Assembly (NCBI RefSeq): GCF_900637635.1
Contig: NZ_LR134383.1
Span: 516,501-580,500, forward strand
Direction of reading: 5' to 3'
DNA: 64,000 bases
Source of the DNA: Legionella jordanis
Lineage (GTDB): Bacteria; Pseudomonadota; Gammaproteobacteria; Legionellales; Legionellaceae
This document shows, in pieces, positions 1 through 64,000 of the stretch (its first letter is position 1; each line of letters begins with the position of its first letter). The translations under genes were made by a program, and so were the position numbers. The notes under the pieces are model-generated. The model searched no databases and was not told the origin of the DNA. It worked only from the letters and a program-made list of their open reading frames with translations.

Positions 1-906
1 CGTGATCTGGGTGGATTGATTGAACGAGCTTTAAACGATCCAAAAACCGTTGAAATCATGCTCAATGCGGATGGCAGGCTTTGGCAGGAACGTCTTGGGG
101 AAACAATGCGTTGCATTGGAAGTATCAATGAGGTGCGTGCCGAAAGCATCATCAAAACTGTTGCAGGCTTTCATGGTAAAGAAGTGACCCGATTTAAGCC
201 GATGCTTGAAGGGGAATTACCACTGGATGGTTCCCGTTTTGCAGGACAACTGCCACCGGTTGTATCACGCCCTACCTTCGCTATTCGTAAAAAAGCCCTA
301 TCCGTTTTTACACTGGATGAATATGTTCGAGCAGGAATTATGACGGATGAGCAAAACGAGATAATTCAACAAGCGGTTTCTAACCACCGGAATATTTTAG
401 TGATTGGCGGCACAGGTTCAGGCAAAACAACATTAGTGAACGCCATTATTCATGAAATGGTAAAGAGCGCACCACATGAGCGCATTTTTATCATAGAGGA
501 TACCGGCGAAATCCAGTGTTCAGCTGAAAACTGCGTTCAATACCATACTACCATGGATGTCAACATGACCCAACTTCTAAAAACCACACTCAGAATGCGC
601 CCTGACCGAATCCTTGTCGGTGAGGTTCGAGGCAGTGAAGCTTTAGATTTATTGGATGCCTGGAATACCGGCCACGAAGGAGGAGCGGCCACCTTACATG
701 CGAATAACTGTCTTGCAGGGCTTTATCGTTTGAAATCATTGATTACCAGAAATCCGGCAGCACCCGCTGAAATTGAACCTTTAATTGGCGAGGCGGTTCA
801 TTGTGTGGTGCATATTGCAAGAACGCCAGATGGTCGCTTTGTCAAAGAAATCATATCTGTCGAGGGTTTTAAAAACGGTCAATACAACATCAAGAAACTT
901 GTTTAA
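1..906 (+). CDS. trbB: TrbB-like conjugal transfer ATPase, 5' end cut by window
   Basis: VirB11/TrbB-type secretion ATPase, a cytoplasmic hexamer that powers pilus assembly and DNA transfer in a P-type type IV secretion system. The frame is open from base 1 (RDLGG before the first possible TTG at 16), and RP4 TrbB aligns further upstream, so the N terminus lies outside the window. Visible are the MLNADGRLW segment of the N-terminal domain, a Walker A motif GGTGSGKTT, an Asp box (IIEDTGEIQ), a Walker B-like region ([11 protein letters not shown]) and a His box ([12 protein letters not shown]). It is the first gene of the trb operon; trbC follows 11 bp downstream behind an AAGGAG site. Confidence 0.95.
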
Positions 907-917
907 GGAGAATATGA

Positions 918-1295
918 ATGAATCAGTTAAGCAGTTTTAATCACAAGAAAATTTGGATGATGGGGGCAGTCATATTATTTCTATTTTTAATGACTCATCC
1001 GGCTAGCGCCTCCACAGCAGGTGGAGGACTTCCATTCGACTCATGGTTGACCAAAATCCAGAAGTCCATTACAGGTCCATTTGCCTTTAGTGCGGCGATT
1101 ATTGGTCTGGTTGCTGCCGGTGCCACACTTATTTTTGGTGGTGAATTAAATGGTTTTATGCGAACCCTTGTCTTTTTTGTATTGGTGCTTTCATTCCTGG
1201 TAGCGGCACAAAATACCATGACAGCGATTACTGGCAAAGGGGCAGAAATTTCCAAGCCATCTGTTGAGATGACAGCAATGGAGTCTCAGCCATGA
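918..1295 (+). CDS. trbC: TrbC-like prepilin
   Basis: Major pilin precursor of the P-type conjugation system (VirB2/TrbC family), 125 aa. It has a long signal-type N terminus with a hydrophobic stretch, an ASA processing region near residue 32, and two later hydrophobic helices with small residues, as expected for a pilin that is processed and assembled from the inner membrane. In RP4 the TraF peptidase matures and cyclises TrbC, and a TraF homologue lies at 11674. The ATG at 918 has an AAGGAG Shine-Dalgarno. The end overlaps trbD by 4 bp. Confidence 0.9.
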   Translation: MNQLSSFNHKKIWMMGAVILFLFLMTHPASASTAGGGLPFDSWLTKIQKSITGPFAFSAAIIGLVAAGATLIFGGELNGFMRTLVFFVLVLSFLVAAQNTMTAITGKGAEISKPSVEMTAMESQP

Positions 1296-1591
1296 GCCTT
1301 CGCACTATTCCCATTCGTAGATGTGGAAATCGTCCAAGTCTCTTTATGGGCGGAGACCGTGAGCTTGTCATGTTTTCAGGATTGCTATCAGCCATTTTGG
1401 TATTTGCCGCTCAGGATTGGCTGGCGGCGATTGCTGGTATCGTCATGTGGTTTTTATCTCTGAAAGGACTTCGCTTAATGGCGAAATCTGATCCCTATAT
1501 GAGAGCGGTTTATCTGAGACAAAGACGTTATCAGGCTTATTATCCGACTCGTTCAACCCCTTTCAGGGAAAACAAAAGAGGTTATCAATGA
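1292..1591 (+). CDS. trbD: TrbD-like inner-membrane protein (VirB3 type)
   Basis: Small membrane protein of the VirB3/TrbD family, 99 aa. It carries two adjacent hydrophobic segments near residues 27-60 and the conserved N-terminal pattern of basic residues, a proline and the GGDREL motif typical of TrbD. In this family the protein works with the VirB4-type ATPase encoded immediately downstream. The ATG overlaps the trbC stop, and its own stop overlaps trbE by 4 bp, which indicates coupled translation. Confidence 0.9.
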   Translation: MSLRTIPIRRCGNRPSLFMGGDRELVMFSGLLSAILVFAAQDWLAAIAGIVMWFLSLKGLRLMAKSDPYMRAVYLRQRRYQAYYPTRSTPFRENKRGYQ

Positions 1592-4113
1592 TTGAATTAA
1601 TCGCCTTTTTGATTAGTACCACAGGGCTTGTCATTTTGGGTACTTTGTTTTGGGAAATTCGAAGTAAAAGCTGTGGGCACCATGTCAAAAAGCATCGAAG
1701 CCATACAGCTGGACTGGTTGATTTACTTAATTATGCGGCGGTTGTAGATGATGGCGTAATTGTCGGTAAAAACGGCTCTTTTATGGCGGCCTGGCTTTAT
1801 CATGGCGAAGACAATGCCAATACTACCGATGAGGTGCGTGAGATGGTGTCATTTCGGATCAATCAAGCCTTATCCGCTATGGGTAGCGGTTGGATGATTC
1901 ATGTAGATGCCATGAGGCGTGCTGCACCTGGTTACAGTGCACGGGGTTATTCTCACTTTCCTGATCCCATATCAATGGCAGTTGATGAAGAAAGAAGGCA
2001 GCTATTTGAACAGTTGGGAACCTTATATGAAGGATATTTTGTTATCACGTTAACCTGGTATCCGCCTGTATTGGTACAAAAACGTTTTGTTGAATTGATG
2101 TTTGATGATTCAGGGGAGCGCTTAAGCCAGAAAGCAAAAACGCATCAATTGATTGAGACCTTCAAGCAATCTTGCCGCAATTTTGAATCACGAATGAGTT
2201 CGGCAGTTCATCTGGAAAGGCTTGGCTCAGATGATAAAGGCGATACAGTAATGCAGGATAACTTTCTAAGGCACTTACAGTATTGTGTCACAGGACTTAA
2301 CCATCCCGTCAATATGCCTAAAAACCCGATTTATCTTGATGCTTTGATAGGCGGTCAGGAATTAACGCCAGGCATTACTCCGAAAATTGGTCGGAAGTTT
2401 GTTCAGTGCGTCGCGATTGAAGGTTTTCCCATGGAATCTTACCCTGGAATTTTAACCGCGCTATCGCAATTACCCATTGAATATCGCTGGAACTCCCGCT
2501 TCATATTCATGGATGCGCATGAAGCTGTCGCACATTTCACTAAATTCCGTAAAAAATGGAAGCAAAAAGTCAGAGGATTTTTTGATCAGATTTTTAATAC
2601 CAATTCAGGCATTGTCGATGAAGATGCGCTTAGCATGGTCAATGACGCGCAATCAGCCATTGCTGAAACCAATTCTGGCATGGTAGGGCAAGGTTATTAT
2701 ACTTCGGTTGTTGTTTTAATGGATGAGGATCGCGCACAAGTTGAAAAAGCAGCGCTGTTCATTGAAAAGAACATCAATGCGTTGGGTTTTGCGGCCAGAG
2801 TAGAAACCATTAATACCATGGATGCTTTTATGGGAAGTTTGCCAGGCCATGGTGTTGAAAACATCAGACGACCATTGATTAATACTATGAATCTAGCGGA
2901 CTTATTGCCAACATCCAGCATCTGGACAGGTGAGAATAAAGCACCGTGCCCACTGTTCCCACCCTTGTCACCACCTCTGATGCATTGCGTCACCAGTGGT
3001 AATGCACCGTTTCGCCTGAATCTTCATGTCAGAGACTTAGGCCATGGCATTATGTTTGGTCCAACGCGTTCTGGTAAATCAACTCACCTTGGTTTACTCG
3101 CATTGTCTTGGCGTCGGTATAAAGATGCCCGTATTTATTCATTTGACAAAGGACTATCCATGTATCCAACCTGCAAGGCGACAGGTGGTGAGCATTACAC
3201 CATTGCCGATAAAGACTCAAAGCTTGCCTTTGCGCCCTTGCAGTTTTTAGAGTCCAAGGCAGACAGGGCTTGGGCTATGGAGTGGATTGATACAATACTG
3301 GCATTAAATGGTTTGGATACCACCCCAGCACAGCGTAATGAAATCGGCTATGCCATTATCAGCATGCACCAAAGTGGCTCTAAAACCTTATCTGAATTTG
3401 TCATGACCATTCAGGACGAACACATTCGTGAAACCCTAAAGCAATACACCATCGATGGATTGATGGGGCATTTATTGGATGCTGAATGTGATGGTTTAGG
3501 TCTGTCCTCGTTTATGACCTTTGAAATTGAGCACTTAATGGGATTAGGCGAAAAATTTGCACTGCCTGTGTTGCTCTATCTGTTTCGACGCATTGAAACC
3601 TCACTGGATGGCCGCCCAACGCTCATCTTACTGGATGAAGCGTGGTTGATGCTCGCGCATCCGGTCTTTAAAAACAAGATTGCTGAATGGCTTGATTCCA
3701 TGGCCAAGAAAAACTGCGCTGTATTTATGGCAACTCAACATCTTTCCCATGCAGCAAAATCCGGCATTTTAGACATCATTGTTGAATCCACAGCCACCAA
3801 AATCTTTTTACCCAATCTATATGCAAGAGATCCTGAAACCTGCGTGATTTATGAACGCATGGGCTTAAATCCACGTCAGATTGACATCATAGCTCAAGCC
3901 CAACCCAAGCGTGATTACTACTATGTCAGCGAAAAAGGACAACGTCTTTATCAATTAGCATTAGGCTCTATGGCTTTGGCTTTTGTAGGGGCTACTGATC
4001 CCGATTCTATCGCGCGGATGAAACAGCTTGAGTTGAAGTACGGTGATGGATGGGTATCTCAGTGGCTTACGGAAAAAGGAATCCAATTGGAACGGTACGG
4101 AGAAGCAGCATGA
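1588..4113 (+). CDS. trbE: TrbE-like conjugal transfer ATPase (VirB4 family)
   Basis: VirB4/TrbE family ATPase, 841 aa, the usual length. The N-terminal third contains a membrane-anchor-like hydrophobic start and the CagE/TrbE domain. The C-terminal ATPase domain has Walker A GPTRSGKST (about residue 490) and Walker B LILLDEAWLML (about residue 680), followed by an ATQHLSHA motif typical of this family. It energises pilus biogenesis at the inner membrane. It overlaps trbD and trbF by 4 bp each. No truncation or frameshift is seen. Confidence 0.96.
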   Translation: MIELIAFLISTTGLVILGTLFWEIRSKSCGHHVKKHRSHTAGLVDLLNYAAVVDDGVIVGKNGSFMAAWLYHGEDNANTTDEVREMVSFRINQALSAMGSGWMIHVDAMRRAAPGYSARGYSHFPDPISMAVDEERRQLFEQLGTLYEGYFVITLTWYPPVLVQKRFVELMFDDSGERLSQKAKTHQLIETFKQSCRNFESRMSSAVHLERLGSDDKGDTVMQDNFLRHLQYCVTGLNHPVNMPKNPIYLDALIGGQELTPGITPKIGRKFVQCVAIEGFPMESYPGILTALSQLPIEYRWNSRFIFMDAHEAVAHFTKFRKKWKQKVRGFFDQIFNTNSGIVDEDALSMVNDAQSAIAETNSGMVGQGYYTSVVVLMDEDRAQVEKAALFIEKNINALGFAARVETINTMDAFMGSLPGHGVENIRRPLINTMNLADLLPTSSIWTGENKAPCPLFPPLSPPLMHCVTSGNAPFRLNLHVRDLGHGIMFGPTRSGKSTHLGLLALSWRRYKDARIYSFDKGLSMYPTCKATGGEHYTIADKDSKLAFAPLQFLESKADRAWAMEWIDTILALNGLDTTPAQRNEIGYAIISMHQSGSKTLSEFVMTIQDEHIRETLKQYTIDGLMGHLLDAECDGLGLSSFMTFEIEHLMGLGEKFALPVLLYLFRRIETSLDGRPTLILLDEAWLMLAHPVFKNKIAEWLDSMAKKNCAVFMATQHLSHAAKSGILDIIVESTATKIFLPNLYARDPETCVIYERMGLNPRQIDIIAQAQPKRDYYYVSEKGQRLYQLALGSMALAFVGATDPDSIARMKQLELKYGDGWVSQWLTEKGIQLERYGEAA

Positions 4114-4853
4114 AAAAAATAAAACAATGGCTTAATACCCCAAGACTTGAAAAGAAAAATGAAGCGTTAACGGATAATCCCTTTCTTAACGCCAGACGCG
4201 CCTGGAATGTTCATACCGCAGGTCTTATGAAATCGGTACAGGTTTGGCAACTGGTGGGCTTAAGCAGCCTCTTAGTGGCGCTGGCCGCTGTTGGTGGGCT
4301 TATATCCATTGGCACCCAGTCCAAATTTATCCCTTTGGTATTTCAGCAGGACGCTAATGGCAATACCTTGTCAGTCACCCGTGCGGATAGGGTTGGACAA
4401 GCCAATATTGATGATTATCGGGCGGCGGCTGCACATTTTATTGAAAACATCCGCATGGTAAGTAGCGATGTTGAGCTACAAAAGAAGGCTGTGTTTCAGG
4501 TTTATTCCTATTTAAACCAGAATGATGCGGCTCTAGCCAAAGTTCAGGAATTTTACAGTAACAAACAGCAGTCTAATCCCTTTGAAAGAGCGACGCATGA
4601 AATCGTCAGCATTGAGATTCGATCAGTTCTACAAGAGTCTGATGAGACTTGGCAGGTTGATTGGGTTGAGACGGTGAGAAATCGTGATGGAACGCTTAAA
4701 GAAAAGCCCTTTGTGATGAAAGCCATGATCACGATGTATCAGGACAACGAACTTAATGATATCTCCAGTGAGTCTATTTTGAAAAACCCACACTTAATTT
4801 TTATTCGTGATTTTAACTGGTCATATGAATTAAAGCATGGAGAACAGCGATGA
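4110..4853 (+). CDS. trbF: TrbF-like bitopic membrane protein (VirB8 type)
   Basis: VirB8/TrbF family component of the inner-membrane platform, 247 aa from the ATG at 4110. A longer in-frame start at 4050 lies inside trbE and is rejected because the ATGA overlap at 4110 matches the rest of the operon and puts the family start (basic residues, then NPFLNARRAWN) at the N terminus. One transmembrane helix is near residues 45-68, followed by a periplasmic domain with the VQVYSYL/NP-type VirB8 fold pattern. It overlaps trbG by 4 bp. Confidence 0.92.
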   Translation: MKKIKQWLNTPRLEKKNEALTDNPFLNARRAWNVHTAGLMKSVQVWQLVGLSSLLVALAAVGGLISIGTQSKFIPLVFQQDANGNTLSVTRADRVGQANIDDYRAAAAHFIENIRMVSSDVELQKKAVFQVYSYLNQNDAALAKVQEFYSNKQQSNPFERATHEIVSIEIRSVLQESDETWQVDWVETVRNRDGTLKEKPFVMKAMITMYQDNELNDISSESILKNPHLIFIRDFNWSYELKHGEQR

Positions 4854-5725
4854 AAAAAATAATGCTCACCTTTTGTTTATTGATGCCATTGACAGGTTTT
4901 GCCCTGGATAATAATGAGCTGGCTACTCGTTATTTTTCCGAAAACGATCCAAAACTGTCAAATCAGGAAAAGCAGGCTTTAGATATTGCAGAGCGTTGGC
5001 AAAAGGGAGACAAAACCAGCAAACCATTTCCATCCTCGGATGGATCAGTCAGTTTTGTTTATGGCTCAGGGCAAATCAGGGTAGTATGCGCTCCCTTGCA
5101 GGTTTGTGATATTGCTTTGCAGGCAGGTGAGCAGTTTAACGATATGAATGTTGGTGATCCACGCTTCATTGTTGAGCCATCCATTACGGGTTCAGGAGCT
5201 GCGCAACAAATCCACTTATTGATCAAGCCTAAAGATGTTGGACTTGATTCCTCTTTGGTCGTAACTACAGACAGAAGAACTTATCATTTCAGGTTAAAGT
5301 CCGACCGCACTGAGTTTATGCCTTACGTATCTTTCATTTATCCCGATGAAGCAAAAGCAAAGTGGCAGTTCATTCAAAATGTTCAGGCCGAAAGAAGAAA
5401 AATGGATACGTTACCAGAAACCAACGAATACCTTGGCAACCTGAATTTCAACTACCGAATTCAGGGCCATGCACGATTTAAGCCGGTTCGGGTTTACAAC
5501 AATGGCGTTAAGACCATTATTGAGATGCCGAAAACGATGGCACAAAGTGAAGCCCCTGCTTTATTGGTTTTAAGAAGCCGTGGTTTGTTTCAAAAATCAG
5601 AGTCCGTCATGGTGAATTATCGTCTGCAAGGTTGTCGTTACATCGTCGATAGCGTTTTTGATAGGGCAATATTGGTTATCGGAAGTGGAAGCTCTCAAGA
5701 AAAAATTACCATTACGAGGTGCTAA
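4850..5725 (+). CDS. trbG: TrbG-like periplasmic/outer-membrane protein (VirB9 type)
   Basis: VirB9/TrbG homologue, 291 aa, part of the outer-membrane core complex with TrbI and the TrbH lipoprotein. It has a cleavable Sec signal (MKKIMLTFCLLMPLTGFA), then the VirB9 N-terminal domain with the segment FVYGSGQIRVVCAPLQVCDI, and a C-terminal beta domain containing LNFNYRIQG and FKPVRVYNNG. The pair of cysteines near 80-87 is compatible with a periplasmic disulphide. The stop overlaps the start region of trbH. Confidence 0.94.
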   Translation: MKKIMLTFCLLMPLTGFALDNNELATRYFSENDPKLSNQEKQALDIAERWQKGDKTSKPFPSSDGSVSFVYGSGQIRVVCAPLQVCDIALQAGEQFNDMNVGDPRFIVEPSITGSGAAQQIHLLIKPKDVGLDSSLVVTTDRRTYHFRLKSDRTEFMPYVSFIYPDEAKAKWQFIQNVQAERRKMDTLPETNEYLGNLNFNYRIQGHARFKPVRVYNNGVKTIIEMPKTMAQSEAPALLVLRSRGLFQKSESVMVNYRLQGCRYIVDSVFDRAILVIGSGSSQEKITITRC

Positions 5726-5727
5726 AG

Positions 5728-6138
5728 ATGAAGGAACTAAGCGTTTTATTGTTTGCTCTATTGCTATCAAGCTGTGCAAGTCAGCGTTATGGGAATTTTA
5801 CTCAAGTATCTCAAGGCCGAGACGTTTATTTGGCACAAGACGCGGCATCCCAATTAACACGTGTCTATCCACCTGCTCAAAATACGTTTTGCATCAGTCA
5901 AAAGGTAAGGGATGCTTTTGGCATCAGCCTGATTCATGAAATGCGGAAAAAAGGTTATGGCGTGATTGAAAACAATTGCCCCAAACAAAAGGCCAATTTT
6001 TTCTATGTTGTCGATGAGATTAAAGCAACCAACCTTTACCGAGTCAGCCTTTTTATTGGCTCACAGACCCTCAGCAGAATTTATGCCAAAACTGCTGGAA
6101 AATTTTCCCCAGTTAGCGCATGGACTCGTAAGGAGTGA
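5728..6138 (+). CDS. trbH: TrbH-like lipoprotein
   Basis: Small outer-membrane lipoprotein of the conjugation core complex, 136 aa. The start is placed at ATG 5728 rather than GTG 5719: a GAGG site lies 8 bp upstream, and the resulting N terminus MKELSVLLFALLLSSCASQ is a clean lipoprotein signal with lipobox LLSSC. Position between trbG and trbI matches RP4 trbH. Sequence conservation of TrbH is low, so the call rests on signal, size and synteny. Confidence 0.82.
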   Translation: MKELSVLLFALLLSSCASQRYGNFTQVSQGRDVYLAQDAASQLTRVYPPAQNTFCISQKVRDAFGISLIHEMRKKGYGVIENNCPKQKANFFYVVDEIKATNLYRVSLFIGSQTLSRIYAKTAGKFSPVSAWTRKE

Positions 6139-6143
6139 GACTG

Positions 6144-7394
6144 ATGAATCAAAACAACGATTTTTTATCAAAAGACTACTCACCGCAAAAACTCCAGGCA
6201 GCCGGTGTGAAGCGGGTGAATAACGTACCATTAATCATTGTCATTAGTATTTTGACTGTGTTTGTGATGTTGATAGCGCTCGTTGCCAATAAACGGGCAA
6301 ATGCACAGAACCAATCTCCCGAAATAGTAAAGATTAAAAGTCAGAAAAAAAACACCATGAGTCTGGCTTATGAAGTGGTAGGAAACCACAAAGTACCAGT
6401 CGTAGCTCCGCAAACTGAAACGATCACAATCAAGCAGGAGGCTTCCCTACCCATACTTGAGCAACAAGACTTGCCTCAAAAACAAGAGACGTTGGATCAA
6501 AATGTGACTGATGCTGAAATAGAACGCATTCGCCAGGAAAAAACACAAGAATTTGAAGAGGCGGTCAAAGCAAAAACATCCATTATGGTGGATAACGTAC
6601 GGCTGAATAACAGAGCAAGTGTAAGGACATCCATGAGCGGGAATGACGTGACATTCAATGTTGACCCATCTACGGCCTTTAAAGAGCAACTCATGTTGGT
6701 ACAAGGGAGACACAACAAACCCATGCCGCAAACCTTAGGTGGTGAAGAAAATGAAATGCGTTGGCATTTAAACTCAAGACTTGAAAGTCCAAACAGCCGA
6801 TATGAACTCAGGGCGGGTGGGGTGATTCCAGGAGTAATGGTCAGTGGCATCTCCTCTGAATTACCAGGGCAAATCATCGGTCAGGTATCACAAAACATCT
6901 ATGACACCGCAACGGGTAAATACCTTCTCATTCCTCAAGGAACCAAAGTATTTGGCATTTATTCCAGTGATGTGAGCTTTGGCCAGAATTCCGTATTAGT
7001 GGCTTGGCAGAGACTGGTGTTTCCTGATGGCAAGGCATTGGATATTGGCTCCATGCCAGGCGCTGATAGTGCGGGATTCGCCGGATTTCGTGATCAAGTG
7101 GATCATCATTACGCAAGAATTTATGGCTCAGCGCTTTTAATGTCTGGCATTGTTGCGGGTATTACCTACAGCCAGAACAGTAATCAGCCTAACCAGTTCG
7201 GTTACAACCAACCAACAGCGGGTTCTGTCTTGAGTCAGGCATTAGGACAACAGTTAGGAGAGGTGACATCACAACTGGTTTCAAAAAATTTGAACGTATC
7301 CCCGACCATTAATGTCCGTCCCGGTTACCGTTTCAACATCATTGTAGTGAAAGATTTAACCTTTAAACAACCTTATAGACAGTTTGCTTATTGA
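6144..7394 (+). CDS. trbI: TrbI-like core-complex protein (VirB10 type)
   Basis: VirB10/TrbI homologue, 416 aa. ATG 6144 is chosen because AAGGAG lies 8 bp upstream; an in-frame GTG at 6135 overlaps the trbH stop and is less likely. There is one transmembrane helix near residues 30-50, then a coiled-coil-prone, Gln/Glu-rich periplasmic linker, then the conserved C-terminal barrel domain with VIPGVMVSGISSELPGQI and the motif PQGTKVFGIY. It spans both membranes and senses ATPase activity in this family. trbJ starts 15 bp later behind GGAGGAG. Confidence 0.95.
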   Translation: MNQNNDFLSKDYSPQKLQAAGVKRVNNVPLIIVISILTVFVMLIALVANKRANAQNQSPEIVKIKSQKKNTMSLAYEVVGNHKVPVVAPQTETITIKQEASLPILEQQDLPQKQETLDQNVTDAEIERIRQEKTQEFEEAVKAKTSIMVDNVRLNNRASVRTSMSGNDVTFNVDPSTAFKEQLMLVQGRHNKPMPQTLGGEENEMRWHLNSRLESPNSRYELRAGGVIPGVMVSGISSELPGQIIGQVSQNIYDTATGKYLLIPQGTKVFGIYSSDVSFGQNSVLVAWQRLVFPDGKALDIGSMPGADSAGFAGFRDQVDHHYARIYGSALLMSGIVAGITYSQNSNQPNQFGYNQPTAGSVLSQALGQQLGEVTSQLVSKNLNVSPTINVRPGYRFNIIVVKDLTFKQPYRQFAY

Positions 7395-7409
7395 TACAGG
7401 AGGAGTGCA

Positions 7410-8150
7410 ATGAAATTTAGAATCATGCTTATTTATTTATGGACACTACATGTTTTCGCCAGCGGTGCGCCCGTATTTGATTTTGCCAATTGGATTGAAA
7501 ATGGAAAAATCATACTGAATCAGGTGAGTCAGTATAAAACTCAGATCGATCAATACAACAATCAGCTGCAGCAATACCAAAATATGTTAGAGAACACTAA
7601 GTCGCTCACTTCCTTCCAGTGGGATAATGCCAACTCTGTCATTAATAATCTGCTTGAATCGACTAATACAATTGATTATTACAAGCAGGAAGCAGGCAGC
7701 CTTCAAGGTTATCTGGACCGATTTCAGAGCCAGGAATACTATCAGAAAACTCCTTGTTTTAATGGTAATGGCCATTGCTCACCCGAAGAACTCAGGAAAA
7801 TCAAACAAAGTAGACTCTCAACTTCTGTTGCCGAAAAGCGTGCTAATGATGCCATGCTCAAAGGGATTGATAAGCAACAACAGAGCTTGAAAGATGACTC
7901 AGAAAAACTACGGGTCTTGCAATCTCAGGCGCAAAGTGCCGTTGGGCAAAAGCAGGCACTACAGGCTGCTTCACAATTAGCCAGCAATCAATCACATCAA
8001 TTACTTCAAATCAGAGGGCTTTTATTAGCACAACAAAACGCGCAGACGGTAAAAGATGCGGCAAACGCCAATAAAGAGGCCATACAGGCCGCGGGTGATG
8101 AGCAATTTCGAGCGGGTACGTATCATAAAAGTTCAGGTAAAAAATGGTAA
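7410..8150 (+). CDS. trbJ: TrbJ-like protein (VirB5 type)
   Basis: TrbJ/VirB5 family, 246 aa, a periplasmic or minor-pilus component. It has a signal peptide ending near ASG (residue 20) and long amphipathic helices with the repeated pattern QYKTQIDQYNNQLQQYQNML, typical of TrbJ. The start has a strong GGAGGAG site. Its last 14 residues (FRAGTYHKSSGKKW) are nearly the same as the tail of the small lipoprotein encoded next (FRGGSYSKSSGKKW), an oddity described under findings. Confidence 0.92.
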   Translation: MKFRIMLIYLWTLHVFASGAPVFDFANWIENGKIILNQVSQYKTQIDQYNNQLQQYQNMLENTKSLTSFQWDNANSVINNLLESTNTIDYYKQEAGSLQGYLDRFQSQEYYQKTPCFNGNGHCSPEELRKIKQSRLSTSVAEKRANDAMLKGIDKQQQSLKDDSEKLRVLQSQAQSAVGQKQALQAASQLASNQSHQLLQIRGLLLAQQNAQTVKDAANANKEAIQAAGDEQFRAGTYHKSSGKKW

Positions 8151-8176
8151 TTCAGTCATAACGACAAGGAGAAGAA

Positions 8177-8389
8177 ATGAAACGCTTCAGTTTATCTATC
8201 ATGGTGTTCGCTTGTTTGCTTTCAGGCTGTGAAGGTACAGAAACCAAAACAAGGAAAAGGGCAGAGCATTTGGCCTCGTTAACCTGCGACAGCCCAAGAG
8301 AAGGCCGCACAAAAGAAGAACTCCAGGTCATTGGAGATGCTTGTTTCAGAGGGGGAAGCTATTCGAAAAGTTCAGGGAAAAAGTGGTAA
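8177..8389 (+). CDS. Small TrbK-like lipoprotein, candidate entry-exclusion protein
   Basis: 70-aa lipoprotein with signal MKRFSLSIMVFACLLSGC and lipobox LLSGC. Position between trbJ and trbL and size match RP4 TrbK, the inner-membrane entry-exclusion lipoprotein that blocks redundant transfer into a cell already holding the element. Sequence outside the signal is short and charged, with two further cysteines, and ends in a tail almost copied from TrbJ. The AGGAG site precedes the ATG at a normal distance. Function is inferred from position only. Confidence 0.7.
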   Translation: MKRFSLSIMVFACLLSGCEGTETKTRKRAEHLASLTCDSPREGRTKEELQVIGDACFRGGSYSKSSGKKW

Positions 8390-8393
8390 TACT

Positions 8394-9791
8394 ATGAATA
8401 AAATGACAACCACCTCTTTACTCATACTCTGTTTGCTCGGCTTTTCTGTATGCTGTCATGCCCAGGGCCATGGCGTAGACAGCAGAGATTTGCTAGACAA
8501 TATCTTATATCGATTTTCCAGCACTGCCTCGATGTGGAGCCAAACTATTTTAGGTTATGCTCGTTACCTTTTTTGGTCTTTGGCCACCATCAGCATGGTA
8601 TGGACTTATGGTCTCATGGCTTTGCGAAAAGCAGATACTCAAGAGTTTTTGGCAGAAACCGTAAAATTTTTAGTGGTTGTCGGTTTTTTCTATTGGATTT
8701 TAGATAATGGGCCTGCGATTGCAACTGCAATCATGGATTCTATGCGACAGCTCGCTGCAAAAGCTTCTGGAATTAACGAACATGTGTCGCCTTCTGACAT
8801 TGTGGATGTGGGGTTTGATATTGTATCAAAAGCAATCGACAGCTCATCAATCTGGTCACCGGCTGCAACGACGGTAGGATTAATTGTTGCGGGGCTTATT
8901 CTGATTATATTGGCGTTGGTCAGTATTAATATGCTCATTATCCTGATTACAGCCTGGATCTTGACTTATGGTGGCATCATTTTATTAGGTTTTGGCGGCG
9001 GACGCTGGACACAGGATATTGCGATTAACTATTACAAAACAGTACTAGGGATCGCATTACAAGCCTTTGCCATGATTTTGATTATCGGCATAGGAAAGTC
9101 TTTTGTAGATCAATATTACGCGGCAATGTCAGAAAACATCATGCTAAAAGAAATGTTTGTCATGATGGTTGTTGCCGTACTTTTGTTGGTACTTATCAAT
9201 AAAATTCCCCCTGTTTTATCCGGCATCGTTTCAGGTGGTGGCTCAGGTGGCGGTGGTGGACTTGGTCTTGGAGGCGCGTTAGGGGCTGCGGGAATTGCAG
9301 GAACAGCCTTAGCAGGCGCTGCGGGTGCTGCAGCTGTGCAGAGTGCTGGGGGATTATCCGCTTTACAGGCTGCATTCAAGGCTGCTTCTCATAGTATCGG
9401 CGCAAGTGGCGCTGGCTCTGTGTCAGGAGATAGCCCAGGCTCAAAACAAGGTAGTTTGGCTCAGGCCATGGGACAAGCTTCTAAATTTGCTGGTTCCTTT
9501 GGTTCACATTTAGCTTCTGGGGCGTTTGATGTCGCCCGTGAAAAAGCAGCAAGTATGAAAGATGCTTTTTCTGCAAAAGCGGCTGATACCACAGGCGGTA
9601 AAATTGCTGATGCCATTCATCAACGCATATCTTCCAATGCTGAATCGCCAACTATTAATCAACAGGTATCCGAGTCTCAAAATGTCACTTCTATGGGTGC
9701 TCCAGAAGGCAGTTTTAGTTCAGGGAACATAAACAGTGATGATGAAGTCAGTCAATTTGTCAATCAAAAAGCATCTGGAGACGGTCAATGA
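8394..9791 (+). CDS. trbL: TrbL-like polytopic membrane protein (VirB6 type)
   Basis: TrbL/VirB6 family inner-membrane channel component, 465 aa from ATG 8394. The longer frame from 8331 runs through the preceding lipoprotein gene and is rejected. It has a signal-type start, about six hydrophobic helices between residues 20 and 280, then a Gly-rich segment (around residues 280-305) and an Ala/Ser-rich, probably disordered C-terminal third, all typical of TrbL. No strong Shine-Dalgarno is visible, so translation may be coupled to the preceding gene. It overlaps traG by 4 bp. Confidence 0.93.
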   Translation: MNKMTTTSLLILCLLGFSVCCHAQGHGVDSRDLLDNILYRFSSTASMWSQTILGYARYLFWSLATISMVWTYGLMALRKADTQEFLAETVKFLVVVGFFYWILDNGPAIATAIMDSMRQLAAKASGINEHVSPSDIVDVGFDIVSKAIDSSSIWSPAATTVGLIVAGLILIILALVSINMLIILITAWILTYGGIILLGFGGGRWTQDIAINYYKTVLGIALQAFAMILIIGIGKSFVDQYYAAMSENIMLKEMFVMMVVAVLLLVLINKIPPVLSGIVSGGGSGGGGGLGLGGALGAAGIAGTALAGAAGAAAVQSAGGLSALQAAFKAASHSIGASGAGSVSGDSPGSKQGSLAQAMGQASKFAGSFGSHLASGAFDVAREKAASMKDAFSAKAADTTGGKIADAIHQRISSNAESPTINQQVSESQNVTSMGAPEGSFSSGNINSDDEVSQFVNQKASGDGQ

Positions 9792-11677
9792 GCTTGAACA
9801 AACCCAACAAAGCCATTGGCCCACAGGTGAGACAAAAGCATAATGAAAAAACGAATAAACAACTTGTTATTTTAGTTGCTCTCTCGCTTTTCATCAGTAT
9901 GCAGGTTGGCACACAATTTGTGGCTTATAAGTTGCATTTTAGTGATGAATTAGGGTTTTCGCTGAATCATGTCTACTTTCCATGGCAGTCCCTTTGGTGG
10001 AGCTTGAAATACCATCATTATTATCCTGATTATTTTAATGCAGCCTTTGGTTTGATGGCGATGAGTGGCAGTCTTTTTTTAATGTTGATTGTTTTTGTTG
10101 CTAAGCATTTAAAAAAAGAAAACATCAGTGAATACCTGCATGGTTCAGCCAGATGGGCCAACAGAGATGATTTAAAAAATGCTGGACTGTTTGGCAATGA
10201 GGAAGGCGTTTATGTCGGTGCTATTGAAGATGAAAAAGGGGATATTCATTATTTACGCCATAATGGCCCAGAGCATATTTTAACTTATGCCCCAACGCGT
10301 TCTGGCAAAGGGGTTGGTCTTGTTATTCCTACCCTTTTATCCTGGAAACAGTCTTGTGTGATTACGGATTTAAAAGGAGAGCTTTGGGCATTAACAGCTG
10401 GTTGGCGTCAAAAGCATGCCAACAATAAAGTCATTCGCTTTGAGCCGGCAACATTAAAGGATTCAGCCCGATGGAATCCATTAGATGAAATTAGAGTAGG
10501 TACGGAATATGAAGTTGGTGATGTACAAAATCTTGCAACGCTTGTAATTGATCCTGATGGTAAAGGACTTGAAACCCACTGGCAGAAAACATCCCAAGCA
10601 CTTTTGGTTGGGTTTATTCTACATGCAATTTATAAGCTGAAAAATCAAGGAGAACCGGCTACTTTTCCAAATATTGATCGCATGTTGGTCGATCCAAATA
10701 CTAATATCGCCGATTTATTGATTGAAATGACCCAATACCCGCATGTTGATGGCAAAACACATTCTGTTATCAGCGCATCGGCTCGTGATATGATTGATAG
10801 GCCGGAGGAAGAAGCGGGTTCTGTCTTATCCACCTTAAAATCGTACCTGGCTTTATACCGTGATCCGGTGGTCGCCCACAATGTCTCTGGCTCAGATTTC
10901 TGTATTAAAGATTTGATGCATCATGCAAGCCCTGTCAGTCTTTATATCGTGACTCAACCCAATGATAAAGCACGATTGCAGCCTTTAGTTCGAGTTATGC
11001 TGAATATGGTTGTCCGCCTTTTGGCGGATAAAATGGAATTCGAACGAGTCGATGATGGGCGAGGGAATTATTTCGTAAGAACGAAGAAAACCTATAAACA
11101 TCGCCTGTTGTGCATGATTGATGAATTCCCAAGTCTTGGGAAGCTTGATATTTTACAAGAGTCATTGGCGTTTGTTGCCGGTTATGGTTTGAAGTTTTAT
11201 TTAATCTGCCAGGACATTAATCAGCTTAAAAGTCGTGAGCGCGGCTATGGCCCAGATGAAACCATCACCTCAAACTGCCATATCCAAAATGCTTATCCGC
11301 CCAACCGGATTGAAACCGCCGAGCATCTATCAAAACTTACCGGCCAAACCACTATTGTGAAAGAGCATATCACGACCAGTGGCAAACGATTTTCAACCTT
11401 TTTAAACCAGATTTCCAAAACAAAACAAGAAGTCTCCCGACCGCTTTTAACGGTTGATGAATGTCAACGTATGCCTGGACCAAAAAAAGATGAAAACGGT
11501 TTAATCAAGGAAGCAGGCGATATGGTGGTGTATGTGGCAGGATTTCCTGCCATTTATGGCAAACAGCCGCTTTATTTTAAAGACCCTGTGTTTATCGCCA
11601 GAGCTTCTGTTGAAGCGCCAGAGCAATCAGATATCTTACGCGCCCGCCTTCGTGAAGATGAGGAAATCAGACTATGA
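9788..11677 (+). CDS. traG: TraG-like type IV coupling protein (VirD4 family)
   Basis: Coupling ATPase that links the relaxosome to the secretion channel, 629 aa. Two N-terminal transmembrane helices lie near residues 27-47 and 85-110, followed by the family motif ARWA, Walker A PTRSGKGVG, a DLKGEL segment and Walker B-like LLCMIDEFPSLG. The C-terminal region holds the conserved CQDINQLK segment. It follows trbL with a 4-bp overlap and overlaps traF by 4 bp. In RP4 traG sits in the Tra1 relaxase operon; here it is attached to the trb operon. Confidence 0.96.
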   Translation: MSLNKPNKAIGPQVRQKHNEKTNKQLVILVALSLFISMQVGTQFVAYKLHFSDELGFSLNHVYFPWQSLWWSLKYHHYYPDYFNAAFGLMAMSGSLFLMLIVFVAKHLKKENISEYLHGSARWANRDDLKNAGLFGNEEGVYVGAIEDEKGDIHYLRHNGPEHILTYAPTRSGKGVGLVIPTLLSWKQSCVITDLKGELWALTAGWRQKHANNKVIRFEPATLKDSARWNPLDEIRVGTEYEVGDVQNLATLVIDPDGKGLETHWQKTSQALLVGFILHAIYKLKNQGEPATFPNIDRMLVDPNTNIADLLIEMTQYPHVDGKTHSVISASARDMIDRPEEEAGSVLSTLKSYLALYRDPVVAHNVSGSDFCIKDLMHHASPVSLYIVTQPNDKARLQPLVRVMLNMVVRLLADKMEFERVDDGRGNYFVRTKKTYKHRLLCMIDEFPSLGKLDILQESLAFVAGYGLKFYLICQDINQLKSRERGYGPDETITSNCHIQNAYPPNRIETAEHLSKLTGQTTIVKEHITTSGKRFSTFLNQISKTKQEVSRPLLTVDECQRMPGPKKDENGLIKEAGDMVVYVAGFPAIYGKQPLYFKDPVFIARASVEAPEQSDILRARLREDEEIRL

Positions 11678-12219
11678 AAAAGTTCACTTCCTGGATTGCT
11701 GTTCTTATGTTAAGCATCATCGGCATGGCATTTCTTTTCATGCTGATGGGCTTTCGCGTGAACACCACAGATTCCATTCCTTTTGGCCTTTATCGCATTA
11801 CAAATATAAAAAACATCAAAAATTCCTATGTGATTTTTTGCCCCGATGATCGACCGGCTTTTAAACAGGGATTAGATAGAGGCTATATCGGAAGTGGCCT
11901 TTGCCCTGGCGGTTATGGGTATTTAATGAAAAAAGTGGTGGCAACAAATGGTGATCAAATATCTATCACCTCCGACGGCGTTTTTGTTAATCGCCAACTT
12001 ATTCTCTTTTCAAAACCGACATTAATAGATGGAAGGAAACGACCTTTGCCTCAATGGCGCACTATAGATTATCAGATCAAAGAAGATGAACTCATAACTA
12101 TGACTAGCCAAAGCGAATGGTCTTTTGATAGTCGTTATTATGGCCCTATTCGTATAGGGCAAGTGAAGGGAGTGATTAAACCCATATGGGTAAATGCAAC
12201 AAGTGGAGAAATAGCATGA
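11674..12219 (+). CDS. traF: TraF-like signal-peptidase-family pilin maturation protease
   Basis: S26-family peptidase, 181 aa, related to RP4 TraF, which processes and cyclises the TrbC pilin. There is one N-terminal membrane anchor (residues 7-27). The catalytic Ser is in DSIPFGLY (Ser34) and the general-base Lys is in LMKKVVATNGD (about Lys86). The protein lacks the large insertions of housekeeping LepB. It overlaps traG and the next small gene by 4 bp. Confidence 0.93.
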   Translation: MKKFTSWIAVLMLSIIGMAFLFMLMGFRVNTTDSIPFGLYRITNIKNIKNSYVIFCPDDRPAFKQGLDRGYIGSGLCPGGYGYLMKKVVATNGDQISITSDGVFVNRQLILFSKPTLIDGRKRPLPQWRTIDYQIKEDELITMTSQSEWSFDSRYYGPIRIGQVKGVIKPIWVNATSGEIA

Positions 12220-12377
12220 ATAAAGCTGAATTAATGGATGTAATTTCAGAAAAATTAGATGATTTGATGGTTCCTGGTTTTATCGCCGAAGTCACTCCCA
12301 TCGAAGCAGAAATCATGGGTGCCTTTTCTGAGGATGCGCTCAGTGAAGATGATGCTAAGGAGGCAGCCTATGACTAA
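12216..12377 (+). CDS. Small acidic TraD-like protein
   Basis: 53-aa acidic protein starting at ATG 12216, which overlaps the traF stop (ATGA). A longer frame from 12186 inside traF is rejected. It ends with a run of Glu/Asp/Ala and overlaps the traC-like start by 8 bp. Small proteins in this position (between traF and traC) are called TraD in IncP-type and related elements, but the sequence is too short for a secure match. No domain or catalytic motif is visible. Confidence 0.6.
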   Translation: MNKAELMDVISEKLDDLMVPGFIAEVTPIEAEIMGAFSEDALSEDDAKEAAYD

Positions 12378-14556
12378 ATTGTCTCACCATCAGGTTGTGG
12401 CCAACCAAATCATTGAAAGCCTCAAACAAGGAACCGCGCCCTGGGTAAAACCATGGGAACCAGGCACGGGCGGCGGCCAAATCCCGTTTAATCCAGTCAC
12501 AGGAAAGCGGTATCGAGGCATTAATGCCTTGTACTTGATGTTAAATCAAAGCGGGGATAACCGCTGGCTCACCTACAAACAGGCACAAAGCATTGACGCG
12601 CAGGTTAGAAAAGGAGAAAAAGGCACGACTGTTCAATACTGGAAATTTACTGATGAAAAAATCAAAAACGATGATGCGGGAAACCCAGTCCTCGATGAGC
12701 AGGGAAATCCTGTCAAAGTGCAGGTTAACCTTGAAAGACCCAAGGTGTTTTACGCAACGGTATTTCATGCCTCACAAATTGATAATATGCCGGAACTTGT
12801 CCAAAAAGAGCAGGACTGGTCTTTAATTGAAAGAGCAGAAAACCTGCTACTTAATTCCGGTGCTGCCATTTTTCATTCGGAGGCTGATAGAGCATTTTAC
12901 AGGGTATCAACCGACAGCATTCACCTCCCTCCCAAAGAGCAATTTAAATCAGCCGCCCATTATTACGTCACAGCCCTTCATGAGCTTGGTCATTGGAGCG
13001 GGCATCCTTTAAGGCTTGATCGAGACCTACGCCATCCCTTTGGCAGTGAAGCTTACGCCAAAGAAGAACTAAGGGCTGAAATCGCCAGTATGTTGTTGGG
13101 TTCGGAGCTTGGCATTGGACATGACCCCTCCCAACACACGGCTTACATCAAATCATGGATTCGCGTTTTAGAAGGTGATCCGCTGGAAATATTCAGAGCG
13201 TCAGCGGATGCTGAAAAAATTGTCAATCACATTTGCTCATTGGAACAAGCACAAGACATCCAGCATGAGCAATCTATTGTAAACAGGGATGAAAAAAATA
13301 ATGAGGAAACTCTAATGGAATCCGAAAAGAATATCCCTGAAAAAGTCTGGCTTAGCATCCCATTCAAACAAAAAGAGTTAGCCAAATCCGTGGTAGGGAA
13401 GTTGCCTGATGGAACACCTGGCATTGCCTGGGATAAAACCCAGAAATGCTGGTATGCAAAACCAGGTGTTTCCATTGAAAAAATCAGAGCCTGGCTTCCA
13501 GAAAATCAAAACTCACCAGAAGACAAAGCACTTTCACCAGCCGATGAATTCAAGGAAACTTTAATCAGTTTGGGTGCAGTATTGACAGGTGAGCATCCTA
13601 TCATGGACGGCAAGGCTCATCGTATACAAATGGAGGGCGATAAAACTGGTGAAAAGGCAGGCTTTTACGTGGCCCATTTAGATGGTATTCCCGCAGGCTA
13701 TATCAAAAATAACCGCACAGGCGCTGAGCTAAAATGGAAAAGTAAAGGTTATGTTTTAACCGATGAACAAAAAGCAGCACTTAAGGCTCAGGTACTCGAA
13801 AATCAAAAAAATCGCGAGCTTGAATTGGTGGAAAGGCACAAAAGCACCGCTTTAAGGCTCAAGCAAAGGCTTTCCAAAATGAGCGAGGCAACTGAGCCAA
13901 CACCCTATATGAAATCAAAAGGCATTCAGGTTCATTCAGGTGTTTATACCGATGACGACAAAAAATTAACTTGTATTCCTGCAACCGATATTGAAGGTAC
14001 AATTTGGACGGTTCAATACATTGCAGAAGATGGCACCAAGCGCTTCGCTAAAGATTCAAAAAAGGATGGCTGCTTTCATGTTCTGGGCGGCATGAACAAA
14101 CTTTCTGATGCGCCGGTTATTGTCATTGCGGAAGGATATGCAACCGCTGCAACGATAAAAGAAGCATGTGGGCTGCCTGCTGTCGTTTCTGCCTTTGATT
14201 CAGGTAACCTGAAATCGGTGGCGAAAGCATTGCATGAAAAATATCCACATACTCCAGTTATCCTGGCAGCTGATGATGACAAGCATCTGGAGTTATCGAA
14301 GGGTATCAACCCCGGCAAAGAAAAAGCAGGTGAGGCTGCCGATGCTGTCAATGGCTTTATTGTTCTACCAATCTTTGCACCAGGCGAACAGTCATTAAAC
14401 CCCAGACAATTCAGTGATTTTAATGATTTGGCAAAGCACAGCAAACTGGGAATGAAAGGAGTGGAACGCCAGATTAAACCTAAGGTTGATAAAATTGCTA
14501 GTCGATATAGTCGCCGGCGCTTGTCGCAAAGGAGTAATGTTGTTCATATCTCTTAG
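12370..14556 (+). CDS. traC: TraC-like DNA primase with ArdC-type N-terminal domain
   Basis: 728 aa from ATG 12370. Residues 1-130 form an ArdC/TraC1-type single-strand-DNA-binding domain (QIIESLKQGTAPWVKPW, GKRYRGINALYL). A zincin-like segment follows with HELGHWSGH near residue 210. The C-terminal third is a Toprim primase domain with the acidic motif VIVIAEGYATA and the metal-site pattern LAADDD. In RP4, TraC is a primase exported with the transferred strand to start complementary-strand synthesis in the recipient. It is the last gene of the operon; an IS lies 101 bp downstream. Confidence 0.88.
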   Translation: MTKLSHHQVVANQIIESLKQGTAPWVKPWEPGTGGGQIPFNPVTGKRYRGINALYLMLNQSGDNRWLTYKQAQSIDAQVRKGEKGTTVQYWKFTDEKIKNDDAGNPVLDEQGNPVKVQVNLERPKVFYATVFHASQIDNMPELVQKEQDWSLIERAENLLLNSGAAIFHSEADRAFYRVSTDSIHLPPKEQFKSAAHYYVTALHELGHWSGHPLRLDRDLRHPFGSEAYAKEELRAEIASMLLGSELGIGHDPSQHTAYIKSWIRVLEGDPLEIFRASADAEKIVNHICSLEQAQDIQHEQSIVNRDEKNNEETLMESEKNIPEKVWLSIPFKQKELAKSVVGKLPDGTPGIAWDKTQKCWYAKPGVSIEKIRAWLPENQNSPEDKALSPADEFKETLISLGAVLTGEHPIMDGKAHRIQMEGDKTGEKAGFYVAHLDGIPAGYIKNNRTGAELKWKSKGYVLTDEQKAALKAQVLENQKNRELELVERHKSTALRLKQRLSKMSEATEPTPYMKSKGIQVHSGVYTDDDKKLTCIPATDIEGTIWTVQYIAEDGTKRFAKDSKKDGCFHVLGGMNKLSDAPVIVIAEGYATAATIKEACGLPAVVSAFDSGNLKSVAKALHEKYPHTPVILAADDDKHLELSKGINPGKEKAGEAADAVNGFIVLPIFAPGEQSLNPRQFSDFNDLAKHSKLGMKGVERQIKPKVDKIASRYSRRRLSQRSNVVHIS

Positions 14557-14657
14557 GCTAATATTATGCTCGAAAGTTATAGATTTGAATATTAGTTTGA
14601 CACTAATTTCAGTTTATGTGATTATTCTTCCCGGTTTAAAACTAACCTATCCGTCTG
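14557..14657. other. Short intergenic tail before IS copy 1
   Basis: AT-rich 101 bp after the traC-like stop. I see no hairpin terminator with a T-run. The last four bases TCTG (14654-14657) are the left target-site copy of the following insertion sequence. Confidence 0.5.
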
Positions 14658-14697
14658 GGTAATCCCCCCATTTTTAACTGACACTAAAAGTAGAAAC

Positions 14698-15489
14698 CTA
14701 GGCTGCTAGAGCCAATTTTCTTTTGGGTGGTATACCTCCAATAGCCGAGTTAGGACGTTCATTGTTATAAGACCAAAGCCACTTGGTGGCCTGTTCCTGG
14801 ACTTGTTCAATACTCTCAAATAAGTATTGATTAAGCCAGTCATACCGAACAGTACGATTATAGCGCTCAATATAGGCATTTTGCTGCGGACAACCTGGCT
14901 GAATGAATACAAGCTCAATATCGTGATTTTTAGCCCATCTTGCGAGCTTATGGCTTACGTATTCAGGCCCATTATCACAACGTATCTGCTTAGGCTTGCC
15001 TCGCCATTCAATGACTTGCTCCAGTGTCCGGATGACTCGGGCAGAAGGCAATGAAAAATCCGCTTCGATTGTCAGGCCTTCCCGGTTAAAGTCATCAATA
15101 ATATTCAGTAGCCGATAACAGCGTCCATTATCCAGTTGATCATGCATAAAATCCATTGACCAGCACTGGTTGCTTGATGTTGGCACGGCCAGGGACTCAG
15201 GCTTTTCCCTGATTAACCGTTTTTTGGGTTTTATCCGTAAATTTAACTCGAGCTCTTTGTATACACGGTAAACACGTTTGTGATTCCAACAAAAACCTTT
15301 CACGTTGCGCAAATATAAAAAACACAAGCCAAATCCCCAGTTACGGTTGTTTTGAGTTAAGCGCATTAGCCAATCCGCTATGACCCTGTTTTCTTCATTC
15401 AGTTTGGGTTCATAACGGTAGCACGTCTCACTGATGCTAAATAACCAGCAAGCCATCCTGACTTCAATATTCCGTTCCCGCACTATCAC
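14698..15489 (-). CDS. IS3-family transposase OrfB (copy 1)
   Basis: 263-aa catalytic half of the transposase with the rve integrase core. DDE residues are visible in [18 protein letters not shown] and [10 protein letters not shown]. In IS3 elements OrfB is normally made as an OrfAB fusion through a -1 shift; an A-rich slippery run lies at the end of orfA, and the OrfB frame continues upstream of the nominal GTG with KPSARRELA, which supports fusion. Protein sequence is identical to the copy at 27584. Confidence 0.93.
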
Positions 15490-15521
15490 GCGCGCAAGCT
15501 CTCGGCGAGCGGATGGCTTTT

Positions 15522-15785
15522 TTACTTTTTTTCAAGCACCTCTTTTAAAATTTCTGACTTTAAGCGCTCTTCAGCGTACATCTTCTTTAAGCGGCTATTC
15601 TCTGCTTCAAGTTCCTTTAGCCGAGCCATCATTGGAAGATCCATGCCTCCATACTTGGCTCGCCAGTTATAGAATGTCGCATTGCTTATACCATGCTCTC
15701 GACATAAATCTGGAACTGCAACACCACTTTGAGCTTGCTTCAATATCGACAGGATTTGGCTGTCACTAAATTTTGATTTCTTCAT
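15522..15785 (-). CDS. IS3-family transposase OrfA (copy 1)
   Basis: 87-aa helix-turn-helix protein starting [11 protein letters not shown], with the HTH region [18 protein letters not shown] and a C-terminal leucine-zipper segment typical of IS3-family OrfA. A longer start 51 bp upstream is possible, but the ATG at 15785 has an AAGGAG site. It ends at an A-rich shift site before orfB. Confidence 0.93.
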
Positions 15786-15990
15786 GCAGAATCTCCTTGC
15801 ACATACATTACGAGAAAATTCTACTTTTGGCATCAACTATTTTGTGGGCGGATTACCTCTGCACCCATACAATATGGGAATGGTAAATAGTTTTCTAATT
15901 TTATTATTTGTTTTCTTTATTCTGAATCAGATAAGGGAAAGCCTTAATGCAGACACTGGCAATAACTCCCAATTTGATGAGGAACATATC

Positions 15991-16314
15991 ATGTTATCTA
16001 TTGATTCTGTTAAAAAACAAGCTCAAGTGCTTAAATCCTTCCTGGACGAAAAATTTGGTGATGTTTCACACTCATCCTGTCTACAAGCCATTGCAAAAAT
16101 AAATGGTTATAAAGATTGGAATACAATGCAGTCAATTATAAAAAATAACAGTGGGGTTGATATGTCTGATGATATAGCAGAAAGATTGGAAAGCTTGGAG
16201 TTTTACGTACAGGAATTAGCTAAAGATGTTGATAAAATTCAAGCTAAGGTTGATGAGCACGACCCATATATTCTAGAACTACAAGGTGTTCACCCTTGGA
16301 ATCCGCCAGATTAA
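15991..16314 (+). CDS. Small helical protein with HSxxLxAIAxxxGYKDWNT motif
   Basis: 107 aa from ATG 15991 (GAGGAA upstream). The first half, KKQAQVLKSFLDEKF followed by SHSSCLQAIAKINGYKDWNT, matches a small helical domain often found on plasmids and at the N terminus of so-called glyoxalase-superfamily proteins; its role is not known to me. The second half is a coiled-coil-like segment. The frame stays open upstream into the IS and could add one membrane helix from ATG 15874. The last codons, including the stop, lie in a 23-bp copy of an IS481-type end, so the native C terminus has probably been replaced. Confidence 0.6.
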   Translation: MLSIDSVKKQAQVLKSFLDEKFGDVSHSSCLQAIAKINGYKDWNTMQSIIKNNSGVDMSDDIAERLESLEFYVQELAKDVDKIQAKVDEHDPYILELQGVHPWNPPD

Positions 16315-16329
16315 GTCGAAACTAATTCA
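16307..16329 (-). repeat. Solo 23-bp IS481-type right end
   Basis: These 23 bp are identical to the right end of the intact IS481-type element (19459-19481); on the minus strand the terminus begins TGAATTAGTTTCG. It is joined directly to AATAAGG (16330-16336), the complement of CCTTATT, which is also found next to the opposite IS481-type end at 23685. It marks where an IS481-type element once entered an IS982 element. The rest of that copy is gone at this edge. Confidence 0.85.
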
Positions 16330-16521
16330 AATAAGGCGACATTTCTTTAAACCATGCCTTGCAAAAATCATCAATATCACAGAATATTTCTACTATCGGT
16401 GCTAACATCTTATTTCCTTTCATAATTCAGGCGTGAATTTTAAAGAAACAAAATGTATATAGCACCGATAATTTTTTCAATAATTCAATGACATAACCTT
16501 ATTCTTATATCGAGCTGAGGT
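16322..16521 (-). pseudogene. IS982-family transposase, N-terminal fragment with left IR
   Basis: On the minus strand, ATG at 16408 opens a peptide MLAPIVEIFCDIDDFCKAW followed by FKEMSPYL, the typical start of IS982-family transposases. It then runs into an IS481-type end and stops. Upstream, at about 16503-16521, is the terminal repeat ACCTCAGCTCGATATAAG, nearly the same as the right end of the IS982 fragment at 24493-24510. Joining this piece to the fragment at 23685 across the shared CCTTATT restores one reading frame (MSPYL then LPSPNRKRQR). An inverted repeat TATCGGTGCTA/TAGCACCGATA lies in the leader. Confidence 0.85.
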
Positions 16522-16534
16522 TAATTTATTATTT

Positions 16535-17674
16535 TTATGCAATTTCATCCAATACATTCATTGAATCTGAACGCTCTTTGATCTGCTTGGCAGCTTTCTT
16601 CACGATGTCATCTATTAAATTATTTAATGTTTGTTTAATCCATTGTGTAACCCAAACAATTGAAGGTATTGCAATACATACAAAAGTACCCCATCTTTTT
16701 ACATCTAGATAACTACATATAAGCCCAAATATAAACATACCTATTAAGACAATGTTTTTAAATGATTCACGTTTTTCTTGTTTTTCTATAGAAATTATCA
16801 CTGGATCTTCCAGTTTAGAAGCAGCAGCATTTTTGATTTCATCATCAAAAAACTCATCTTTCGAGGTTGAAATCTTTTTTCTCAGGTCAAAGTAATAAAA
16901 ATCACTACGATTAAGCAAAATAACTGCCAATTTTTTAGGCAAGAGTTTCATTAAATCTTCAAAAAGAGTTTCTTCCAAAAAAAATGCATATGTTGGCAAA
17001 GACCAGACTAGATATCGTGCTAGTTTAGTCTCACCAAGTTTTGGAACAAGTTTCCACAGAGCTTCTAGATTTCTTGCATAAAGATATTCAGTGTAACCAT
17101 CTTCAGAAAAAGAGTCATCTAATTTATCTTTATTAAAATTATGTGCTAATTCTCCTATTAAATTAGCAAGATGCTTTTGGTCAATCTGATTATTAAATCC
17201 CCATTCAATTATTGCAGCGATTTCTTCTCCATCCCTAACACTTAGCATACTGAAATATAAAATTTGTTCAGCAGGATGCATGGAAAAAAAATTTTCTGGA
17301 TTTAGAACTAATATATCATGACCATCTTTGTTTTTTTCACGCACATGAATTTCTTTACTAGGGCAATGAGTAAATTTAACGATAATGCATTTATCATTTG
17401 ATATTTTTTCAAGTCTTTCCTTATCAACCTCAGTTTGTTGTTCTAAATTTGACGAACAAAAAAAACGTTCAGCACATAAATAACGAACATAATCATTTGG
17501 ACTGTCCAAACCTTTAGATATTACTTCATCAGGGATATAAACATCTGTACTCAAAATTTTAATGTGCGTTTCAATTGAAAGACCATCCCAGGCAGCAACC
17601 AATTTTAGTTGGCTACTTAACCTGTGTTGAGTTAGTTCTTGTAGATATGTCTCTAGCTGAATTTCAGAGTTCAT
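16535..17674 (-). CDS. Unrecognised 379-aa membrane-associated protein
   Basis: I do not recognise this protein. It is Lys/Glu-rich and looks soluble and helical for about 300 residues, with no clear catalytic motif. Two hydrophobic segments (about residues 305-322 and 328-347) form a hairpin near the C terminus, followed by an amphipathic tail, so it is probably anchored at the inner membrane with a large cytoplasmic domain. It is a single gene between traM and the IS982 remnant, AT-rich compared with the tra genes, and probably cargo. A regulator remnant lies upstream. Confidence 0.7.
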   Translation of the reverse strand: MNSEIQLETYLQELTQHRLSSQLKLVAAWDGLSIETHIKILSTDVYIPDEVISKGLDSPNDYVRYLCAERFFCSSNLEQQTEVDKERLEKISNDKCIIVKFTHCPSKEIHVREKNKDGHDILVLNPENFFSMHPAEQILYFSMLSVRDGEEIAAIIEWGFNNQIDQKHLANLIGELAHNFNKDKLDDSFSEDGYTEYLYARNLEALWKLVPKLGETKLARYLVWSLPTYAFFLEETLFEDLMKLLPKKLAVILLNRSDFYYFDLRKKISTSKDEFFDDEIKNAAASKLEDPVIISIEKQEKRESFKNIVLIGMFIFGLICSYLDVKRWGTFVCIAIPSIVWVTQWIKQTLNNLIDDIVKKAAKQIKERSDSMNVLDEIA

Positions 17675-17762
17675 CTTATCTCCAGTTTAATAGGTCGTTG
17701 CCCCTCCTTTTTTGATTCTTATAGTCCTTGCCATATAATCATAAGACACGTATTCTATATGA

Positions 17763-17834
17763 ATGCACAAAAAACATCCAACTTTAATTCAGCTTGGCGA
17801 AAAAATTAGAGACTTACGTAAAGCACTAGACTAA
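17763..17834 (+). pseudogene. Remnant of a Cro/CI-type regulator N terminus
   Basis: A 23-codon frame, M then HKKHPTLIQLGEKIRDLRKALD, has the first-helix signature of XRE-family repressors (LGxKIRxLRK) and then hits TAA where the recognition helix should follow. The downstream bases do not continue the fold in any frame. It is divergent from the 379-aa gene, where a regulator would be expected, so it may be the stump of that gene's controller. Confidence 0.5.
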
Positions 17835-18245
17835 TTTAGTCTTCATCAGTAGTTACTTATTATCAACTCTGGAGATTTACTTGGCAATGATCTTAAGTTG
17901 ACTAATGAACCAATATGTTCCATAGCTTCGTCTGCTTCTGGTATTAAATTTTTGCCACTTTTTTTGAGATATTAGCTATATAAAATACGATCTTATTTCA
18001 ATGATAAGGCTCAATGAATATAACTAATATAAATCCAACAGGGTATTTTGGGATAGGGTGATTGGTGATAAAAGCCATCAATTTTTGTATGGATGTTAAG
18101 AGAGCCATTCTAAATTTAGAATTGGTACATTTACTTTTGATTCCTGCCATTCCAGTTTTCAACTCAGAATCACTGCAACTGGAGCAGTTCTTAAATAAGC
18201 TTTGGCCTTATCAAAACACATTTGCAAATACTTACTAAGAAACAG
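17835..18245 (+). other. Non-coding or decayed stretch with one short frame
   Basis: About 400 bp with no recognised gene. One frame, 18089-18238 (49 aa from ATG, MDVKRAILNLELVHLLLIPA...), has no visible family and no ribosome site. The right part carries the original 3' end of traM (stop TAG at 18246-18248) displaced by the IS. Confidence 0.4.
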
Positions 18246-18282
18246 CTACCCTATAACATATATGAAAAATAACGACATAAAC

Positions 18283-19481
18283 TGTAGTAGTTCCAACTTG
18301 ATCTGACAGTTACCGGTTTTTAAGAAGTGTCTGTCAGGTCAAATTTAGTTTATAAATTTTTCCATCCAGATTTGTTTAGCCTCTATCAAAGTTTGCATTG
18401 GAGTACGTCCACAACACATTTTACCCTGATGAGTACGTTGATTATTATAGTAATCCATCCATTCGTCCAGATCTTTTTGCAATTCATCGATTGATTCGTA
18501 AATTTTCTTTCGGAATGTTACTTGATAAAACTCCTGTAAAATCGTTTTATGAAAACGTTCACAAATCCCATTTGTTTGGGGTGAATTTGCTTTTGTCTTT
18601 GTATGGTCAATGTTATTAATTGCCAAATAAAGCTGATAATCATGCTGTTCTACCTTGCCACAATATTCAGTACCCCTATCTGTTAAAATACGCAGTATAG
18701 GTAAATCGTGTTGTTCGAAGAAGGGTAAAACCTTATCGTTCAGTAAATCTGCTGAAGTAATTGGCGTTTTAGTCGTATAAAGCTTGGCAAATGCCACTTT
18801 ACTATAGGTATCAACAAAAGTTTGCTGATAAATGCGACCGACTCCTTTAAGCGTACCCACATAAAAAGTATCTTGCGAGCCGAGGTAACCAGGATGTGCT
18901 GTTTCGATTTCACCACATGCCTCATCATCAAATTTCTTTTTCTCCAAAGCTACGACCTGCGCTTCCGTCAATATAATTCCTTCAGAAGCTACTTTAGCCT
19001 CTAATGCTTTTAAGCGGTCTTTAAAATTGGCAAGCTCATATCGCAGCCAAATGCTACGAACTCCACTTGGAGAAACAAAAATACCCCGTTTACGAAGCTC
19101 ATTGCTCGTACGAAGCTGACCATGGGCTGGAAATGCGATCGCATACTCCCTTACCGAGAGTTCAATTGCTTCTTCTACTCTATTTTTTAGATTAGGTTTT
19201 CTTCGGCTTTGATCGAATAAAGCATCAACTCCTCCCGATTCTACTGCCGACTTATAGCGATAAAATGTATCTCTGGATAAGCCCATTACTTTACATGCCT
19301 TAGATACATTCCCTAATTCTTCAGCAAGGTTTAATAAGCCAACTTTATGTTTAATAATTTTAACTGTATTATCTATCATGAGAGTTTTCCTTTTGGTTTT
19401 GTTTCAAGTTCGCACTTCTATCAAAACCGGAAACTCTCTCTTTTTCAAGTACTTGTGTCAGATTAAGTCGAAACTAATTCA
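18283..19481 (-). mobile_element. IS481-family element inserted in traM
   Basis: A 1199-bp element. Left end TGTAGTAGTTCCAACTTG and right end (complement) TGAATTAGTTTCGACTTA match at about 21 of the first 26 positions. It is flanked by a perfect 7-bp duplication CATAAAC (18276-18282 and 19482-19488). It carries a single transposase gene on the minus strand. Insertion separated the last nine codons of traM from the gene. Two further IS481-type ends occur at 16307 and 23609. Confidence 0.93.
18345..19379 (-). CDS. IS481-family transposase
   Basis: 344 aa. An N-terminal helix-turn-helix region (GNVSKACKVMGLSRDTFYRY) is followed by an rve integrase core with DDE-type residues in QTFVDTYSKVAFA, LTDRGTEYCG and NGICERFHKTI. 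The length is normal and no frameshift is seen, so it could be active. The stop lies 62 bp inside the left terminal repeat. Confidence 0.93.
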   Translation of the reverse strand: MIDNTVKIIKHKVGLLNLAEELGNVSKACKVMGLSRDTFYRYKSAVESGGVDALFDQSRRKPNLKNRVEEAIELSVREYAIAFPAHGQLRTSNELRKRGIFVSPSGVRSIWLRYELANFKDRLKALEAKVASEGIILTEAQVVALEKKKFDDEACGEIETAHPGYLGSQDTFYVGTLKGVGRIYQQTFVDTYSKVAFAKLYTTKTPITSADLLNDKVLPFFEQHDLPILRILTDRGTEYCGKVEQHDYQLYLAINNIDHTKTKANSPQTNGICERFHKTILQEFYQVTFRKKIYESIDELQKDLDEWMDYYNNQRTHQGKMCCGRTPMQTLIEAKQIWMEKFIN

Positions 19482-19901
19482 CATAAACAAACAAGTTACA
19501 GTCAGCATTGCAAACAATGATAACAATGCTAATTGATTTCTTGTCCGTGTCTGGTGAGTCAAATCACGCGCCTCCATCAACGCATCTGATATCAGATTTC
19601 TCATGATGAGAACGGATTCATTGGTTGCCTCCCCCAGCATTTTGTTCATGGCTTCTTTACTACTAGCCAATGCAGCATTAAGTACTTTCTCAGCTTTGTC
19701 TTTAGCATCAACCTTCCATTGAGAGGAAATGCTCTCCATTTCCTCTTTGAACTGAGTCAGCATTTCCTGTTGTGCTTTTCGATTTTCCTCAAGCAGCCTG
19801 TCATTCATGGTTTGGAGGATAAGAACTGGATCATCTCTACCCAGAACAACACCATGCTTGCCTGCAATGTCTTGAATAGCTTCATTAATTTTCTCTGACA
19901 T
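19479..19901 (-). CDS. traM: TraM-like conjugation protein, 3' end replaced by IS
   Basis: 140 aa as read now. The segment KHGVVLGRDDPVLILQTMNDRLL matches the IncP TraM N terminus; a long coiled coil follows and then a C-terminal membrane helix (LALLSLFAMLTVTCLFM). The present stop TGA is the first three bases of the IS481-type end. Removing the IS and one CATAAAC copy restores SLFFIYVIG and a TAG at 18246-18248, so the original protein was 149 aa. TraM enhances transfer in RP4. It overlaps traL at an ATG/TAA-type junction. Confidence 0.85.
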   Translation of the reverse strand: MSEKINEAIQDIAGKHGVVLGRDDPVLILQTMNDRLLEENRKAQQEMLTQFKEEMESISSQWKVDAKDKAEKVLNAALASSKEAMNKMLGEATNESVLIMRNLISDALMEARDLTHQTRTRNQLALLSLFAMLTVTCLFM

Positions 19902-20626
19902 TAGATCACCATGGCGTTATCAATCTGGCTGAATAGTTGATCCCGTATCAGCTTTAATCGCTGCCTGGTCATAATATTTCGCTCAGGGGAATCGATTGCC
20001 TCATTAAATGTAATTTTTTGTTGAAGCATATTTGAGAGATCATGGCCGAAAGTTTCTTCCTTTAAATCAGGAATATTGATTATTGCTGCGATTCGATCTT
20101 TGGTCTCTTTGTATACCTTCATTTGCTCAAAAGGTTTTCCTTCACTCTCAACCTTTCCCCAATAGGGATTTAGCCACACAACATAGCGAACATCTCCTGG
20201 AAATTGATTTACCAGCTGAGCAAAGCCATTTATTGTGTCCAGTAACGCTTGACCACCAGTGATAACGGTATGGATGATAAGTTCATGCCCCATGTCTTTT
20301 AACAAGGTGGGCACTTGGTTGGTGATGAGATAATGCGATAAAGGCACAAAAGAACTGGCGCCATTATCAATAATCACGTCATTTTGTGTATTTGCAATTT
20401 TTTCAATTAAGGTGTCAAAATGGCGCGGATTGATTTCATCGCCTTCCATAATATTCAGGCGTTCGACATTAAGTGACTTAAAGCCATGAAAGGTGGCGTT
20501 AATGGGATCGGTATCAATACAAAGTGGGGATTGTGCTTTATTAAGCTTGTACTGAGCGGTAGTTGCCGAGACAAAGGATTTACCGACACCGCCTTTGCCC
20601 TGCATCGTGATATGTATTTTTGCCAT
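19901..20626 (-). CDS. traL: TraL-like ParA/MinD-family ATPase
   Basis: 241 aa with a deviant Walker A QGKGGVGKSFVS at the N terminus and the ParA-type Asp motif CIDTDP. RP4 TraL is the same kind of ATPase encoded between traK and traM, and the order here is identical. The substrate in conjugation is not well defined. Start and stop each share one base with the neighbouring gene, which indicates tight coupling. Confidence 0.9.
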   Translation of the reverse strand: MAKIHITMQGKGGVGKSFVSATTAQYKLNKAQSPLCIDTDPINATFHGFKSLNVERLNIMEGDEINPRHFDTLIEKIANTQNDVIIDNGASSFVPLSHYLITNQVPTLLKDMGHELIIHTVITGGQALLDTINGFAQLVNQFPGDVRYVVWLNPYWGKVESEGKPFEQMKVYKETKDRIAAIINIPDLKEETFGHDLSNMLQQKITFNEAIDSPERNIMTRQRLKLIRDQLFSQIDNAMVI

Positions 20627-20952
20627 TACAAGAGTTCCTCCGGGTTGGGTATTGGATTAAAAGTAAAACCTTTGATTTCATTGGTAGTTTTACTTTTGCT
20701 TTGTTTATCATCCCTGATGTTTTCCTGCTCTGACTTAATTAACTTAAGTACGTAATGCCTAAATGCCTTGTAGCCGAATGAAATTTGTCCTTCATCAGAT
20801 AAAGTTTCCCAAACAGCTTTCATCGAACAGCCCTTATCAAGGGCTTCTCGAATGTCTTCTTTCAGTGCGATAAATTGAATCTTGGCATTGGTTCGCCCGT
20901 TCTTTTTTTCTGACTGATTTTGGATTACCCGTTCGGAAAGTGGCTTTTTCAT
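20626..20952 (-). CDS. traK: TraK-like oriT-binding protein
   Basis: 108 aa, basic N terminus (KKPLSERV..KKNGRTNAKIQF), then the conserved segment IREALDKGCSMKAVWETLSDEGQISFGYKAFRHYV as in IncP TraK. TraK wraps oriT DNA on the side of its own gene and exposes the nick site. It is first in the traKLM operon, divergent from traJ across oriT, as in RP4. Confidence 0.9.
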   Translation of the reverse strand: MKKPLSERVIQNQSEKKNGRTNAKIQFIALKEDIREALDKGCSMKAVWETLSDEGQISFGYKAFRHYVLKLIKSEQENIRDDKQSKSKTTNEIKGFTFNPIPNPEELL

Positions 20953-21000
20953 TCTTCTTTGGTGTCAATTTTTATTATTTAAAAAGTCTAAATCATAATT

Positions 21001-21170
21001 AGGATTTGAACAAGAAAAAAGGAATATTTTAGAACTATTAAGAATTTACTAGAATATAAAAATGAGTATTTGAGCATTATAAAAGAACTTTTAGGAAAAA
21101 TTTGGATTATTATAGTTCTATAGGCAAAAAAATTCTTTAAAAATCGTTGCAAGTTCTAAAAAGTTCCTGA
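21001..21170. promoter_or_regulatory. Cluster of GAAC/GTTC half-sites between traK and oriT
   Basis: This AT-rich stretch repeats the core AGAAC or GTTCT at about 21031, 21084, 21114, 21152 and 21161, several inside short palindromes (AAAGAACTTTT, TATAGTTCTATA). The location corresponds to the TraK-binding and promoter region of RP4 oriT. The sites could bind TraK or a repressor of the divergent operons. This is inference from position and repetition. Confidence 0.4.
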
Positions 21171-21184
21171 TATGATTCTTTAAA

Positions 21185-21292
21185 GTGATCTGGAAAAGCA
21201 GGGCAAGATAGGTGAAGTTAGCTATCCAGCAAGCTGGCTATCAATCTTCACAAACCTTATTCGCACCTTCGGTGCTCAACGGGTATCTTGCT
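21185..21292 (-). other. IncP-like origin of transfer (oriT)
   Basis: Read on the minus strand the region follows RP4 oriT order: CCCGTTGAGCACCG, then AGGTGCGAATAAGG, then GTGAAGA, then an inverted repeat (GCCAGC TT GCTGG), then CTTCACCTATCTTGCCC. The last segment corresponds to the RP4 nick region CACCTATCCTG/CCC, with a single C-to-T change before TG. The nick is expected on the minus strand at about 21203-21205. It lies between divergent traK and traJ. The match is to remembered RP4 sequence and was not aligned by software. Confidence 0.88.
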
Positions 21293-21367
21293 TTTTGAAA
21301 TCAAAAAGAAAACAATTAATCAGTACCTAAAGGATTGCAAACCACTTGTTAAGAGGTCAGCATCCTT

Positions 21368-21721
21368 ATGGATGATAAGAATAAACTACCTACCAGAAAA
21401 CACAGCCGCCACCTACGTGTTCCCGTTCTTCCCGATGAAGAAATTGCAATTAAATCCCATGCCGCCCAAGCAGGACTTTCTGTTGCCGAATATTTACGTC
21501 GGATTGGGTTGGGCTATCAAATCCAAAGTGCCATTGATAAGGATTATATTCTCCAGTTATCCAAAATAAATGCAGACATGGGAAGGCTCGGCGGTCTGTT
21601 TAAGCTCTGGCTTACCCAGGATAGACGTGTCGCATATTTTGATCATCGAAGGATTAAAGCTTTGTTGGATCGCATTCAAACAACGCAGGATGCAATGTTT
21701 GAAGTGGTGAAAAAATTATGA
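21368..21721 (+). CDS. traJ: TraJ-like relaxosome accessory protein
   Basis: 117 aa, ribbon-helix-helix type oriT-binding protein. RKHSRHLRVPVLPDEEIAIKSHAAQAGLSVAEYLRRIGLGY is the characteristic N-terminal fold of IncP TraJ and MobC-like proteins. TraJ binds the inverted repeat beside nic and recruits TraI. ATG 21368 is used; its stop overlaps traI by 4 bp. Confidence 0.92.
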   Translation: MDDKNKLPTRKHSRHLRVPVLPDEEIAIKSHAAQAGLSVAEYLRRIGLGYQIQSAIDKDYILQLSKINADMGRLGGLFKLWLTQDRRVAYFDHRRIKALLDRIQTTQDAMFEVVKKL

Positions 21722-23601
21722 TTATTCGCCATATCCCAATGAAGTCAGCAAGACTAAGCAGCTATTCAGCTCTGGTAAAATACATTACTGATGAACAAAA
21801 TAAACAGGAACGAGTAGGTAAAGTCAGGATATCAAACTGTAAGAGTGTTGATCTTACATGGGCTATTCATGAAGTATTGGCAACTCAGGCGAGAAACCAA
21901 AGAGCTAAAAGCGATAAAACCTACCACATGCTCATATCTTTTGCCCCAGGGGAAAATCCCTCCAACGAGGTATTGAAAGCTATAGAGGAAAGTGTCGTAT
22001 CATCTATTGGATTCAAAGATCATCAAAGGATTAGCGCTATTCATCACGACACAGACAACCTTCATATTCATGTTGCCATCAATAAAATTCATCCAAAAAC
22101 ATTTAACATGATTGAGCCGTATAGAGCTTATAGGGCTTTTGCAGATGTGGCATCGAAACTGGAAATTGAGTATGGTCTTGAAATAACCAATCATCGAACC
22201 CGAAAAAGTCGTTCAGAGAATCTTGCTGATGATATGGAACAACATTCTGGCATTGAAAGCTTGATTAACTGGATAAAGAGAAATTGTCTGGAACAGATTA
22301 ACCAGGCCAACCATTGGAATGAGGTTCATAAAATCCTATTCCTTCATGGCTTGGAAATTCATATTAAAGCTAATGGTCTGGTCTTTTGTAATGAGGTAGG
22401 ACTTATGGTTAAGGCAAGCTCAGTTTCACGATGCTTTTCCAAAAAGAACCTGGAATCCAGGTTGGGTGAATTTAAGCCCTCACCATTTCGTACTGAAAGA
22501 TCCGGGCAAAATATTTATCGTTATGAACCACTAAATAGGAAAGTGATCGGTTCAGAAATTTATGCGCGTTACCTACATGAAAAAGAACATGGCAAAACGT
22601 TGCTTGCCGAGAAACTCAAACATCTGCGTGAAGCTAAAGCCAGACTGATTACGAAAGCCAAGAAACTTGGTCGAACCAAACGAGCAGTTTTGAAGTTAAT
22701 GAAAGCCCCGAGGACTCAAAAAAAATATCTTTACCAGCAAATCAGCAAAACCCTTTTGAAAGAAATTGAAAAAGTTCGCCAAAATTATGCCAAAGAACGA
22801 AAGCATCTTCTTGAATTACATAAAAACAAAACCTGGGCTGATTGGTTGCAGCAAAAAGCTCTGGAAGGAGACAAAGAAGCCTTAACAGCTATGCGTTATC
22901 ACAATCGAAAAAATCAAAGTAATTATTCCTTATCTGCTGTGTCATCTAATTTTTCCTTAGCTGATATTAAGCAAGTTGATTCCATTACTAAAGAGGGAAC
23001 AGAGATATATAAAATGGATAAGGCGGTCATCAGAAACACCGGCAAGGAAATTAAAATTTCTAAGGGCGGCTCTATTGCTACACTGAAAAAAGCCATTGAG
23101 ATGGCACAGCAGAGATACGGCAACTGTATCCAGGTAAATGGCTCGCCACTTTTTAAAAAGATCATTCTTCAAATAACCATCCAGCATAATATCCCGATCA
23201 CCTTTGCTGATTCAGAAATGGAAGCACAGCGCCAAAAAATGGTCTTAGAACAGGAGAGACGCTATGAGCAATCAAGACGATACAGATTTAATGATGGAGG
23301 AAGAACTCCAAGAAGCAATGAAGCTGCTGGAGCAGTCATTGGAAAAAGAGGAACACTTTCCAGTACGAAGCCCAACGCTGACAGCATTAGACAAGGCCCG
23401 CCAGCCAAAAGTCAAAACAGCTTGCGAGACTTGTCCCAACTCGATATGGTTCAGCTCGCCAGAAGAAGTAAAGTGTTATTGCCGGATAATGCACATGATC
23501 AGCTGGAGCGGCAAGGACTCCAACCTGATAACCATGTGCGACGGAAAATTTTTGGACTAAAGCCGAATAGGAAAATCGATAAAGGCAGATCAATCTTTTA
23601 A
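21718..23601 (+). CDS. traI: TraI-like relaxase (MOBP)
   Basis: 627 aa relaxase that nicks oriT and stays linked to the 5' end of the transferred strand. Motif I holds Tyr22 (ALVKYITDEQ), the same number as the RP4 catalytic Tyr22. Motif III IHHDTDNLHIHV gives His116 and His118, again as in RP4. The middle is basic and helical; the C-terminal third carries an LPD7-like segment (EIKISKGGSIATLKKAIEMAQQRYG). The last third overlaps a second gene in another frame (23264-23560). Confidence 0.95.
   Translation: MIIRHIPMKSARLSSYSALVKYITDEQNKQERVGKVRISNCKSVDLTWAIHEVLATQARNQRAKSDKTYHMLISFAPGENPSNEVLKAIEESVVSSIGFKDHQRISAIHHDTDNLHIHVAINKIHPKTFNMIEPYRAYRAFADVASKLEIEYGLEITNHRTRKSRSENLADDMEQHSGIESLINWIKRNCLEQINQANHWNEVHKILFLHGLEIHIKANGLVFCNEVGLMVKASSVSRCFSKKNLESRLGEFKPSPFRTERSGQNIYRYEPLNRKVIGSEIYARYLHEKEHGKTLLAEKLKHLREAKARLITKAKKLGRTKRAVLKLMKAPRTQKKYLYQQISKTLLKEIEKVRQNYAKERKHLLELHKNKTWADWLQQKALEGDKEALTAMRYHNRKNQSNYSLSAVSSNFSLADIKQVDSITKEGTEIYKMDKAVIRNTGKEIKISKGGSIATLKKAIEMAQQRYGNCIQVNGSPLFKKIILQITIQHNIPITFADSEMEAQRQKMVLEQERRYEQSRRYRFNDGGRTPRSNEAAGAVIGKRGTLSSTKPNADSIRQGPPAKSQNSLRDLSQLDMVQLARRSKVLLPDNAHDQLERQGLQPDNHVRRKIFGLKPNRKIDKGRSIF
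23264..23560 (+). CDS. Small Cys-rich protein nested out of frame in traI
   Basis: 98-aa frame lying wholly inside the 3' part of traI. It has its own ribosome site (GGAG 8 bp before ATG). The protein is non-random: an acidic helical N terminus (LMMEEELQEAMKLLEQSLEKE) followed by a Cys-rich module CETCPNSIW...CYCRIMHMISW...CDG that could bind metal. RP4 traH also lies within traI in another frame, so this may be its positional counterpart. I cannot assign a function. Confidence 0.7.
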   Translation: MSNQDDTDLMMEEELQEAMKLLEQSLEKEEHFPVRSPTLTALDKARQPKVKTACETCPNSIWFSSPEEVKCYCRIMHMISWSGKDSNLITMCDGKFLD

Positions 23602-23608
23602 TTTTATA

Positions 23609-23684
23609 TGTAGTAGTTCAAATTTGACCTGACAGACACTTCTTGAAAAACCAGTAACTGTCAGATCAAGTTTGAACTACTACA
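23609..23684. repeat. 76-bp palindromic IS481-derived remnant (MITE-like)
   Basis: Starts TGTAGTAGTTCAAATTTG and ends with the complement (CAAGTTTGAACTACTACA), so the ends form an inverted repeat. Read on the minus strand, its first 60 or so bases match the left end of the intact IS481-type element at 18283 with a few changes. It directly abuts CCTTATT and the IS982 transposase fragment. No target duplication flanks the 76 bp itself, so it is probably a deletion derivative. Confidence 0.8.
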
Positions 23685-24510
23685 CCTTATTTACTTCCAT
23701 CACCGAATCGCAAAAGACAACGCTCTTGTAGGCTGTCAGTCAGTGAAATCATGACGGTCATGATTTTATTTCATCTCAGCCATTATCGAACCTTTAAAGA
23801 CTATTATCGTGAATGCGTGGAGATGGATATGAAATCGTATTTTCCGAAACTTGTCAGTTATAATCGGTTCGTAGAAATCATGTTATCCGTAGTGACGCCT
23901 TTATCACCCTATTTGCTGTCGCATATGGGGAAGAAGACAGGGCTGTATTATGTTGATTCAACCACCATGAAAGTATGTCATAACAAGCGTATTCATCGCC
24001 ATAAAACATTTGCTGGAATAGCGGAACGTGGCAAATCCTCAATGGGCTGGTTTTTCGGCTTTAAGCTCCATCTTGTGATTAATCATCTTGGTGAATTAAT
24101 TGCTTTTTGCATAACAAAAGGCAATGTGGATGACCGTCAACCACTAGAGCAGCTTTTCAAAAACCTCCATGGTCTTGCCGTAGCTGATAAGGGGTATCTT
24201 TCAAAGAAAAAAGAGGAAAGCCTTTTCCAGAAAGGACTTAAGCTTATCACAAAGGTACGCAGAAACATGAAGGCCAAAATACTCTCAACTTTTGAAAAAT
24301 ATTTCCTCGGACAACGCAGCAGCGTTGAAACAGTTATTGAGCAATTAAAATCAATTTGCCAAATTGAACATACCAGACATCGTAAACCGGATAATTTTGT
24401 CATTAACCTTTTATCCGGCTTAGCTGCTATATATGCTCAAACCGAGAAAACCTTCCCTCAAAATCTATTCCCTTAATGAAAATTTAGGCTTGCTTATGTC
24501 GAGCTGAGGT
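23685..24510 (+). pseudogene. IS982-family transposase, C-terminal fragment with right IR
   Basis: From CCTTATT the open frame reads YLLPSPNRKRQRSCRLSVSEIM and then the full DDE domain (YYVDSTTMKVCHNKR, KGNVDDRQPLEQL, VADKGYLSKK, SSVETVIEQLKSI), ending at 24476. It lacks the first 25 or so residues, which lie at 16332-16408 in opposite orientation. The element ends at about 24510 with GTCGAGCTGAGGT, the partner of the repeat near 16521. An internal ATG at 23751 would give 241 aa, but without the N terminus activity is unlikely. Confidence 0.88.
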
Positions 24511-24890
24511 TAGATAGATTAGCTCATTCTACCCAGCATTTATTGGAGTTTGTAGAACGAATAAGAATAGCCGAATCTTCGTTTTTCTCGCTTTCTGAGC
24601 CATGGGCAGATACAACCTCTCATGCTGGTAAAATGATCATGATGGTATTTGCAGGAATTGCTGAATTTGAGCGTGATTTAATTCGTGAGCGTACTTCGGC
24701 GGGGCGTTTAGCAGCTAAACAACGTGGAGTTCGAATTGGACGCCCCAAAAAAATGAATGAAGAACAAAAATTGTTAGCAAAGCGATTATTGGAAGAAAAT
24801 AAATCAGTCACTGAGATTGCCAAAACTTTTAATGTCCATAAAGCAACTATTTACCGACTTTCAGAATCTATTATATGCAATGAAATTTAA
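24510..24890 (+). pseudogene. Tn3-type serine resolvase, C-terminal fragment
   Basis: About 126 residues of a serine recombinase, LDRLAHSTQHLLEFVERI...SLSEPWADTTSHAGKM...GIAEFERDLIRERTSAGR followed by GRPKK and a C-terminal helix-turn-helix (SVTEIAKTFNVHKATIYRL). The catalytic Ser and first 65 or so residues are absent; the frame enters directly from the IS982 end. Its stop overlaps the converging methyltransferase by 4 bp. Not functional as a recombinase. Confidence 0.85.
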
Positions 24891-25777
24891 TCCGGCTTGG
24901 AATATAATAACAACTGAGTTATGTCTTCTTCTTGGCTGTTGTTGGAGTCAGAATTAAATGTTCCTGTTTTCTGTAAAAGCAAATTAAGAGAAGGGCGTTT
25001 TGCAACAGCTGATAAAATTGTGACTGTATAAGAAAGATTGGGGATTTTCTCTTGATAATTGTTTGTTATATCATCAATGAACTCTTCGCTTAACTCAGGC
25101 TTTGGTATGTAAGACAAGTAACGTGCAATAGAAGTTATGATAAAACAACGTAATTCGTTTTTATCTTTAAAAGTTATTTCTTCAGAACAAAGACGTACGC
25201 TCCGGTTCATAAAGCCAACTTGTCTTAATATTTCATCGTATTGTTCGATTGTAAATGTTACCCGCGTATTTTCTAATTTAGTAAATACATTATTCCATTT
25301 TTCTGATTTTACAGTTTCTTGAATTACTGTAGATAATGTTGAACCCATTACTGGAAAAAGAACAATTAGTCGGCCTTCTTTTTTAAGATATTGATAAAGA
25401 TTATTAGTAAAGATTTTTTGTTGTTCCATGGGGATATGTGATACAGCCCATGAACATATTATTAAATCTGCTGATTTCTTGTAAGATTCATTAAATGTAG
25501 TAAGATCCTCGAGTAGAAAAGAAACATTATTCTGTGAATATTTCTTTTTAGCAAACTCAATCATGTTCTCTGCATTATCTAATCCTAAGATAGTGCAATT
25601 AGGTAAATAACCTCCAAGAAAACCAGCTAAATTACCAGTACCACAGCAGGCATCAACGATTGTTTCTCCTCCATGAATATGAGTCTTGTCAAAAAAATCC
25701 AAAACAACAGACTTGGCGGTTACAATTTGTGGAATAGACTGATCATATAGTTCAGGAGAAATAGGGTATTGTGGCAT
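24887..25777 (-). CDS. SAM-dependent class I methyltransferase
   Basis: 296 aa. Motif I is VDACCGTGNLAGFLGG and motif II LGLDNAENM, followed by DLIICSWAVSHIP and an LKKEGRLIVLFPV strand, a standard Rossmann methyltransferase core in residues 30-150. The C-terminal half is helical and may cap the substrate. The substrate is unknown; the overall plan resembles small-molecule methyltransferases. It is a single gene among mobile fragments, probably cargo. Confidence 0.8.
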   Translation of the reverse strand: MPQYPISPELYDQSIPQIVTAKSVVLDFFDKTHIHGGETIVDACCGTGNLAGFLGGYLPNCTILGLDNAENMIEFAKKKYSQNNVSFLLEDLTTFNESYKKSADLIICSWAVSHIPMEQQKIFTNNLYQYLKKEGRLIVLFPVMGSTLSTVIQETVKSEKWNNVFTKLENTRVTFTIEQYDEILRQVGFMNRSVRLCSEEITFKDKNELRCFIITSIARYLSYIPKPELSEEFIDDITNNYQEKIPNLSYTVTILSAVAKRPSLNLLLQKTGTFNSDSNNSQEEDITQLLLYSKPD

Positions 25778-26156
25778 TATTATCCTTTCTAGAGAGTTTG
25801 CATAACTTTCTTTTGTCAGGATATCAATATTATTCTATTTTTCAAGTAATTATTAGATCCTACCCTTCAATTTATAGCTCTAACTTATCTTAAGTCGGTT
25901 AGTCGTTCCATTACTCCCCAAGCCCCGTAATAGGCTTTCATCATGAAAAAAAGCGATTGCAGTGCATTGATAATGCGCCACTTAAAATTTGTAGAAACCC
26001 AAAATCACCCCAACCGTGCCAGCTACTTTAGAGAGAGCAGTTAAATCCCCTGCTGATAAATTAGCTTGCACCCTGGCTGAGCCTGCTCCTGAATGACAAA
26101 GGCTCACGGAGTGATTGTAAATTGGGCATAAATTCCGGTTTTGCGTCTAGAACCCT
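25778..26156. other. Intergenic stretch upstream of group II intron
   Basis: About 380 bp. The first part holds the methyltransferase leader. I recognise no gene in the rest. It should contain the 5' exon of the group II intron that begins near 26157, but the interrupted gene is not recognisable. Confidence 0.4.
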
Positions 26157-27215
26157 GTGTGTCCAGCAAAGGCTGGATGTTTCAGCAGGAGATAACCCTG
26201 CCTGGTTAAAAATCAGAGACCAGTAACTTGAATAGCAGCGTTTAAGGTGACTGAGACGTTGAAGCCTATTAACAAAGCCTTGTATAAGCAAGGTGAGTGA
26301 GCGGCCAGGCCGTAATGCAAATGAACACAAAGTAGCCTCGAGAAGACGTAGATCCGAAAGCTGAACCATTGGGGTTCCGGTGAAAGCAACATGGATTAGT
26401 GAACACTGATTGATACGCTAATTCATTTCGGCGGGGTGATAGTGACAGCATGGCAGCAAGGAACATCTAAGCAACTGGAGAAGCCTTGTTTCTTCCAGGA
26501 GAAATCCCTGGAGTAAGGTAGGTTCTATAACTGGGACACAGGAAATGAACCGAAAGAGGAACAAGGTGGCGGATGGGCGGGTAGTAGTAATGAAGTGGAG
26601 TAATTCCCATGGAGCGAAGACGCCCTGTTAATAGTAACTTTTCCAACAACAAGTGAGGCAATGGTGAGCTGACAAAGGCACCAGTTAGTTTGCAAGAGCT
26701 GAGGCGGAAGATATATGTTAAAGCGAAGGCTGAAAGCCAATGGCGTTTCTGGGGACTGTATGTTCATGTCTGCAAAATGGAAGTATTAGAGGAAGCTTAT
26801 CGACTGACGAAATTAAACAAAGGCGCACCGGGATTAGACGGTGTAACTTTTGTGAAAATAGAGACAGAAGGAGTTCAGACTTACCTCCATACCCTACAAG
26901 AAGAACTGCAGACACACTCGTATAAACCAGGCAAGACAAGGAAGGTTAAGATCCCTAAAGCAGGCGGAAAGAGCTTTAGAGAACTATCGATTCTATCAAT
27001 ATGCGATCGAGTTGTACAAGGTGCAGTGAAGCTAATACTTGAACCCATCTTTGAAGCGGACTTCAAAGCAGGTTCTTACGGGTATCGGCCAAAACGCGCT
27101 ACAAGCGATGCGATCAAACGCGTATCGGAATCTATTGTTCAAAAAAAAACCAAAGTGATTGATCTAGATATTGCCAAATTTTTCGATACGGTGAGAAAGG
27201 ATATTTTACTCAAAA
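26157..27215 (+). mobile_element. Group II intron, 3' part deleted
   Basis: The likely 5' end is GTGTGTCCAGC near 26157, followed by a hairpin CCAGC-AAAG-GCTGG and some 500 bp of GC-richer, structured, gene-free sequence that looks like ribozyme domains I-IV. An intron-encoded reverse transcriptase frame begins near 26663 and is cut at 27215 by IS copy 2. The rest of the protein and domains V and VI are missing, so the intron cannot splice or move. The exact 5' boundary is inferred. Confidence 0.7.
26663..27215 (+). pseudogene. Group II intron reverse transcriptase/maturase, truncated
   Basis: Frame reading GELTKAPVSLQELRRKIYVKAKAE, then RT motifs 0-3 (NKGAPGLDGVTF, KVKIPKAGGKSFRELSI, GSYGYRPKRA, VIDLDIAKFFDTV). 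It stops at the IS edge before the YADD active site. No ATG is in frame; an ATG at 26661 is one base out of frame, so a base loss near the start is possible. A nominal TTG start is at 26690. Confidence 0.88.
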
Positions 27216-27287
27216 GGTAATCCGCCCACAAAATAGTTGATGCCAAAAGTAGAATTTTCTCGTAATGTATGTGCAAGGAGATTCTGC

Positions 27288-27551
27288 ATGAAGAAATCAA
27301 AATTTAGTGACAGCCAAATCCTGTCGATATTGAAGCAAGCTCAAAGTGGTGTTGCAGTTCCAGATTTATGTCGAGAGCATGGTATAAGCAATGCGACATT
27401 CTATAACTGGCGAGCCAAGTATGGAGGCATGGATCTTCCAATGATGGCTCGGCTAAAGGAACTTGAAGCAGAGAATAGCCGCTTAAAGAAGATGTACGCT
27501 GAAGAGCGCTTAAAGTCAGAAATTTTAAAAGAGGTGCTTGAAAAAAAGTAA
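27288..27551 (+). CDS. IS3-family transposase OrfA (copy 2)
   Basis: 87 aa, same predicted protein as copy 1 OrfA. ATG 27288 has AAGGAG upstream. The gene ends in LEKK at an A-rich run (GAAAAAAAG) that can serve as the -1 shift site into orfB. Confidence 0.93.
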
Positions 27552-27583
27552 AAAAGCCATCCGCTCGCCGAGAGCTTGCGCGC

Positions 27584-28375
27584 GTGATAGTGCGGGAACG
27601 GAATATTGAAGTCAGGATGGCTTGCTGGTTATTTAGCATCAGTGAGACGTGCTACCGTTATGAACCCAAACTGAATGAAGAAAACAGGGTCATAGCGGAT
27701 TGGCTAATGCGCTTAACTCAAAACAACCGTAACTGGGGATTTGGCTTGTGTTTTTTATATTTGCGCAACGTGAAAGGTTTTTGTTGGAATCACAAACGTG
27801 TTTACCGTGTATACAAAGAGCTCGAGTTAAATTTACGGATAAAACCCAAAAAACGGTTAATCAGGGAAAAGCCTGAGTCCCTGGCCGTGCCAACATCAAG
27901 CAACCAGTGCTGGTCAATGGATTTTATGCATGATCAACTGGATAATGGACGCTGTTATCGGCTACTGAATATTATTGATGACTTTAACCGGGAAGGCCTG
28001 ACAATCGAAGCGGATTTTTCATTGCCTTCTGCCCGAGTCATCCGGACACTGGAGCAAGTCATTGAATGGCGAGGCAAGCCTAAGCAGATACGTTGTGATA
28101 ATGGGCCTGAATACGTAAGCCATAAGCTCGCAAGATGGGCTAAAAATCACGATATTGAGCTTGTATTCATTCAGCCAGGTTGTCCGCAGCAAAATGCCTA
28201 TATTGAGCGCTATAATCGTACTGTTCGGTATGACTGGCTTAATCAATACTTATTTGAGAGTATTGAACAAGTCCAGGAACAGGCCACCAAGTGGCTTTGG
28301 TCTTATAACAATGAACGTCCTAACTCGGCTATTGGAGGTATACCACCCAAAAGAAAATTGGCTCTAGCAGCCTAG
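27584..28375 (+). CDS. IS3-family transposase OrfB (copy 2)
   Basis: 263 aa, DDE integrase domain, identical in sequence to the copy 1 protein. The frame is open upstream of the GTG ([11 protein letters not shown]), consistent with production as an OrfAB fusion. Nothing in the gene suggests inactivation. Confidence 0.93.
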
Positions 28376-28415
28376 GTTTCTACTTTTAGTGTCAGTTAAA
28401 AATGGGGGGATTACC

Positions 28416-28639
28416 TAAGCATCAAATGTGCCTGGAGCTTTCTCGCCTAATCCTCTAATTAACTCGGCCACAGTATCAATGGCTTCAGCAAGTTCTTTAT
28501 ATTGTTCTTCAAACATCAAGTGCAGGCCTTTAAAGCGAGGTCCATCAACGTTCCAATGATAATTCTGAGTTTTGAGGTATAGCATGTAATTGTCAGCCAG
28601 AACCGACTTTAGTGTTTCTACTACAGATTGGTCGCTCAT
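28416..28639 (-). pseudogene. dps: Dps-like ferritin, truncated by IS
   Basis: First 74 residues of a DNA-binding ferritin-like protein. [38 protein letters not shown] contains the Dps helix A/B pattern and ferroxidase residues (H in NYHWNV, E in MFEEQY). Dps is normally about 155-160 aa; here the frame ends at the IS edge (DA then TAG formed at the junction). The missing half is not elsewhere in the window. Confidence 0.85.
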
Positions 28640-28811
28640 ATCCTTTCTCCTGATTATTATTCTATTACTCCAGTAAAAGCTAATTAAGTTTACTCTGTTT
28701 TATAATTTGAGGCTTTATTGCAACTAATTAAGACACAACTAATTAAGACACCCGTTTTCTTACATAATTCCAACTATACTATATAGAATAGCTTAAAAAT
28801 CAGGCGAAAAG

Positions 28812-29027
28812 ATGAATGACAACATAAATCATGATCTCTATGAAGCGCGAATCAAAATAGGGAATCAAATAGTTTTTAAAACGACTGGCAAGGAACTGAA
28901 TGATTTAATAGTAACTCTCGCAGCACATTGTGAGTTAGAACACTCAGGGGCGGAAGGTGAAATTATTAAACTGGGTACAAATGAAATAGTTTATCATTGT
29001 CGAAAGCAAACCATAGTAGATGACTAA
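28812..29027 (+). CDS. Small hypothetical protein
   Basis: 71 aa, no recognised domain. Preceded by GGCGAAAAG and an AT-rich promoter-like region with TATACTATATAGAATAG near 28770. Charge and length suggest a small soluble protein with a beta-strand start (EARIKIGNQIVFKTTG). It stands alone in the direction of the Nudix gene. No function proposed. Confidence 0.55.
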   Translation: MNDNINHDLYEARIKIGNQIVFKTTGKELNDLIVTLAAHCELEHSGAEGEIIKLGTNEIVYHCRKQTIVDD

Positions 29028-29151
29028 TCTGGTTTTGGAACAGTACATAGACTGTAGTCTATTGTTTATAGCCTAACATATCCTCTGCATGGCGGGAAAT
29101 TGGATTATCCTGGTAATTAGCATAATAACCTGATTCAGAAGAACTCATAAA

Positions 29152-29628
29152 ATGAGTAATTATATGTCCGGATTTGTCAAATTAGTAAATCATTCAGATA
29201 TCAATCCAAGTCGTTATCCACATCAATTTGTAGGCTGTCTTGTTTTAACTAAAGACAATAAAATACTGCTTCAACAACGTGGTCGAGATTGGGCTGCCTA
29301 TCCGGGTTATCTTTGCGAATTTGGAGGAAAAATTGAAAAAGGGGAAACCCCCGTTCAGGCCATCATTCGTGAACTAAAAGAGGAGCTAGGAGCCCAAGTA
29401 CTTGAATGTGATCTTATCGTGCTTGGTGTAATCACTGAACCCATGTCAAAGCATAATGACTTAATTTATGCTTTCTTTTGGCCTGATAAAAAAGGAACAG
29501 TTACTGGATGTTATGAGGGAGAGGCTCTATTTTTTGATGACAGCGCTACTATTTTAAATCATGCTGAGATAACCGATGGATTACGTTGGGTACTCGCTGA
29601 ATGCAAACAAAGAGGACTTATTATATAA
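29152..29628 (+). CDS. Nudix hydrolase (island copy)
   Basis: 158 aa. The Nudix box reads GGKIEKGETPVQAIIRELKEELGA, matching GX5EX7REUXEEXGU in full, so catalytic metal binding should be intact. Nudix enzymes cleave nucleoside diphosphates linked to another moiety; the substrate here is unknown. It is a clear paralogue of the chromosomal Nudix gene at 60155, with LLQQRG, YEGE and the C-terminal W(V/A)..EC(K/R) segment shared. ATG 29152 used; ATG 29164 also possible. Confidence 0.88.
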   Translation: MSNYMSGFVKLVNHSDINPSRYPHQFVGCLVLTKDNKILLQQRGRDWAAYPGYLCEFGGKIEKGETPVQAIIRELKEELGAQVLECDLIVLGVITEPMSKHNDLIYAFFWPDKKGTVTGCYEGEALFFDDSATILNHAEITDGLRWVLAECKQRGLII

Positions 29629-29681
29629 AATAAAATCTCGCCTATAATTGTAAAGACTTCAGGTAGAAAAAGGATGAATTC

Positions 29682-30032
29682 ATGGCTAAAAAGAAAATAA
29701 ACACAACAGTAGAAAAATACAAAAAGCAACCGCTTTGGTTGGATAAAGCACTGCTTGATCCTGGCGCTGTGTTTTTGAATCCAAAACAGGTGGCAGATAA
29801 TCCCAATCTAACGCTGGATGAGAAACTTAGAATATTACGCTCATGGGAATACGATGCGGCTGAAATTGCAGTATCACTGGAGGAAGGAATGCCAGGAGAA
29901 GAAGAGGGGATTTTGTCATGCATTATCGATACAATTCTGAAAATAAATCCTGGGCATTGTATTGAATCTACCGGACCAACAAAACATCACGCATTATCAT
30001 CCTATAGTCAGTATTTATTTATGACCATTTAA
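29682..30032 (+). CDS. Conserved hypothetical with WEYDA motif
   Basis: 116 aa, start supported by AAGGA 7 bp upstream. Central segment VADNPNLTLDEKLRILRSWEYDAAEIAVSLEEGMPG resembles small gammaproteobacterial proteins that share P..V..N..L...KI.IL..WEYDA.E. Their role is not known to me. The last 30 residues look less conserved and may be altered. Confidence 0.6.
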   Translation: MAKKKINTTVEKYKKQPLWLDKALLDPGAVFLNPKQVADNPNLTLDEKLRILRSWEYDAAEIAVSLEEGMPGEEEGILSCIIDTILKINPGHCIESTGPTKHHALSSYSQYLFMTI

Positions 30033-30149
30033 ATAAAATCAACTTTCTATTTTTTAATAATTTGCACCGTTTATGTATTTTCCAAACCAAATATTCTATT
30101 ATTAAAATAAGTCTGCAAATTTACCTAACTTATCAGGAGTATATGAATT

Positions 30150-30416
30150 ATGGATGATTCGAGTTTTCGCGAAATCATTGCAAAGAGTGAAGATTTCGTA
30201 ATATTCAAGTTAAATATAGACAAAGATACAAATCTGCCCAACCATAAACCAAAAGGACAAACCACAATAATTCCGATTAGAGGAAAAGGTTATTTAACAA
30301 AAAATGGAGACAAAATTGAAATAAAGCTGGGTACAGCCATAGGATTAACTCCCAATGATACACATTGTCTTGTCACTGAAACCAGCTTGGAGGTTCTTGT
30401 TGTGGAGATTTTATAA
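30150..30416 (+). CDS. Small cupin-like protein
   Basis: 88 aa, predicted all-beta. The segment NHKPKGQTTIIPIRGKGYLTKNGDKIEIKLGTAIGLTPNDTHCLVTET has the spacing of a cupin barrel (one His early, Gly-rich turn, late His), but the usual two-His metal motif is incomplete. AGGAG site upstream. The function is unknown; it could be a small-molecule-binding regulator. Confidence 0.6.
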   Translation: MDDSSFREIIAKSEDFVIFKLNIDKDTNLPNHKPKGQTTIIPIRGKGYLTKNGDKIEIKLGTAIGLTPNDTHCLVTETSLEVLVVEIL

Positions 30417-30654
30417 TCTGATTTATTAAGCTGAAATGGACCTTTCCATCTTTTGATTATTTACTCATGGCTTATTTATTATGATCTGATGCATCATTGT
30501 CCATTATGGCGTACACCTAAAAGTCCAATAATCACATAATTTTTTCCGTCTTTGTAAATATACATTTGCCTGCCTATCTATTCACTACATTATTGAAATA
30601 GAAAGTCTATAATTTTTATATAAAAGTTCCGCTAACTCACATGGAAGGTTTATT

Positions 30655-30819
30655 ATGGACAAAAAAAGCTTTTTTAAGCGAGAATGGAAGATATTTAAAA
30701 AATTCTATAATAGATCAGCAGAAAATCGAATAGGATTTTATAATCTTCTCGCGTTTATTATTATCCCTATAATTGGCATGACTATTTTATATATTCTTGT
30801 TCATATTTTCTGGATATAA
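30655..30819 (+). CDS. Small single-helix membrane protein
   Basis: 54 aa from ATG 30655 with GGAAGG upstream: a basic N terminus (MDKKSFFKREWKIFKKFYN) and one strong hydrophobic helix (LLAFIIIPIIGMTILYILVHIFWI). It ends 63 bp before the ABC transporter ATPase and reads the same way, so it may be in that operon. No family recognised. Confidence 0.55.
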   Translation: MDKKSFFKREWKIFKKFYNRSAENRIGFYNLLAFIIIPIIGMTILYILVHIFWI

Positions 30820-30882
30820 AGAATACAATGAACTTGTTGTACGTTCATTAATTCTGACTAATTATAAAAGGGAATTTTAGAC

Positions 30883-31575
30883 GTGGATAACAATACTCTC
30901 CTAACAATAAACAATTTAACCGTGAAACTGGATGATCGCCTTGTTATTGATGGACTTTCATTTTCCCTTAATAAAAACGATATTATCAGTATCTTAGGCC
31001 CGAATGGTTCTGGCAAGACTGTTTTACTAAAATGTTTACTTGGGTTATTACCTTTTAGCGGTACGATTACCTGGAAGAAAGGGGTTAAAATCGGTTATGT
31101 TCCCCAACGATTACCCTTCATAAAAGAAATTCCGTTAAATGTGGGTGAGTTTTTTTTGCTAAAGAAAACCACAAATTCAGAAATAATAAATACCCTCCAT
31201 GAAGTTGGTTTTGATAAAGAGATCTATAACAGAAAAATAGGTTACCTATCTTCTGGTCAATTTCAGAGATTGCTCATTGCCTGGAGCTTGATAGGAAATC
31301 CTGATGTTTTACTTTTTGATGAGCCTACTACAGGCATTGATATTGGTGGAGAGGAAACTATTTATAACCTTTTGGAGAGTTTGAAAAATAAAAACTGGTA
31401 TAACGCTATGTTATTAGTCACCCATGACCTGAATGTAGTTTACCAATTCTCCAATCAAGTGATTTGTTTAAATAAACAAGCAGTATGTATAGGTCCACCA
31501 AACGAGGTACTTACTCCAGAGAACTTGCAAAATCTTTATGGTGGCGGAATAAAGTTTTATAAACACAAACACTGA
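30883..31575 (+). CDS. Metal ABC transporter ATPase (ZnuC/ABC-3 type)
   Basis: 230 aa, GTG start. Walker A GPNGSGKT, Q-loop GYVPQRLP, signature LSSGQFQR, Walker B DVLLFDEPTT and switch His in LLVTHD. The partner permease follows 8 bp downstream and belongs to the ABC-3 family of zinc/manganese importers, so this is the energising subunit at the inner face of the membrane. No periplasmic metal-binding protein gene is visible nearby. The zinc-sensing cyclase at 33090 supports a link to zinc. Confidence 0.88.
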   Translation: MDNNTLLTINNLTVKLDDRLVIDGLSFSLNKNDIISILGPNGSGKTVLLKCLLGLLPFSGTITWKKGVKIGYVPQRLPFIKEIPLNVGEFFLLKKTTNSEIINTLHEVGFDKEIYNRKIGYLSSGQFQRLLIAWSLIGNPDVLLFDEPTTGIDIGGEETIYNLLESLKNKNWYNAMLLVTHDLNVVYQFSNQVICLNKQAVCIGPPNEVLTPENLQNLYGGGIKFYKHKH

Positions 31576-31583
31576 AGAACACT

Positions 31584-32348
31584 ATGAATAACCAATTGAT
31601 ATTGAGCTTGATTGCGGGCATTTTTATTGGTGGTGTGTCTGGGTATTTGGGATCACTAATGCTGAGCAAAAGAATGGCTCTTGTTGCTGGTCCTCTGGGC
31701 CATTTAACCCTGCCAGGCATAGCAATCGCCTTATTGTACGGTTTTAGCATTGCCTTAGGCGCATTCCCTTTTGTTTTGCTTGGTATCGTTTTTATTTGGT
31801 TGCTTGAACTGCGAACAAAATTACCCATGGAAGCCTTGACAGCAGTGGTATTTGCCTCAGGTGTCGCTGTAGCCTTTTTATTTTTGCCGATTGAACAGGC
31901 TCAATCGGCTTTGATTGGGGATATCACTAAAATAAGTTATTTGGAAACAGTAAGTTCCGTGAGCGCTGCGCTTTTTCTTTTTTTGATTATTAAACTGATT
32001 TATCCCAAGATGGTTCTTATTAATATTTCAGAGGATTTAGCTCAATCAGAAGGAATAAATGTAAAAAAATACAACTTCATTTATTTAACATTGATTGCAA
32101 TTGTCGTGGCCATAGGGGTTCAAATGGTTGGCGGCTTATTAACTGCCGCCTTAGTGTCTATTCCACCTGCCTCGGCTCGAAATTTAAGCCAAAACTTAAC
32201 ACAGTATAGCTTAATTTCAACTTTGGTTGGCGCTGTCGCTTCTTGTGTTGGAGTTTTACTATTTCAATTTACAGGCCTGCCTTCGGGACCATTAATTATT
32301 CTAACAAGCACATTTATATTCTTAATCTCCTTAATTTTCAAAAAATGA
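31584..32348 (+). CDS. Metal ABC transporter permease (ZnuB/ABC-3 type)
   Basis: 254 aa with seven to eight hydrophobic helices. The family marker GGLLTAALVSIPPASARNLS near residue 190 is typical of ABC-3 zinc/manganese permeases, as is LVAGPLGHLTLPGIAIA near the start. It forms the channel with the upstream ATPase. The solute-binding subunit must be encoded elsewhere, or the pair is a remnant. Confidence 0.88.
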   Translation: MNNQLILSLIAGIFIGGVSGYLGSLMLSKRMALVAGPLGHLTLPGIAIALLYGFSIALGAFPFVLLGIVFIWLLELRTKLPMEALTAVVFASGVAVAFLFLPIEQAQSALIGDITKISYLETVSSVSAALFLFLIIKLIYPKMVLINISEDLAQSEGINVKKYNFIYLTLIAIVVAIGVQMVGGLLTAALVSIPPASARNLSQNLTQYSLISTLVGAVASCVGVLLFQFTGLPSGPLIILTSTFIFLISLIFKK

Positions 32349-32428
32349 AGTAGGACTTTGTTATTTTGTCTAGTTCTTGTATTTTCAAATACAAACCAAA
32401 TGTTTGCTTGAGTCTATAAACCCTATCG

Positions 32429-33010
32429 TTATGAAGGAGACAATTTCGTGGGGGTTCTTAAAAGACCCTGTTTGGGGGCAGAATATGCACCAATAGCTAC
32501 AGAATTAAATGCATAACGAAATCGTGACTCACTTTCTTCCAAAGCAGTATTTATTTTAAATAACTCGTTAATTAGATCTAAATTCTCATAACGTAATTTA
32601 AAATTTTTATTAAGGAGCCCATATCCCCTCCAAGAGGCAATCGATACAAAACAAAAATAAATCCATAAAGCGGTTCCAAGCAACCAATAGGTTAGCGCAT
32701 TTTGATGAAGAGCCAAAACTTAAGGGAGGAAGGGTTAGCGTAAAAAATAAGAGACTTGCTAAAAGATTGGGCTGAAGAATATGCGGTCCACCCGATGCTA
32801 CTCCGATAATGATGACCAGCATTTGATTTAACAGATCGTAATAAGGAATAAGCGCTGAGCCTGCTACTCCGCACAGAGCACCATAAATAGCGATAAAGTC
32901 TAGTAACCATTTTAAATGGTATTCGGATGATAAGGGGGGATAATGATTAAAGAAATATAAACGTCCATGCAGAACAAAAACTGTTGTTGCAGTCATAAAC
33001 CATATAGAAT
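32429..33010 (-). pseudogene. Decayed membrane sensor (diguanylate cyclase type) N terminus
   Basis: Two overlapping minus-strand frames make one broken protein. The first (32610-32996) has helices YHLKWLLDFIAIYGALCGVAGSALI and LLASLLFFTLTLPP; the second (32429-32716) continues LTYWLLGTALWIYFCFVSIA, then LRYENLDLINELFKINTALEESESRFRYAF, a linker and PAS start. This layout (multi-helix sensor, LRFENLDLIxEL linker, PAS, then GGDEF/EAL) is known for cyclic-di-GMP enzymes. At least one frameshift is present and the catalytic part is absent. Confidence 0.65.
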
Positions 33011-33089
33011 GACAAAATGCTCAACGAAAGCGAATATGATATCATTTTACTTATCAGTTTAAATTTAGAAATAAACATAAGGATATGTG

Positions 33090-33980
33090 ATGGCATCATT
33101 TAATTCTGTCTCCCAAAATGAACTTCAGCAAATAGTTTCTCAATTAGACCAAGCTATCTATAACCATCAGCAATGGCATAATTCACTTATTCGAACTCTT
33201 ATATGTCGATTACCTGGAGATAGCAATGATCTCTTATTTGATGCGCATACGCGCTGTCGATTCGGTCAATGGTATTATAGTCGCATTCCGAAAGTAATTC
33301 AGAACCATCCAGGAATCATCAATATTGGTGAATCGCATCAACGCATGCATCAGTTGACAACACATTTATTAAGGAAGTCGCTTGCTGAAGAGGGTATTAC
33401 TACCCTTGATTATGATGATTTTGCTAATGCCTTAGAACAGATGCGATTAGAGCTTGCCACTCTTAAAAATGAGTTGGAATATTTCATTCATAACCGAGAT
33501 GAATTAACAGGAGTATTTTCTCGGGTGACCATGTTATCTACGTTACGAGAACAGCAAGATCTGATTAAACGACAAGGGCAGAATTGTTGCCTCGTCATGA
33601 TTGATTTGGATAATTTTAAAAAAATTAATGACACGCATGGTCATCATATAGGTGATCGTGTTTTATCGACAGCAGCTCGTTTTTTTATTGAAAACCTTAG
33701 AGCATATGACAAGATTTTTCGTTATGGAGGAGAGGAGTTTTTGCTTTGTTTTCCTTTCACTGAATTAGATGATGGTAACACAATGTGTGAACGTATTCGA
33801 AGTGGTCTTGAAGCCATTACCATTAATGATAACAATGAAAGTCTGATTCAAATTACTGCCTCATTTGGTTTGACGTTGCTTAATTCTCAAAGATCTGTTG
33901 AAGAGTCTATCAAAAATGCTGATAAGGCTTTGTATTTAGCAAAAGCAGAAGGCAGAAATTGCGTGCGAATTTGGAAATAA
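33090..33980 (+). CDS. DgcZ-like diguanylate cyclase with CZB zinc-binding domain
   Basis: 296 aa, the length of E. coli DgcZ. The N-terminal CZB domain has the four zinc ligands: His26 (NHQQW), Cys56 (RCRFGQWY), His83 and His87 (SHQRMH). The GGDEF domain follows with LDNFKKINDTHGHHIGD and the active site RYGGEEFLL, intact. In DgcZ zinc binding inhibits c-di-GMP synthesis. ATG 33090 is 6 bp after AAGGA. Nearness to a zinc-type ABC transporter fits a zinc-responsive signalling role, an inference from context. Confidence 0.9.
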   Translation: MASFNSVSQNELQQIVSQLDQAIYNHQQWHNSLIRTLICRLPGDSNDLLFDAHTRCRFGQWYYSRIPKVIQNHPGIINIGESHQRMHQLTTHLLRKSLAEEGITTLDYDDFANALEQMRLELATLKNELEYFIHNRDELTGVFSRVTMLSTLREQQDLIKRQGQNCCLVMIDLDNFKKINDTHGHHIGDRVLSTAARFFIENLRAYDKIFRYGGEEFLLCFPFTELDDGNTMCERIRSGLEAITINDNNESLIQITASFGLTLLNSQRSVEESIKNADKALYLAKAEGRNCVRIWK

Positions 33981-34530
33981 TTGCTGAACACATTTTGGTC
34001 AGCAACTGATTATTCTATTATGCAAACGAGTAGGTTTTTTCCATAAGTAGCAAGCAACAAGCCAGGTTATTTCATGATGTGATGGATGAATTTACAATGG
34101 ACTTTATTTTTGTATTCCAAAGCATGTTGGTAATTGAGTAATACCGTGTTGTCTATACTCGCAGCTTGCCTGTTGGTGAACAATATTCAGAATCTTTGGT
34201 AGCAATTCTTTATTTTTTGAGGATTGGTACGAGAAGTTCAACTTTTTCGTCTAGCCAAAGAGTTTATTCTACACATTAAATGAGAGCATGAAATATCTAA
34301 AGGTCGTAAAAAGCATTTTCCCTCTATCTTTGAGTTCTGGTCAGGGTTATTGTGAGATGCATTATTCTCCTTGGTGCCTTCCTGAGCATTAATCTTTAGC
34401 GGCTGGATGGAGGAAGGTATTACTATTACGTAGTTCTATATTATGTTAACTTACGTAATAGTAATTTATAAGCCAAAGGCTAATTGAATACATGCCTCAA
34501 ATTTTTTATAAACATTCCGGATAAATCGAT
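33981..34530. other. Gene-free stretch with a 14-bp inverted repeat
   Basis: No gene recognised on either strand over about 550 bp. At 34419-34432 and 34452-34465 there is a perfect 14-bp inverted repeat, ATTACTATTACGTA and its complement, with a 19-nt loop. It has no T-run, so it is more likely an operator-like site or the trace of a mobile element than a terminator. It lies 65 bp before the methyltransferase gene. Confidence 0.5.
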
Positions 34531-35199
34531 ATGAGCATTGAATCAGTCAAAGTTTTTAACCAAATGGCAGAAGATTACGATAGGTGGTTTGATATTCATC
34601 CAGCTGTTTTTCAATCTGAGCTTGATGCTTTAAAGAAAGTCGTTCCTGAATCAGGAGAGGGACTTGATGTTGGTGTCGGTTCAGGCCGTTTTGCTGCAGC
34701 ACTTGGAATTAAGACTGGGGTAGAGCCTTCGATAGCATTAGGCAATATGGCTCGGTCAAGAGGGATTCATGTCTATGAAGGAGTTGGCGAAGCATTGCCT
34801 TTCCAAGATCAGCAATTTGATTTTATTTTGTTGAATACAGTACTGTGTTATTTGGATTTACCTTTAACAGCACTGTTGGAGGCAAAACGAGTTTTAAAGC
34901 CCAATGGTACGCTTATAATCGGTATGATTGATAAAAACTCGATGTTGGGAAGACATTATGAGGCGATTAAACAAGACAATCCCTTTTATTGCCATGCTCA
35001 TTTTTATTCCGTTAACGAAGTTCTTGAATTGCTTCATGAAATCAATTTCAAAGAAGAAAACCTTTATCAAACTCTTTTTTCTCCTTGCGAAGCAATACTA
35101 ACGCCGGATGCGATTAAACCAGGTTATGGAGAAGGAGGGTATGTAGCACTTTCTGCACGAATTGAGATTAATAGATTTTCTTATTTTGATTTTATATAA
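34531..35199 (+). CDS. SAM-dependent methyltransferase (UbiE-like)
   Basis: 222 aa. Motif I LDVGVGSGRFAAALG, acidic motif II TGVEPSIAL, then EALPFQDQQFDFILLNTVLCYLD and RVLKPNGTLIIGMID, a typical class I fold close to UbiE/Methyltransf_11. Substrate unknown. Stands alone with a possible palindromic site upstream. Confidence 0.82.
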   Translation: MSIESVKVFNQMAEDYDRWFDIHPAVFQSELDALKKVVPESGEGLDVGVGSGRFAAALGIKTGVEPSIALGNMARSRGIHVYEGVGEALPFQDQQFDFILLNTVLCYLDLPLTALLEAKRVLKPNGTLIIGMIDKNSMLGRHYEAIKQDNPFYCHAHFYSVNEVLELLHEINFKEENLYQTLFSPCEAILTPDAIKPGYGEGGYVALSARIEINRFSYFDFI

Positions 35200-35353
35200 A
35201 CTTTAATTTCATTCGCTTTTTTTGTTAAAGACAACTAAGGGTGCGAAAAAAATTATACTATAACTAACTACTTGTTATTTAATTCCTATTACTTAAAAAT
35301 AAAATGGAAAAGCTACAATTGGAATGAGAATTATGTTTAATCGTGTGGGTACC

Positions 35354-35734
35354 ATGAGATATTCCTTTTATTTTCTTGTTGCAGAAGAATCATTTCCTAA
35401 TCGCATTATTATTCGAAATCAATTAATGCAGCTTGGCCAAAAAGTTGATATTGTAGCAACCCCTGAGGACTTATTAAGTCAAGTGGCTGTCAATTCATAT
35501 GATATTCTTTTAATCGATGTGGGTTTGTATAATAAACTTTATGGCTGTGACTTGATGGGCTTTATAAAAAAGAAACAACCCTATAGCATAACTCCTATTG
35601 TCGCCCTCACCTTTCTAAGGTCCCCTCGTCTGGAAAAATGTAATATAACAAAAGAGTGGTGTTTTTTTTGTAAACCATTGAATCCACAAGAAGCACAAAA
35701 AATTATCAACTATATAGAGAGTACATTGAATTGA
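35354..35734 (+). CDS. Orphan receiver-like domain protein A
   Basis: 126 aa from ATG 35354. A single CheY-like fold: FYFLVAEESFPNRIIIRNQLMQLG (strand 1, acidic pair EE), YDILLIDVGLYN (phospho-acceptor Asp candidate), ITPIVALTFL and FFCKPLNP (conserved Lys). No output domain. The DNA upstream is AT-rich. It is similar in plan to the protein at 40556, with the same FL(V/I)xEES start. Partner kinase unknown. Confidence 0.68.
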   Translation: MRYSFYFLVAEESFPNRIIIRNQLMQLGQKVDIVATPEDLLSQVAVNSYDILLIDVGLYNKLYGCDLMGFIKKKQPYSITPIVALTFLRSPRLEKCNITKEWCFFCKPLNPQEAQKIINYIESTLN

Positions 35735-35778
35735 AATTGAGTATTTCTTTTAATTTTACAAATTATTATTTATTGGTA

Positions 35779-36634
35779 GGGCCTGTTTACAATTCGCTGT
35801 AATCGATAGATTTATAAGAGCAAACTCGTAAACTTGCGATTCTCACAATCAGCAAAAAACGAGTTTGCAATGCTAAGGCTTATGCTCACAGATGAGCATT
35901 GGTCAAAGCTAAGAACGATCATGCGCGAACACGGAATTTATGACAAGCCCAATTTGCGAAAAACAGTCGAAGGGATTTTATACCGTATGCGAACAGGATT
36001 GCCTTGGCGAGACCTACCATCTTTCTTTGGTGTATGGATTTCAATTTACCAACAATTTAACCGTTGGGCCTCGAAAAACAAAATAATGGCTATTTTAAAA
36101 TCCCTTGTTCAGGACCCAGATCTTGAGTGGGAATTTATTGATGGAAGCATTGTAAAGGCTCATCAGCATAGTACAGGTGCTGCTAGTTCGGATGATGAAG
36201 CTATTGGGAAATCTGTAGCTGGGAATACGACAAAAATAAATATGGCGGCTGATGCACATGGTTTGCCAATTGATTTCATAGTCACCGGTGGTGAAGTACA
36301 TGATTGCAAAGTTGCACCTCAATTCATCACTCAGCTACCATCTGCTGATTATACGATTGCTGATAAGGGATATGACAAGGAGGATTTGCGCCATATCATC
36401 AGGCAGAAATCATCGCAACCTGTTATCCCAAGAAAAAGTAATTCAACGATAGGAAATGATGATATGGATTGGGCTTTATACAAGTACCGGCATCTGGTTG
36501 AAAATATCTTCGCAAGAATAAAACATTTTCGTGCAATAGCGACAAGGTAAGATAAATTAAAAAGAAATTATGCCTCTATGGTCGCCTTAGCGTGTGGGTT
36601 AATGTGGTTACCGATGTGAATTGTAAACAGGCCC
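35779..36634 (+). mobile_element. IS5-family insertion sequence
   Basis: 856 bp bounded by the inverted repeat GGGCCTGTTTACAATTC and its complement GAATTGTAAACAGGCCC, with a TA at both outer edges (35777-35778, 36635-36636), as in IS427-group elements. It carries one transposase frame with a premature stop. The right edge abuts the tail of a decayed GGDEF gene. Confidence 0.9.
35870..36619 (+). pseudogene. IS5-family transposase with premature stop
   Basis: Starts MLRLMLTDEHWSKLR at ATG 35870. Contains the DUF4096-type N terminus (PWRDLPSFFGVW) and DDE residues in EFIDGSIVKAHQ, IADKGYDKED and YRHLVENIFARIKHFRAIATR. A TAA at 36548-36550 interrupts it; reading on in the same frame gives DKLKRNYASMVALACGLMWLP and a natural TGA at 36619. 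The usual residue at the stop is Tyr, so a single base change explains it. The loss of the last 20 or so residues may inactivate it. Confidence 0.85.
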
Positions 36635-36975
36635 TAATTATAAAAAATTAAGGTTGAATCTTCTCCATCCTCAAAACAAATGGTATTACCATGGTTTTTC
36701 TTCGCTTTATAACAAGCTTCATCCGCTTTTCTCAAAGCGGAATCGATAGCAGTTGCGCTATGAATTAATTGGCTAATCCCAATGGAACAGTCAAATTTTA
36801 GATTGCTTTGATTTAGAATTTCTTCTGTTATATCTGAGAGATGGTTTCAATTATTTTTTGTCCTATTAACTGGGTTTTCTTTAAAGTAATATTTTCAACC
36901 AATGCCACAAATTTATCACCACCATATCGAGCTATGATATCTTCTTTACGGAGCATAAAATGTGGTAAGTGCATC
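36634..36975 (-). pseudogene. Decayed GGDEF domain
   Basis: Minus strand reads LRKEDIIARYGGDKFVALVENITLKKTQLIGQKIIETISQI, then a stop; after a frame change it continues ITEEILNQSNLKFDCSIGISQLI..SALRKADEACYKAKKNHGNTICF. These are the second half of a diguanylate cyclase domain with the active site changed to GGDKF. Its 3' end meets the IS5 edge. Confidence 0.75.
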
Positions 36976-37124
36976 TGTTTGAATTATAAAATGGACCAAT
37001 ATAAATATAGCAAAAAATAACACCTATTGTATCGGAGTCGCTCTAACCTACATAGATATCGGAGCAAATTCACTAAAGTAATTGAGAAGGATAAGCACTA
37101 AAAAATTCTTATTATAACAAGCGA

Positions 37125-37966
37125 TTAAGTGGAATTTTTAGGTACTGTACTCCATTTGCTTTCTGACTCACCTAAATGACTTGCTCTAATGTTAACCTGT
37201 ATAGATGGCAATAACAATTTTGGTACAGGTTTCCCTTTGTCTTTTGCTAAACGGGCAACGACATAGTCTTTTTTGGAAATCCCAACTCTTATCATAGAGT
37301 TTTGTTGTTTTTGCTGCCTAACTGTTGAAAGACAGTTAGGTGCTTGGCCTTCCAGGGGATAATCATGGCAGGTAAATAGTCTGGTGTTTTCTGGTAAAGA
37401 TAGAATTTTTTGATGGAATCATAAAGGATAGCTGCACTTCCTCCAGGAAAATCAGTTCGTGCAGTACCCACGTAGGGCATGAATAAAGTATCTGCAATAA
37501 AAGCGGCATCTTCTATAAGGTAGTAACGCAAGCGGGGGGTATGGCCTGGTGTATGCATCACATGAACAGGAAGGGTGCCAATGTAAAAAATTTCTTGGTC
37601 TTTAAATAAATGATCAAATTGCTTTCCCTCTAAAAGTTGTTCGTTAGGTAAGTTAAAAAGAGGAACCCAAAATTTGAGTACCGTTTTGATGTGCTCACCT
37701 ATCGCTATTTTGCCTCCCAATTGCTTTTTAATAAATTGTGATGCGGTGAGATGATCAGCGTCAGCGTGGGTTTCTAAAATCCATTCTACCTGCAATTGAT
37801 GTTGGCGAATAAAGGTAATGACTTTGTCTGCCAAGATAGTTGTTATTCGCCCTGAGGGCATGTCAAAATCGAGAACAGAATCGATGACAGCACAAAGTTG
37901 TGTTGTCTCATCAACAACATAGGTATAAGTTGCTGTATTGGGATCAAAAAATGGTTCAATGAGCAT
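37125..37966 (-). pseudogene. Persulfide-dioxygenase/Blh-like metallo-beta-lactamase-fold protein, frameshifted
   Basis: Metallo-hydrolase with ETHADADHLTAS (HxHxDH-type motif) and HVMHTPGHTP. The frame ends early at 37292. One base lost in an A-tract (six T on the plus strand, 37406-37411) explains this: with seven A the protein continues KKILSLPENTRLFTCHDYP and ends LLLPSIQVNIRASHLG.. at 37125, giving about 280 aa, the family length. The family oxidises glutathione persulfide. It is third in a sulfur operon. Confidence 0.85.
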
Positions 37967-37991
37967 GACAGTCCTCTAGGATGATTAAATG

Positions 37992-38783
37992 CTAAAATAA
38001 TGAGATAATTTCTTTTACAAATATGGTAATACCTATCAAAAGGGCAAATAAACTGAACAAGGTTTTAAGTCTCCTATCCTGCAATTTGCTTCCGATGGAA
38101 ATACCAAAGATTAAGCCGGAAAGTGTCAATATTGTAAACAGAATCAAGAAACTCCAATCAAATACAACGCCAGAAGCGATATCACCATTAATACCAGCCA
38201 AGGCATTAATAGCAATGATAGCCAATGACGTCCCAATGGCTTCCTTAACCTGTAAATCAAAAAAAGCCATTAAGGCTGGAACAATTAAAAAGCCGCCACC
38301 TGCCCCCACTAAACCCGATATTATCCCAACACATATGCTACTGGTAATTGCTTTGCTGTATTGTTTGATATTCCAATTCTGAGAGGAGTTTGATGATGGA
38401 ATGGCTAATGGCATAAAGAGGAATGATGAGGCAATAATCATTAAGAAAGAAAAAAGAATCATGATAAAGTGATCCAGGGAGACGCCGATGATAGAGTCAG
38501 GTAAATGAGACACTAGGTAGGCGCGAGTTAGAAAGACCGTAATCATGGCAGGTATCGCGAAAATTAAAGCTGCCTTTAAATAAATTTGTTTTTGCCGCCA
38601 ATAGCTGATCGCACCTAAAAATGCTGCACTGCCTGCCACCATGAGTGAATACCCAGTAGCAACCATGGGTGTAACACCTAACAAATAAACCAATATGGGC
38701 ATAGTCAGAATTGAACCTCCAGCCCCAATCATTCCTAAAATCAGCCCCATCAATAAAGCCAATGAATAACCTAAAAGAACCAT
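37992..38783 (-). CDS. TauE/SafE-family membrane permease
   Basis: 263 aa with eight hydrophobic helices and two copies of the family repeat: GLILGMIGAGGSILTMPILVYLLG near the start and GIISGLVGAGGGFLIVPAL in the middle. TauE/SafE proteins move sulfur-containing anions such as sulfite or sulfoacetate. It lies between a rhodanese and a persulfide-dioxygenase-like gene, matching sulfide-detoxification operons controlled by BigR-type repressors. The start is 3 bp after the rhodanese stop. Confidence 0.88.
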   Translation of the reverse strand: MVLLGYSLALLMGLILGMIGAGGSILTMPILVYLLGVTPMVATGYSLMVAGSAAFLGAISYWRQKQIYLKAALIFAIPAMITVFLTRAYLVSHLPDSIIGVSLDHFIMILFSFLMIIASSFLFMPLAIPSSNSSQNWNIKQYSKAITSSICVGIISGLVGAGGGFLIVPALMAFFDLQVKEAIGTSLAIIAINALAGINGDIASGVVFDWSFLILFTILTLSGLIFGISIGSKLQDRRLKTLFSLFALLIGITIFVKEIISLF

Positions 38784-38786
38784 AGC

Positions 38787-39350
38787 TTAAGCCTTTTTGT
38801 AAGTTACACTATTTTTACTAGATTGATTCCATGGCATTTTGGCCAAGCTAGAGGCTAGCCCACAATAGCTACAAATGCCTGTGAACATTAAACAAAGACC
38901 TAAAAGCGATGAAATAGCAATAAAAATTGGTGAAATCAGCCAAACTAGCATACTGGCAAGAAAGATAAGTGTTCCAATAGAGAGTTGGACTTGTTGTTCT
39001 AGGGAGAGTGTAAATTGGTTTGTTTTTTCAACAGGATAACCTGATTCGATCCAGCTTACAATTCCTCCTTCAAGATTATAAATTTCAAGCTCCGGATTAG
39101 CATGCACCAATTTTTGGCAAGCAGTAGCACTTCGTTTTCCTGAACGACAATGCAATACTAATCTTTTTGTTTTGGTATTGGGTAATTGCAATTTTTCAAT
39201 CTGACTTAAAGAAAAAAGACGTGCTCCTACAATTTTTTCAGCGGCGTGCTCTACTGGTCCCCTCACATCAACTAATAATACTTCATCTTTTTCCAGCCAT
39301 TGTTTGACTGTTTTTGCGTCAACACTCTTTATAGCCACATGACCCCCCAT
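38787..39350 (-). CDS. Rhodanese with C-terminal DUF2892 membrane segment
   Basis: 187 aa from ATG 39350. The rhodanese domain has active-site loop CRSGKRSA and the entry motif LLVDVRGPVEHAAEKI. A C-terminal hairpin of two helices (LIFLASMLVWLISPIFIAISSLLGLCLMFTGI) then GICSYCGLA matches DUF2892 as in YgaP. It transfers sulfane sulfur at the membrane. A longer start at 39380 would place a palindromic operator inside the gene, so the shorter start is preferred. Confidence 0.88.
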   Translation of the reverse strand: MGGHVAIKSVDAKTVKQWLEKDEVLLVDVRGPVEHAAEKIVGARLFSLSQIEKLQLPNTKTKRLVLHCRSGKRSATACQKLVHANPELEIYNLEGGIVSWIESGYPVEKTNQFTLSLEQQVQLSIGTLIFLASMLVWLISPIFIAISSLLGLCLMFTGICSYCGLASSLAKMPWNQSSKNSVTYKKA

Positions 39351-39353
39351 ATA

Positions 39354-39369
39354 ATTAGATAATTCTAAT
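39354..39369. promoter_or_regulatory. Operator-like dyad at rhodanese start
   Basis: ATTAGATAATTCTAAT: arms ATTAGA and TCTAAT with four bases between. Same arms as the perfect palindrome at 39709. Position 4 bp before the rhodanese ATG fits a repressor site of the ArsR/BigR kind. Confidence 0.55.
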
Positions 39370-39708
39370 ATATTGAGCAAATTTTTTATTCTTTACAGTA
39401 AGTCAAGTACAACGTCAATAAAATCACCTTTACTTCCTGATGACCAATACGATAGTAAATGATGGTCTCTTCTTTTTAGTCTTAACTAGGTCCTCTTTAC
39501 GCTTTTTTACTAAATTCTGTTAAAGTGCCGATAGGGATATGTATATGCTACCTATCAACTCGCCAACCGAATATTCCTTTTTTATCAAAATGTCATAAAA
39601 TTAAAAGCCTTTTCCTATTGGCAAGAAGCTTAAGCATTTTTCTGCCCCGTTGGTATTTTTTATTATGACCTTAAGGTTTGGATAAAAGGGTGTAGTACTC
39701 ATAATTTA

Positions 39709-39734
39709 ATTATATTAGAAATTTCTAATATAAT
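39709..39734. promoter_or_regulatory. 26-bp perfect palindrome, candidate repressor operator
   Basis: Core ATTAGAAATTTCTAAT, extended to a 26-bp perfect palindrome of A/T-rich bases. It lies about 360 bp upstream of the sulfur operon, where a divergent arsR/bigR-type regulator might once have been; none is recognised in the decayed DNA to the right. Confidence 0.5.
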
Positions 39735-39826
39735 AAGGTATATTATACAACATGTCATAACACCATGACTCTATCACATTCAGTGACCTTAAAAATTCCA
39801 TGAGAACCAAAAGGGAGAGTAGTTGT

Positions 39827-40044
39827 ATGGGCGTGCTCATGATGAATAAGTGTGAGCGCCAAAGAAAGGCTGTGCTAGAAATGGTAAAGCAAAGTCGAAT
39901 TAGTCTGGTGCAAGCATCATAGAATGTGAGTTGAGTTATCGGCAAACACTAAGAATATATCAACGCTATGAGTAAAAAGGCGATGCAGTCCTAATCCACG
40001 GCAACCGTGGTCGTGCCTCAAGCCGAAAGAACCCGCATTAAGAA
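39827..40044 (+). pseudogene. Remnant of ISNCY-type transposase N terminus
   Basis: Broken frames spell MMNKCERQRKAVLEMVKQSRISLVQAS, then (other frame) YRQTLRIYQRYE and KGDAVLIHGNRGRASSRK, the start of transposases with a MSxKERxRKxILExVKxGxITLxxA pattern. Several stops and shifts are present. The DDE domain is missing. Confidence 0.6.
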
Positions 40045-40138
40045 TCGATTATAAACCAATAGATGTCTGTGGAAGAACTGACAAAAAGTGGAATTTCAGA
40101 TTCAGAGCAACTAATCGTTTAATATTTGAGCCAATTAA

Positions 40139-40322
40139 TCATCCGAATGAATTAATGATTGAGTCTAATTCCGACGCCGGAACCCATCTATATAGGGATA
40201 GAAACGCCAAGATTTTCAGCAACATCTTTTTGGTGGCGCTCCAGAAGAAAGTATTTTTTTGCAGATTCAATTTTGCTTTTAGCTAATATGGAGGAAAGAG
40301 GCTTCGTTGACATGCAGTGGGA
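40139..40322 (-). pseudogene. Remnant of serine recombinase C-terminal HTH
   Basis: Minus strand spells LAKSKIESAKKYFLLERH followed by QKDVAENLGVSIP, then after a small deletion LYRWVPASELDSI and a stop at 40139. This is the terminal helix-turn-helix of resolvase/invertase proteins (…LGVSIPTLYRWxPA). No catalytic domain remains. Confidence 0.55.
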
Positions 40323-40555
40323 CGCCTAATGCCAATTTTAATATCAGTTTTACTAATGTCCAGGTAGCCAGTAGTTCCTGCTGGGGTATACACAGATACT
40401 GTAATGCTCGATATTTGGTCATCTTAGTTCATATAAGGATTTGTTTTTAAATAAAACCAAATAATCTATTGATTTTTAGTTGATAATTTAATAAATAATA
40501 AAACTCTTTTATCCTTTTTAATATACTTATGTTATTGAATACAGGATTTTGGTAG

Positions 40556-40930
40556 TTGGATGAACTATTTCATTTTTTAATTATTGAGGAGTCCATGTCT
40601 TCACGAATAATAGTTCGTGAGCAGTTTTCCCAGTTGAATCAACGCGTCGATTTTGTGTCTTCTATTGAGGATGCGATCATTCAAATGACATCGCATATTT
40701 ATTCCATGATTTTAGTAGACAGTGGTTTTTATCACTCTCTTACGACAATCGATTTTAACTCTTTAATCCGTGATGGGCGTCAAATGAATCAAGTGCCATT
40801 GGTTGCTGTTATGGTGAACAATGGGGTTGATTTGTACCATCAGCAACCTCTACAAAACTACGTTTGTTTCACCAAACCGTTTTCACGAGAAAGCACATTA
40901 AAAATCATTGAATATTTAAAAAATTTTTGA
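40556..40930 (+). CDS. Orphan receiver-like domain protein B
   Basis: 124 aa from a TTG start that directly follows a stop codon; no ATG is in frame. It has a CheY-like plan: FHFLIIEESMSSRIIVREQFSQLN, SMILVDSGFYHS (Asp candidate), VPLVAVMV and YVCFTKPFS (Lys). It shares its start and spacing with the protein at 35354, so the two are probably duplicates. The weak start and AT-rich flanks leave room for a pseudogene. Confidence 0.58.
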   Translation: MDELFHFLIIEESMSSRIIVREQFSQLNQRVDFVSSIEDAIIQMTSHIYSMILVDSGFYHSLTTIDFNSLIRDGRQMNQVPLVAVMVNNGVDLYHQQPLQNYVCFTKPFSRESTLKIIEYLKNF

Positions 40931-40940
40931 ATGGTTTAGG

Positions 40941-41400
40941 ATGATTTATTTGTGTTTTGTTCTTTGCCTTCAATATCATTATTCTGTACCCCATCAGTTT
41001 GTGGGTGAGGTACTGGAGTTACATGCGGAAGAATCACGTGTTTGTTTGTACTTCCAACAGAAAATGATAGCCAGTCATGCCCGTAAGTTCTTTGCTGGAA
41101 TGACCACAGAGCCTGGGCATATGCCAGAACGTCATCAAAAGCATCATAGCTGGAGTCCGGGAAGGCTAAAAAACTGGGCAAAAGATATAGATCCTGATGT
41201 TCTGATTTGGGTAGACAGGCGGCTCTCAAGACGAGAGTATCCTGAACAAAGCTATCGTGTTTGGGTTATTAAATCTGTCTCGAACCTATCTTGCTGTCCG
41301 ATTGAATGCAGCTTGCACGCTTATAGGCATAAAATTTGTCTCAGTCCGTCATCCAAAGCATTTAAGTCTTTATCTGAAAGGCTCCCTGCAACGTTTTTTA
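40941..41400 (+). pseudogene. IS21-family IstA transposase, C-terminal fragment
   Basis: Frame 40941-41429 spells YHYSVPHQFVGEVLELHAEE, then TTEPGHMPERHQKHHSWSPGRLKNWA and RREYPEQSYRV; a one-base shift near 41255 then gives GLLNLSRTYLAVRLNAACTLI. This is the end of IstA. The N-terminal and catalytic parts and istB are absent. Its 3' end runs into the antisense toxin gene. Confidence 0.7.
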
Positions 41401-41641
41401 ATCGACTTTTATCGACAGTTCTTATTTGATCACAAACAGCTGTCACTTGTTTACCAAGACAGGAAACAGAGATAGTTATTGGCGGCCTGGCTGTGGCAGA
41501 AGTTGAAAGGGGAACGACAACAACAGTGCGTCTTGCTTGATTAATTGGTGTTGCTCCAACTAAAACACAAGGTCTGAGTTTATTAATCTCAGATCCAGTA
41601 GTAGGGTCAAGGTTTACCCAATATACATCACCACGATTCAT
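41321..41641 (-). CDS. MazF/PemK-family toxin
   Basis: 106 aa. MNRGDVYWVNLDPTTGSEINKLRPCVLVG is the canonical MazF start; VVVVPLSTSAT and QIRTVDKSRLKNVAGSLS are the other conserved blocks. MazF toxins cut mRNA at short sites. The start overlaps the antitoxin stop by 14 bp, the usual arrangement of a type II module. Intact as far as can be seen. Confidence 0.92.
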   Translation of the reverse strand: MNRGDVYWVNLDPTTGSEINKLRPCVLVGATPINQARRTVVVVPLSTSATARPPITISVSCLGKQVTAVCDQIRTVDKSRLKNVAGSLSDKDLNALDDGLRQILCL

Positions 41642-41861
41642 CGTGTAATCCGTCCTGAATCGTTACATTCCAATCCTCCATTTCTTCTTTTAAATCTTGG
41701 TCATTTTCAACGGCAAGTGCACATTGATAGAGTGCTTTTTCACGCCGTTCAACTTCTTTTTCAATAAGGTGGGCAATTACTTTGCTGCGTTGTCGTTGCG
41801 GTATTGCCGCTCTCATTCGAGAAGCTATTTGATCGGGTATTGAAATTAGAACTTTATTCAT
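41628..41861 (-). CDS. MazE-like ribbon-helix-helix antitoxin
   Basis: 77 aa from ATG 41861 (GGAG at a good distance); a longer upstream start at 41909 is rejected. N-terminal strand MNKVLISIPDQIASRM and helices SKVIAHLIEKEVERRE form an RHH DNA-binding domain; the acidic C terminus (DQDLKEEMEDWNVTIQDGL) should wrap the toxin. It probably represses its own promoter, located in the AT-rich stretch near 41870-41910. Confidence 0.88.
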   Translation of the reverse strand: MNKVLISIPDQIASRMRAAIPQRQRSKVIAHLIEKEVERREKALYQCALAVENDQDLKEEMEDWNVTIQDGLHDESW

Positions 41862-41930
41862 CACTATCTCCTTTATATACAATATAATATATCTTATATC
41901 TAAAGACAAGTTATTCTAGTCTTAGGTATG

Positions 41931-42902
41931 TACCAGAGATACGGATTCTAACTTGCAGGCAATAAATATATCTATTTTAAAGAATAGTGACCTTGTTAAT
42001 AATATAGTGGAATCCTGCGTTATAGGCTCTACTGAATGGGGATTTGCCAGGGATGATATGGTGGAGCAACTTGATTATTTATAGATGAAGCAGGGCAGGT
42101 TTCAGTGGCTTATCTTGTTGCTATGAGCCGCTCTGCTAAGAATTTAGTGATTATGGGTGATCAAATGCAATTAGGACAGCCATCACAAGGCACACATCCT
42201 GGTGAAAGCGGTCTTTCTATTTTATATTATTTATTACATGAAACACCTACGATTGCCGATGATATGGGAGTATTTTTATTTTTAGGAACCACTTATCGAA
42301 TGCATTCAGCAGTCAATCACTTTATCAGTAAATTTATATATGATAATAACCTTGAGCCACATCCTGATAATGATGTGCGTGTTGTTAAAGTACCTGATGG
42401 TTACCAAGGAAAATTAAACAAAGAGGCTGGTATAATCTTTGTTCCTGTGGTGCATGAAGGTAATACCTACGCTTCAGATGAGGAAGTCAGTGAAATAAAT
42501 CTATTAGCTCAAGAATTAATTGGCAAGGCATTTATAGAAAAGCTGGGAGAAACTCGTAAGATTGGTTGGAACGATATATTGTTTGTTGCCCCATATAATT
42601 ATCAAGTTAATAAACTCAAGCAAGCTCTTGGTGAGCAGGCGCGTGTTGGCAGCGTTGATAAATTCCAAGGGCAAGAGGCGCCCATTGTATTTTTGAGTAT
42701 GTGTACCAGCGATGCGAATGAATTACCTAGAGGGATGGATTTTCTCTTCGATAAGCATCGAATTAACGTTGCCAGTTCAAGAGCTCAAAGTTTAGCAATA
42801 GTAGTTGGCAATCCCCAGCTATGTGCTGTTACAGTAAATAGGGTTGAACAGCTCAAGTTGGTTAGTTTATTTAATACTCTTGTAAATCAATCAGAATCAT
42901 AA
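41931..42902 (+). pseudogene. SF1 helicase (DNA2/NAM7-like), C-terminal fragment with frameshift
   Basis: From about 41931 the frame reads VIGSTEWGFARDDMVEQLDYL, stops at 42083, and resumes as FIDEAGQVSVAYLVAMSRSAKNLVIMGDQMQLGQP. The Walker B box DEAGQ and motifs GDQMQLGQPS, TYRMH, VDKFQGQEAPIVFLS and INVASSRAQ are all present. A 4-base loss in a TTTA repeat explains the break. The Walker A half is absent. The intact tail (42105-42902) may still be translated but cannot be a helicase alone. Confidence 0.8.
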
Positions 42903-42914
42903 GCCCTAACCACG

Positions 42915-43403
42915 TCATCCTTCGAAAGAGGTTATACACCCATGCATTAATTTCTTTAATTCATAATTTTTTTCCAATAGCAAATACCTTGCTAAGTCAT
43001 GATCTCTATGTTCAGTCGCCAATACAAATATGTAATTTTTTTTATTGAATTTACTAACAATCGAGACGCCATTATAAAGCCCAAAAGCGGATCGGCCAGA
43101 CATGGTTTGTTTTTCATGCTTATCCATAAAACTGGCTTGATTCCATGGGAGTACTGAAATGTTTGACTTTTCTACAATTCTTTTTAATGGATCATTTTCG
43201 ATTAATTTTTCTTCATAATAGAAAGCCATCCAATCTTCATGAGTGCAGAATCGGTAGGATTTGCTTTTTGAAGTTTGATCTGAGACTAGATAATAGAAAT
43301 AATCACACCCCAAGGCATTTAGGGGACGTAATTGTTTGTTGAAAAGAAGTTCTTGTTTTTCATCGAAGGGAAGGAAAATCCTTTTGGGTATATCATGTAT
43401 CAT
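42915..43403 (-). CDS. LuxR-type autoinducer-binding-like domain protein without HTH
   Basis: 162 aa. Segments YFYYLVSDQTSKSKSYRFCTHEDWMAFYYEEKLIENDPL and SGRSAFGLYNGVSIVSKF resemble the sensory domain of LuxR-type regulators (W and D/P positions conserved), but the protein ends before any helix-turn-helix. It may be a truncated regulator or a stand-alone sensor. It is divergent from the MHS transporter with 73 bp between, so it may respond to that transporter's substrate. Confidence 0.6.
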   Translation of the reverse strand: MIHDIPKRIFLPFDEKQELLFNKQLRPLNALGCDYFYYLVSDQTSKSKSYRFCTHEDWMAFYYEEKLIENDPLKRIVEKSNISVLPWNQASFMDKHEKQTMSGRSAFGLYNGVSIVSKFNKKNYIFVLATEHRDHDLARYLLLEKNYELKKLMHGCITSFEG

Positions 43404-43476
43404 AACAAATCCTTAGAGGTACAGCTTAAATCTATTTAATGCTAAAATAATGTACGACACAATGAAGTGAATGTAA

Positions 43477-44679
43477 ATGACAAATCTGGTCAGGATATCC
43501 GTTTTCATCAGTACTGCTATTGAAGTTTTTGATTTAAGTATCTTTGCTTTTCTTATTCCTGTGTTGTCTTCCGTATTTTTCTCATCCCATTCACAAAGTT
43601 CAGCGATTAATTTTACCATTTTGGCTTATGTAGTAAGCTATGTAGTGAAACCCTTTTCTGGAATGGTTTTTGGGTATCTGTCTGATAGTTATGGTCGAAA
43701 GCAGGTACTGTCAGTTACTACTTTGTTGATGACCGTTTCCACAGCGGTTATTGGTTTATTGCCCACCAGCCTACCTGGCATTGATTTATGGATAGCATTA
43801 TTTAGTTGCCGGATTATTCAGGGGCTATCAATCTCAGGGGAGTTTTCTAATGCTTTAATATTTGCTGTTGAACAAGGGAAAGATCGTCCGGCATTTTCTG
43901 GCAGTATGGCATTTATGGGCGGAATTCTTGGATTGTTGCTGGCAAATTTATCGGTTTTTATATTGCTAAACCTTTTACCTTATGAGCAGATGATTCAATA
44001 TGGCTGGCGTATACCATTTTTAATTAGTGCTATTATTTGGCTGGCACTCTACCAGATTAGAAGGTTTATTAATGAGCCATTTGCGCAGAAGATGAATGAT
44101 ACTAAACATTTTTCATCTTTGGTAAAAAAATATAGAAAGGAGCTGGTTATTTGTTTTGTAGCTGCAAGTTTATCTGCTTCTGCTTTCTATATGACCTTTG
44201 TTTATATGCCAACTCTTTTATCTTCAGTGATTCAAAATCAGACTCACCATAAATCTGTATGGGTGACGTTGATTGCTTTGTCAGTTTATTTCATCTGTTT
44301 GCCCCTGTTTGGTTCTTTGGCCGATCGGGTAGGTATTACTAAGCAAATTACTGCTGCTTCAGCATTATACCTTTTATTTTCCTATGTCTGTTTTGACTAT
44401 ATTAGCCATTTTAACTATGTCGTTATATTTTGTAGTTTGATATTACTGGCTTTGATTCAATCATTATATAATTCGGCTTTGCCTGCATTTATGGTTTCTT
44501 TGTTTCCCGCCATTCATCGAGGTAAGGCTTTAGCAATATCTTATAATACCAGCTTATCAATTTTTGGTGGTTTAATGCCCTATGTTATATTAAGCCATAA
44601 AAGTTTTATGAATCCGGGAATTGTTATTAGTATTTGTGCGATATTAACATTGGTTGTATTACGTTTTGTGAGGGAGTAA
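43477..44679 (+). CDS. MFS transporter, MHS (ProP/KgtP-like) type
   Basis: 400 aa, 12 predicted helices. MHS-family hallmarks: FDLSIFAFLIPVLSSVFF in helix 1, GYLSDSYGRKQVL between helices 2 and 3, GLSISGEFSNALIFAVEQ in helix 4 (the G(x)S(x)xGE(x)x motif), and GSLADRVG in the second half. Substrates of this family are small zwitterions or organic acids; the substrate here is unknown. The next gene follows 2 bp downstream. Confidence 0.88.
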   Translation: MTNLVRISVFISTAIEVFDLSIFAFLIPVLSSVFFSSHSQSSAINFTILAYVVSYVVKPFSGMVFGYLSDSYGRKQVLSVTTLLMTVSTAVIGLLPTSLPGIDLWIALFSCRIIQGLSISGEFSNALIFAVEQGKDRPAFSGSMAFMGGILGLLLANLSVFILLNLLPYEQMIQYGWRIPFLISAIIWLALYQIRRFINEPFAQKMNDTKHFSSLVKKYRKELVICFVAASLSASAFYMTFVYMPTLLSSVIQNQTHHKSVWVTLIALSVYFICLPLFGSLADRVGITKQITAASALYLLFSYVCFDYISHFNYVVIFCSLILLALIQSLYNSALPAFMVSLFPAIHRGKALAISYNTSLSIFGGLMPYVILSHKSFMNPGIVISICAILTLVVLRFVRE

Positions 44680-44681
44680 AC

Positions 44682-45026
44682 ATGGTTGTATATGAAGTGA
44701 ATCTATCTATTGATAATGAAATATATAGAGATTATAAGGATTGGTTAGACGAGCATATTCTTGAAATGCTAAAATTTCCCGGTTTTTTGAATGCAACAGT
44801 GATGCACCAATCAATAGATGGTGATAGCTCTGATAATCAAAAACATTTAACTGTTCAATATCAACTTGAAAGTGCCGAGGATTTGCAAAATTATTTTGAG
44901 GAACACGCGCCAAAAATGAGAGGGGATGGGATGAATCGATTTAAGGGGAGATTTACAGCCACTCGCCGAACTTTTGAAGTTGAAGCTGTTATCACTGCCG
45001 TTAATGAATACGTAAATCGCGTATAA
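44682..45026 (+). CDS. DUF4286 protein
   Basis: 114 aa from ATG 44682 (AGGGAG upstream; 2 bp after the transporter stop, so probably co-transcribed). VVYEVNLSIDNEIYRDYKDWLDEHILEMLKFPGF matches DUF4286, a small ferredoxin-like fold of unknown role. The longer frame from 44634 lies in the transporter gene and is rejected. Confidence 0.82.
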   Translation: MVVYEVNLSIDNEIYRDYKDWLDEHILEMLKFPGFLNATVMHQSIDGDSSDNQKHLTVQYQLESAEDLQNYFEEHAPKMRGDGMNRFKGRFTATRRTFEVEAVITAVNEYVNRV

Positions 45027-45106
45027 TTTAATTGATAAATACTTATAATTGGTATATATTGGTGTTGTTTTATGATGTTACACCAAAATATACGGAGGTA
45101 TTTATT

Positions 45107-45304
45107 GTGGAGAAGAGAGTCTTTAAAGAAGCTGAAGCTGCTAACTATATATGCATGAGCCGTTCTTTTCTTTCTCAAGACAGGGTAAATGGAACTTTAG
45201 CAAATAGAACTCCAGGCCCTAAATATATTAAAATCGGACGATCAATACGCTATTTGAAGGATGACCTTGATTCATGGCTAGAACAGCACAGAAAGTGTGG
45301 TTAG
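45107..45304 (+). CDS. AlpA-like excisionase/regulator
   Basis: 65 aa from GTG 45107, with GGAGG 8 bp upstream. FKEAEAANYICMSRSFLSQDR..GPKYIKIGRSIRYLKDDLDSWLEQH is the winged-helix fold of AlpA/MerR-like phage and island regulators, often excisionases. It lies 0.9 kb from the tRNA-Pro 3' end. No integrase gene is visible near it. The longer frame from 45032 has no ribosome site. Confidence 0.82.
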   Translation: MEKRVFKEAEAANYICMSRSFLSQDRVNGTLANRTPGPKYIKIGRSIRYLKDDLDSWLEQHRKCG

Positions 45305-45364
45305 TGCGTTAAAGTATCTACTGATTGAGTTAGCGCAATAATGCTTTTGCGCTAACCCTACAAT

Positions 45365-46087
45365 TTATTCGATTGTTATATTTTTAAATTGCTTAGGTAA
45401 ATGTTCTTTTAATAGAGCATCTATCTTACGTGCATAAGGCTCATATGCTGAAGGGCGTCTAGGATAAACTCTATCATTGACCCAGTGTTGTTCAGGCCAG
45501 TTATCCGTAGTTAATATACATTCTTTAGCAAAATCTTTTATATTAAATTTTTCTTCAATTTTAATGCAACCTCTAATAAAAATATCGACATATGATTGTG
45601 TAATGGGAAACTCACGGCTAGGTTGATCATTTTGTGTTGATTTTGGATAGTAAATCCATACCTGTATTTTTTCAGGAATTTTTTTTGTATATATTTTAAT
45701 TTGTTCGGCACTTAACTCTTTCCTACAATAAACAGTTTCTCTAGTGTCATATAGCTCTATTTCTTTGGGATCACTGACTCTATAAATTACGCCGTTAAAT
45801 GTCCCTTTTTTGTTTTCATTTAAAGACAAAAAAGTTGCATTGAATCCTGGCATATTACCATGTGCACACCAACTCCTTTTAAAGCCTTTAATTAAAACAG
45901 GAATGTTTTCATAAGCTTTTGAGTCTGTAGTCTTTTTAGATTGCTCATCAATCAAACTTCCATAACCAGCAATATATTGGGGTAATCTTGGGTTTATTTT
46001 GGGATGGCATGTATCTGAGGCTGCTTTTATCTGAGGGGAAACTATCAACATTAAGCTAATGTAGATTGATTTTAATATCTTACACAT
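45365..46087 (-). CDS. Exported gamma-glutamylcyclotransferase-like protein
   Basis: 240 aa with a signal peptide (MCKILKSIYISLMLIVSPQIKAA). The motif YIAGYGSLI is the substrate loop of the GGCT fold; VLIKGFKRSWCAHG, FNGVIYRVSD and YDTRETVYCRKEL follow, with Glu in DTRE a candidate catalytic acid. Cytosolic relatives release 5-oxoproline from gamma-glutamyl peptides; export makes the substrate uncertain. It is the last gene before the tRNA-Pro end. Confidence 0.75.
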   Translation of the reverse strand: MCKILKSIYISLMLIVSPQIKAASDTCHPKINPRLPQYIAGYGSLIDEQSKKTTDSKAYENIPVLIKGFKRSWCAHGNMPGFNATFLSLNENKKGTFNGVIYRVSDPKEIELYDTRETVYCRKELSAEQIKIYTKKIPEKIQVWIYYPKSTQNDQPSREFPITQSYVDIFIRGCIKIEEKFNIKDFAKECILTTDNWPEQHWVNDRVYPRRPSAYEPYARKIDALLKEHLPKQFKNITIE

Positions 46088-46195
46088 GATTCCAGATATA
46101 TTCTTTTTTCAATAAAACACATTCAATTTGCACCCTGTGCGCACCCTATAATTGAATTTTGGTTTTGTAAAAATGCTTATAATCCTTTATTTATA

Positions 46196-46272
46196 TGGTC
46201 GGAGTGACAGGAATTGAACCTGCGACCCCTGCCTCCCGAAGGCAGTGCTCTACCAAGCTGAGCTACACTCCG
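46196..46272 (-). tRNA. tRNA-Pro (CGG)
   Basis: 77 nt with encoded CCA. Acceptor stem CGGAGTG/CACTCCG, D arm TAGCTCAGCTTGGTAGAGCA, anticodon stem CTGCC/GGCAG with loop TTCGGGA (anticodon CGG), T loop GGTTCAATTCC. It starts 1 nt after the ispB stop codon and may share its transcript. Its 3' end faces the accessory region, the usual side for tyrosine-integrase islands. No duplicate of the 3' end is visible in the window. Confidence 0.96.
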
Positions 46273-46273
46273 A

Positions 46274-47242
46274 TTAATGATTTCGCTTGATGGCAAATAA
46301 TGCCAACTCTTCAAGCGCTTCTTTATAGACTGATGGTGGTACGGGTTGTAAAGCGGTTAATGCACGATCGACTTCCGATTCAGCATACTTGCGAGTATGT
46401 TCAATGGCGTTGGTTTCTTCAATGGCTGCGAGGATTGCCTCTAAATTATGTAAACTGCCATACTGAATACTGCTTTTAATTAACTGCTGTTGTTCCGCTG
46501 TGCCATGATGTAATGCATGCAGCAAAGGTAAGGTGGCCTTGCCATCGGCTAAATCGTCGCCTATGTTTTTACCAATCGTGGTGGCATCCGAGCAATAATC
46601 CAATGCATCATCAATCATCTGAAATGCATTGCCCAAGTGAAGGCCATAATTATACAGACTTTGTGACAAGTGATTGCCAGTCGGGCTCAAGTGAGCGCCA
46701 ATGGCTGCTGAAGCGGCAAAAAGCAAGGCGGTTTTGGCACGAATGACATCCAGATATTCTTCAATGCTTAGATTAAAATTGTGGCGATTGACCAATTGTT
46801 TCACTTCACCACAACTGATTTCATGCGATGTATCTGCCATTAAACGTAAAATTTGTGAATTATTGACATTTACCATGAGTTGCACCGATTGGGTAAATAA
46901 ATAATCCCCAACCAGAATGCTGGCTTTACTACCCCAAATCTCATTGGCTGTTTCTCGACCCCGTCTTAGGGTGGATTCATCAACCACGTCATCATGCAGC
47001 AGGGTAGCCGTATGAAAAAATTCAACCATGGCAGCTAATGCAATGTGATCTTGCCCTTGATAGCCGCAGGCATGGCTGGCTAAAAGAACTAAAAGAGGGC
47101 GTAAGCGTTTGCCGCCACTTTCAACGATGTGATGCGCTAAATCATCAATTAATCCAACTTGTGATTGTATGTTTTCGATGATTAAAGCGTTAACTGCATT
47201 AAAATCAGTATTCACCAAGGCTCTTAAACGGGCAACCGTCAT
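46274..47242 (-). CDS. ispB: Octaprenyl/polyprenyl diphosphate synthase
   Basis: 322 aa trans-prenyltransferase making the ubiquinone side chain. First Asp-rich motif LLHDDVVDESTLRRG and second FQMIDDALDYCSD; GGKRLRPLL near residue 44. Small residues before the first motif fit long-chain products. Second prenyl synthase of the window (IspA at 61486). Confidence 0.95.
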   Translation of the reverse strand: MTVARLRALVNTDFNAVNALIIENIQSQVGLIDDLAHHIVESGGKRLRPLLVLLASHACGYQGQDHIALAAMVEFFHTATLLHDDVVDESTLRRGRETANEIWGSKASILVGDYLFTQSVQLMVNVNNSQILRLMADTSHEISCGEVKQLVNRHNFNLSIEEYLDVIRAKTALLFAASAAIGAHLSPTGNHLSQSLYNYGLHLGNAFQMIDDALDYCSDATTIGKNIGDDLADGKATLPLLHALHHGTAEQQQLIKSSIQYGSLHNLEAILAAIEETNAIEHTRKYAESEVDRALTALQPVPPSVYKEALEELALFAIKRNH

Positions 47243-47349
47243 ACTTATCCCCTGAGATTGAATTTATGCATGCTAAGGGCGGCTTGGCATAATGTCAAGT
47301 TGGAAAGCGATAAGAAGAACAATGCCTTAGCAAACTAAAATGTCTTCAT

Positions 47350-48441
47350 TTATACATTAAAACGAAAATGCATGACGTCTCCATCACGGACTACATAATC
47401 TTTGCCTTCCAAGCGTAATTTTCCTGCTTCTTTCGCACCTTGTTCGCCACGGTGGGTAATGAAATCTTCATAGGCAATCACTTCTGCTCGAATAAAGCCT
47501 TTTTCAAAATCGCTATGAATAACCCCGGCAGCCTGCGGAGCGGTAGCTCCCTTTCTTATCGTCCAGGCACGAACTTCTTTAACACCTGCGGTAAAATAAG
47601 TTTGTAAGCCTAAAAGCTCATAGCCGGCACGAATGACACGATTAAGGCCTGGCTCAGAAAGGCCTAAGTCCGCCATAAATTCTTTCCGTTCGTCATCATC
47701 CAACTCCATAAGTTCGGCTTCTGTTGCTGCTGATAAAGCAACAATGCTCGCATTTTCTTGTTTGGCTAATTCTTTGACCTTATCCAGTAAAGGGTTATTT
47801 TCAAAACCTGTGTCATCCACATTGGCAATATAAAGCACTGGTTTGGCTGTTAATAAGAATAAACGACGGGCGATGGCTTCTTCTTCACCGTTTAATTCCA
47901 AGGTTCTAACGGGATTACCTTCGTCCAGATGCGTTTTTATTTTTTCAAGAGCCTGTTTTTCAGCAATGGCTTCTTTGTTGCCGCTTTTGCTGTTTTTGCT
48001 TGCTTTCATTAATGCTTTTTCAAGCGTTTCCATGTCGGCCAAAGCCAATTCAGTATTGATGACAGCTATATCACTTAAAGGATCAACTTTACCTTCTACG
48101 TGAATGATGTCGCTGTTTTCAAAACAGCGTACCACATGAGCAATTGCGTCGGTTTCGCGGATATTGGCTAAAAATTGGTTGCCAAGCCCTTCACCGCTGG
48201 CGGCTCCTTTAACCAAGCCAGCAATGTCCACAAATTGCATGGTAGCTGGTAGGACTTGTTGGGGTTTAACAATTTCAGCCAAGGCGTCCAAACGAGGGTC
48301 AGGTACGGTGACGATCCCCACATTGGGTTCAATGGTGCAGAATGGGTAATTGGAGGCTTCAATGCCAGCTTTAGTGAGGGCGTTGAATAAAGTTGATTTA
48401 CCAACGTTGGGCAAGCCCACAATTCCACATTTAAATCCCAT
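47350..48441 (-). CDS. ychF: Ribosome-binding ATPase YchF
   Basis: 363 aa Obg-superfamily P-loop protein that prefers ATP. G1 [16 protein letters not shown]3 [19 protein letters not shown], NxxE-type base contact (IANVDD) and the C-terminal TGS domain ([32 protein letters not shown]). It binds ribosomes and takes part in stress control. Third in a rplY-pth-ychF row, 49 bp after pth. Confidence 0.97.
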
Positions 48442-48490
48442 GTTAACCTCTAATTGAAATCAAATAATTTAATAAAGCTTATGCTGAATA

Positions 48491-49060
48491 TCAGCTGTGC
48501 AATGCATTCATTGCTGCTGCCATATTACCGGCTAGCAAAGTGGGCATCACTGCAATTCCTCTATCAATGGCATCAATAATTAATTGTCTATCCTGAGGCG
48601 AAGGCTTGCCCAATACATAATTTAATACCAAATCTTTGTGTCCTGGATGGCCGATTCCAATCCTTAACCGATGGAAATTTGAACTGCCCAATTGAGCAAT
48701 TAAATCACGCAAACCATTATGCCCGCCGTGGCCTCCACCTGTTTTTAGTTTAATGCGGCCTGCAGGCAAATCCAGCTCATCGTGTACGACTAAAATTTCA
48801 TTGGCCTCTATGCGGTAAAATTGACTCACTTCACGGGCAGGCAAGCCGCTGTGGTTCATAAAGGTAAGAGGAAACAAAACCTTGCATGCATGGCCTTTAA
48901 TTTCTAAGTTTGCCAATTCTGCATGTAATTTTTTTTCCACCTTAAGCGCCCCCTCATAACGGTGGCAGAGTGCGGTAGCGAACCAGCCGCCTGCGTTATG
49001 TCTCGTGTGCTCATAAGCAGAGCCAGGGTTGCGTAAGCCAATAATGAGTTTAATCGTCAT
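48491..49060 (-). CDS. pth: Peptidyl-tRNA hydrolase
   Basis: 189 aa Pth enzyme that frees tRNA from drop-off peptidyl-tRNA. Signature blocks LIIGLRNPGSAYEHTRHNAGGWF (catalytic His in TRHNAG), LTFMNHSGLP, LVVHDELDLPAG and GGHGGHNGLRD are all intact. Located 64 bp after rplY, a common pairing. Confidence 0.97.
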   Translation of the reverse strand: MTIKLIIGLRNPGSAYEHTRHNAGGWFATALCHRYEGALKVEKKLHAELANLEIKGHACKVLFPLTFMNHSGLPAREVSQFYRIEANEILVVHDELDLPAGRIKLKTGGGHGGHNGLRDLIAQLGSSNFHRLRIGIGHPGHKDLVLNYVLGKPSPQDRQLIIDAIDRGIAVMPTLLAGNMAAAMNALHS

Positions 49061-49124
49061 GAGGTTTGCAAATGCCGAAATTTAACAGAGCAGATTAATA
49101 GGCGGGGAGAACCCCGCCTAAAAA

Positions 49125-49772
49125 TTATTCTTGTTCAGGGGCTTCTTCTGCAGAAGGAGCAGCAGTTTTAGCTGACTCTTCTTCAGCAGCGCCAGTCCGA
49201 GGTGCATGGATGCTCACCACGGGTAAGTTATGGCTACCATCTTTTGCATCAACAGTGAGTTGAACCCCTTTAGGGAGCTTTAGGTCGGATAAATGAACTA
49301 CATCATCCAAAGCAACATCAGTCATATCCACTTCAATGAATTCAGGCAAATTCTTAACCTGACATTTTACTTCGACTTGGGTCATGGTGTGAGTGATGAT
49401 ACCGCCGGCTCTTACGCCCTTAGCGTTCTGTTCGTTGGTAAAATGCAGTGGAACATGTTTTACCAGGATGTCTTTGGCTGACACACGCTGTAAATCCATA
49501 TGAAGGATCACAGGCTTGTAAGGATGGCGCTGCAAATCCTTAAGGATTACGTGTTCAACTTTGCCATCGACATTCAGATCAAACACTGATGAATAAATGC
49601 TCTCATTTTCTAAGGCTTTAACCACTTTATTGTGGAGCAGGTGAATGGCTTTAGGGGCCTTTTCGCCACCATAGATAACTGCTGGTACTTTGTTCTCAAG
49701 ACGACGAAGGCGGCGGCTCGCACCTTTCCCTATGTCTTTTCTTGATTCAGCTTCTAAAACGATTGTTGACAT
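49125..49772 (-). CDS. rplY: Ribosomal protein L25 (CTC/TL5 type)
   Basis: 215 aa long-form L25 that binds 5S rRNA. N terminus ESRKDIGKGASRRLRRLENKVPAVIYGG is the L25 domain; residues 95-190 form the extra TL5/CTC beta domain; the tail is Ala/Glu-rich. First of the rplY-pth-ychF cluster, divergent from rplU-rpmA. Confidence 0.96.
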   Translation of the reverse strand: MSTIVLEAESRKDIGKGASRRLRRLENKVPAVIYGGEKAPKAIHLLHNKVVKALENESIYSSVFDLNVDGKVEHVILKDLQRHPYKPVILHMDLQRVSAKDILVKHVPLHFTNEQNAKGVRAGGIITHTMTQVEVKCQVKNLPEFIEVDMTDVALDDVVHLSDLKLPKGVQLTVDAKDGSHNLPVVSIHAPRTGAAEEESAKTAAPSAEEAPEQE

Positions 49773-50105
49773 TACTAGTCTCCGGATAAATAAAACCTAG
49801 CTCAGCCCGCGACCAGGCTAAACTTCATAAGGCAATAGATGATTTGACTCGCAAGAAAGGGCGAAAACCGAAACTCTATTCCACATACCTTTTCTACTTG
49901 GAAAGCAATAAAAGGCGACATAGTATATAATATACTTTGCTGACTAACAAATGGCATTTTTCTGGGATTTTCTTACTTATTTTTTTTGATTCATTAATTT
50001 CGCTAAGTATAATTTAAATTCAACTTGAAGTTGCTGCGGTAATTTCATAGAATATGCCACTTTATTGAATTTGTGAAAGCCGTTTTGGCGCGTTGGAGAC
50101 TAGCT
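49773..50105. other. Divergent promoter region rplY / rplU
   Basis: 333 bp between divergent ribosomal-protein genes. A very AT-rich block, TATAGTATATAATATACT-like, lies at 49918-49940 and could serve either direction. The rplU promoter is listed separately. Confidence 0.5.
50025..50053 (+). promoter_or_regulatory. Sigma70-type promoter for rplU
   Basis: -35 TTGAAG (50025-50030), 17-bp spacer, -10 TAGAAT (50048-50053), 52 bp before the rplU ATG. Predicted from pattern only. Confidence 0.6.
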
Positions 50106-50417
50106 ATGTATGCTGTAATTAAGACGGGCGGTAAGCAATACCGCGTAAAAGAAGGCGACATCCTCAAATTAGAAATGCTGCCCGCTGACGTTGGTCACGA
50201 AGTCAGTTTCTCTGAAGTCTTGATGATTGCTGATGGTGATGATTTTACCTGTGGTTCGCCGTTGGTAAAAAATGCCACAGTCAAAGCGGAAGTGCTCGAT
50301 CATGGTCGTCACAGAAAAGTTAAAATTATTAAATTTCGTCGTCGTAAGCACCATATGAAACAAATGGGCCATCGACAATATTATACGCAAGTAAAAATTA
50401 CTGCGATAAGCAAGTAA
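50106..50417 (+). CDS. rplU: Ribosomal protein L21
   Basis: 103 aa. MYAVIKTGGKQYRVKEGDILKLE and the tail KIIKFRRRKHHMKQMGHRQYYTQVKI are diagnostic for L21. ATG 50106 chosen over an upstream in-frame start at 50073 because GGAG precedes it and it gives the standard N terminus. rpmA follows 12 bp later. Confidence 0.97.
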   Translation: MYAVIKTGGKQYRVKEGDILKLEMLPADVGHEVSFSEVLMIADGDDFTCGSPLVKNATVKAEVLDHGRHRKVKIIKFRRRKHHMKQMGHRQYYTQVKITAISK

Positions 50418-50429
50418 GAGGGGAAAGAA

Positions 50430-50693
50430 ATGGCTCATAAGAAAGCAGGTGGTAGTACTCGTAATGGCCGCGACTCGAATCCTAAGTATCTTGGTGTGAA
50501 GCGTTACGGTGGTCAATTGGTTAATGCTGGTGAAATTATTGTTCGTCAACGTGGCACTCGTTTCCATGCGGGTCAAGGCGTTGGTTGCGGTCGCGATCAC
50601 ACTTTATACGCAATGGTTGCAGGTATTGTTCACTTCAGCGTGAAAGGCAAAAATAATCGTAAGTACGTCATGATTCAGGCCGTTGAAGAATAA
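50430..50693 (+). CDS. rpmA: Ribosomal protein L27
   Basis: 87 aa. [17 protein letters not shown] and [27 protein letters not shown] are diagnostic. Strong GAGGGGAAAG region upstream. Followed by a rho-independent terminator before obgE. Confidence 0.98.
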
Positions 50694-50718
50694 GCAGAGT
50701 AGAAGAAACGAACACAAT

Positions 50719-52831
<2,113 letters not shown>

Positions 52832-52835
<4 letters not shown>

Positions 52836-53791
52836 TGTTCACGTCCAATTCTTAAGAATCTAATTTCTTCGGCATAGGTCTTATTCGGTAAAAATGCAAA
52901 AGACCATAGTGCCTGGTTGACCCTATCATCCATTAAAAAACGTCCATCGGCGAGTACTAAGGGTTGTTTATTCACTAGAATGGAATAGTAATCAGAAAAC
53001 CAGCTAAAAATTCCCAGATCCTCCATAAGAGTTGGTGAACGTCTTAAGTAATCAGGAATATATTGCGCCTGCATCAAGGGATAATGGGTCTTAAGTTGAA
53101 TTGTAGTGCGTTTCAATAAAGGCGTGGACACATCCATAGCAAAAAAGTCCCTCTCTGACCGTCCAATGCCTCTCCAGTTTAGGGAACTCATCAATTTCGG
53201 CATGACTCTTAGGTGGTGCAATCCCAAGTGGTTTTGCTGCACGAACAGTTCTGCCGCCCGTAAACTGCGAAGATGTTGAAGGCTGTTGAATAACAGGAAG
53301 GTCATAGCTATGGATAGGCCAACAAAAACCCCAATTCGCTTTCCATGAACAATGGTCCACACCACACCAAGAATTAAAGGAAAAGTGAAGAAGGGATCGA
53401 TGATGGAAATTAAATCCCAACTAATGCGGGTGTAGGAAAATGGCCAATATAATAGCGTGCCATAACTTGTGCATGCATCCAATAACCCATGAGTGGAATA
53501 GCCAATTAGGCAAGCTGCGAAAACAAGTTTCCAGGGTTCCCGGCGGCCCAGCAATAGCAATAAGCAAAGACCAATAAGAAAGGCACCGACAGGGATAAAC
53601 ATCAAAGAATGTGTGAAATGTCGATGGTAAAGAAAAAATAATAAAGGATGCCCGGCTGAGCGGATAAAGACATCCAGGTCCGCTGCCATTCCTGCCAAGG
53701 CCCCAGCAATAAGAACAATGCCGGTGTTTCCCTTGGCCAAAACGCCGCGGGCGCAAGCAGCGCCTAGAGCTCCATGAGTGATTGGATCCAT
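52832..53791 (-). CDS. DUF457/YdjM-type membrane-bound metal-dependent hydrolase
   Basis: 319 aa from ATG 53791, one base after the mscS stop. MDPITHGALGAACA, ADLDVFI, YHRHFTHSL and STHGLLDACTSYGTLLYWPFS carry the conserved His/Asp residues of the LexA-induced YdjM family. About five transmembrane helices are in the first 190 residues; the rest is soluble. Substrate unknown. It is coupled to cinA and mscS on the same strand. Confidence 0.85.
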
Positions 53792-53792
53792 C

Positions 53793-54569
53793 CTAGACCC
53801 TATGAACCGTAATTTGTGGGGGGGGTGCTTCAATGCCTTCTTGGTCAAATTGTTGTTTGATTCTTTCCTGAAGCAAATTACGTGCGGCGGTCAAATCAGC
53901 AGTATTTACCCAAACCATAAATTTAATTTCCATGGCGGAGTTGGCAAAATTGTCGATACTGGCGTATGGAGCAGGTTCTTTAAGAATTTGGTCGCAATCT
54001 CCTGCAATATTCATTAACATCGATTTCACGCGGTTAATGTCGCAGTCATAAGCCACGGAAACAATAAGATCAATTCTTCGGGTGGAAAAATAACTCAAAT
54101 TCGTTATTTCAGTTTTGATCATGACCTCATTTGGAATACGCACTAATTTATTGTCGGGAGTCTTAAGCTTGGTGGAGAGCAAATCAATGGAATCTACGGT
54201 GCCACTAATGCCCTTGATTTCAACACTGTCTCCGACCTTAAAAGGTTGCTCAAAGAGCAGAAAAATACCACTAATTAAGTTGGAAGCTGCTGTTTGGGAT
54301 GCAAAGCTGATGGCTACGGTAAAGACTCCGGCAGCTCCCAGCAATACCGAAAGCTTAACCCCCAAATTCTGAAGACTACTAACAGCGAAGATAGTGAATA
54401 TCAAATAAAAAAGGATTCTTTTGACCAGCATACTGTGATGAGCGGAGAAGTGCTTGCCAAGACCACGGGCAACCAGGAAACTGATTTGTTTAGCAACGAA
54501 ATAACCAATAAAGAATAAACTGATTGCATAAACCAAATTAAGCAATTTTTCCGGTTCAAAGAGATGCAT
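53793..54569 (-). CDS. MscS-family small mechanosensitive channel
   Basis: 258 aa from ATG 54569 (GGAG 8 bp upstream). Three hydrophobic helices; the pore helix region GVKLSVLLGAAGVFTVAISFASQTAASNLISGIFLLFEQPFKVGD is the MscS signature, followed by the beta domain (VEIKGISGTVDSIDLLSTKLKT, VRIPNEVM). Opens on hypo-osmotic shock. Confidence 0.93.
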   Translation of the reverse strand: MHLFEPEKLLNLVYAISLFFIGYFVAKQISFLVARGLGKHFSAHHSMLVKRILFYLIFTIFAVSSLQNLGVKLSVLLGAAGVFTVAISFASQTAASNLISGIFLLFEQPFKVGDSVEIKGISGTVDSIDLLSTKLKTPDNKLVRIPNEVMIKTEITNLSYFSTRRIDLIVSVAYDCDINRVKSMLMNIAGDCDQILKEPAPYASIDNFANSAMEIKFMVWVNTADLTAARNLLQERIKQQFDQEGIEAPPPQITVHRV

Positions 54570-54662
54570 TGGCTTGTCTCCTAATGGGTGGTGTGCTGTG
54601 GATATTAACATTCGAGAATCAATTATAGCGAGACGGATTTATGTTGCGATAGCCCATTCAGT

Positions 54663-56834
54663 TTAATATTTAACGGATGAGGCTTGTCCGGTTAAAATCC
54701 TTTCTGTTGGTTGCCCTTCTAGTAAACATTCTTTGGTTAACAGTTGACCGGATTCCATTTTCTTTCGCTTACTCAAGTTTTGTTCGAAGAACAAATGGCT
54801 ATGAGTGGCTGTTTGTCCTAAAGCTGGCAGAGTAAACCCTCCAAATAAGCCGGAAATCATATTTAAGGCTTCAACCAGCAATAAAGGATCAGGCTGTACT
54901 TGCCCAAACTCCTTATAAGCTATTTTGATAATAAGATAGGCTTGTTTTTTCCAAGGCATTTTGGAGAGGCGGATAATGAGCGCTTCTTCATAAAATGCAT
55001 TTAAAGCCAGTTGAGTGCCATCATCTACATCGTAAGCTGCAAGAAAAGCAATTTTCAAATCGTAAAACTTTTTAATGGCCAATAAGTCACGGATAAGGAT
55101 GGGAGAGAAACATTCTTTTTCACCAGAGCTAAGAATTTGACGAAAAATTACATCTTGAGCCATTTTCTCCTGCATTAGAAGATTTAGCTCCTCAAGGCCA
55201 TTGAAGTCCTCATTGAATTCTTCAGGCTGTTCATTTTTTTCATCAGTCAGATTTTTTTTATCATCCAGGTGACTGAGGTCTGCACTTTCTCTCTTGCCTT
55301 TAACATTGTTGCAGCTTGAATCAACCACAGCAGCTTCGAATTGATTAAGCAATCGTTGATAACATTCCTTAAAATCAATAATTTGGTCAATTACAGTTTT
55401 AAGAAGATAATTCACTGCCTCTTGCTGTGCCTCCTCAAGGATTTGCTTGGCTAATGTTTCTTTTGATACTCTGATGATCACCAACAGGTTAAATGCTGCG
55501 GATAAAGTATGCTCCGCTTCTTGCCAGACAAGACTGTGTGGTTTTTTATGCTCGGTCATGAGCGTGCTGTCTTGGGAAACGGGGCTGCCATCGGGGTATA
55601 AATTAAATGCTTGCTGTAAAAATTTGCCCTCTTCAGAGGCAGGAATTGAGCTTGTTCCACTCGGTTTCAATGAATGGATGGATTCAGCTTGGCTGATGAG
55701 CTCATCCCGAAAAGAATGAAACTGAGCTACTAATTCTTCCATCTCAATTTCTCTGAAGAGATTAGCATTCTGCTTTGTTAAAATTTCTTGCCAAAATTCG
55801 AGTTGATCTGGAAAAGATAAATCGAATTGAACTTTAAGGGGTGAGCGACGCTTGCCTAGATTTTCCAAGCTCACTGAACGGTAAAGACTTGGTTTATTTT
55901 TTTCATGGCCTAAGTTTTTTAACTCAATAATTTTCTTCAATCTTAGAGTGAGTATTTTTGCAAAATCATGACAGAAAGGTTCTTTTTGTGTGACATTTCC
56001 CAGAGACAAGTCCATAAATGAAGGAATTCCCAAATAAGAGGTCAGGCTTTTTTTTGTTATTTCATCTATCAAATCGCCAGGCATTCTGCTTAACACCGCT
56101 GTCACCATCTCACATAATAAAGGTTCATCAATTTCAGCGGCTAGCATTTGTGCTTTCCCCGCAATGGCTGAAAATAGGCCTGTAATTTTTTTATAATTAC
56201 CAAGATAGCCCTTGGTGTAAGCAGTAAAATTAAATAGCCCCTGATATTCGAGAGGATAGAGAACATTTTCATTATTTTTTTGATAGCCGAAGTTGCGAAA
56301 GGCCGCCCCAAAATCAATCCGGCCAAATTGAATGAGATGGTTTTTTAATTCCAGACAAATGACATTGCCGCTGTGCACGCTGTAATCAGCAATTAATAGG
56401 GAAAACATCAATACCATTGAGAGGCCGAAATAATGCTCTAGGTTGGTCAGCAATAAGTAATAATTAGGTCCTAAAATCATTTCCCACAATGGGCTGCGAT
56501 CGGATGCATCGTATCGGCTGGTACCAATTATTTTATGAAGTTCAGTGAACAACACTTTAGGTTGGATTAAGCCGTAACTGCCATCTTCAAATTGTATAAA
56601 ATCGGTGCAAATGAAGGATTGTTGATATATTTGGGGTATAAGGCCGCGGCTTTTGAATTCTTCCAATAACTGCCCTGCAAATAATTCGGCAAAGAGTTCA
56701 CGAAGATCATCGGGTTTTTTTATAAAGAATTCTTCGCCATCGCTTGTGTTATAAAAGCCATCGACTGCATTGCGGTTTTTACCGCCAGTTTTTTCTTTGT
56801 ATTTTGTTAGCTCTTTCCCTTTATAGCTCGGCAT
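54663..56834 (-). CDS. Large hypothetical protein, possible Dot/Icm effector with kinase-like N terminus
   Basis: 723 aa from ATG 56834, chosen because AAGGA lies 8 bp upstream; a TTG 30 bp earlier gives 733 aa. No signal peptide. Residues 10-230 read like a degenerate kinase fold found at the N terminus of LepB-type Legionella effectors: DGFYNTSDGEEFFIKKP (Lys), ELFAGQLLEEFK (Glu), IADYSVHSGNVIC (HxxN-type loop) and RIDFGAAF (DFG-like). The rest is helical with a charged linker. Divergent from 56997. Effector status is inferred. Confidence 0.6.
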   Translation of the reverse strand: MPSYKGKELTKYKEKTGGKNRNAVDGFYNTSDGEEFFIKKPDDLRELFAELFAGQLLEEFKSRGLIPQIYQQSFICTDFIQFEDGSYGLIQPKVLFTELHKIIGTSRYDASDRSPLWEMILGPNYYLLLTNLEHYFGLSMVLMFSLLIADYSVHSGNVICLELKNHLIQFGRIDFGAAFRNFGYQKNNENVLYPLEYQGLFNFTAYTKGYLGNYKKITGLFSAIAGKAQMLAAEIDEPLLCEMVTAVLSRMPGDLIDEITKKSLTSYLGIPSFMDLSLGNVTQKEPFCHDFAKILTLRLKKIIELKNLGHEKNKPSLYRSVSLENLGKRRSPLKVQFDLSFPDQLEFWQEILTKQNANLFREIEMEELVAQFHSFRDELISQAESIHSLKPSGTSSIPASEEGKFLQQAFNLYPDGSPVSQDSTLMTEHKKPHSLVWQEAEHTLSAAFNLLVIIRVSKETLAKQILEEAQQEAVNYLLKTVIDQIIDFKECYQRLLNQFEAAVVDSSCNNVKGKRESADLSHLDDKKNLTDEKNEQPEEFNEDFNGLEELNLLMQEKMAQDVIFRQILSSGEKECFSPILIRDLLAIKKFYDLKIAFLAAYDVDDGTQLALNAFYEEALIIRLSKMPWKKQAYLIIKIAYKEFGQVQPDPLLLVEALNMISGLFGGFTLPALGQTATHSHLFFEQNLSKRKKMESGQLLTKECLLEGQPTERILTGQASSVKY

Positions 56835-56996
56835 GAATGGCATCCTTACCGTAAATTTTTTCAATTTCCATTCTAATGCTTTTGACTAGTTCATCAACAA
56901 ACTTATCGAATTATTTTCAAAAACCAACAGGTTTTTTCATGAAAGGATGTAAAACAATGGTAGAATAATGTCATTTGAAGTAGATGTATTTACAAA

Positions 56997-58070
56997 ATGC
57001 GCCTGGTCGTTTCTAAATCTGATGAATTTTTCATCACCATTGCCAAACATGAATACCATAGCTTTATCCTTGCCGGAGTACGCAAGCGTAATGGCCAAAT
57101 TCATAGTTTAACCAAAGTAGGAAAGAGACTGAATTTTCATGAAGATAACTGTTTCGGGCTATTGAAAGCAGGACTATATCGGGCGTCGGCTTTACTTTGG
57201 GATGAGGGCGTTCACAGACGAAGCGGTTCAAATATACCCATTTCCTATACGTCCTATTCCATCACTTATGAACAATATTTGGATCTAGTATTTTTGCTGG
57301 AGAAAGCGCAACAGGAATTTCGATGTACTTTTGATTGTTATAAACCCATTTCTGCAACAGATGAAAATGTGGTTCTGGAGTACACGTTTGATTGGAAGTT
57401 GATTCCTAACCTGGGACTCCCCATAAGTAATCAGGAAAAAAATGAGACGGAAGTGGTCGGAGAAAGACCTGTCGTGCAACAGACGCTCCACAGAACTCAT
57501 GTGCTGGCTGCCTCAAATACCTGTCGGCACACAGCCATTGATTTAATTCATTACGTCACCGGAGTAAAGGAAAGTACGCAAAATCTTTCTTCTCAGTTCT
57601 TTAGGGATTTGCCTCTTAAAACCAGTTTGGTTGCCGATCAAGGGGAAGAATTCATGTTTAAAGGAGAAGCCTACCGCTCCTTAAGGCCTGATCCAAATAA
57701 ATATTTTTACATTTTGCCTAAACCTCCTACTGCGTTTAAAGAGCTTGATGGGTTTAAACGAAAAGTGTTAACTGATTTATATTCACGCATGGAGCGAATG
57801 CTAAGCATTGCTCCCAATTCTAAAGAGACTCAGGAAAAATTTGAACTCTTAAAAACTCTCTATAATCAACATATTTCCGATAACTCGGAATCCATAGATC
57901 AATTTCTGACATCACTTCAGCAATGGAAAAATGAACATCAAAAAGAAATTGGTAAGCTTCGAAAAACATTCTTTTTTGATCATCTTTTTCAACGGCAATC
58001 CGCAACTGCAAAATTGTTTCAACAGTGGCTGCAGGAAGGGGCAAAGCATTTAACAAGTTTTAATCACTAA
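56997..58070 (+). CDS. Hypothetical protein, possible effector
   Basis: 357 aa, no signal peptide or membrane helix. A mixed N-terminal half has a segment NTCRHTAIDLIHYVTG in the middle; a Cys-x-His of this kind would be compatible with, but does not prove, a cysteine-hydrolase fold. The C-terminal third is helical and charged. It is divergent from the putative effector gene across 162 bp, and its stop overlaps the DUF72 gene by 4 bp. No family assigned. Confidence 0.6.
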   Translation: MRLVVSKSDEFFITIAKHEYHSFILAGVRKRNGQIHSLTKVGKRLNFHEDNCFGLLKAGLYRASALLWDEGVHRRSGSNIPISYTSYSITYEQYLDLVFLLEKAQQEFRCTFDCYKPISATDENVVLEYTFDWKLIPNLGLPISNQEKNETEVVGERPVVQQTLHRTHVLAASNTCRHTAIDLIHYVTGVKESTQNLSSQFFRDLPLKTSLVADQGEEFMFKGEAYRSLRPDPNKYFYILPKPPTAFKELDGFKRKVLTDLYSRMERMLSIAPNSKETQEKFELLKTLYNQHISDNSESIDQFLTSLQQWKNEHQKEIGKLRKTFFFDHLFQRQSATAKLFQQWLQEGAKHLTSFNH

Positions 58071-58807
58071 AGACGCGTGCTTAATTCCTGGATTAATTGC
58101 ATGGCATCGTGAGGGGCACATACTTTTTGATCGTTATCAAAATAACAATAGACGGGTTTGCCCTCTTCTTGCCAATGAATGAACTTATCGGCATATTCAG
58201 CCAACACCTGCTGACTGTAATGTCCTTGATAGGGTTGAGGTTCAGGGCCATGCAAGCGGAGATAAATAAAATTTCCGGTGACGATTTCAGGTGAGCGGTA
58301 CCCCCGAAAATCGTAAAAACAGAGTGAGATTTCATGAGTTTGCAAAATGTCATAAATCTCATCGCATAGCCAACTTCGGTCTCTAAATTCAAAGGTATAG
58401 TCGTAATCTTTACTCAGTAAGTTCAAGAATTCAAGCAAGCGTTTTACATCCACATGAAAGCGTGGTGGTAATTGAAACAAAATAGGTCCAAGTTTTTCAG
58501 CAAACGGTTCAAATGCATTGTATAAATAGGCTAATGCATCTTTTGCATCATGGAGTCGTTTAAGATGAGTTATATAGCGGCTAGCTTTACAGGAAAAAAT
58601 GAATTCTTGAGGCGTATCGGCGCACCAGGTTGTAATGGTTTTTTTCTTGGGTGTGCCGTAAAAGCTGGTATTTACTTCCACGCTGCCAAAGCATTTTGCA
58701 TACTGAGACAACATCTTTGTAGTACTGAGATTTTCAGGGTAAAAATCGCCAATCCACCCTTTATAACTCCATCCCGATGTGCCGATATGAAATCCCTTTA
58801 CAGCCAT
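58067..58807 (-). CDS. DUF72 (YecE-like) TIM-barrel protein
   Basis: 246 aa. IGTSGWSYKGWIGDFYPENLST, SVEVNTSFYGTPKKKTITTW, LGPILFQLPPRFHVDVKRL and the terminal YFDNDQKVCAPHDAMQL are the family blocks. Biochemical role unknown. ATG 58807 has GGAG 7 bp upstream. Confidence 0.92.
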   Translation of the reverse strand: MAVKGFHIGTSGWSYKGWIGDFYPENLSTTKMLSQYAKCFGSVEVNTSFYGTPKKKTITTWCADTPQEFIFSCKASRYITHLKRLHDAKDALAYLYNAFEPFAEKLGPILFQLPPRFHVDVKRLLEFLNLLSKDYDYTFEFRDRSWLCDEIYDILQTHEISLCFYDFRGYRSPEIVTGNFIYLRLHGPEPQPYQGHYSQQVLAEYADKFIHWQEEGKPVYCYFDNDQKVCAPHDAMQLIQELSTRL

Positions 58808-58965
58808 CCATTAACTCCTTCAATGAATTATTTTCCTTTCTGCAATTAAGTATAGGATTTATTCGCTTAATTTTTGTAAAGCAGAAAATGGTGGTTATGA
58901 CTAAACTTTATAGAGAAATTGATGTTCAAGCGGTGGCTCTTTAGGGATTTGTGGAGGTAATTCGG

Positions 58966-59484
58966 ATGAAAAAAAGGTCTTTATTGCTACCCTTTCTCCT
59001 CTTTAGCAGTTTAATTTTTGCTGAGGGAGATAAAACGTTTAAAGTTGGAAGTCCTGTCTTTGAACCTCAAAGTTTTATTCCTCAGAAATACAGTTGCGAA
59101 GGTGCTGACATTTCACCTGCGTTATTTTGGGAAAATCCACCACAAAATGTTAAATCTTATGTGCTAATCATTGAAGATCCAGATGCCCCAAATGGCAACT
59201 GGGTTCACTGGATTGTATTTAATATCCCACCTGGAGTTCGAAACTTAACCGAAGGGGAGCTTCCTCCAGGCGCCATTAATGGCAAAAACAGTTGGGGCAC
59301 AATCGGTTATCGAGGCCCATGCCCACCCTCTGGAGATGATGTGCACCGCTATGTGTTTAAACTCTTTGCTCTGGATACAGTCCTATCATTAGATTACCCA
59401 GCAACACGGGATGATGTAATCAATGCCATTCAATATCATGTTTTAGCCAGCAGCCAATTTTCAGCCAATTATCACCGGTACTGA
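58966..59484 (+). CDS. Exported YbhB/YbcL-type PEBP protein
   Basis: 172 aa from ATG 58966 (GGAGG 8 bp upstream) with signal MKKRSLLLPFLLFSSLIFA. Family motifs YSCEGADISPALFWENPP, DPDAPNGNWVHWIVFNIP and GPCPPSGDDVHRYVFKLFALD form the phosphatidylethanolamine-binding-protein pocket. Function in bacteria is not settled. Confidence 0.93.
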   Translation: MKKRSLLLPFLLFSSLIFAEGDKTFKVGSPVFEPQSFIPQKYSCEGADISPALFWENPPQNVKSYVLIIEDPDAPNGNWVHWIVFNIPPGVRNLTEGELPPGAINGKNSWGTIGYRGPCPPSGDDVHRYVFKLFALDTVLSLDYPATRDDVINAIQYHVLASSQFSANYHRY

Positions 59485-59599
59485 TGCTATTAATTCTTAA
59501 ATTTTCCTGATTATAAAACGTAAATTTAGTTGGATAATGTTAAAAATTTTTGCAAAATACGCAGGTAAATTTTGCATTGAAATTAACAAAAGGTTAAAA

Positions 59600-60106
59600 A
59601 TGAAAAAGATTTTATCTGTAGCAAATGCATTAATAGTTTTATCATTTTTGAGTTTGTTTCACAGTGAGGCAGCTGCAAAGAGCACACAAGAAAATGTAGA
59701 AACTGGTTCCTCAATGGAAAAAGCGATTCTCTATTATGTTAATCAATATCGAGCACAGAAGGGCTTGCCCGCGCTTAAAATGAATAAGCAAATGTCTCGA
59801 GAAGCAGAAATACATAGTCGAGAAATGGCCGCCCATAAAATTTCATTTGGTCATAAAGATTTTAATAAACGGATAAAGCGTTTATTTGCTGAAATCAAAG
59901 ATTGTCGCGGTGGCGCTGAGAACGTGGCTTATAATTATAAAGGAGCTCAAGATGTTGTAAAAAATTGGATGACTAGTCGAGGTCACCGCCGTAACATTCT
60001 AGGGCATTATAATTTAACAGGAATCGGTTTGGCTCGTGACAGCAAAGGAAAGATTTATTTCACCCAAATTTTCCTCAAAACCGACAATCCTGCTTACAAG
60101 CATTAA
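59600..60106 (+). CDS. Exported CAP/SCP-domain protein
   Basis: 168 aa from ATG 59600; an upstream start at 59537 is rejected because the signal peptide begins MKKILSVANALIVLSFL. CAP domain with YYVNQYRAQKGLPALKMNKQM, HSREMAAHKISFGHKDF and NWMTSRGHRRNILG, the YkwD-like family. It keeps the His/Glu cavity residues. Probably periplasmic or secreted. A terminator follows. Confidence 0.9.
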   Translation: MKKILSVANALIVLSFLSLFHSEAAAKSTQENVETGSSMEKAILYYVNQYRAQKGLPALKMNKQMSREAEIHSREMAAHKISFGHKDFNKRIKRLFAEIKDCRGGAENVAYNYKGAQDVVKNWMTSRGHRRNILGHYNLTGIGLARDSKGKIYFTQIFLKTDNPAYKH

Positions 60107-60116
60107 TTGAATAAGG

Positions 60117-60139
60117 AAGCGGGATTCCTCCCGCTTTTT
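60117..60139 (+). terminator. Rho-independent terminator after CAP gene
   Basis: Stem AGCGGG-ATTCCT-CCCGCT then TTTT, 11 bp after the CAP stop. The Nudix gene begins 15 bp later. Confidence 0.85.
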
Positions 60140-60154
60140 ATTATTGGTGAATCG

Positions 60155-60616
60155 ATGCCTCTCATTAAGCCGGTGAGTTTAAGCGAACTTAGAATCAAAG
60201 ATTACCGCAGTTGCTATGTCGATTGCATTATTTTGAATCATGATAACAAAATCCTTTTGCAGCAACGCGGTGAAAATTGGCACAATTTCCCGGGTTTTTT
60301 ATCGGCTTTTGGCGGTGCCATTGAACCTGATGAAACGCCTCATCAAGCCTTAATGCGTGAATTACACGAGGAACTTGGGGCTGAGCCCTTGCAAGAGGAG
60401 CTCATTTTCATTTCCGCTCTAACTGAAGACATTACTCAACACAGCACTTTAATTTATTGTTATTTTTGGCACGATAGCCGTGGCAGCATAAAAGCATGCT
60501 ATGAGGGTGAGGTAAAACAGTTTACTGATGTGGATTCTATTTTAAAGCAGTCTAAGCTCATGGATAATGTAGCCTGGGTAGTGAGGGAATGTAGGAAAAA
60601 ACATCTACTCATTTAA
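60155..60616 (+). CDS. Nudix hydrolase (chromosomal copy)
   Basis: 153 aa from ATG 60155; the earlier TTG at 60107 overlaps the terminator and is rejected. Nudix box GGAIEPDETPHQALMRELHEELGA is complete. Clear paralogue of the island gene at 29152. Substrate unknown; the LLQQRG plus FGG layout resembles dNTP- or sugar-nucleotide-cleaving members. Confidence 0.9.
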   Translation: MPLIKPVSLSELRIKDYRSCYVDCIILNHDNKILLQQRGENWHNFPGFLSAFGGAIEPDETPHQALMRELHEELGAEPLQEELIFISALTEDITQHSTLIYCYFWHDSRGSIKACYEGEVKQFTDVDSILKQSKLMDNVAWVVRECRKKHLLI

Positions 60617-60637
60617 CTTAAATTAAGGGACTGAAAC

Positions 60638-61489
60638 ATGCTTGAGGAATTTAAAAAAACAATAGGGGAATGGCTTATTCCGCCCATTTTCTATGGGACG
60701 GCCTGGAAGGGTGAACAGACGGAACCATTAACTTTGCAAGCTCTAAATGCGGGTTTTCTAGGGATTGATACGGCCAATCAACGGAAACATTATTTTGAAG
60801 AAGGGGTGGGGCGGGCTATTGAACAATTCCTCAACCAAAACTCCAAATCCCGGTCAGACATTTTTTTACAAAGCAAGTTCACTTATGCGCATGGGCAGGA
60901 TGAGCGGAAACCTTACAATGAACGTGAACCCTTCAGTATTCAAGTTTTGCAATCTTTCGAAAGTTCACTAAAGCACTTGCGGACTCATTATCTGGATTCT
61001 TATGTTCTCCATGGACCCTATTATACAGAGGGTTTAACAGCAGCCGATTGGGAAGTGTGGCGGGCAATGGAGCAGCTGCAAGAAAAAGGGAGCGTTCATT
61101 TCCTGGGTGCTTCCAACATCAACATAGAGCAATTGCGCGAATTACATCAACGGGCAAATGTTAAGCCTCATTTCATACAAAACCGTTGCTTTGCGGTGAA
61201 CCAATGGGACAAAGACATGCGGAGTTTTTGTCAGCAAAAGGGAATAATTTATCAGGGTTTTTCCTTGTTGACCGCCAATTCCTTTTATTTTAACCATCCC
61301 TGCCTGGCTGAGATGCAAGAAAAATATGGGAAAAGCAAAGCGCAATTAATTTTTTGTTTTGCTTTGCAAATAGGCATTCTTCCCTTAACGGGAACAACCA
61401 GTCAACAGCATATGCAGGATGATCTTAATCTCAGCTTTAAACTTTCGGACAAAGAAGTAAAGGAAATTGAACTTATAGCCCATCTCTAA
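60638..61489 (+). CDS. Aldo/keto reductase family protein
   Basis: 283 aa TIM barrel. FLGIDTANQRKHYFEEGVGRAI replaces the usual DTAxxYxNE; ALWEVWRAMEQLQEKGSVHFLGASNI, QNRCFAVNQWD and the C-terminal LPLTGTTSQQHMQDDL (NADPH phosphate-binding region) follow. The canonical catalytic Tyr position appears as His or Gln in NQRKHY, so catalysis is uncertain. The stop overlaps the converging ispA by 4 bp. Confidence 0.82.
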   Translation: MLEEFKKTIGEWLIPPIFYGTAWKGEQTEPLTLQALNAGFLGIDTANQRKHYFEEGVGRAIEQFLNQNSKSRSDIFLQSKFTYAHGQDERKPYNEREPFSIQVLQSFESSLKHLRTHYLDSYVLHGPYYTEGLTAADWEVWRAMEQLQEKGSVHFLGASNINIEQLRELHQRANVKPHFIQNRCFAVNQWDKDMRSFCQQKGIIYQGFSLLTANSFYFNHPCLAEMQEKYGKSKAQLIFCFALQIGILPLTGTTSQQHMQDDLNLSFKLSDKEVKEIELIAHL

Positions 61490-62382
61490 ACGTTATTATG
61501 ACTACGTTGCTGAAGATAATTGCACAGCACTAATAAATCATTTGCCTGCTCACCAAGAGGAGTAAGGCAATCTCGAGCCCGCTTGAAATGTTCAGCAATC
61601 AGCTGATACAAATCATGTTGATTGTAGAGACTCGCATAAGTCATTTTGTGGTTGGCCATGTCCGATGCCCGCCCTTTCCCAAGAACAGCTTGTTCAGCGT
61701 AAAGGTCCAAATAGTCGTCTTGCATCTGAAAAGCCAATCCCAAATAATCAGCAAATTGTTTTAAAGCATGGGCTGTCGAGGCAGAACAGGAGCTGGCGGC
61801 CAATACCATAGTAAAACAAGCGGAAATCAGTTTTCCTGTTTTTAAACGATGAATACAATCCAGCTCAGATTCTTGGATGGTTGAATTACTCAACTCGGAT
61901 AAATCGAGACTTTGCCCACTGACCATGCCGGAGGGGCCACTGGCTTTGACCAACTCATGGGTAATTTGAATAACTTGTGCCGCAGAATTGAAGCGGGTTA
62001 ATCCGCTTAGTAGTACGTCAATGGCTAAGGCCTGCATGCCATCGCCCACCAAAATGGCGGTGGCTTCATCAAATGCTCGATGACAGCTGGGCTTTCCTCG
62101 ACGAAAATCGTCATTGTCCATCGCAGGTAAGTCGTCATGTACTAAGGAATAGCAATGAATTATTTCAATGGCTGCGGCCATGATGTCCAGACTGCCCAAC
62201 TCCACTCCAACGATTTCCCCACATAAATAAACCAATACAGGTCTTAAACGTTTGCCGCCTGGGAAAAGGGAATAGAGGATGGCTTCTTTAATTCGGTTTG
62301 CAGGAATGTTGGATTTAGAAACTAAATCGTGGAGAACCTGCTCATGCTGTGCGACGTAACGGGTTATTTTTTCATTGATCAT
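61486..62382 (-). CDS. ispA: Farnesyl diphosphate synthase
   Basis: 298 aa from ATG 62382, which overlaps xseB by 11 bp; a longer start lies within xseB. First Asp motif [19 protein letters not shown] (DDxxxxD type of bacterial FPPS), GGKRLRPVL, and second [13 protein letters not shown]. Makes FPP for isoprenoid pathways. Normal length. Confidence 0.95.
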
Positions 62383-62590
62383 TGTAGAGTTCACTTTGAA
62401 CATCGGAGTTGGCGAGCAATTCAATTTTTTGCTCTGCCTGACTTAAAACCTCTTGGCATTTTCGGGCAAGGAGGATTCCTTTTTCGAATTGTTTCAAAGA
62501 AGCTTCAAGGCTGAGCTCGCCTTTTTCAAGTTGCATAACAATCTCTTCAAGCTCCGCCATCGATTTTTCAAAATGAATCGGTTTCGTCAT
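62372..62590 (-). CDS. xseB: Exonuclease VII small subunit
   Basis: 72 aa. [43 protein letters not shown] is diagnostic. XseB binds XseA to degrade single-stranded DNA. Operon with ispA as in many gammaproteobacteria. Confidence 0.96.
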
Positions 62591-62856
62591 AACGTAAACT
62601 TAGGCTAGATAGACAAATCGTTCTAGTATACTCCGAGACCGCTATTTTTTAAACAGGCCTAGCCGGATCAGCTTAGGTTATGGTTAAGTTGAATTGAAAT
62701 TGGCACAAAACAGCTGAACACCAGCGGGAGTTGCGCTCTATAAAATTCAACTTGGGTTTTCCTATCGCTTAAGCCCCATCCATGACGAAATAGACTTGCG
62801 TGCTGCAAAGGATTCATGCAGGATCTCGATTAATTTAATCCTTTCTCTTTTTTTTA

Positions 62857-64000
62857 ATGCGAGCCAAAAGCCAATACGCCTGCAATCAGTGCGCTGCTGT
62901 TTTTTCCCAATGGTCCGGGCAATGCACCCAATGCGGCTCCTGGAATTCCATAGCAGAAGAATTGCTTACTTTAAGCCAACGACATGCGCGTGTGGCTCAC
63001 TATGCCAGCCAAAAATCCGGAGTTACTTCTGTTGAAGACATTGTTTTGGAAAACGAAGCAAGGAGTGACTGTGGCTTATCTGAATTAAATCGAGTTTTAG
63101 GGGGCGGGCTAGTCGAGGGCTCGGTGATTTTGTTGGGAGGGGATCCAGGCATCGGGAAATCTACCTTGCTCCTGCAAACGCTCGCTTTCATGTCACAGAA
63201 AGAGAAAGTATTGTATGTTACTGGCGAAGAATCTCTGCAACAGGTTGCCATGCGGGCAAAACGCTTGCAATTACCGCTGGCGGGTTTGCGGCTGCTGGCT
63301 GAAACACAGGTTGAAACAATCATTGCCCATGCGCAAAAAGAGAAGCCTCGAATTATGGTTGTTGATTCGGTGCAAACCATTTTTAGCGAGACACTCAGTT
63401 CAGCTCCCGGAGGGGTAGGGCAAGTACGCGAGGCAGCAGCTCAGTTAGTCCGCTTTGCAAAGATGAGCAATACCGCAGTGTTTATTGTAGGTCATGTGAC
63501 TAAAGACGGGGCTTTGGCAGGTCCGCGTGTCCTTGAGCATATGGTGGATAGCGTATTGTACTTCGAGGGTCAAAGTGACTCGCGTTTTCGCCTAATCAGG
63601 GCGATAAAAAACCGTTTCGGCGCCGCAAACGAGCTTGCGGTGTTTGCTATGACTGATAAGGGTTTAAAAGAAGTTGCCAATCCTTCTGCTATTTTTTTAT
63701 CGCGCCAGCCGGAACCTACTCCTGGCAGTGTGGTCATGGTGACCTGGGAAGGAACTCGGCCAATGCTGGTCGAAGTTCAGGCATTGGTTGATGAAGCTCA
63801 TGGCCAGCAAGCTAAACGAATTACAGCCGGTCTTGAACACAATCGTTTGGCCATTCTCTTGGCTGTTTTGCATCGTCATGGCGGCGTCGCAACGTTTGAT
63901 CAAGATGTTTTCATCAACGTGGTGGGCGGTGTAAAAGTCACCGAAACAGGGAGTGACTTGGCTTTGCTGGCAGCGGTGGTGTCCAGCCTTCGCAATCGCG
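62857..64000 (+). CDS. radA: DNA repair protein RadA, 3' end cut by window
   Basis: 381 codons visible from ATG 62857. N-terminal zinc finger CNQC...CTQCG, Walker A GGDPGIGKST, RadA KNRFG motif, and the start of the Lon-like C-terminal domain (EVQALVDEAHG onward). RadA is a branch-migration helicase in recombination. No strong Shine-Dalgarno before the ATG (T-rich run instead), but the family N terminus fits. Confidence 0.95.
   Translation, partial: MRAKSQYACNQCAAVFSQWSGQCTQCGSWNSIAEELLTLSQRHARVAHYASQKSGVTSVEDIVLENEARSDCGLSELNRVLGGGLVEGSVILLGGDPGIGKSTLLLQTLAFMSQKEKVLYVTGEESLQQVAMRAKRLQLPLAGLRLLAETQVETIIAHAQKEKPRIMVVDSVQTIFSETLSSAPGGVGQVREAAAQLVRFAKMSNTAVFIVGHVTKDGALAGPRVLEHMVDSVLYFEGQSDSRFRLIRAIKNRFGAANELAVFAMTDKGLKEVANPSAIFLSRQPEPTPGSVVMVTWEGTRPMLVEVQALVDEAHGQQAKRITAGLEHNRLAILLAVLHRHGGVATFDQDVFINVVGGVKVTETGSDLALLAAVVSSLRNR

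What the first reader, a model, noticed from the sequence alone, without database searches (positions are those of the whole stretch)
16307..24510. One IS982 gene split into two oppositely oriented halves by a lost IS481-type insertion
The start of an IS982-family transposase (minus strand, ATG 16408) ends at a 23-bp IS481-type end; the rest of the same gene (plus strand from 23685) begins at the other IS481-type end. Both broken edges carry the same 7-bp sequence CCTTATT, and joining them gives one continuous frame (..MSPYL + LPSPNRKRQR..). So an IS481-type element inserted into an IS982 element with a 7-bp duplication, and the 7-kb block with traMLK-oriT-traJI now lies between the halves in a way that requires an inversion or equivalent exchange.
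Basis: seen in the sequence. Interest (0 to 1): 0.72.

Follow-up and report, generated by a model that had tools for sequence, protein, structure and literature searches.

The report
Insertion-sequence-linked inversion of transfer genes
In a Legionella-type chromosome, the DNA-transfer start region of a conjugative element has been flipped, leaving one jumping gene split into two halves that point opposite ways; it is a clear but fairly ordinary case of mobile elements rearranging a genome.

Summary
A 26-codon start of an IS982 transposase (minus strand, 16331-16408) and its remainder (plus strand, from 23685) match residues 1-26 and 26-272 of an intact 297-aa relative. Each broken edge has the same 7-mer beside an IS481-type end. 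All 7 full IS481 copies in this genome (5 distinct sites) have 7-bp duplications, so an IS481-type element probably once sat inside the IS982.

The inversion is shown by comparison. A 97-98% identical element in Legionella norrlandica has traI-traM in the opposite orientation, next to the ORF that here ends at 16314. In 44 of 44 same-contig pairs from 36 genomes of the family, traG and the traMLKJI block lie on opposite strands; here they share a strand.

Two refinements. Eight of the 23 bp of the left "IS481 end" are also the end of a native ORF, and L. norrlandica has a 19/23 end-like sequence there; so one breakpoint was perhaps a resident end-like sequence, not a second IS481. The right edge is a 76-bp near-perfect hairpin, not a plain IS end. 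The kinds of event are known; the route is inferred. The halves were never joined, as the organism is Legionella kin.

The parts
15784..16314 (+). ORF 'A' (Glyoxalase_8-type match), native left neighbour of the transfer block; its last codons supply the CAGATTAA shared with the IS481 right end. As listed, its start lies inside the IS3 element that ends at 15857
   Evidence: 3' end conserved in G086, G142, G108, G076, G095
16307..16329 (+). 23 bp identical to the IS481 right end (inner side left, tip right); left inversion junction
16330..16336 (.). AATAAGG, one copy of the 7-bp target duplication
16330..16523 (-). 5' part of the IS982 element, including its outer inverted repeat (16504-16523) and the first 26 codons of the transposase (16331-16408)
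16330..23608 (.). segment inverted relative to relatives: IS982 5' part, cargo, resident IS481, traM-traL-traK-oriT-traJ-traI (the orientation of the tra genes was compared; the rest follows from the junctions)
16524..18282 (.). cargo 'B' that followed traM before the inversion; holds ORF 16535-17674 (379 aa, no Pfam or NCBIfam match at E 0.001)
18283..19481 (-). resident intact IS481-family element, 1199 bp, duplication CATAAAC on both sides, transposase 18345-19379; inserted near the 3' end of traM; one of 7 full copies in the genome
19479..20952 (-). traM (3' end interrupted by the IS481), traL and traK candidates (Pfam TraM activator, ArsA-type ATPase, DUF5338; the names traL and traK follow annotated plasmid relatives)
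21199..21281 (.). conserved stretch between traK and traJ, taken as part of oriT from its position
   Evidence: query 1716-1798
21368..23601 (+). traJ (NikA-like) and traI relaxase (627 aa)
   Evidence: match over residues 1-627 in L. norrlandica
23609..23684 (.). 76-bp near-perfect hairpin: IS481 left end of about 65 bp plus an inverted 11-bp copy of its tip; right inversion junction
23685..23691 (.). CCTTATT, other copy of the 7-bp target duplication
23685..24512 (+). remainder of the IS982 element: transposase residues 26 onward and the other outer inverted repeat (24493-24512)
24513..24890 (+). 5'-truncated serine recombinase abutting the IS982 end; a DNA search with the L. adelaidensis gene did not find its N-terminal part elsewhere in the genome

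Best explanation
The window holds an IncP-type (trb/tra) conjugative element in the chromosome. Its ancestral order, as in L. norrlandica, was: trb/traG genes, ORF A, a short end-like sequence, then traI-traJ-oriT-traK-traL-traM facing back toward traG. Downstream of traM this lineage carried cargo and an IS982 element, and an IS481-type element had inserted into the IS982 transposase gene with a 7-bp duplication. A crossover between the RE of that IS481 and the end-like sequence between A and traI, which lay in inverted orientation, then flipped the segment from traI to the 5' part of IS982. This put the IS982 start next to A in reverse and left traI next to the IS481 body. The body was later deleted, leaving an LE whose inner half and tip form a 76-bp hairpin, perhaps made more perfect by template switching. 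Another IS481 copy, of a second subtype, landed in traM. Shown: the two IS982 pieces, the 7-mer, the IS ends, the inversion and its polarity. Inferred: the crossover route, the loss of the IS481 body, template switching, and the order of events. Effect, inferred: the transfer block stays together but oriT direction relative to trb/traG is reversed. The confidence below is for the insertion followed by inversion; the crossover route alone I put at about 0.5.
For: Both halves match one intact family with abutting residue ranges and have one location each. IS481 ends have correct polarity at both edges; 7 of 7 full copies carry 7-bp duplications, at 5 distinct sites because L008, L009 and L010 share their flanks (L005 was off by one base and was recounted). 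L. norrlandica (G086) has A joined directly to the traI 3' end with the block reversed. 44 of 44 traG/tra-block pairs in 36 genomes lie on opposite strands, 43 of 44 with traI facing traG. The native G086 junction is 19/23 identical to the RE; the next best site in 32.8 kb of that contig, both strands, scores 15, and the best of 20,000 base shuffles of the 36-bp native stretch scored 17. The IS481-like tip at traI starts at the same base as in G086. Hairpin energy -22 kcal/mol with DNA parameters, z -7.8.
Against: Of the 7 other genomes with an ORF A match, only G086 was seen with A next to traI; 4 of the others have other sequence after the stop and two, with partial matches, were not resolved. 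No second genome of the species was searched. 8 of the 19 shared bases are conserved coding sequence; over the other 15 the match is 11 of 15, a score found 8 times in the 32.8-kb contig stretch, this site included. A 23-bp imperfect match is short for ordinary homologous recombination (recalled). The tip at traI equals the IS481 LE over 11 bases and differs from the G086 tip at 3 of them, so a further change must be assumed. No exact duplication surrounds the IS982 (AATAAAT / GATAGAT, 5 of 7), and the recombinase at 24513 lacks its N-terminal part, so the IS982 site probably had at least one further event. No relative examined shows the intermediate steps. L. norrlandica has no match to this IS481 at E 1e-10.
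Confidence: 0.8

Rival explanations
1. Rival for the route only: the IS481 transposase made the inversion, by intramolecular replicative transposition from the IS982-borne copy into the A-traI gap, which duplicates the element and inverts the segment; both copies were later eroded.
For: IS481-type ends lie at both junctions; 7 identical full copies suggest recent activity.
Against: This predicts an RE tip at the traI junction; the tip there equals the LE over 11 bases. An end-like sequence already exists in the uninverted G086. No shared target duplication is seen between the two junctions.
Confidence: 0.2
2. Rival for the route only: homologous recombination between two full inverted IS481 copies, one in IS982 and one between A and traI, as in Bordetella pertussis; both hybrid copies later mostly deleted.
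For: IS481 lies at most inversion boundaries in B. pertussis (PMC4888882, passages read). MAG locus L101 shows, by eye, an IS481-like tip after its traI 3' end.
Against: G086 has only a 23-bp end-like sequence at the site and no IS481 match at E 1e-10. Needs two near-complete deletions.
Confidence: 0.2
3. Recombination between the two identical inverted IS3 copies (14658-15857 and about 27216-28415) flipped the region.
For: The copies are 100% identical over 1200 bp and inverted, flanking the block.
Against: ORF A is still joined to its native left neighbour across the left IS3, with TCTG on both sides; the A-traI break is at 16307-16336, not at an IS3.
Confidence: 0.03
4. The 76-bp hairpin is an independent miniature element (MITE), not the remains of an IS481 in IS982.
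For: It has matching tips at both ends and the size of a MITE.
Against: At E 0.001 in 22 genus genomes no other copy over the full 76 bp was listed; one weak 73% match over 1-74 in G021 was not examined. Flanking 7-mers TTTTATA and CCTTATT differ.
Confidence: 0.07
5. The inversion is an assembly error.
For: The genome carries several identical IS copies; reads were not available.
Against: The genome is one contig, completeness 100. The junction remnants are only 23 and 76 bp, short for an assembler to confuse (inference), and each joined part has one location in the genome.
Confidence: 0.04

Closest known systems
IS481-linked inversions in Bordetella pertussis (PMC4888882; passages read)
   Same: Inversions with IS481 elements at the boundaries.
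   Different: There the boundaries carry IS481 elements; here no intact element remains at either edge and the uninverted relative has only a 23-bp end-like sequence at one.
Legionella trb/tra genomic islands (Glockner et al. 2008, seen only as a reference and in passages of PMC3864950)
   Same: IncP-like trb and tra genes on an island (by title; the paper was not read).
   Different: 44 of 44 comparable pairs tested here have traG and traMLKJI on opposite strands; the window has them on the same strand.
IS982-family element of G006 (unnamed same-genus genome)
   Same: Inverted repeats and transposase; 75-77% identical over the right piece and 23/26 over the left.
   Different: In one piece there; split and partly inverted here.
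Quasipalindrome template-switch mutation (PMC7202029; abstract and start of introduction read)
   Same: Imperfect inverted repeats become more perfect.
   Different: Here inferred from one sequence; no intermediate seen.

Membership tests
IS982 family | Transposase matching NCBIfam NF033520 | tested here: met
   Right piece 247.7 bits against a cut-off of 130; intact relative 255.4 bits. The 26-aa left piece was compared only with the relative
IS982 family | Terminal inverted repeats at both outer ends | tested here: met
   16504-16523 and 24493-24512 agree in 19 of 20 bases (95%); same strand now because one half is inverted
IS982 family | Target duplication around the element | tested here: inconclusive
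   AATAAAT and GATAGAT, 5 of 7
IS481 family (resident element 18283-19481) | Transposase matching NCBIfam NF033577 | tested here: met
   284.6 bits against a cut-off of 224
IS481 family (resident element 18283-19481) | Constant-length target duplication | tested here: met
   7 bp in 7 of 7 copies, 5 distinct sites
IS481 family (lost element in IS982) | Both ends and a duplication of the same length | tested here: met
   RE and LE in correct polarity with AATAAGG / CCTTATT
IS481 family (lost element in IS982) | A transposase gene of its own | tested here: not met
   No IS481 body remains at either edge; inferred lost
Inversion by recombination between two inverted IS copies | Inverted IS copies at both boundaries in the ancestor | tested here: inconclusive
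   The one comparable relative, G086, shows only a 23-bp end-like sequence at one boundary; the true ancestor is not available
IncP-type trb/tra conjugative element | TrbE, TraG, TraI-type relaxase, TraM, TraK-like and TraJ-like proteins | tested here: met
IncP-type trb/tra conjugative element | Excision and transfer | not testable with these tools
   sequence only; integration site and ends were not worked out

The most novel reading that the evidence does not exclude
The IS481 machinery can act on a chance or relic 23-bp end-like sequence next to the relaxase gene, using it as a partner site to invert the oriT-relaxase block of a conjugative element; gene order of conjugative modules could then be switched by any resident IS481 without a second copy.
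Probability: 0.15. Interest if true: 0.5.

Novelty: new member of a known kind. Interest (0 to 1): 0.33.

Why it matters
It gives a layered record of how nested insertion sequences remodel a conjugative element: insertion, inversion, loss of the inserted element, and further insertions. In 44 comparable pairs from 36 genomes the transfer block has the other orientation, so the window's state is unusual; it reverses the direction of oriT relative to the rest of the element while keeping the block together. It also warns that the IS involved may vanish, so that only a split gene and a 7-bp repeat tell the story.

Tried and rejected
Plasmid records: near matches only to an IS481, an IS3 and a recombinase gene (3 records), none for 16523-18282, and tra blocks at low identity or coverage (366 records, none with one place covering 80%). 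The 20 listed plasmid hits of the ORF A region lie on the IS3 element. The cargo has partial matches in 7 other genomes of 143; beyond the best of them, in G016, I saw nothing like the IS982 or its other flank, which settles nothing. The G135 IS481 copy with the same 7-mer on both sides is not inside an IS982. IS3-mediated inversion was rejected. The end-like sequence was sought from 60 bp before to 300 bp after the traI end in 23 loci (L049/L104 and L050/L100 are the same places, L055/L103 look the same): 19/23 only in L. norrlandica, 13-15 elsewhere. With the L. adelaidensis gene the missing N-terminal part of the recombinase gave only a 20-bp match elsewhere in the genome. Paper searches on IS911 and end-like targets, inversions in Legionella elements, L. 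norrlandica transfer regions, IS481 duplications in Legionella, IS481 inversions, trb/tra in Legionella, and mobilizable elements: no listed title is about this event; one search listed a single paper. Titles beyond the lists were not seen, and most subscription journals are not held.

The count of IS481 insertion sites was lowered to 5 distinct ones. The status of one membership row (two inverted IS copies) was changed from not met to inconclusive.
Full report
Setting. The window is bases 516501-580500 of a single-contig 3.13-Mb genome. The left part of the window carries IncP-type trb/tra genes (TrbE, TraG), and 19479-23601 carries traM, traL, traK, oriT, traJ and traI (the names traL, traK and oriT rest on position and on annotated plasmid relatives).

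Observation. The minus-strand piece 16330-16523 holds the outer inverted repeat of an IS982 element and the first 26 transposase codons. The plus-strand piece 23685-24512 holds the rest. Searched apart, they match residues 1-26 (23 of 26 identical) and 26-272 (189 of 247) of an intact 297-aa protein from G006, and their DNA maps side by side on three G006 copies, each of which abuts a contig end. In the search of 22 genus genomes, 3 had a match to the right piece: the window's own, G006 and G012. Each half has one location in the window's genome (one search also lists a weak match of the left piece to its own opposite strand). The right piece passes the NCBIfam IS982 model.

IS481 ends. The resident IS481 (18283-19481, 1199 bp) has six further full copies in the genome. 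All 7 have 7-bp direct repeats; three share their flanks, so these are 5 distinct sites (one copy was off by one base there and was recounted). At the left broken edge lies the 23-bp RE followed by AATAAGG; at the right edge lies an LE next to CCTTATT. That is the layout expected of an IS481-type insertion in IS982 with a 7-bp duplication, cut apart later. The LE at the right edge is 95% identical to the resident copies, which are 100% identical to each other, so the lost element was probably another subtype.

Inversion. The block is thus reversed there and traI touches ORF A. For a wider count I paired rows: of 57 traG rows, one is the window and five are further pieces; of the 51 left, 7 had no tra block on the contig; of the remaining 44 pairs in 36 genomes, 44 have opposite strands and 43 have traI facing traG. 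Five pairs lie more than 20 kb apart.

Junctions. The native L. norrlandica junction carries a 23-bp stretch 19/23 identical to the IS481 RE, with its tip toward traI. Its first 8 bases are the end of ORF A and are conserved in G142, G108, G076 and G095, which have other sequence after the stop. The remaining 15 bases match 11 of 15; that alone is not rare (8 such places in 32.8 kb, this one included). As a whole, 19 of 23 is the top score in that stretch, the next is 15, and 20,000 base shuffles of the 36-bp native stretch reached at most 17. In the window, the left junction is ORF A running into the RE and IS982; the right junction is the traI end, with the tip at the same base as in L. norrlandica, running into an IS481 LE. 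Orientation fits a crossover between the end-like sequence and the RE of the IS481 in IS982: they would have faced each other across the segment. A transposase-made replicative inversion would put an RE tip at traI, whereas the 11-bp tip there equals the LE. That same tip differs from the L. norrlandica one at 3 of 11 bases, which the crossover model must explain by a later change.

Hairpin. The right junction is a 76-bp near-perfect inverted repeat (fold -22 kcal/mol with DNA parameters, z -7.8). Resident and foreign IS481 copies share up to 65 bp of it but none listed shares the last 11 bp. The likely origin is deletion of the IS481 body followed by template switching that completed the palindrome; this class of mutation is described in PMC7202029 (abstract and start of introduction read). 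This step is inferred.

Further events. Another IS481 copy sits near the 3' end of traM, whose product is 140 aa against 150 in L. norrlandica. An IS3 entered left of ORF A with a 4-bp duplication; a second identical, inverted IS3 copy lies near 27216-28415.

What is not explained. The outer flanks of the IS982 do not form an exact duplication. The serine recombinase right of it lacks about 62 N-terminal codons compared with the L. adelaidensis gene, and a DNA search did not find them elsewhere in the genome. The IS982 site therefore probably had at least one further deletion or exchange.

Function. traI (627 aa) matches L. norrlandica over its whole length and the oriT stretch is conserved. 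The likely effect is a reversal of oriT direction relative to trb/traG with the relaxosome genes kept together; the interruption of traM is separate. Whether transfer is affected was not tested.

Verdict. This is a new case of a known kind of event.

Noticed in passing
window 21199-21281; L113-L120: An 80-88-bp stretch of the oriT region recurs as copies without tra genes beside them in 16 listed rows (84-93% identity); three lie 13-31 kb from a tra block on the same contig (G009, G080, G101). Of 8 fetched, 8 sit beside a 526-600-aa ORF (split in L118); DUF927 in 4 of 4 loci tested. 8 of 8 have a 120-131-aa ORF nearby (about 1 kb off in L115); TraK-like DUF5338 in 2 of 3 tested. Of 3 wider contexts, only partly scanned, 2 have a phage-type integrase and 1 has AbiE genes. 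They look like mobilizable islands riding on trb/tra elements.
   Followed up: partly
window 14658-15857 and about 27216-28415: Two 100% identical IS3-family copies in inverted orientation flank the whole region; the left one has a TCTG duplication, the right one has no matching duplication by eye.
   Followed up: partly
window 18276-19488: The resident IS481 interrupts the 3' end of traM, shortening the product to 140 aa against 150 in L. norrlandica.
   Followed up: yes
window 24513-24890: Serine recombinase gene truncated at the IS982 end; its N-terminal part was not found in the genome by a DNA search.
   Followed up: partly
window 16394-16470, minus strand: The IS982 transposase start lies in a strong hairpin (140-nt stretch, -22 kcal/mol with DNA parameters, z -5.3); as RNA it might limit translation, which was not tested.
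   Followed up: no
L101, just after the traI end (match ends at 11839): In a Legionella MAG an IS481-like tip, seen by eye, also lies just after traI, so this spot may be hit repeatedly.
   Followed up: no
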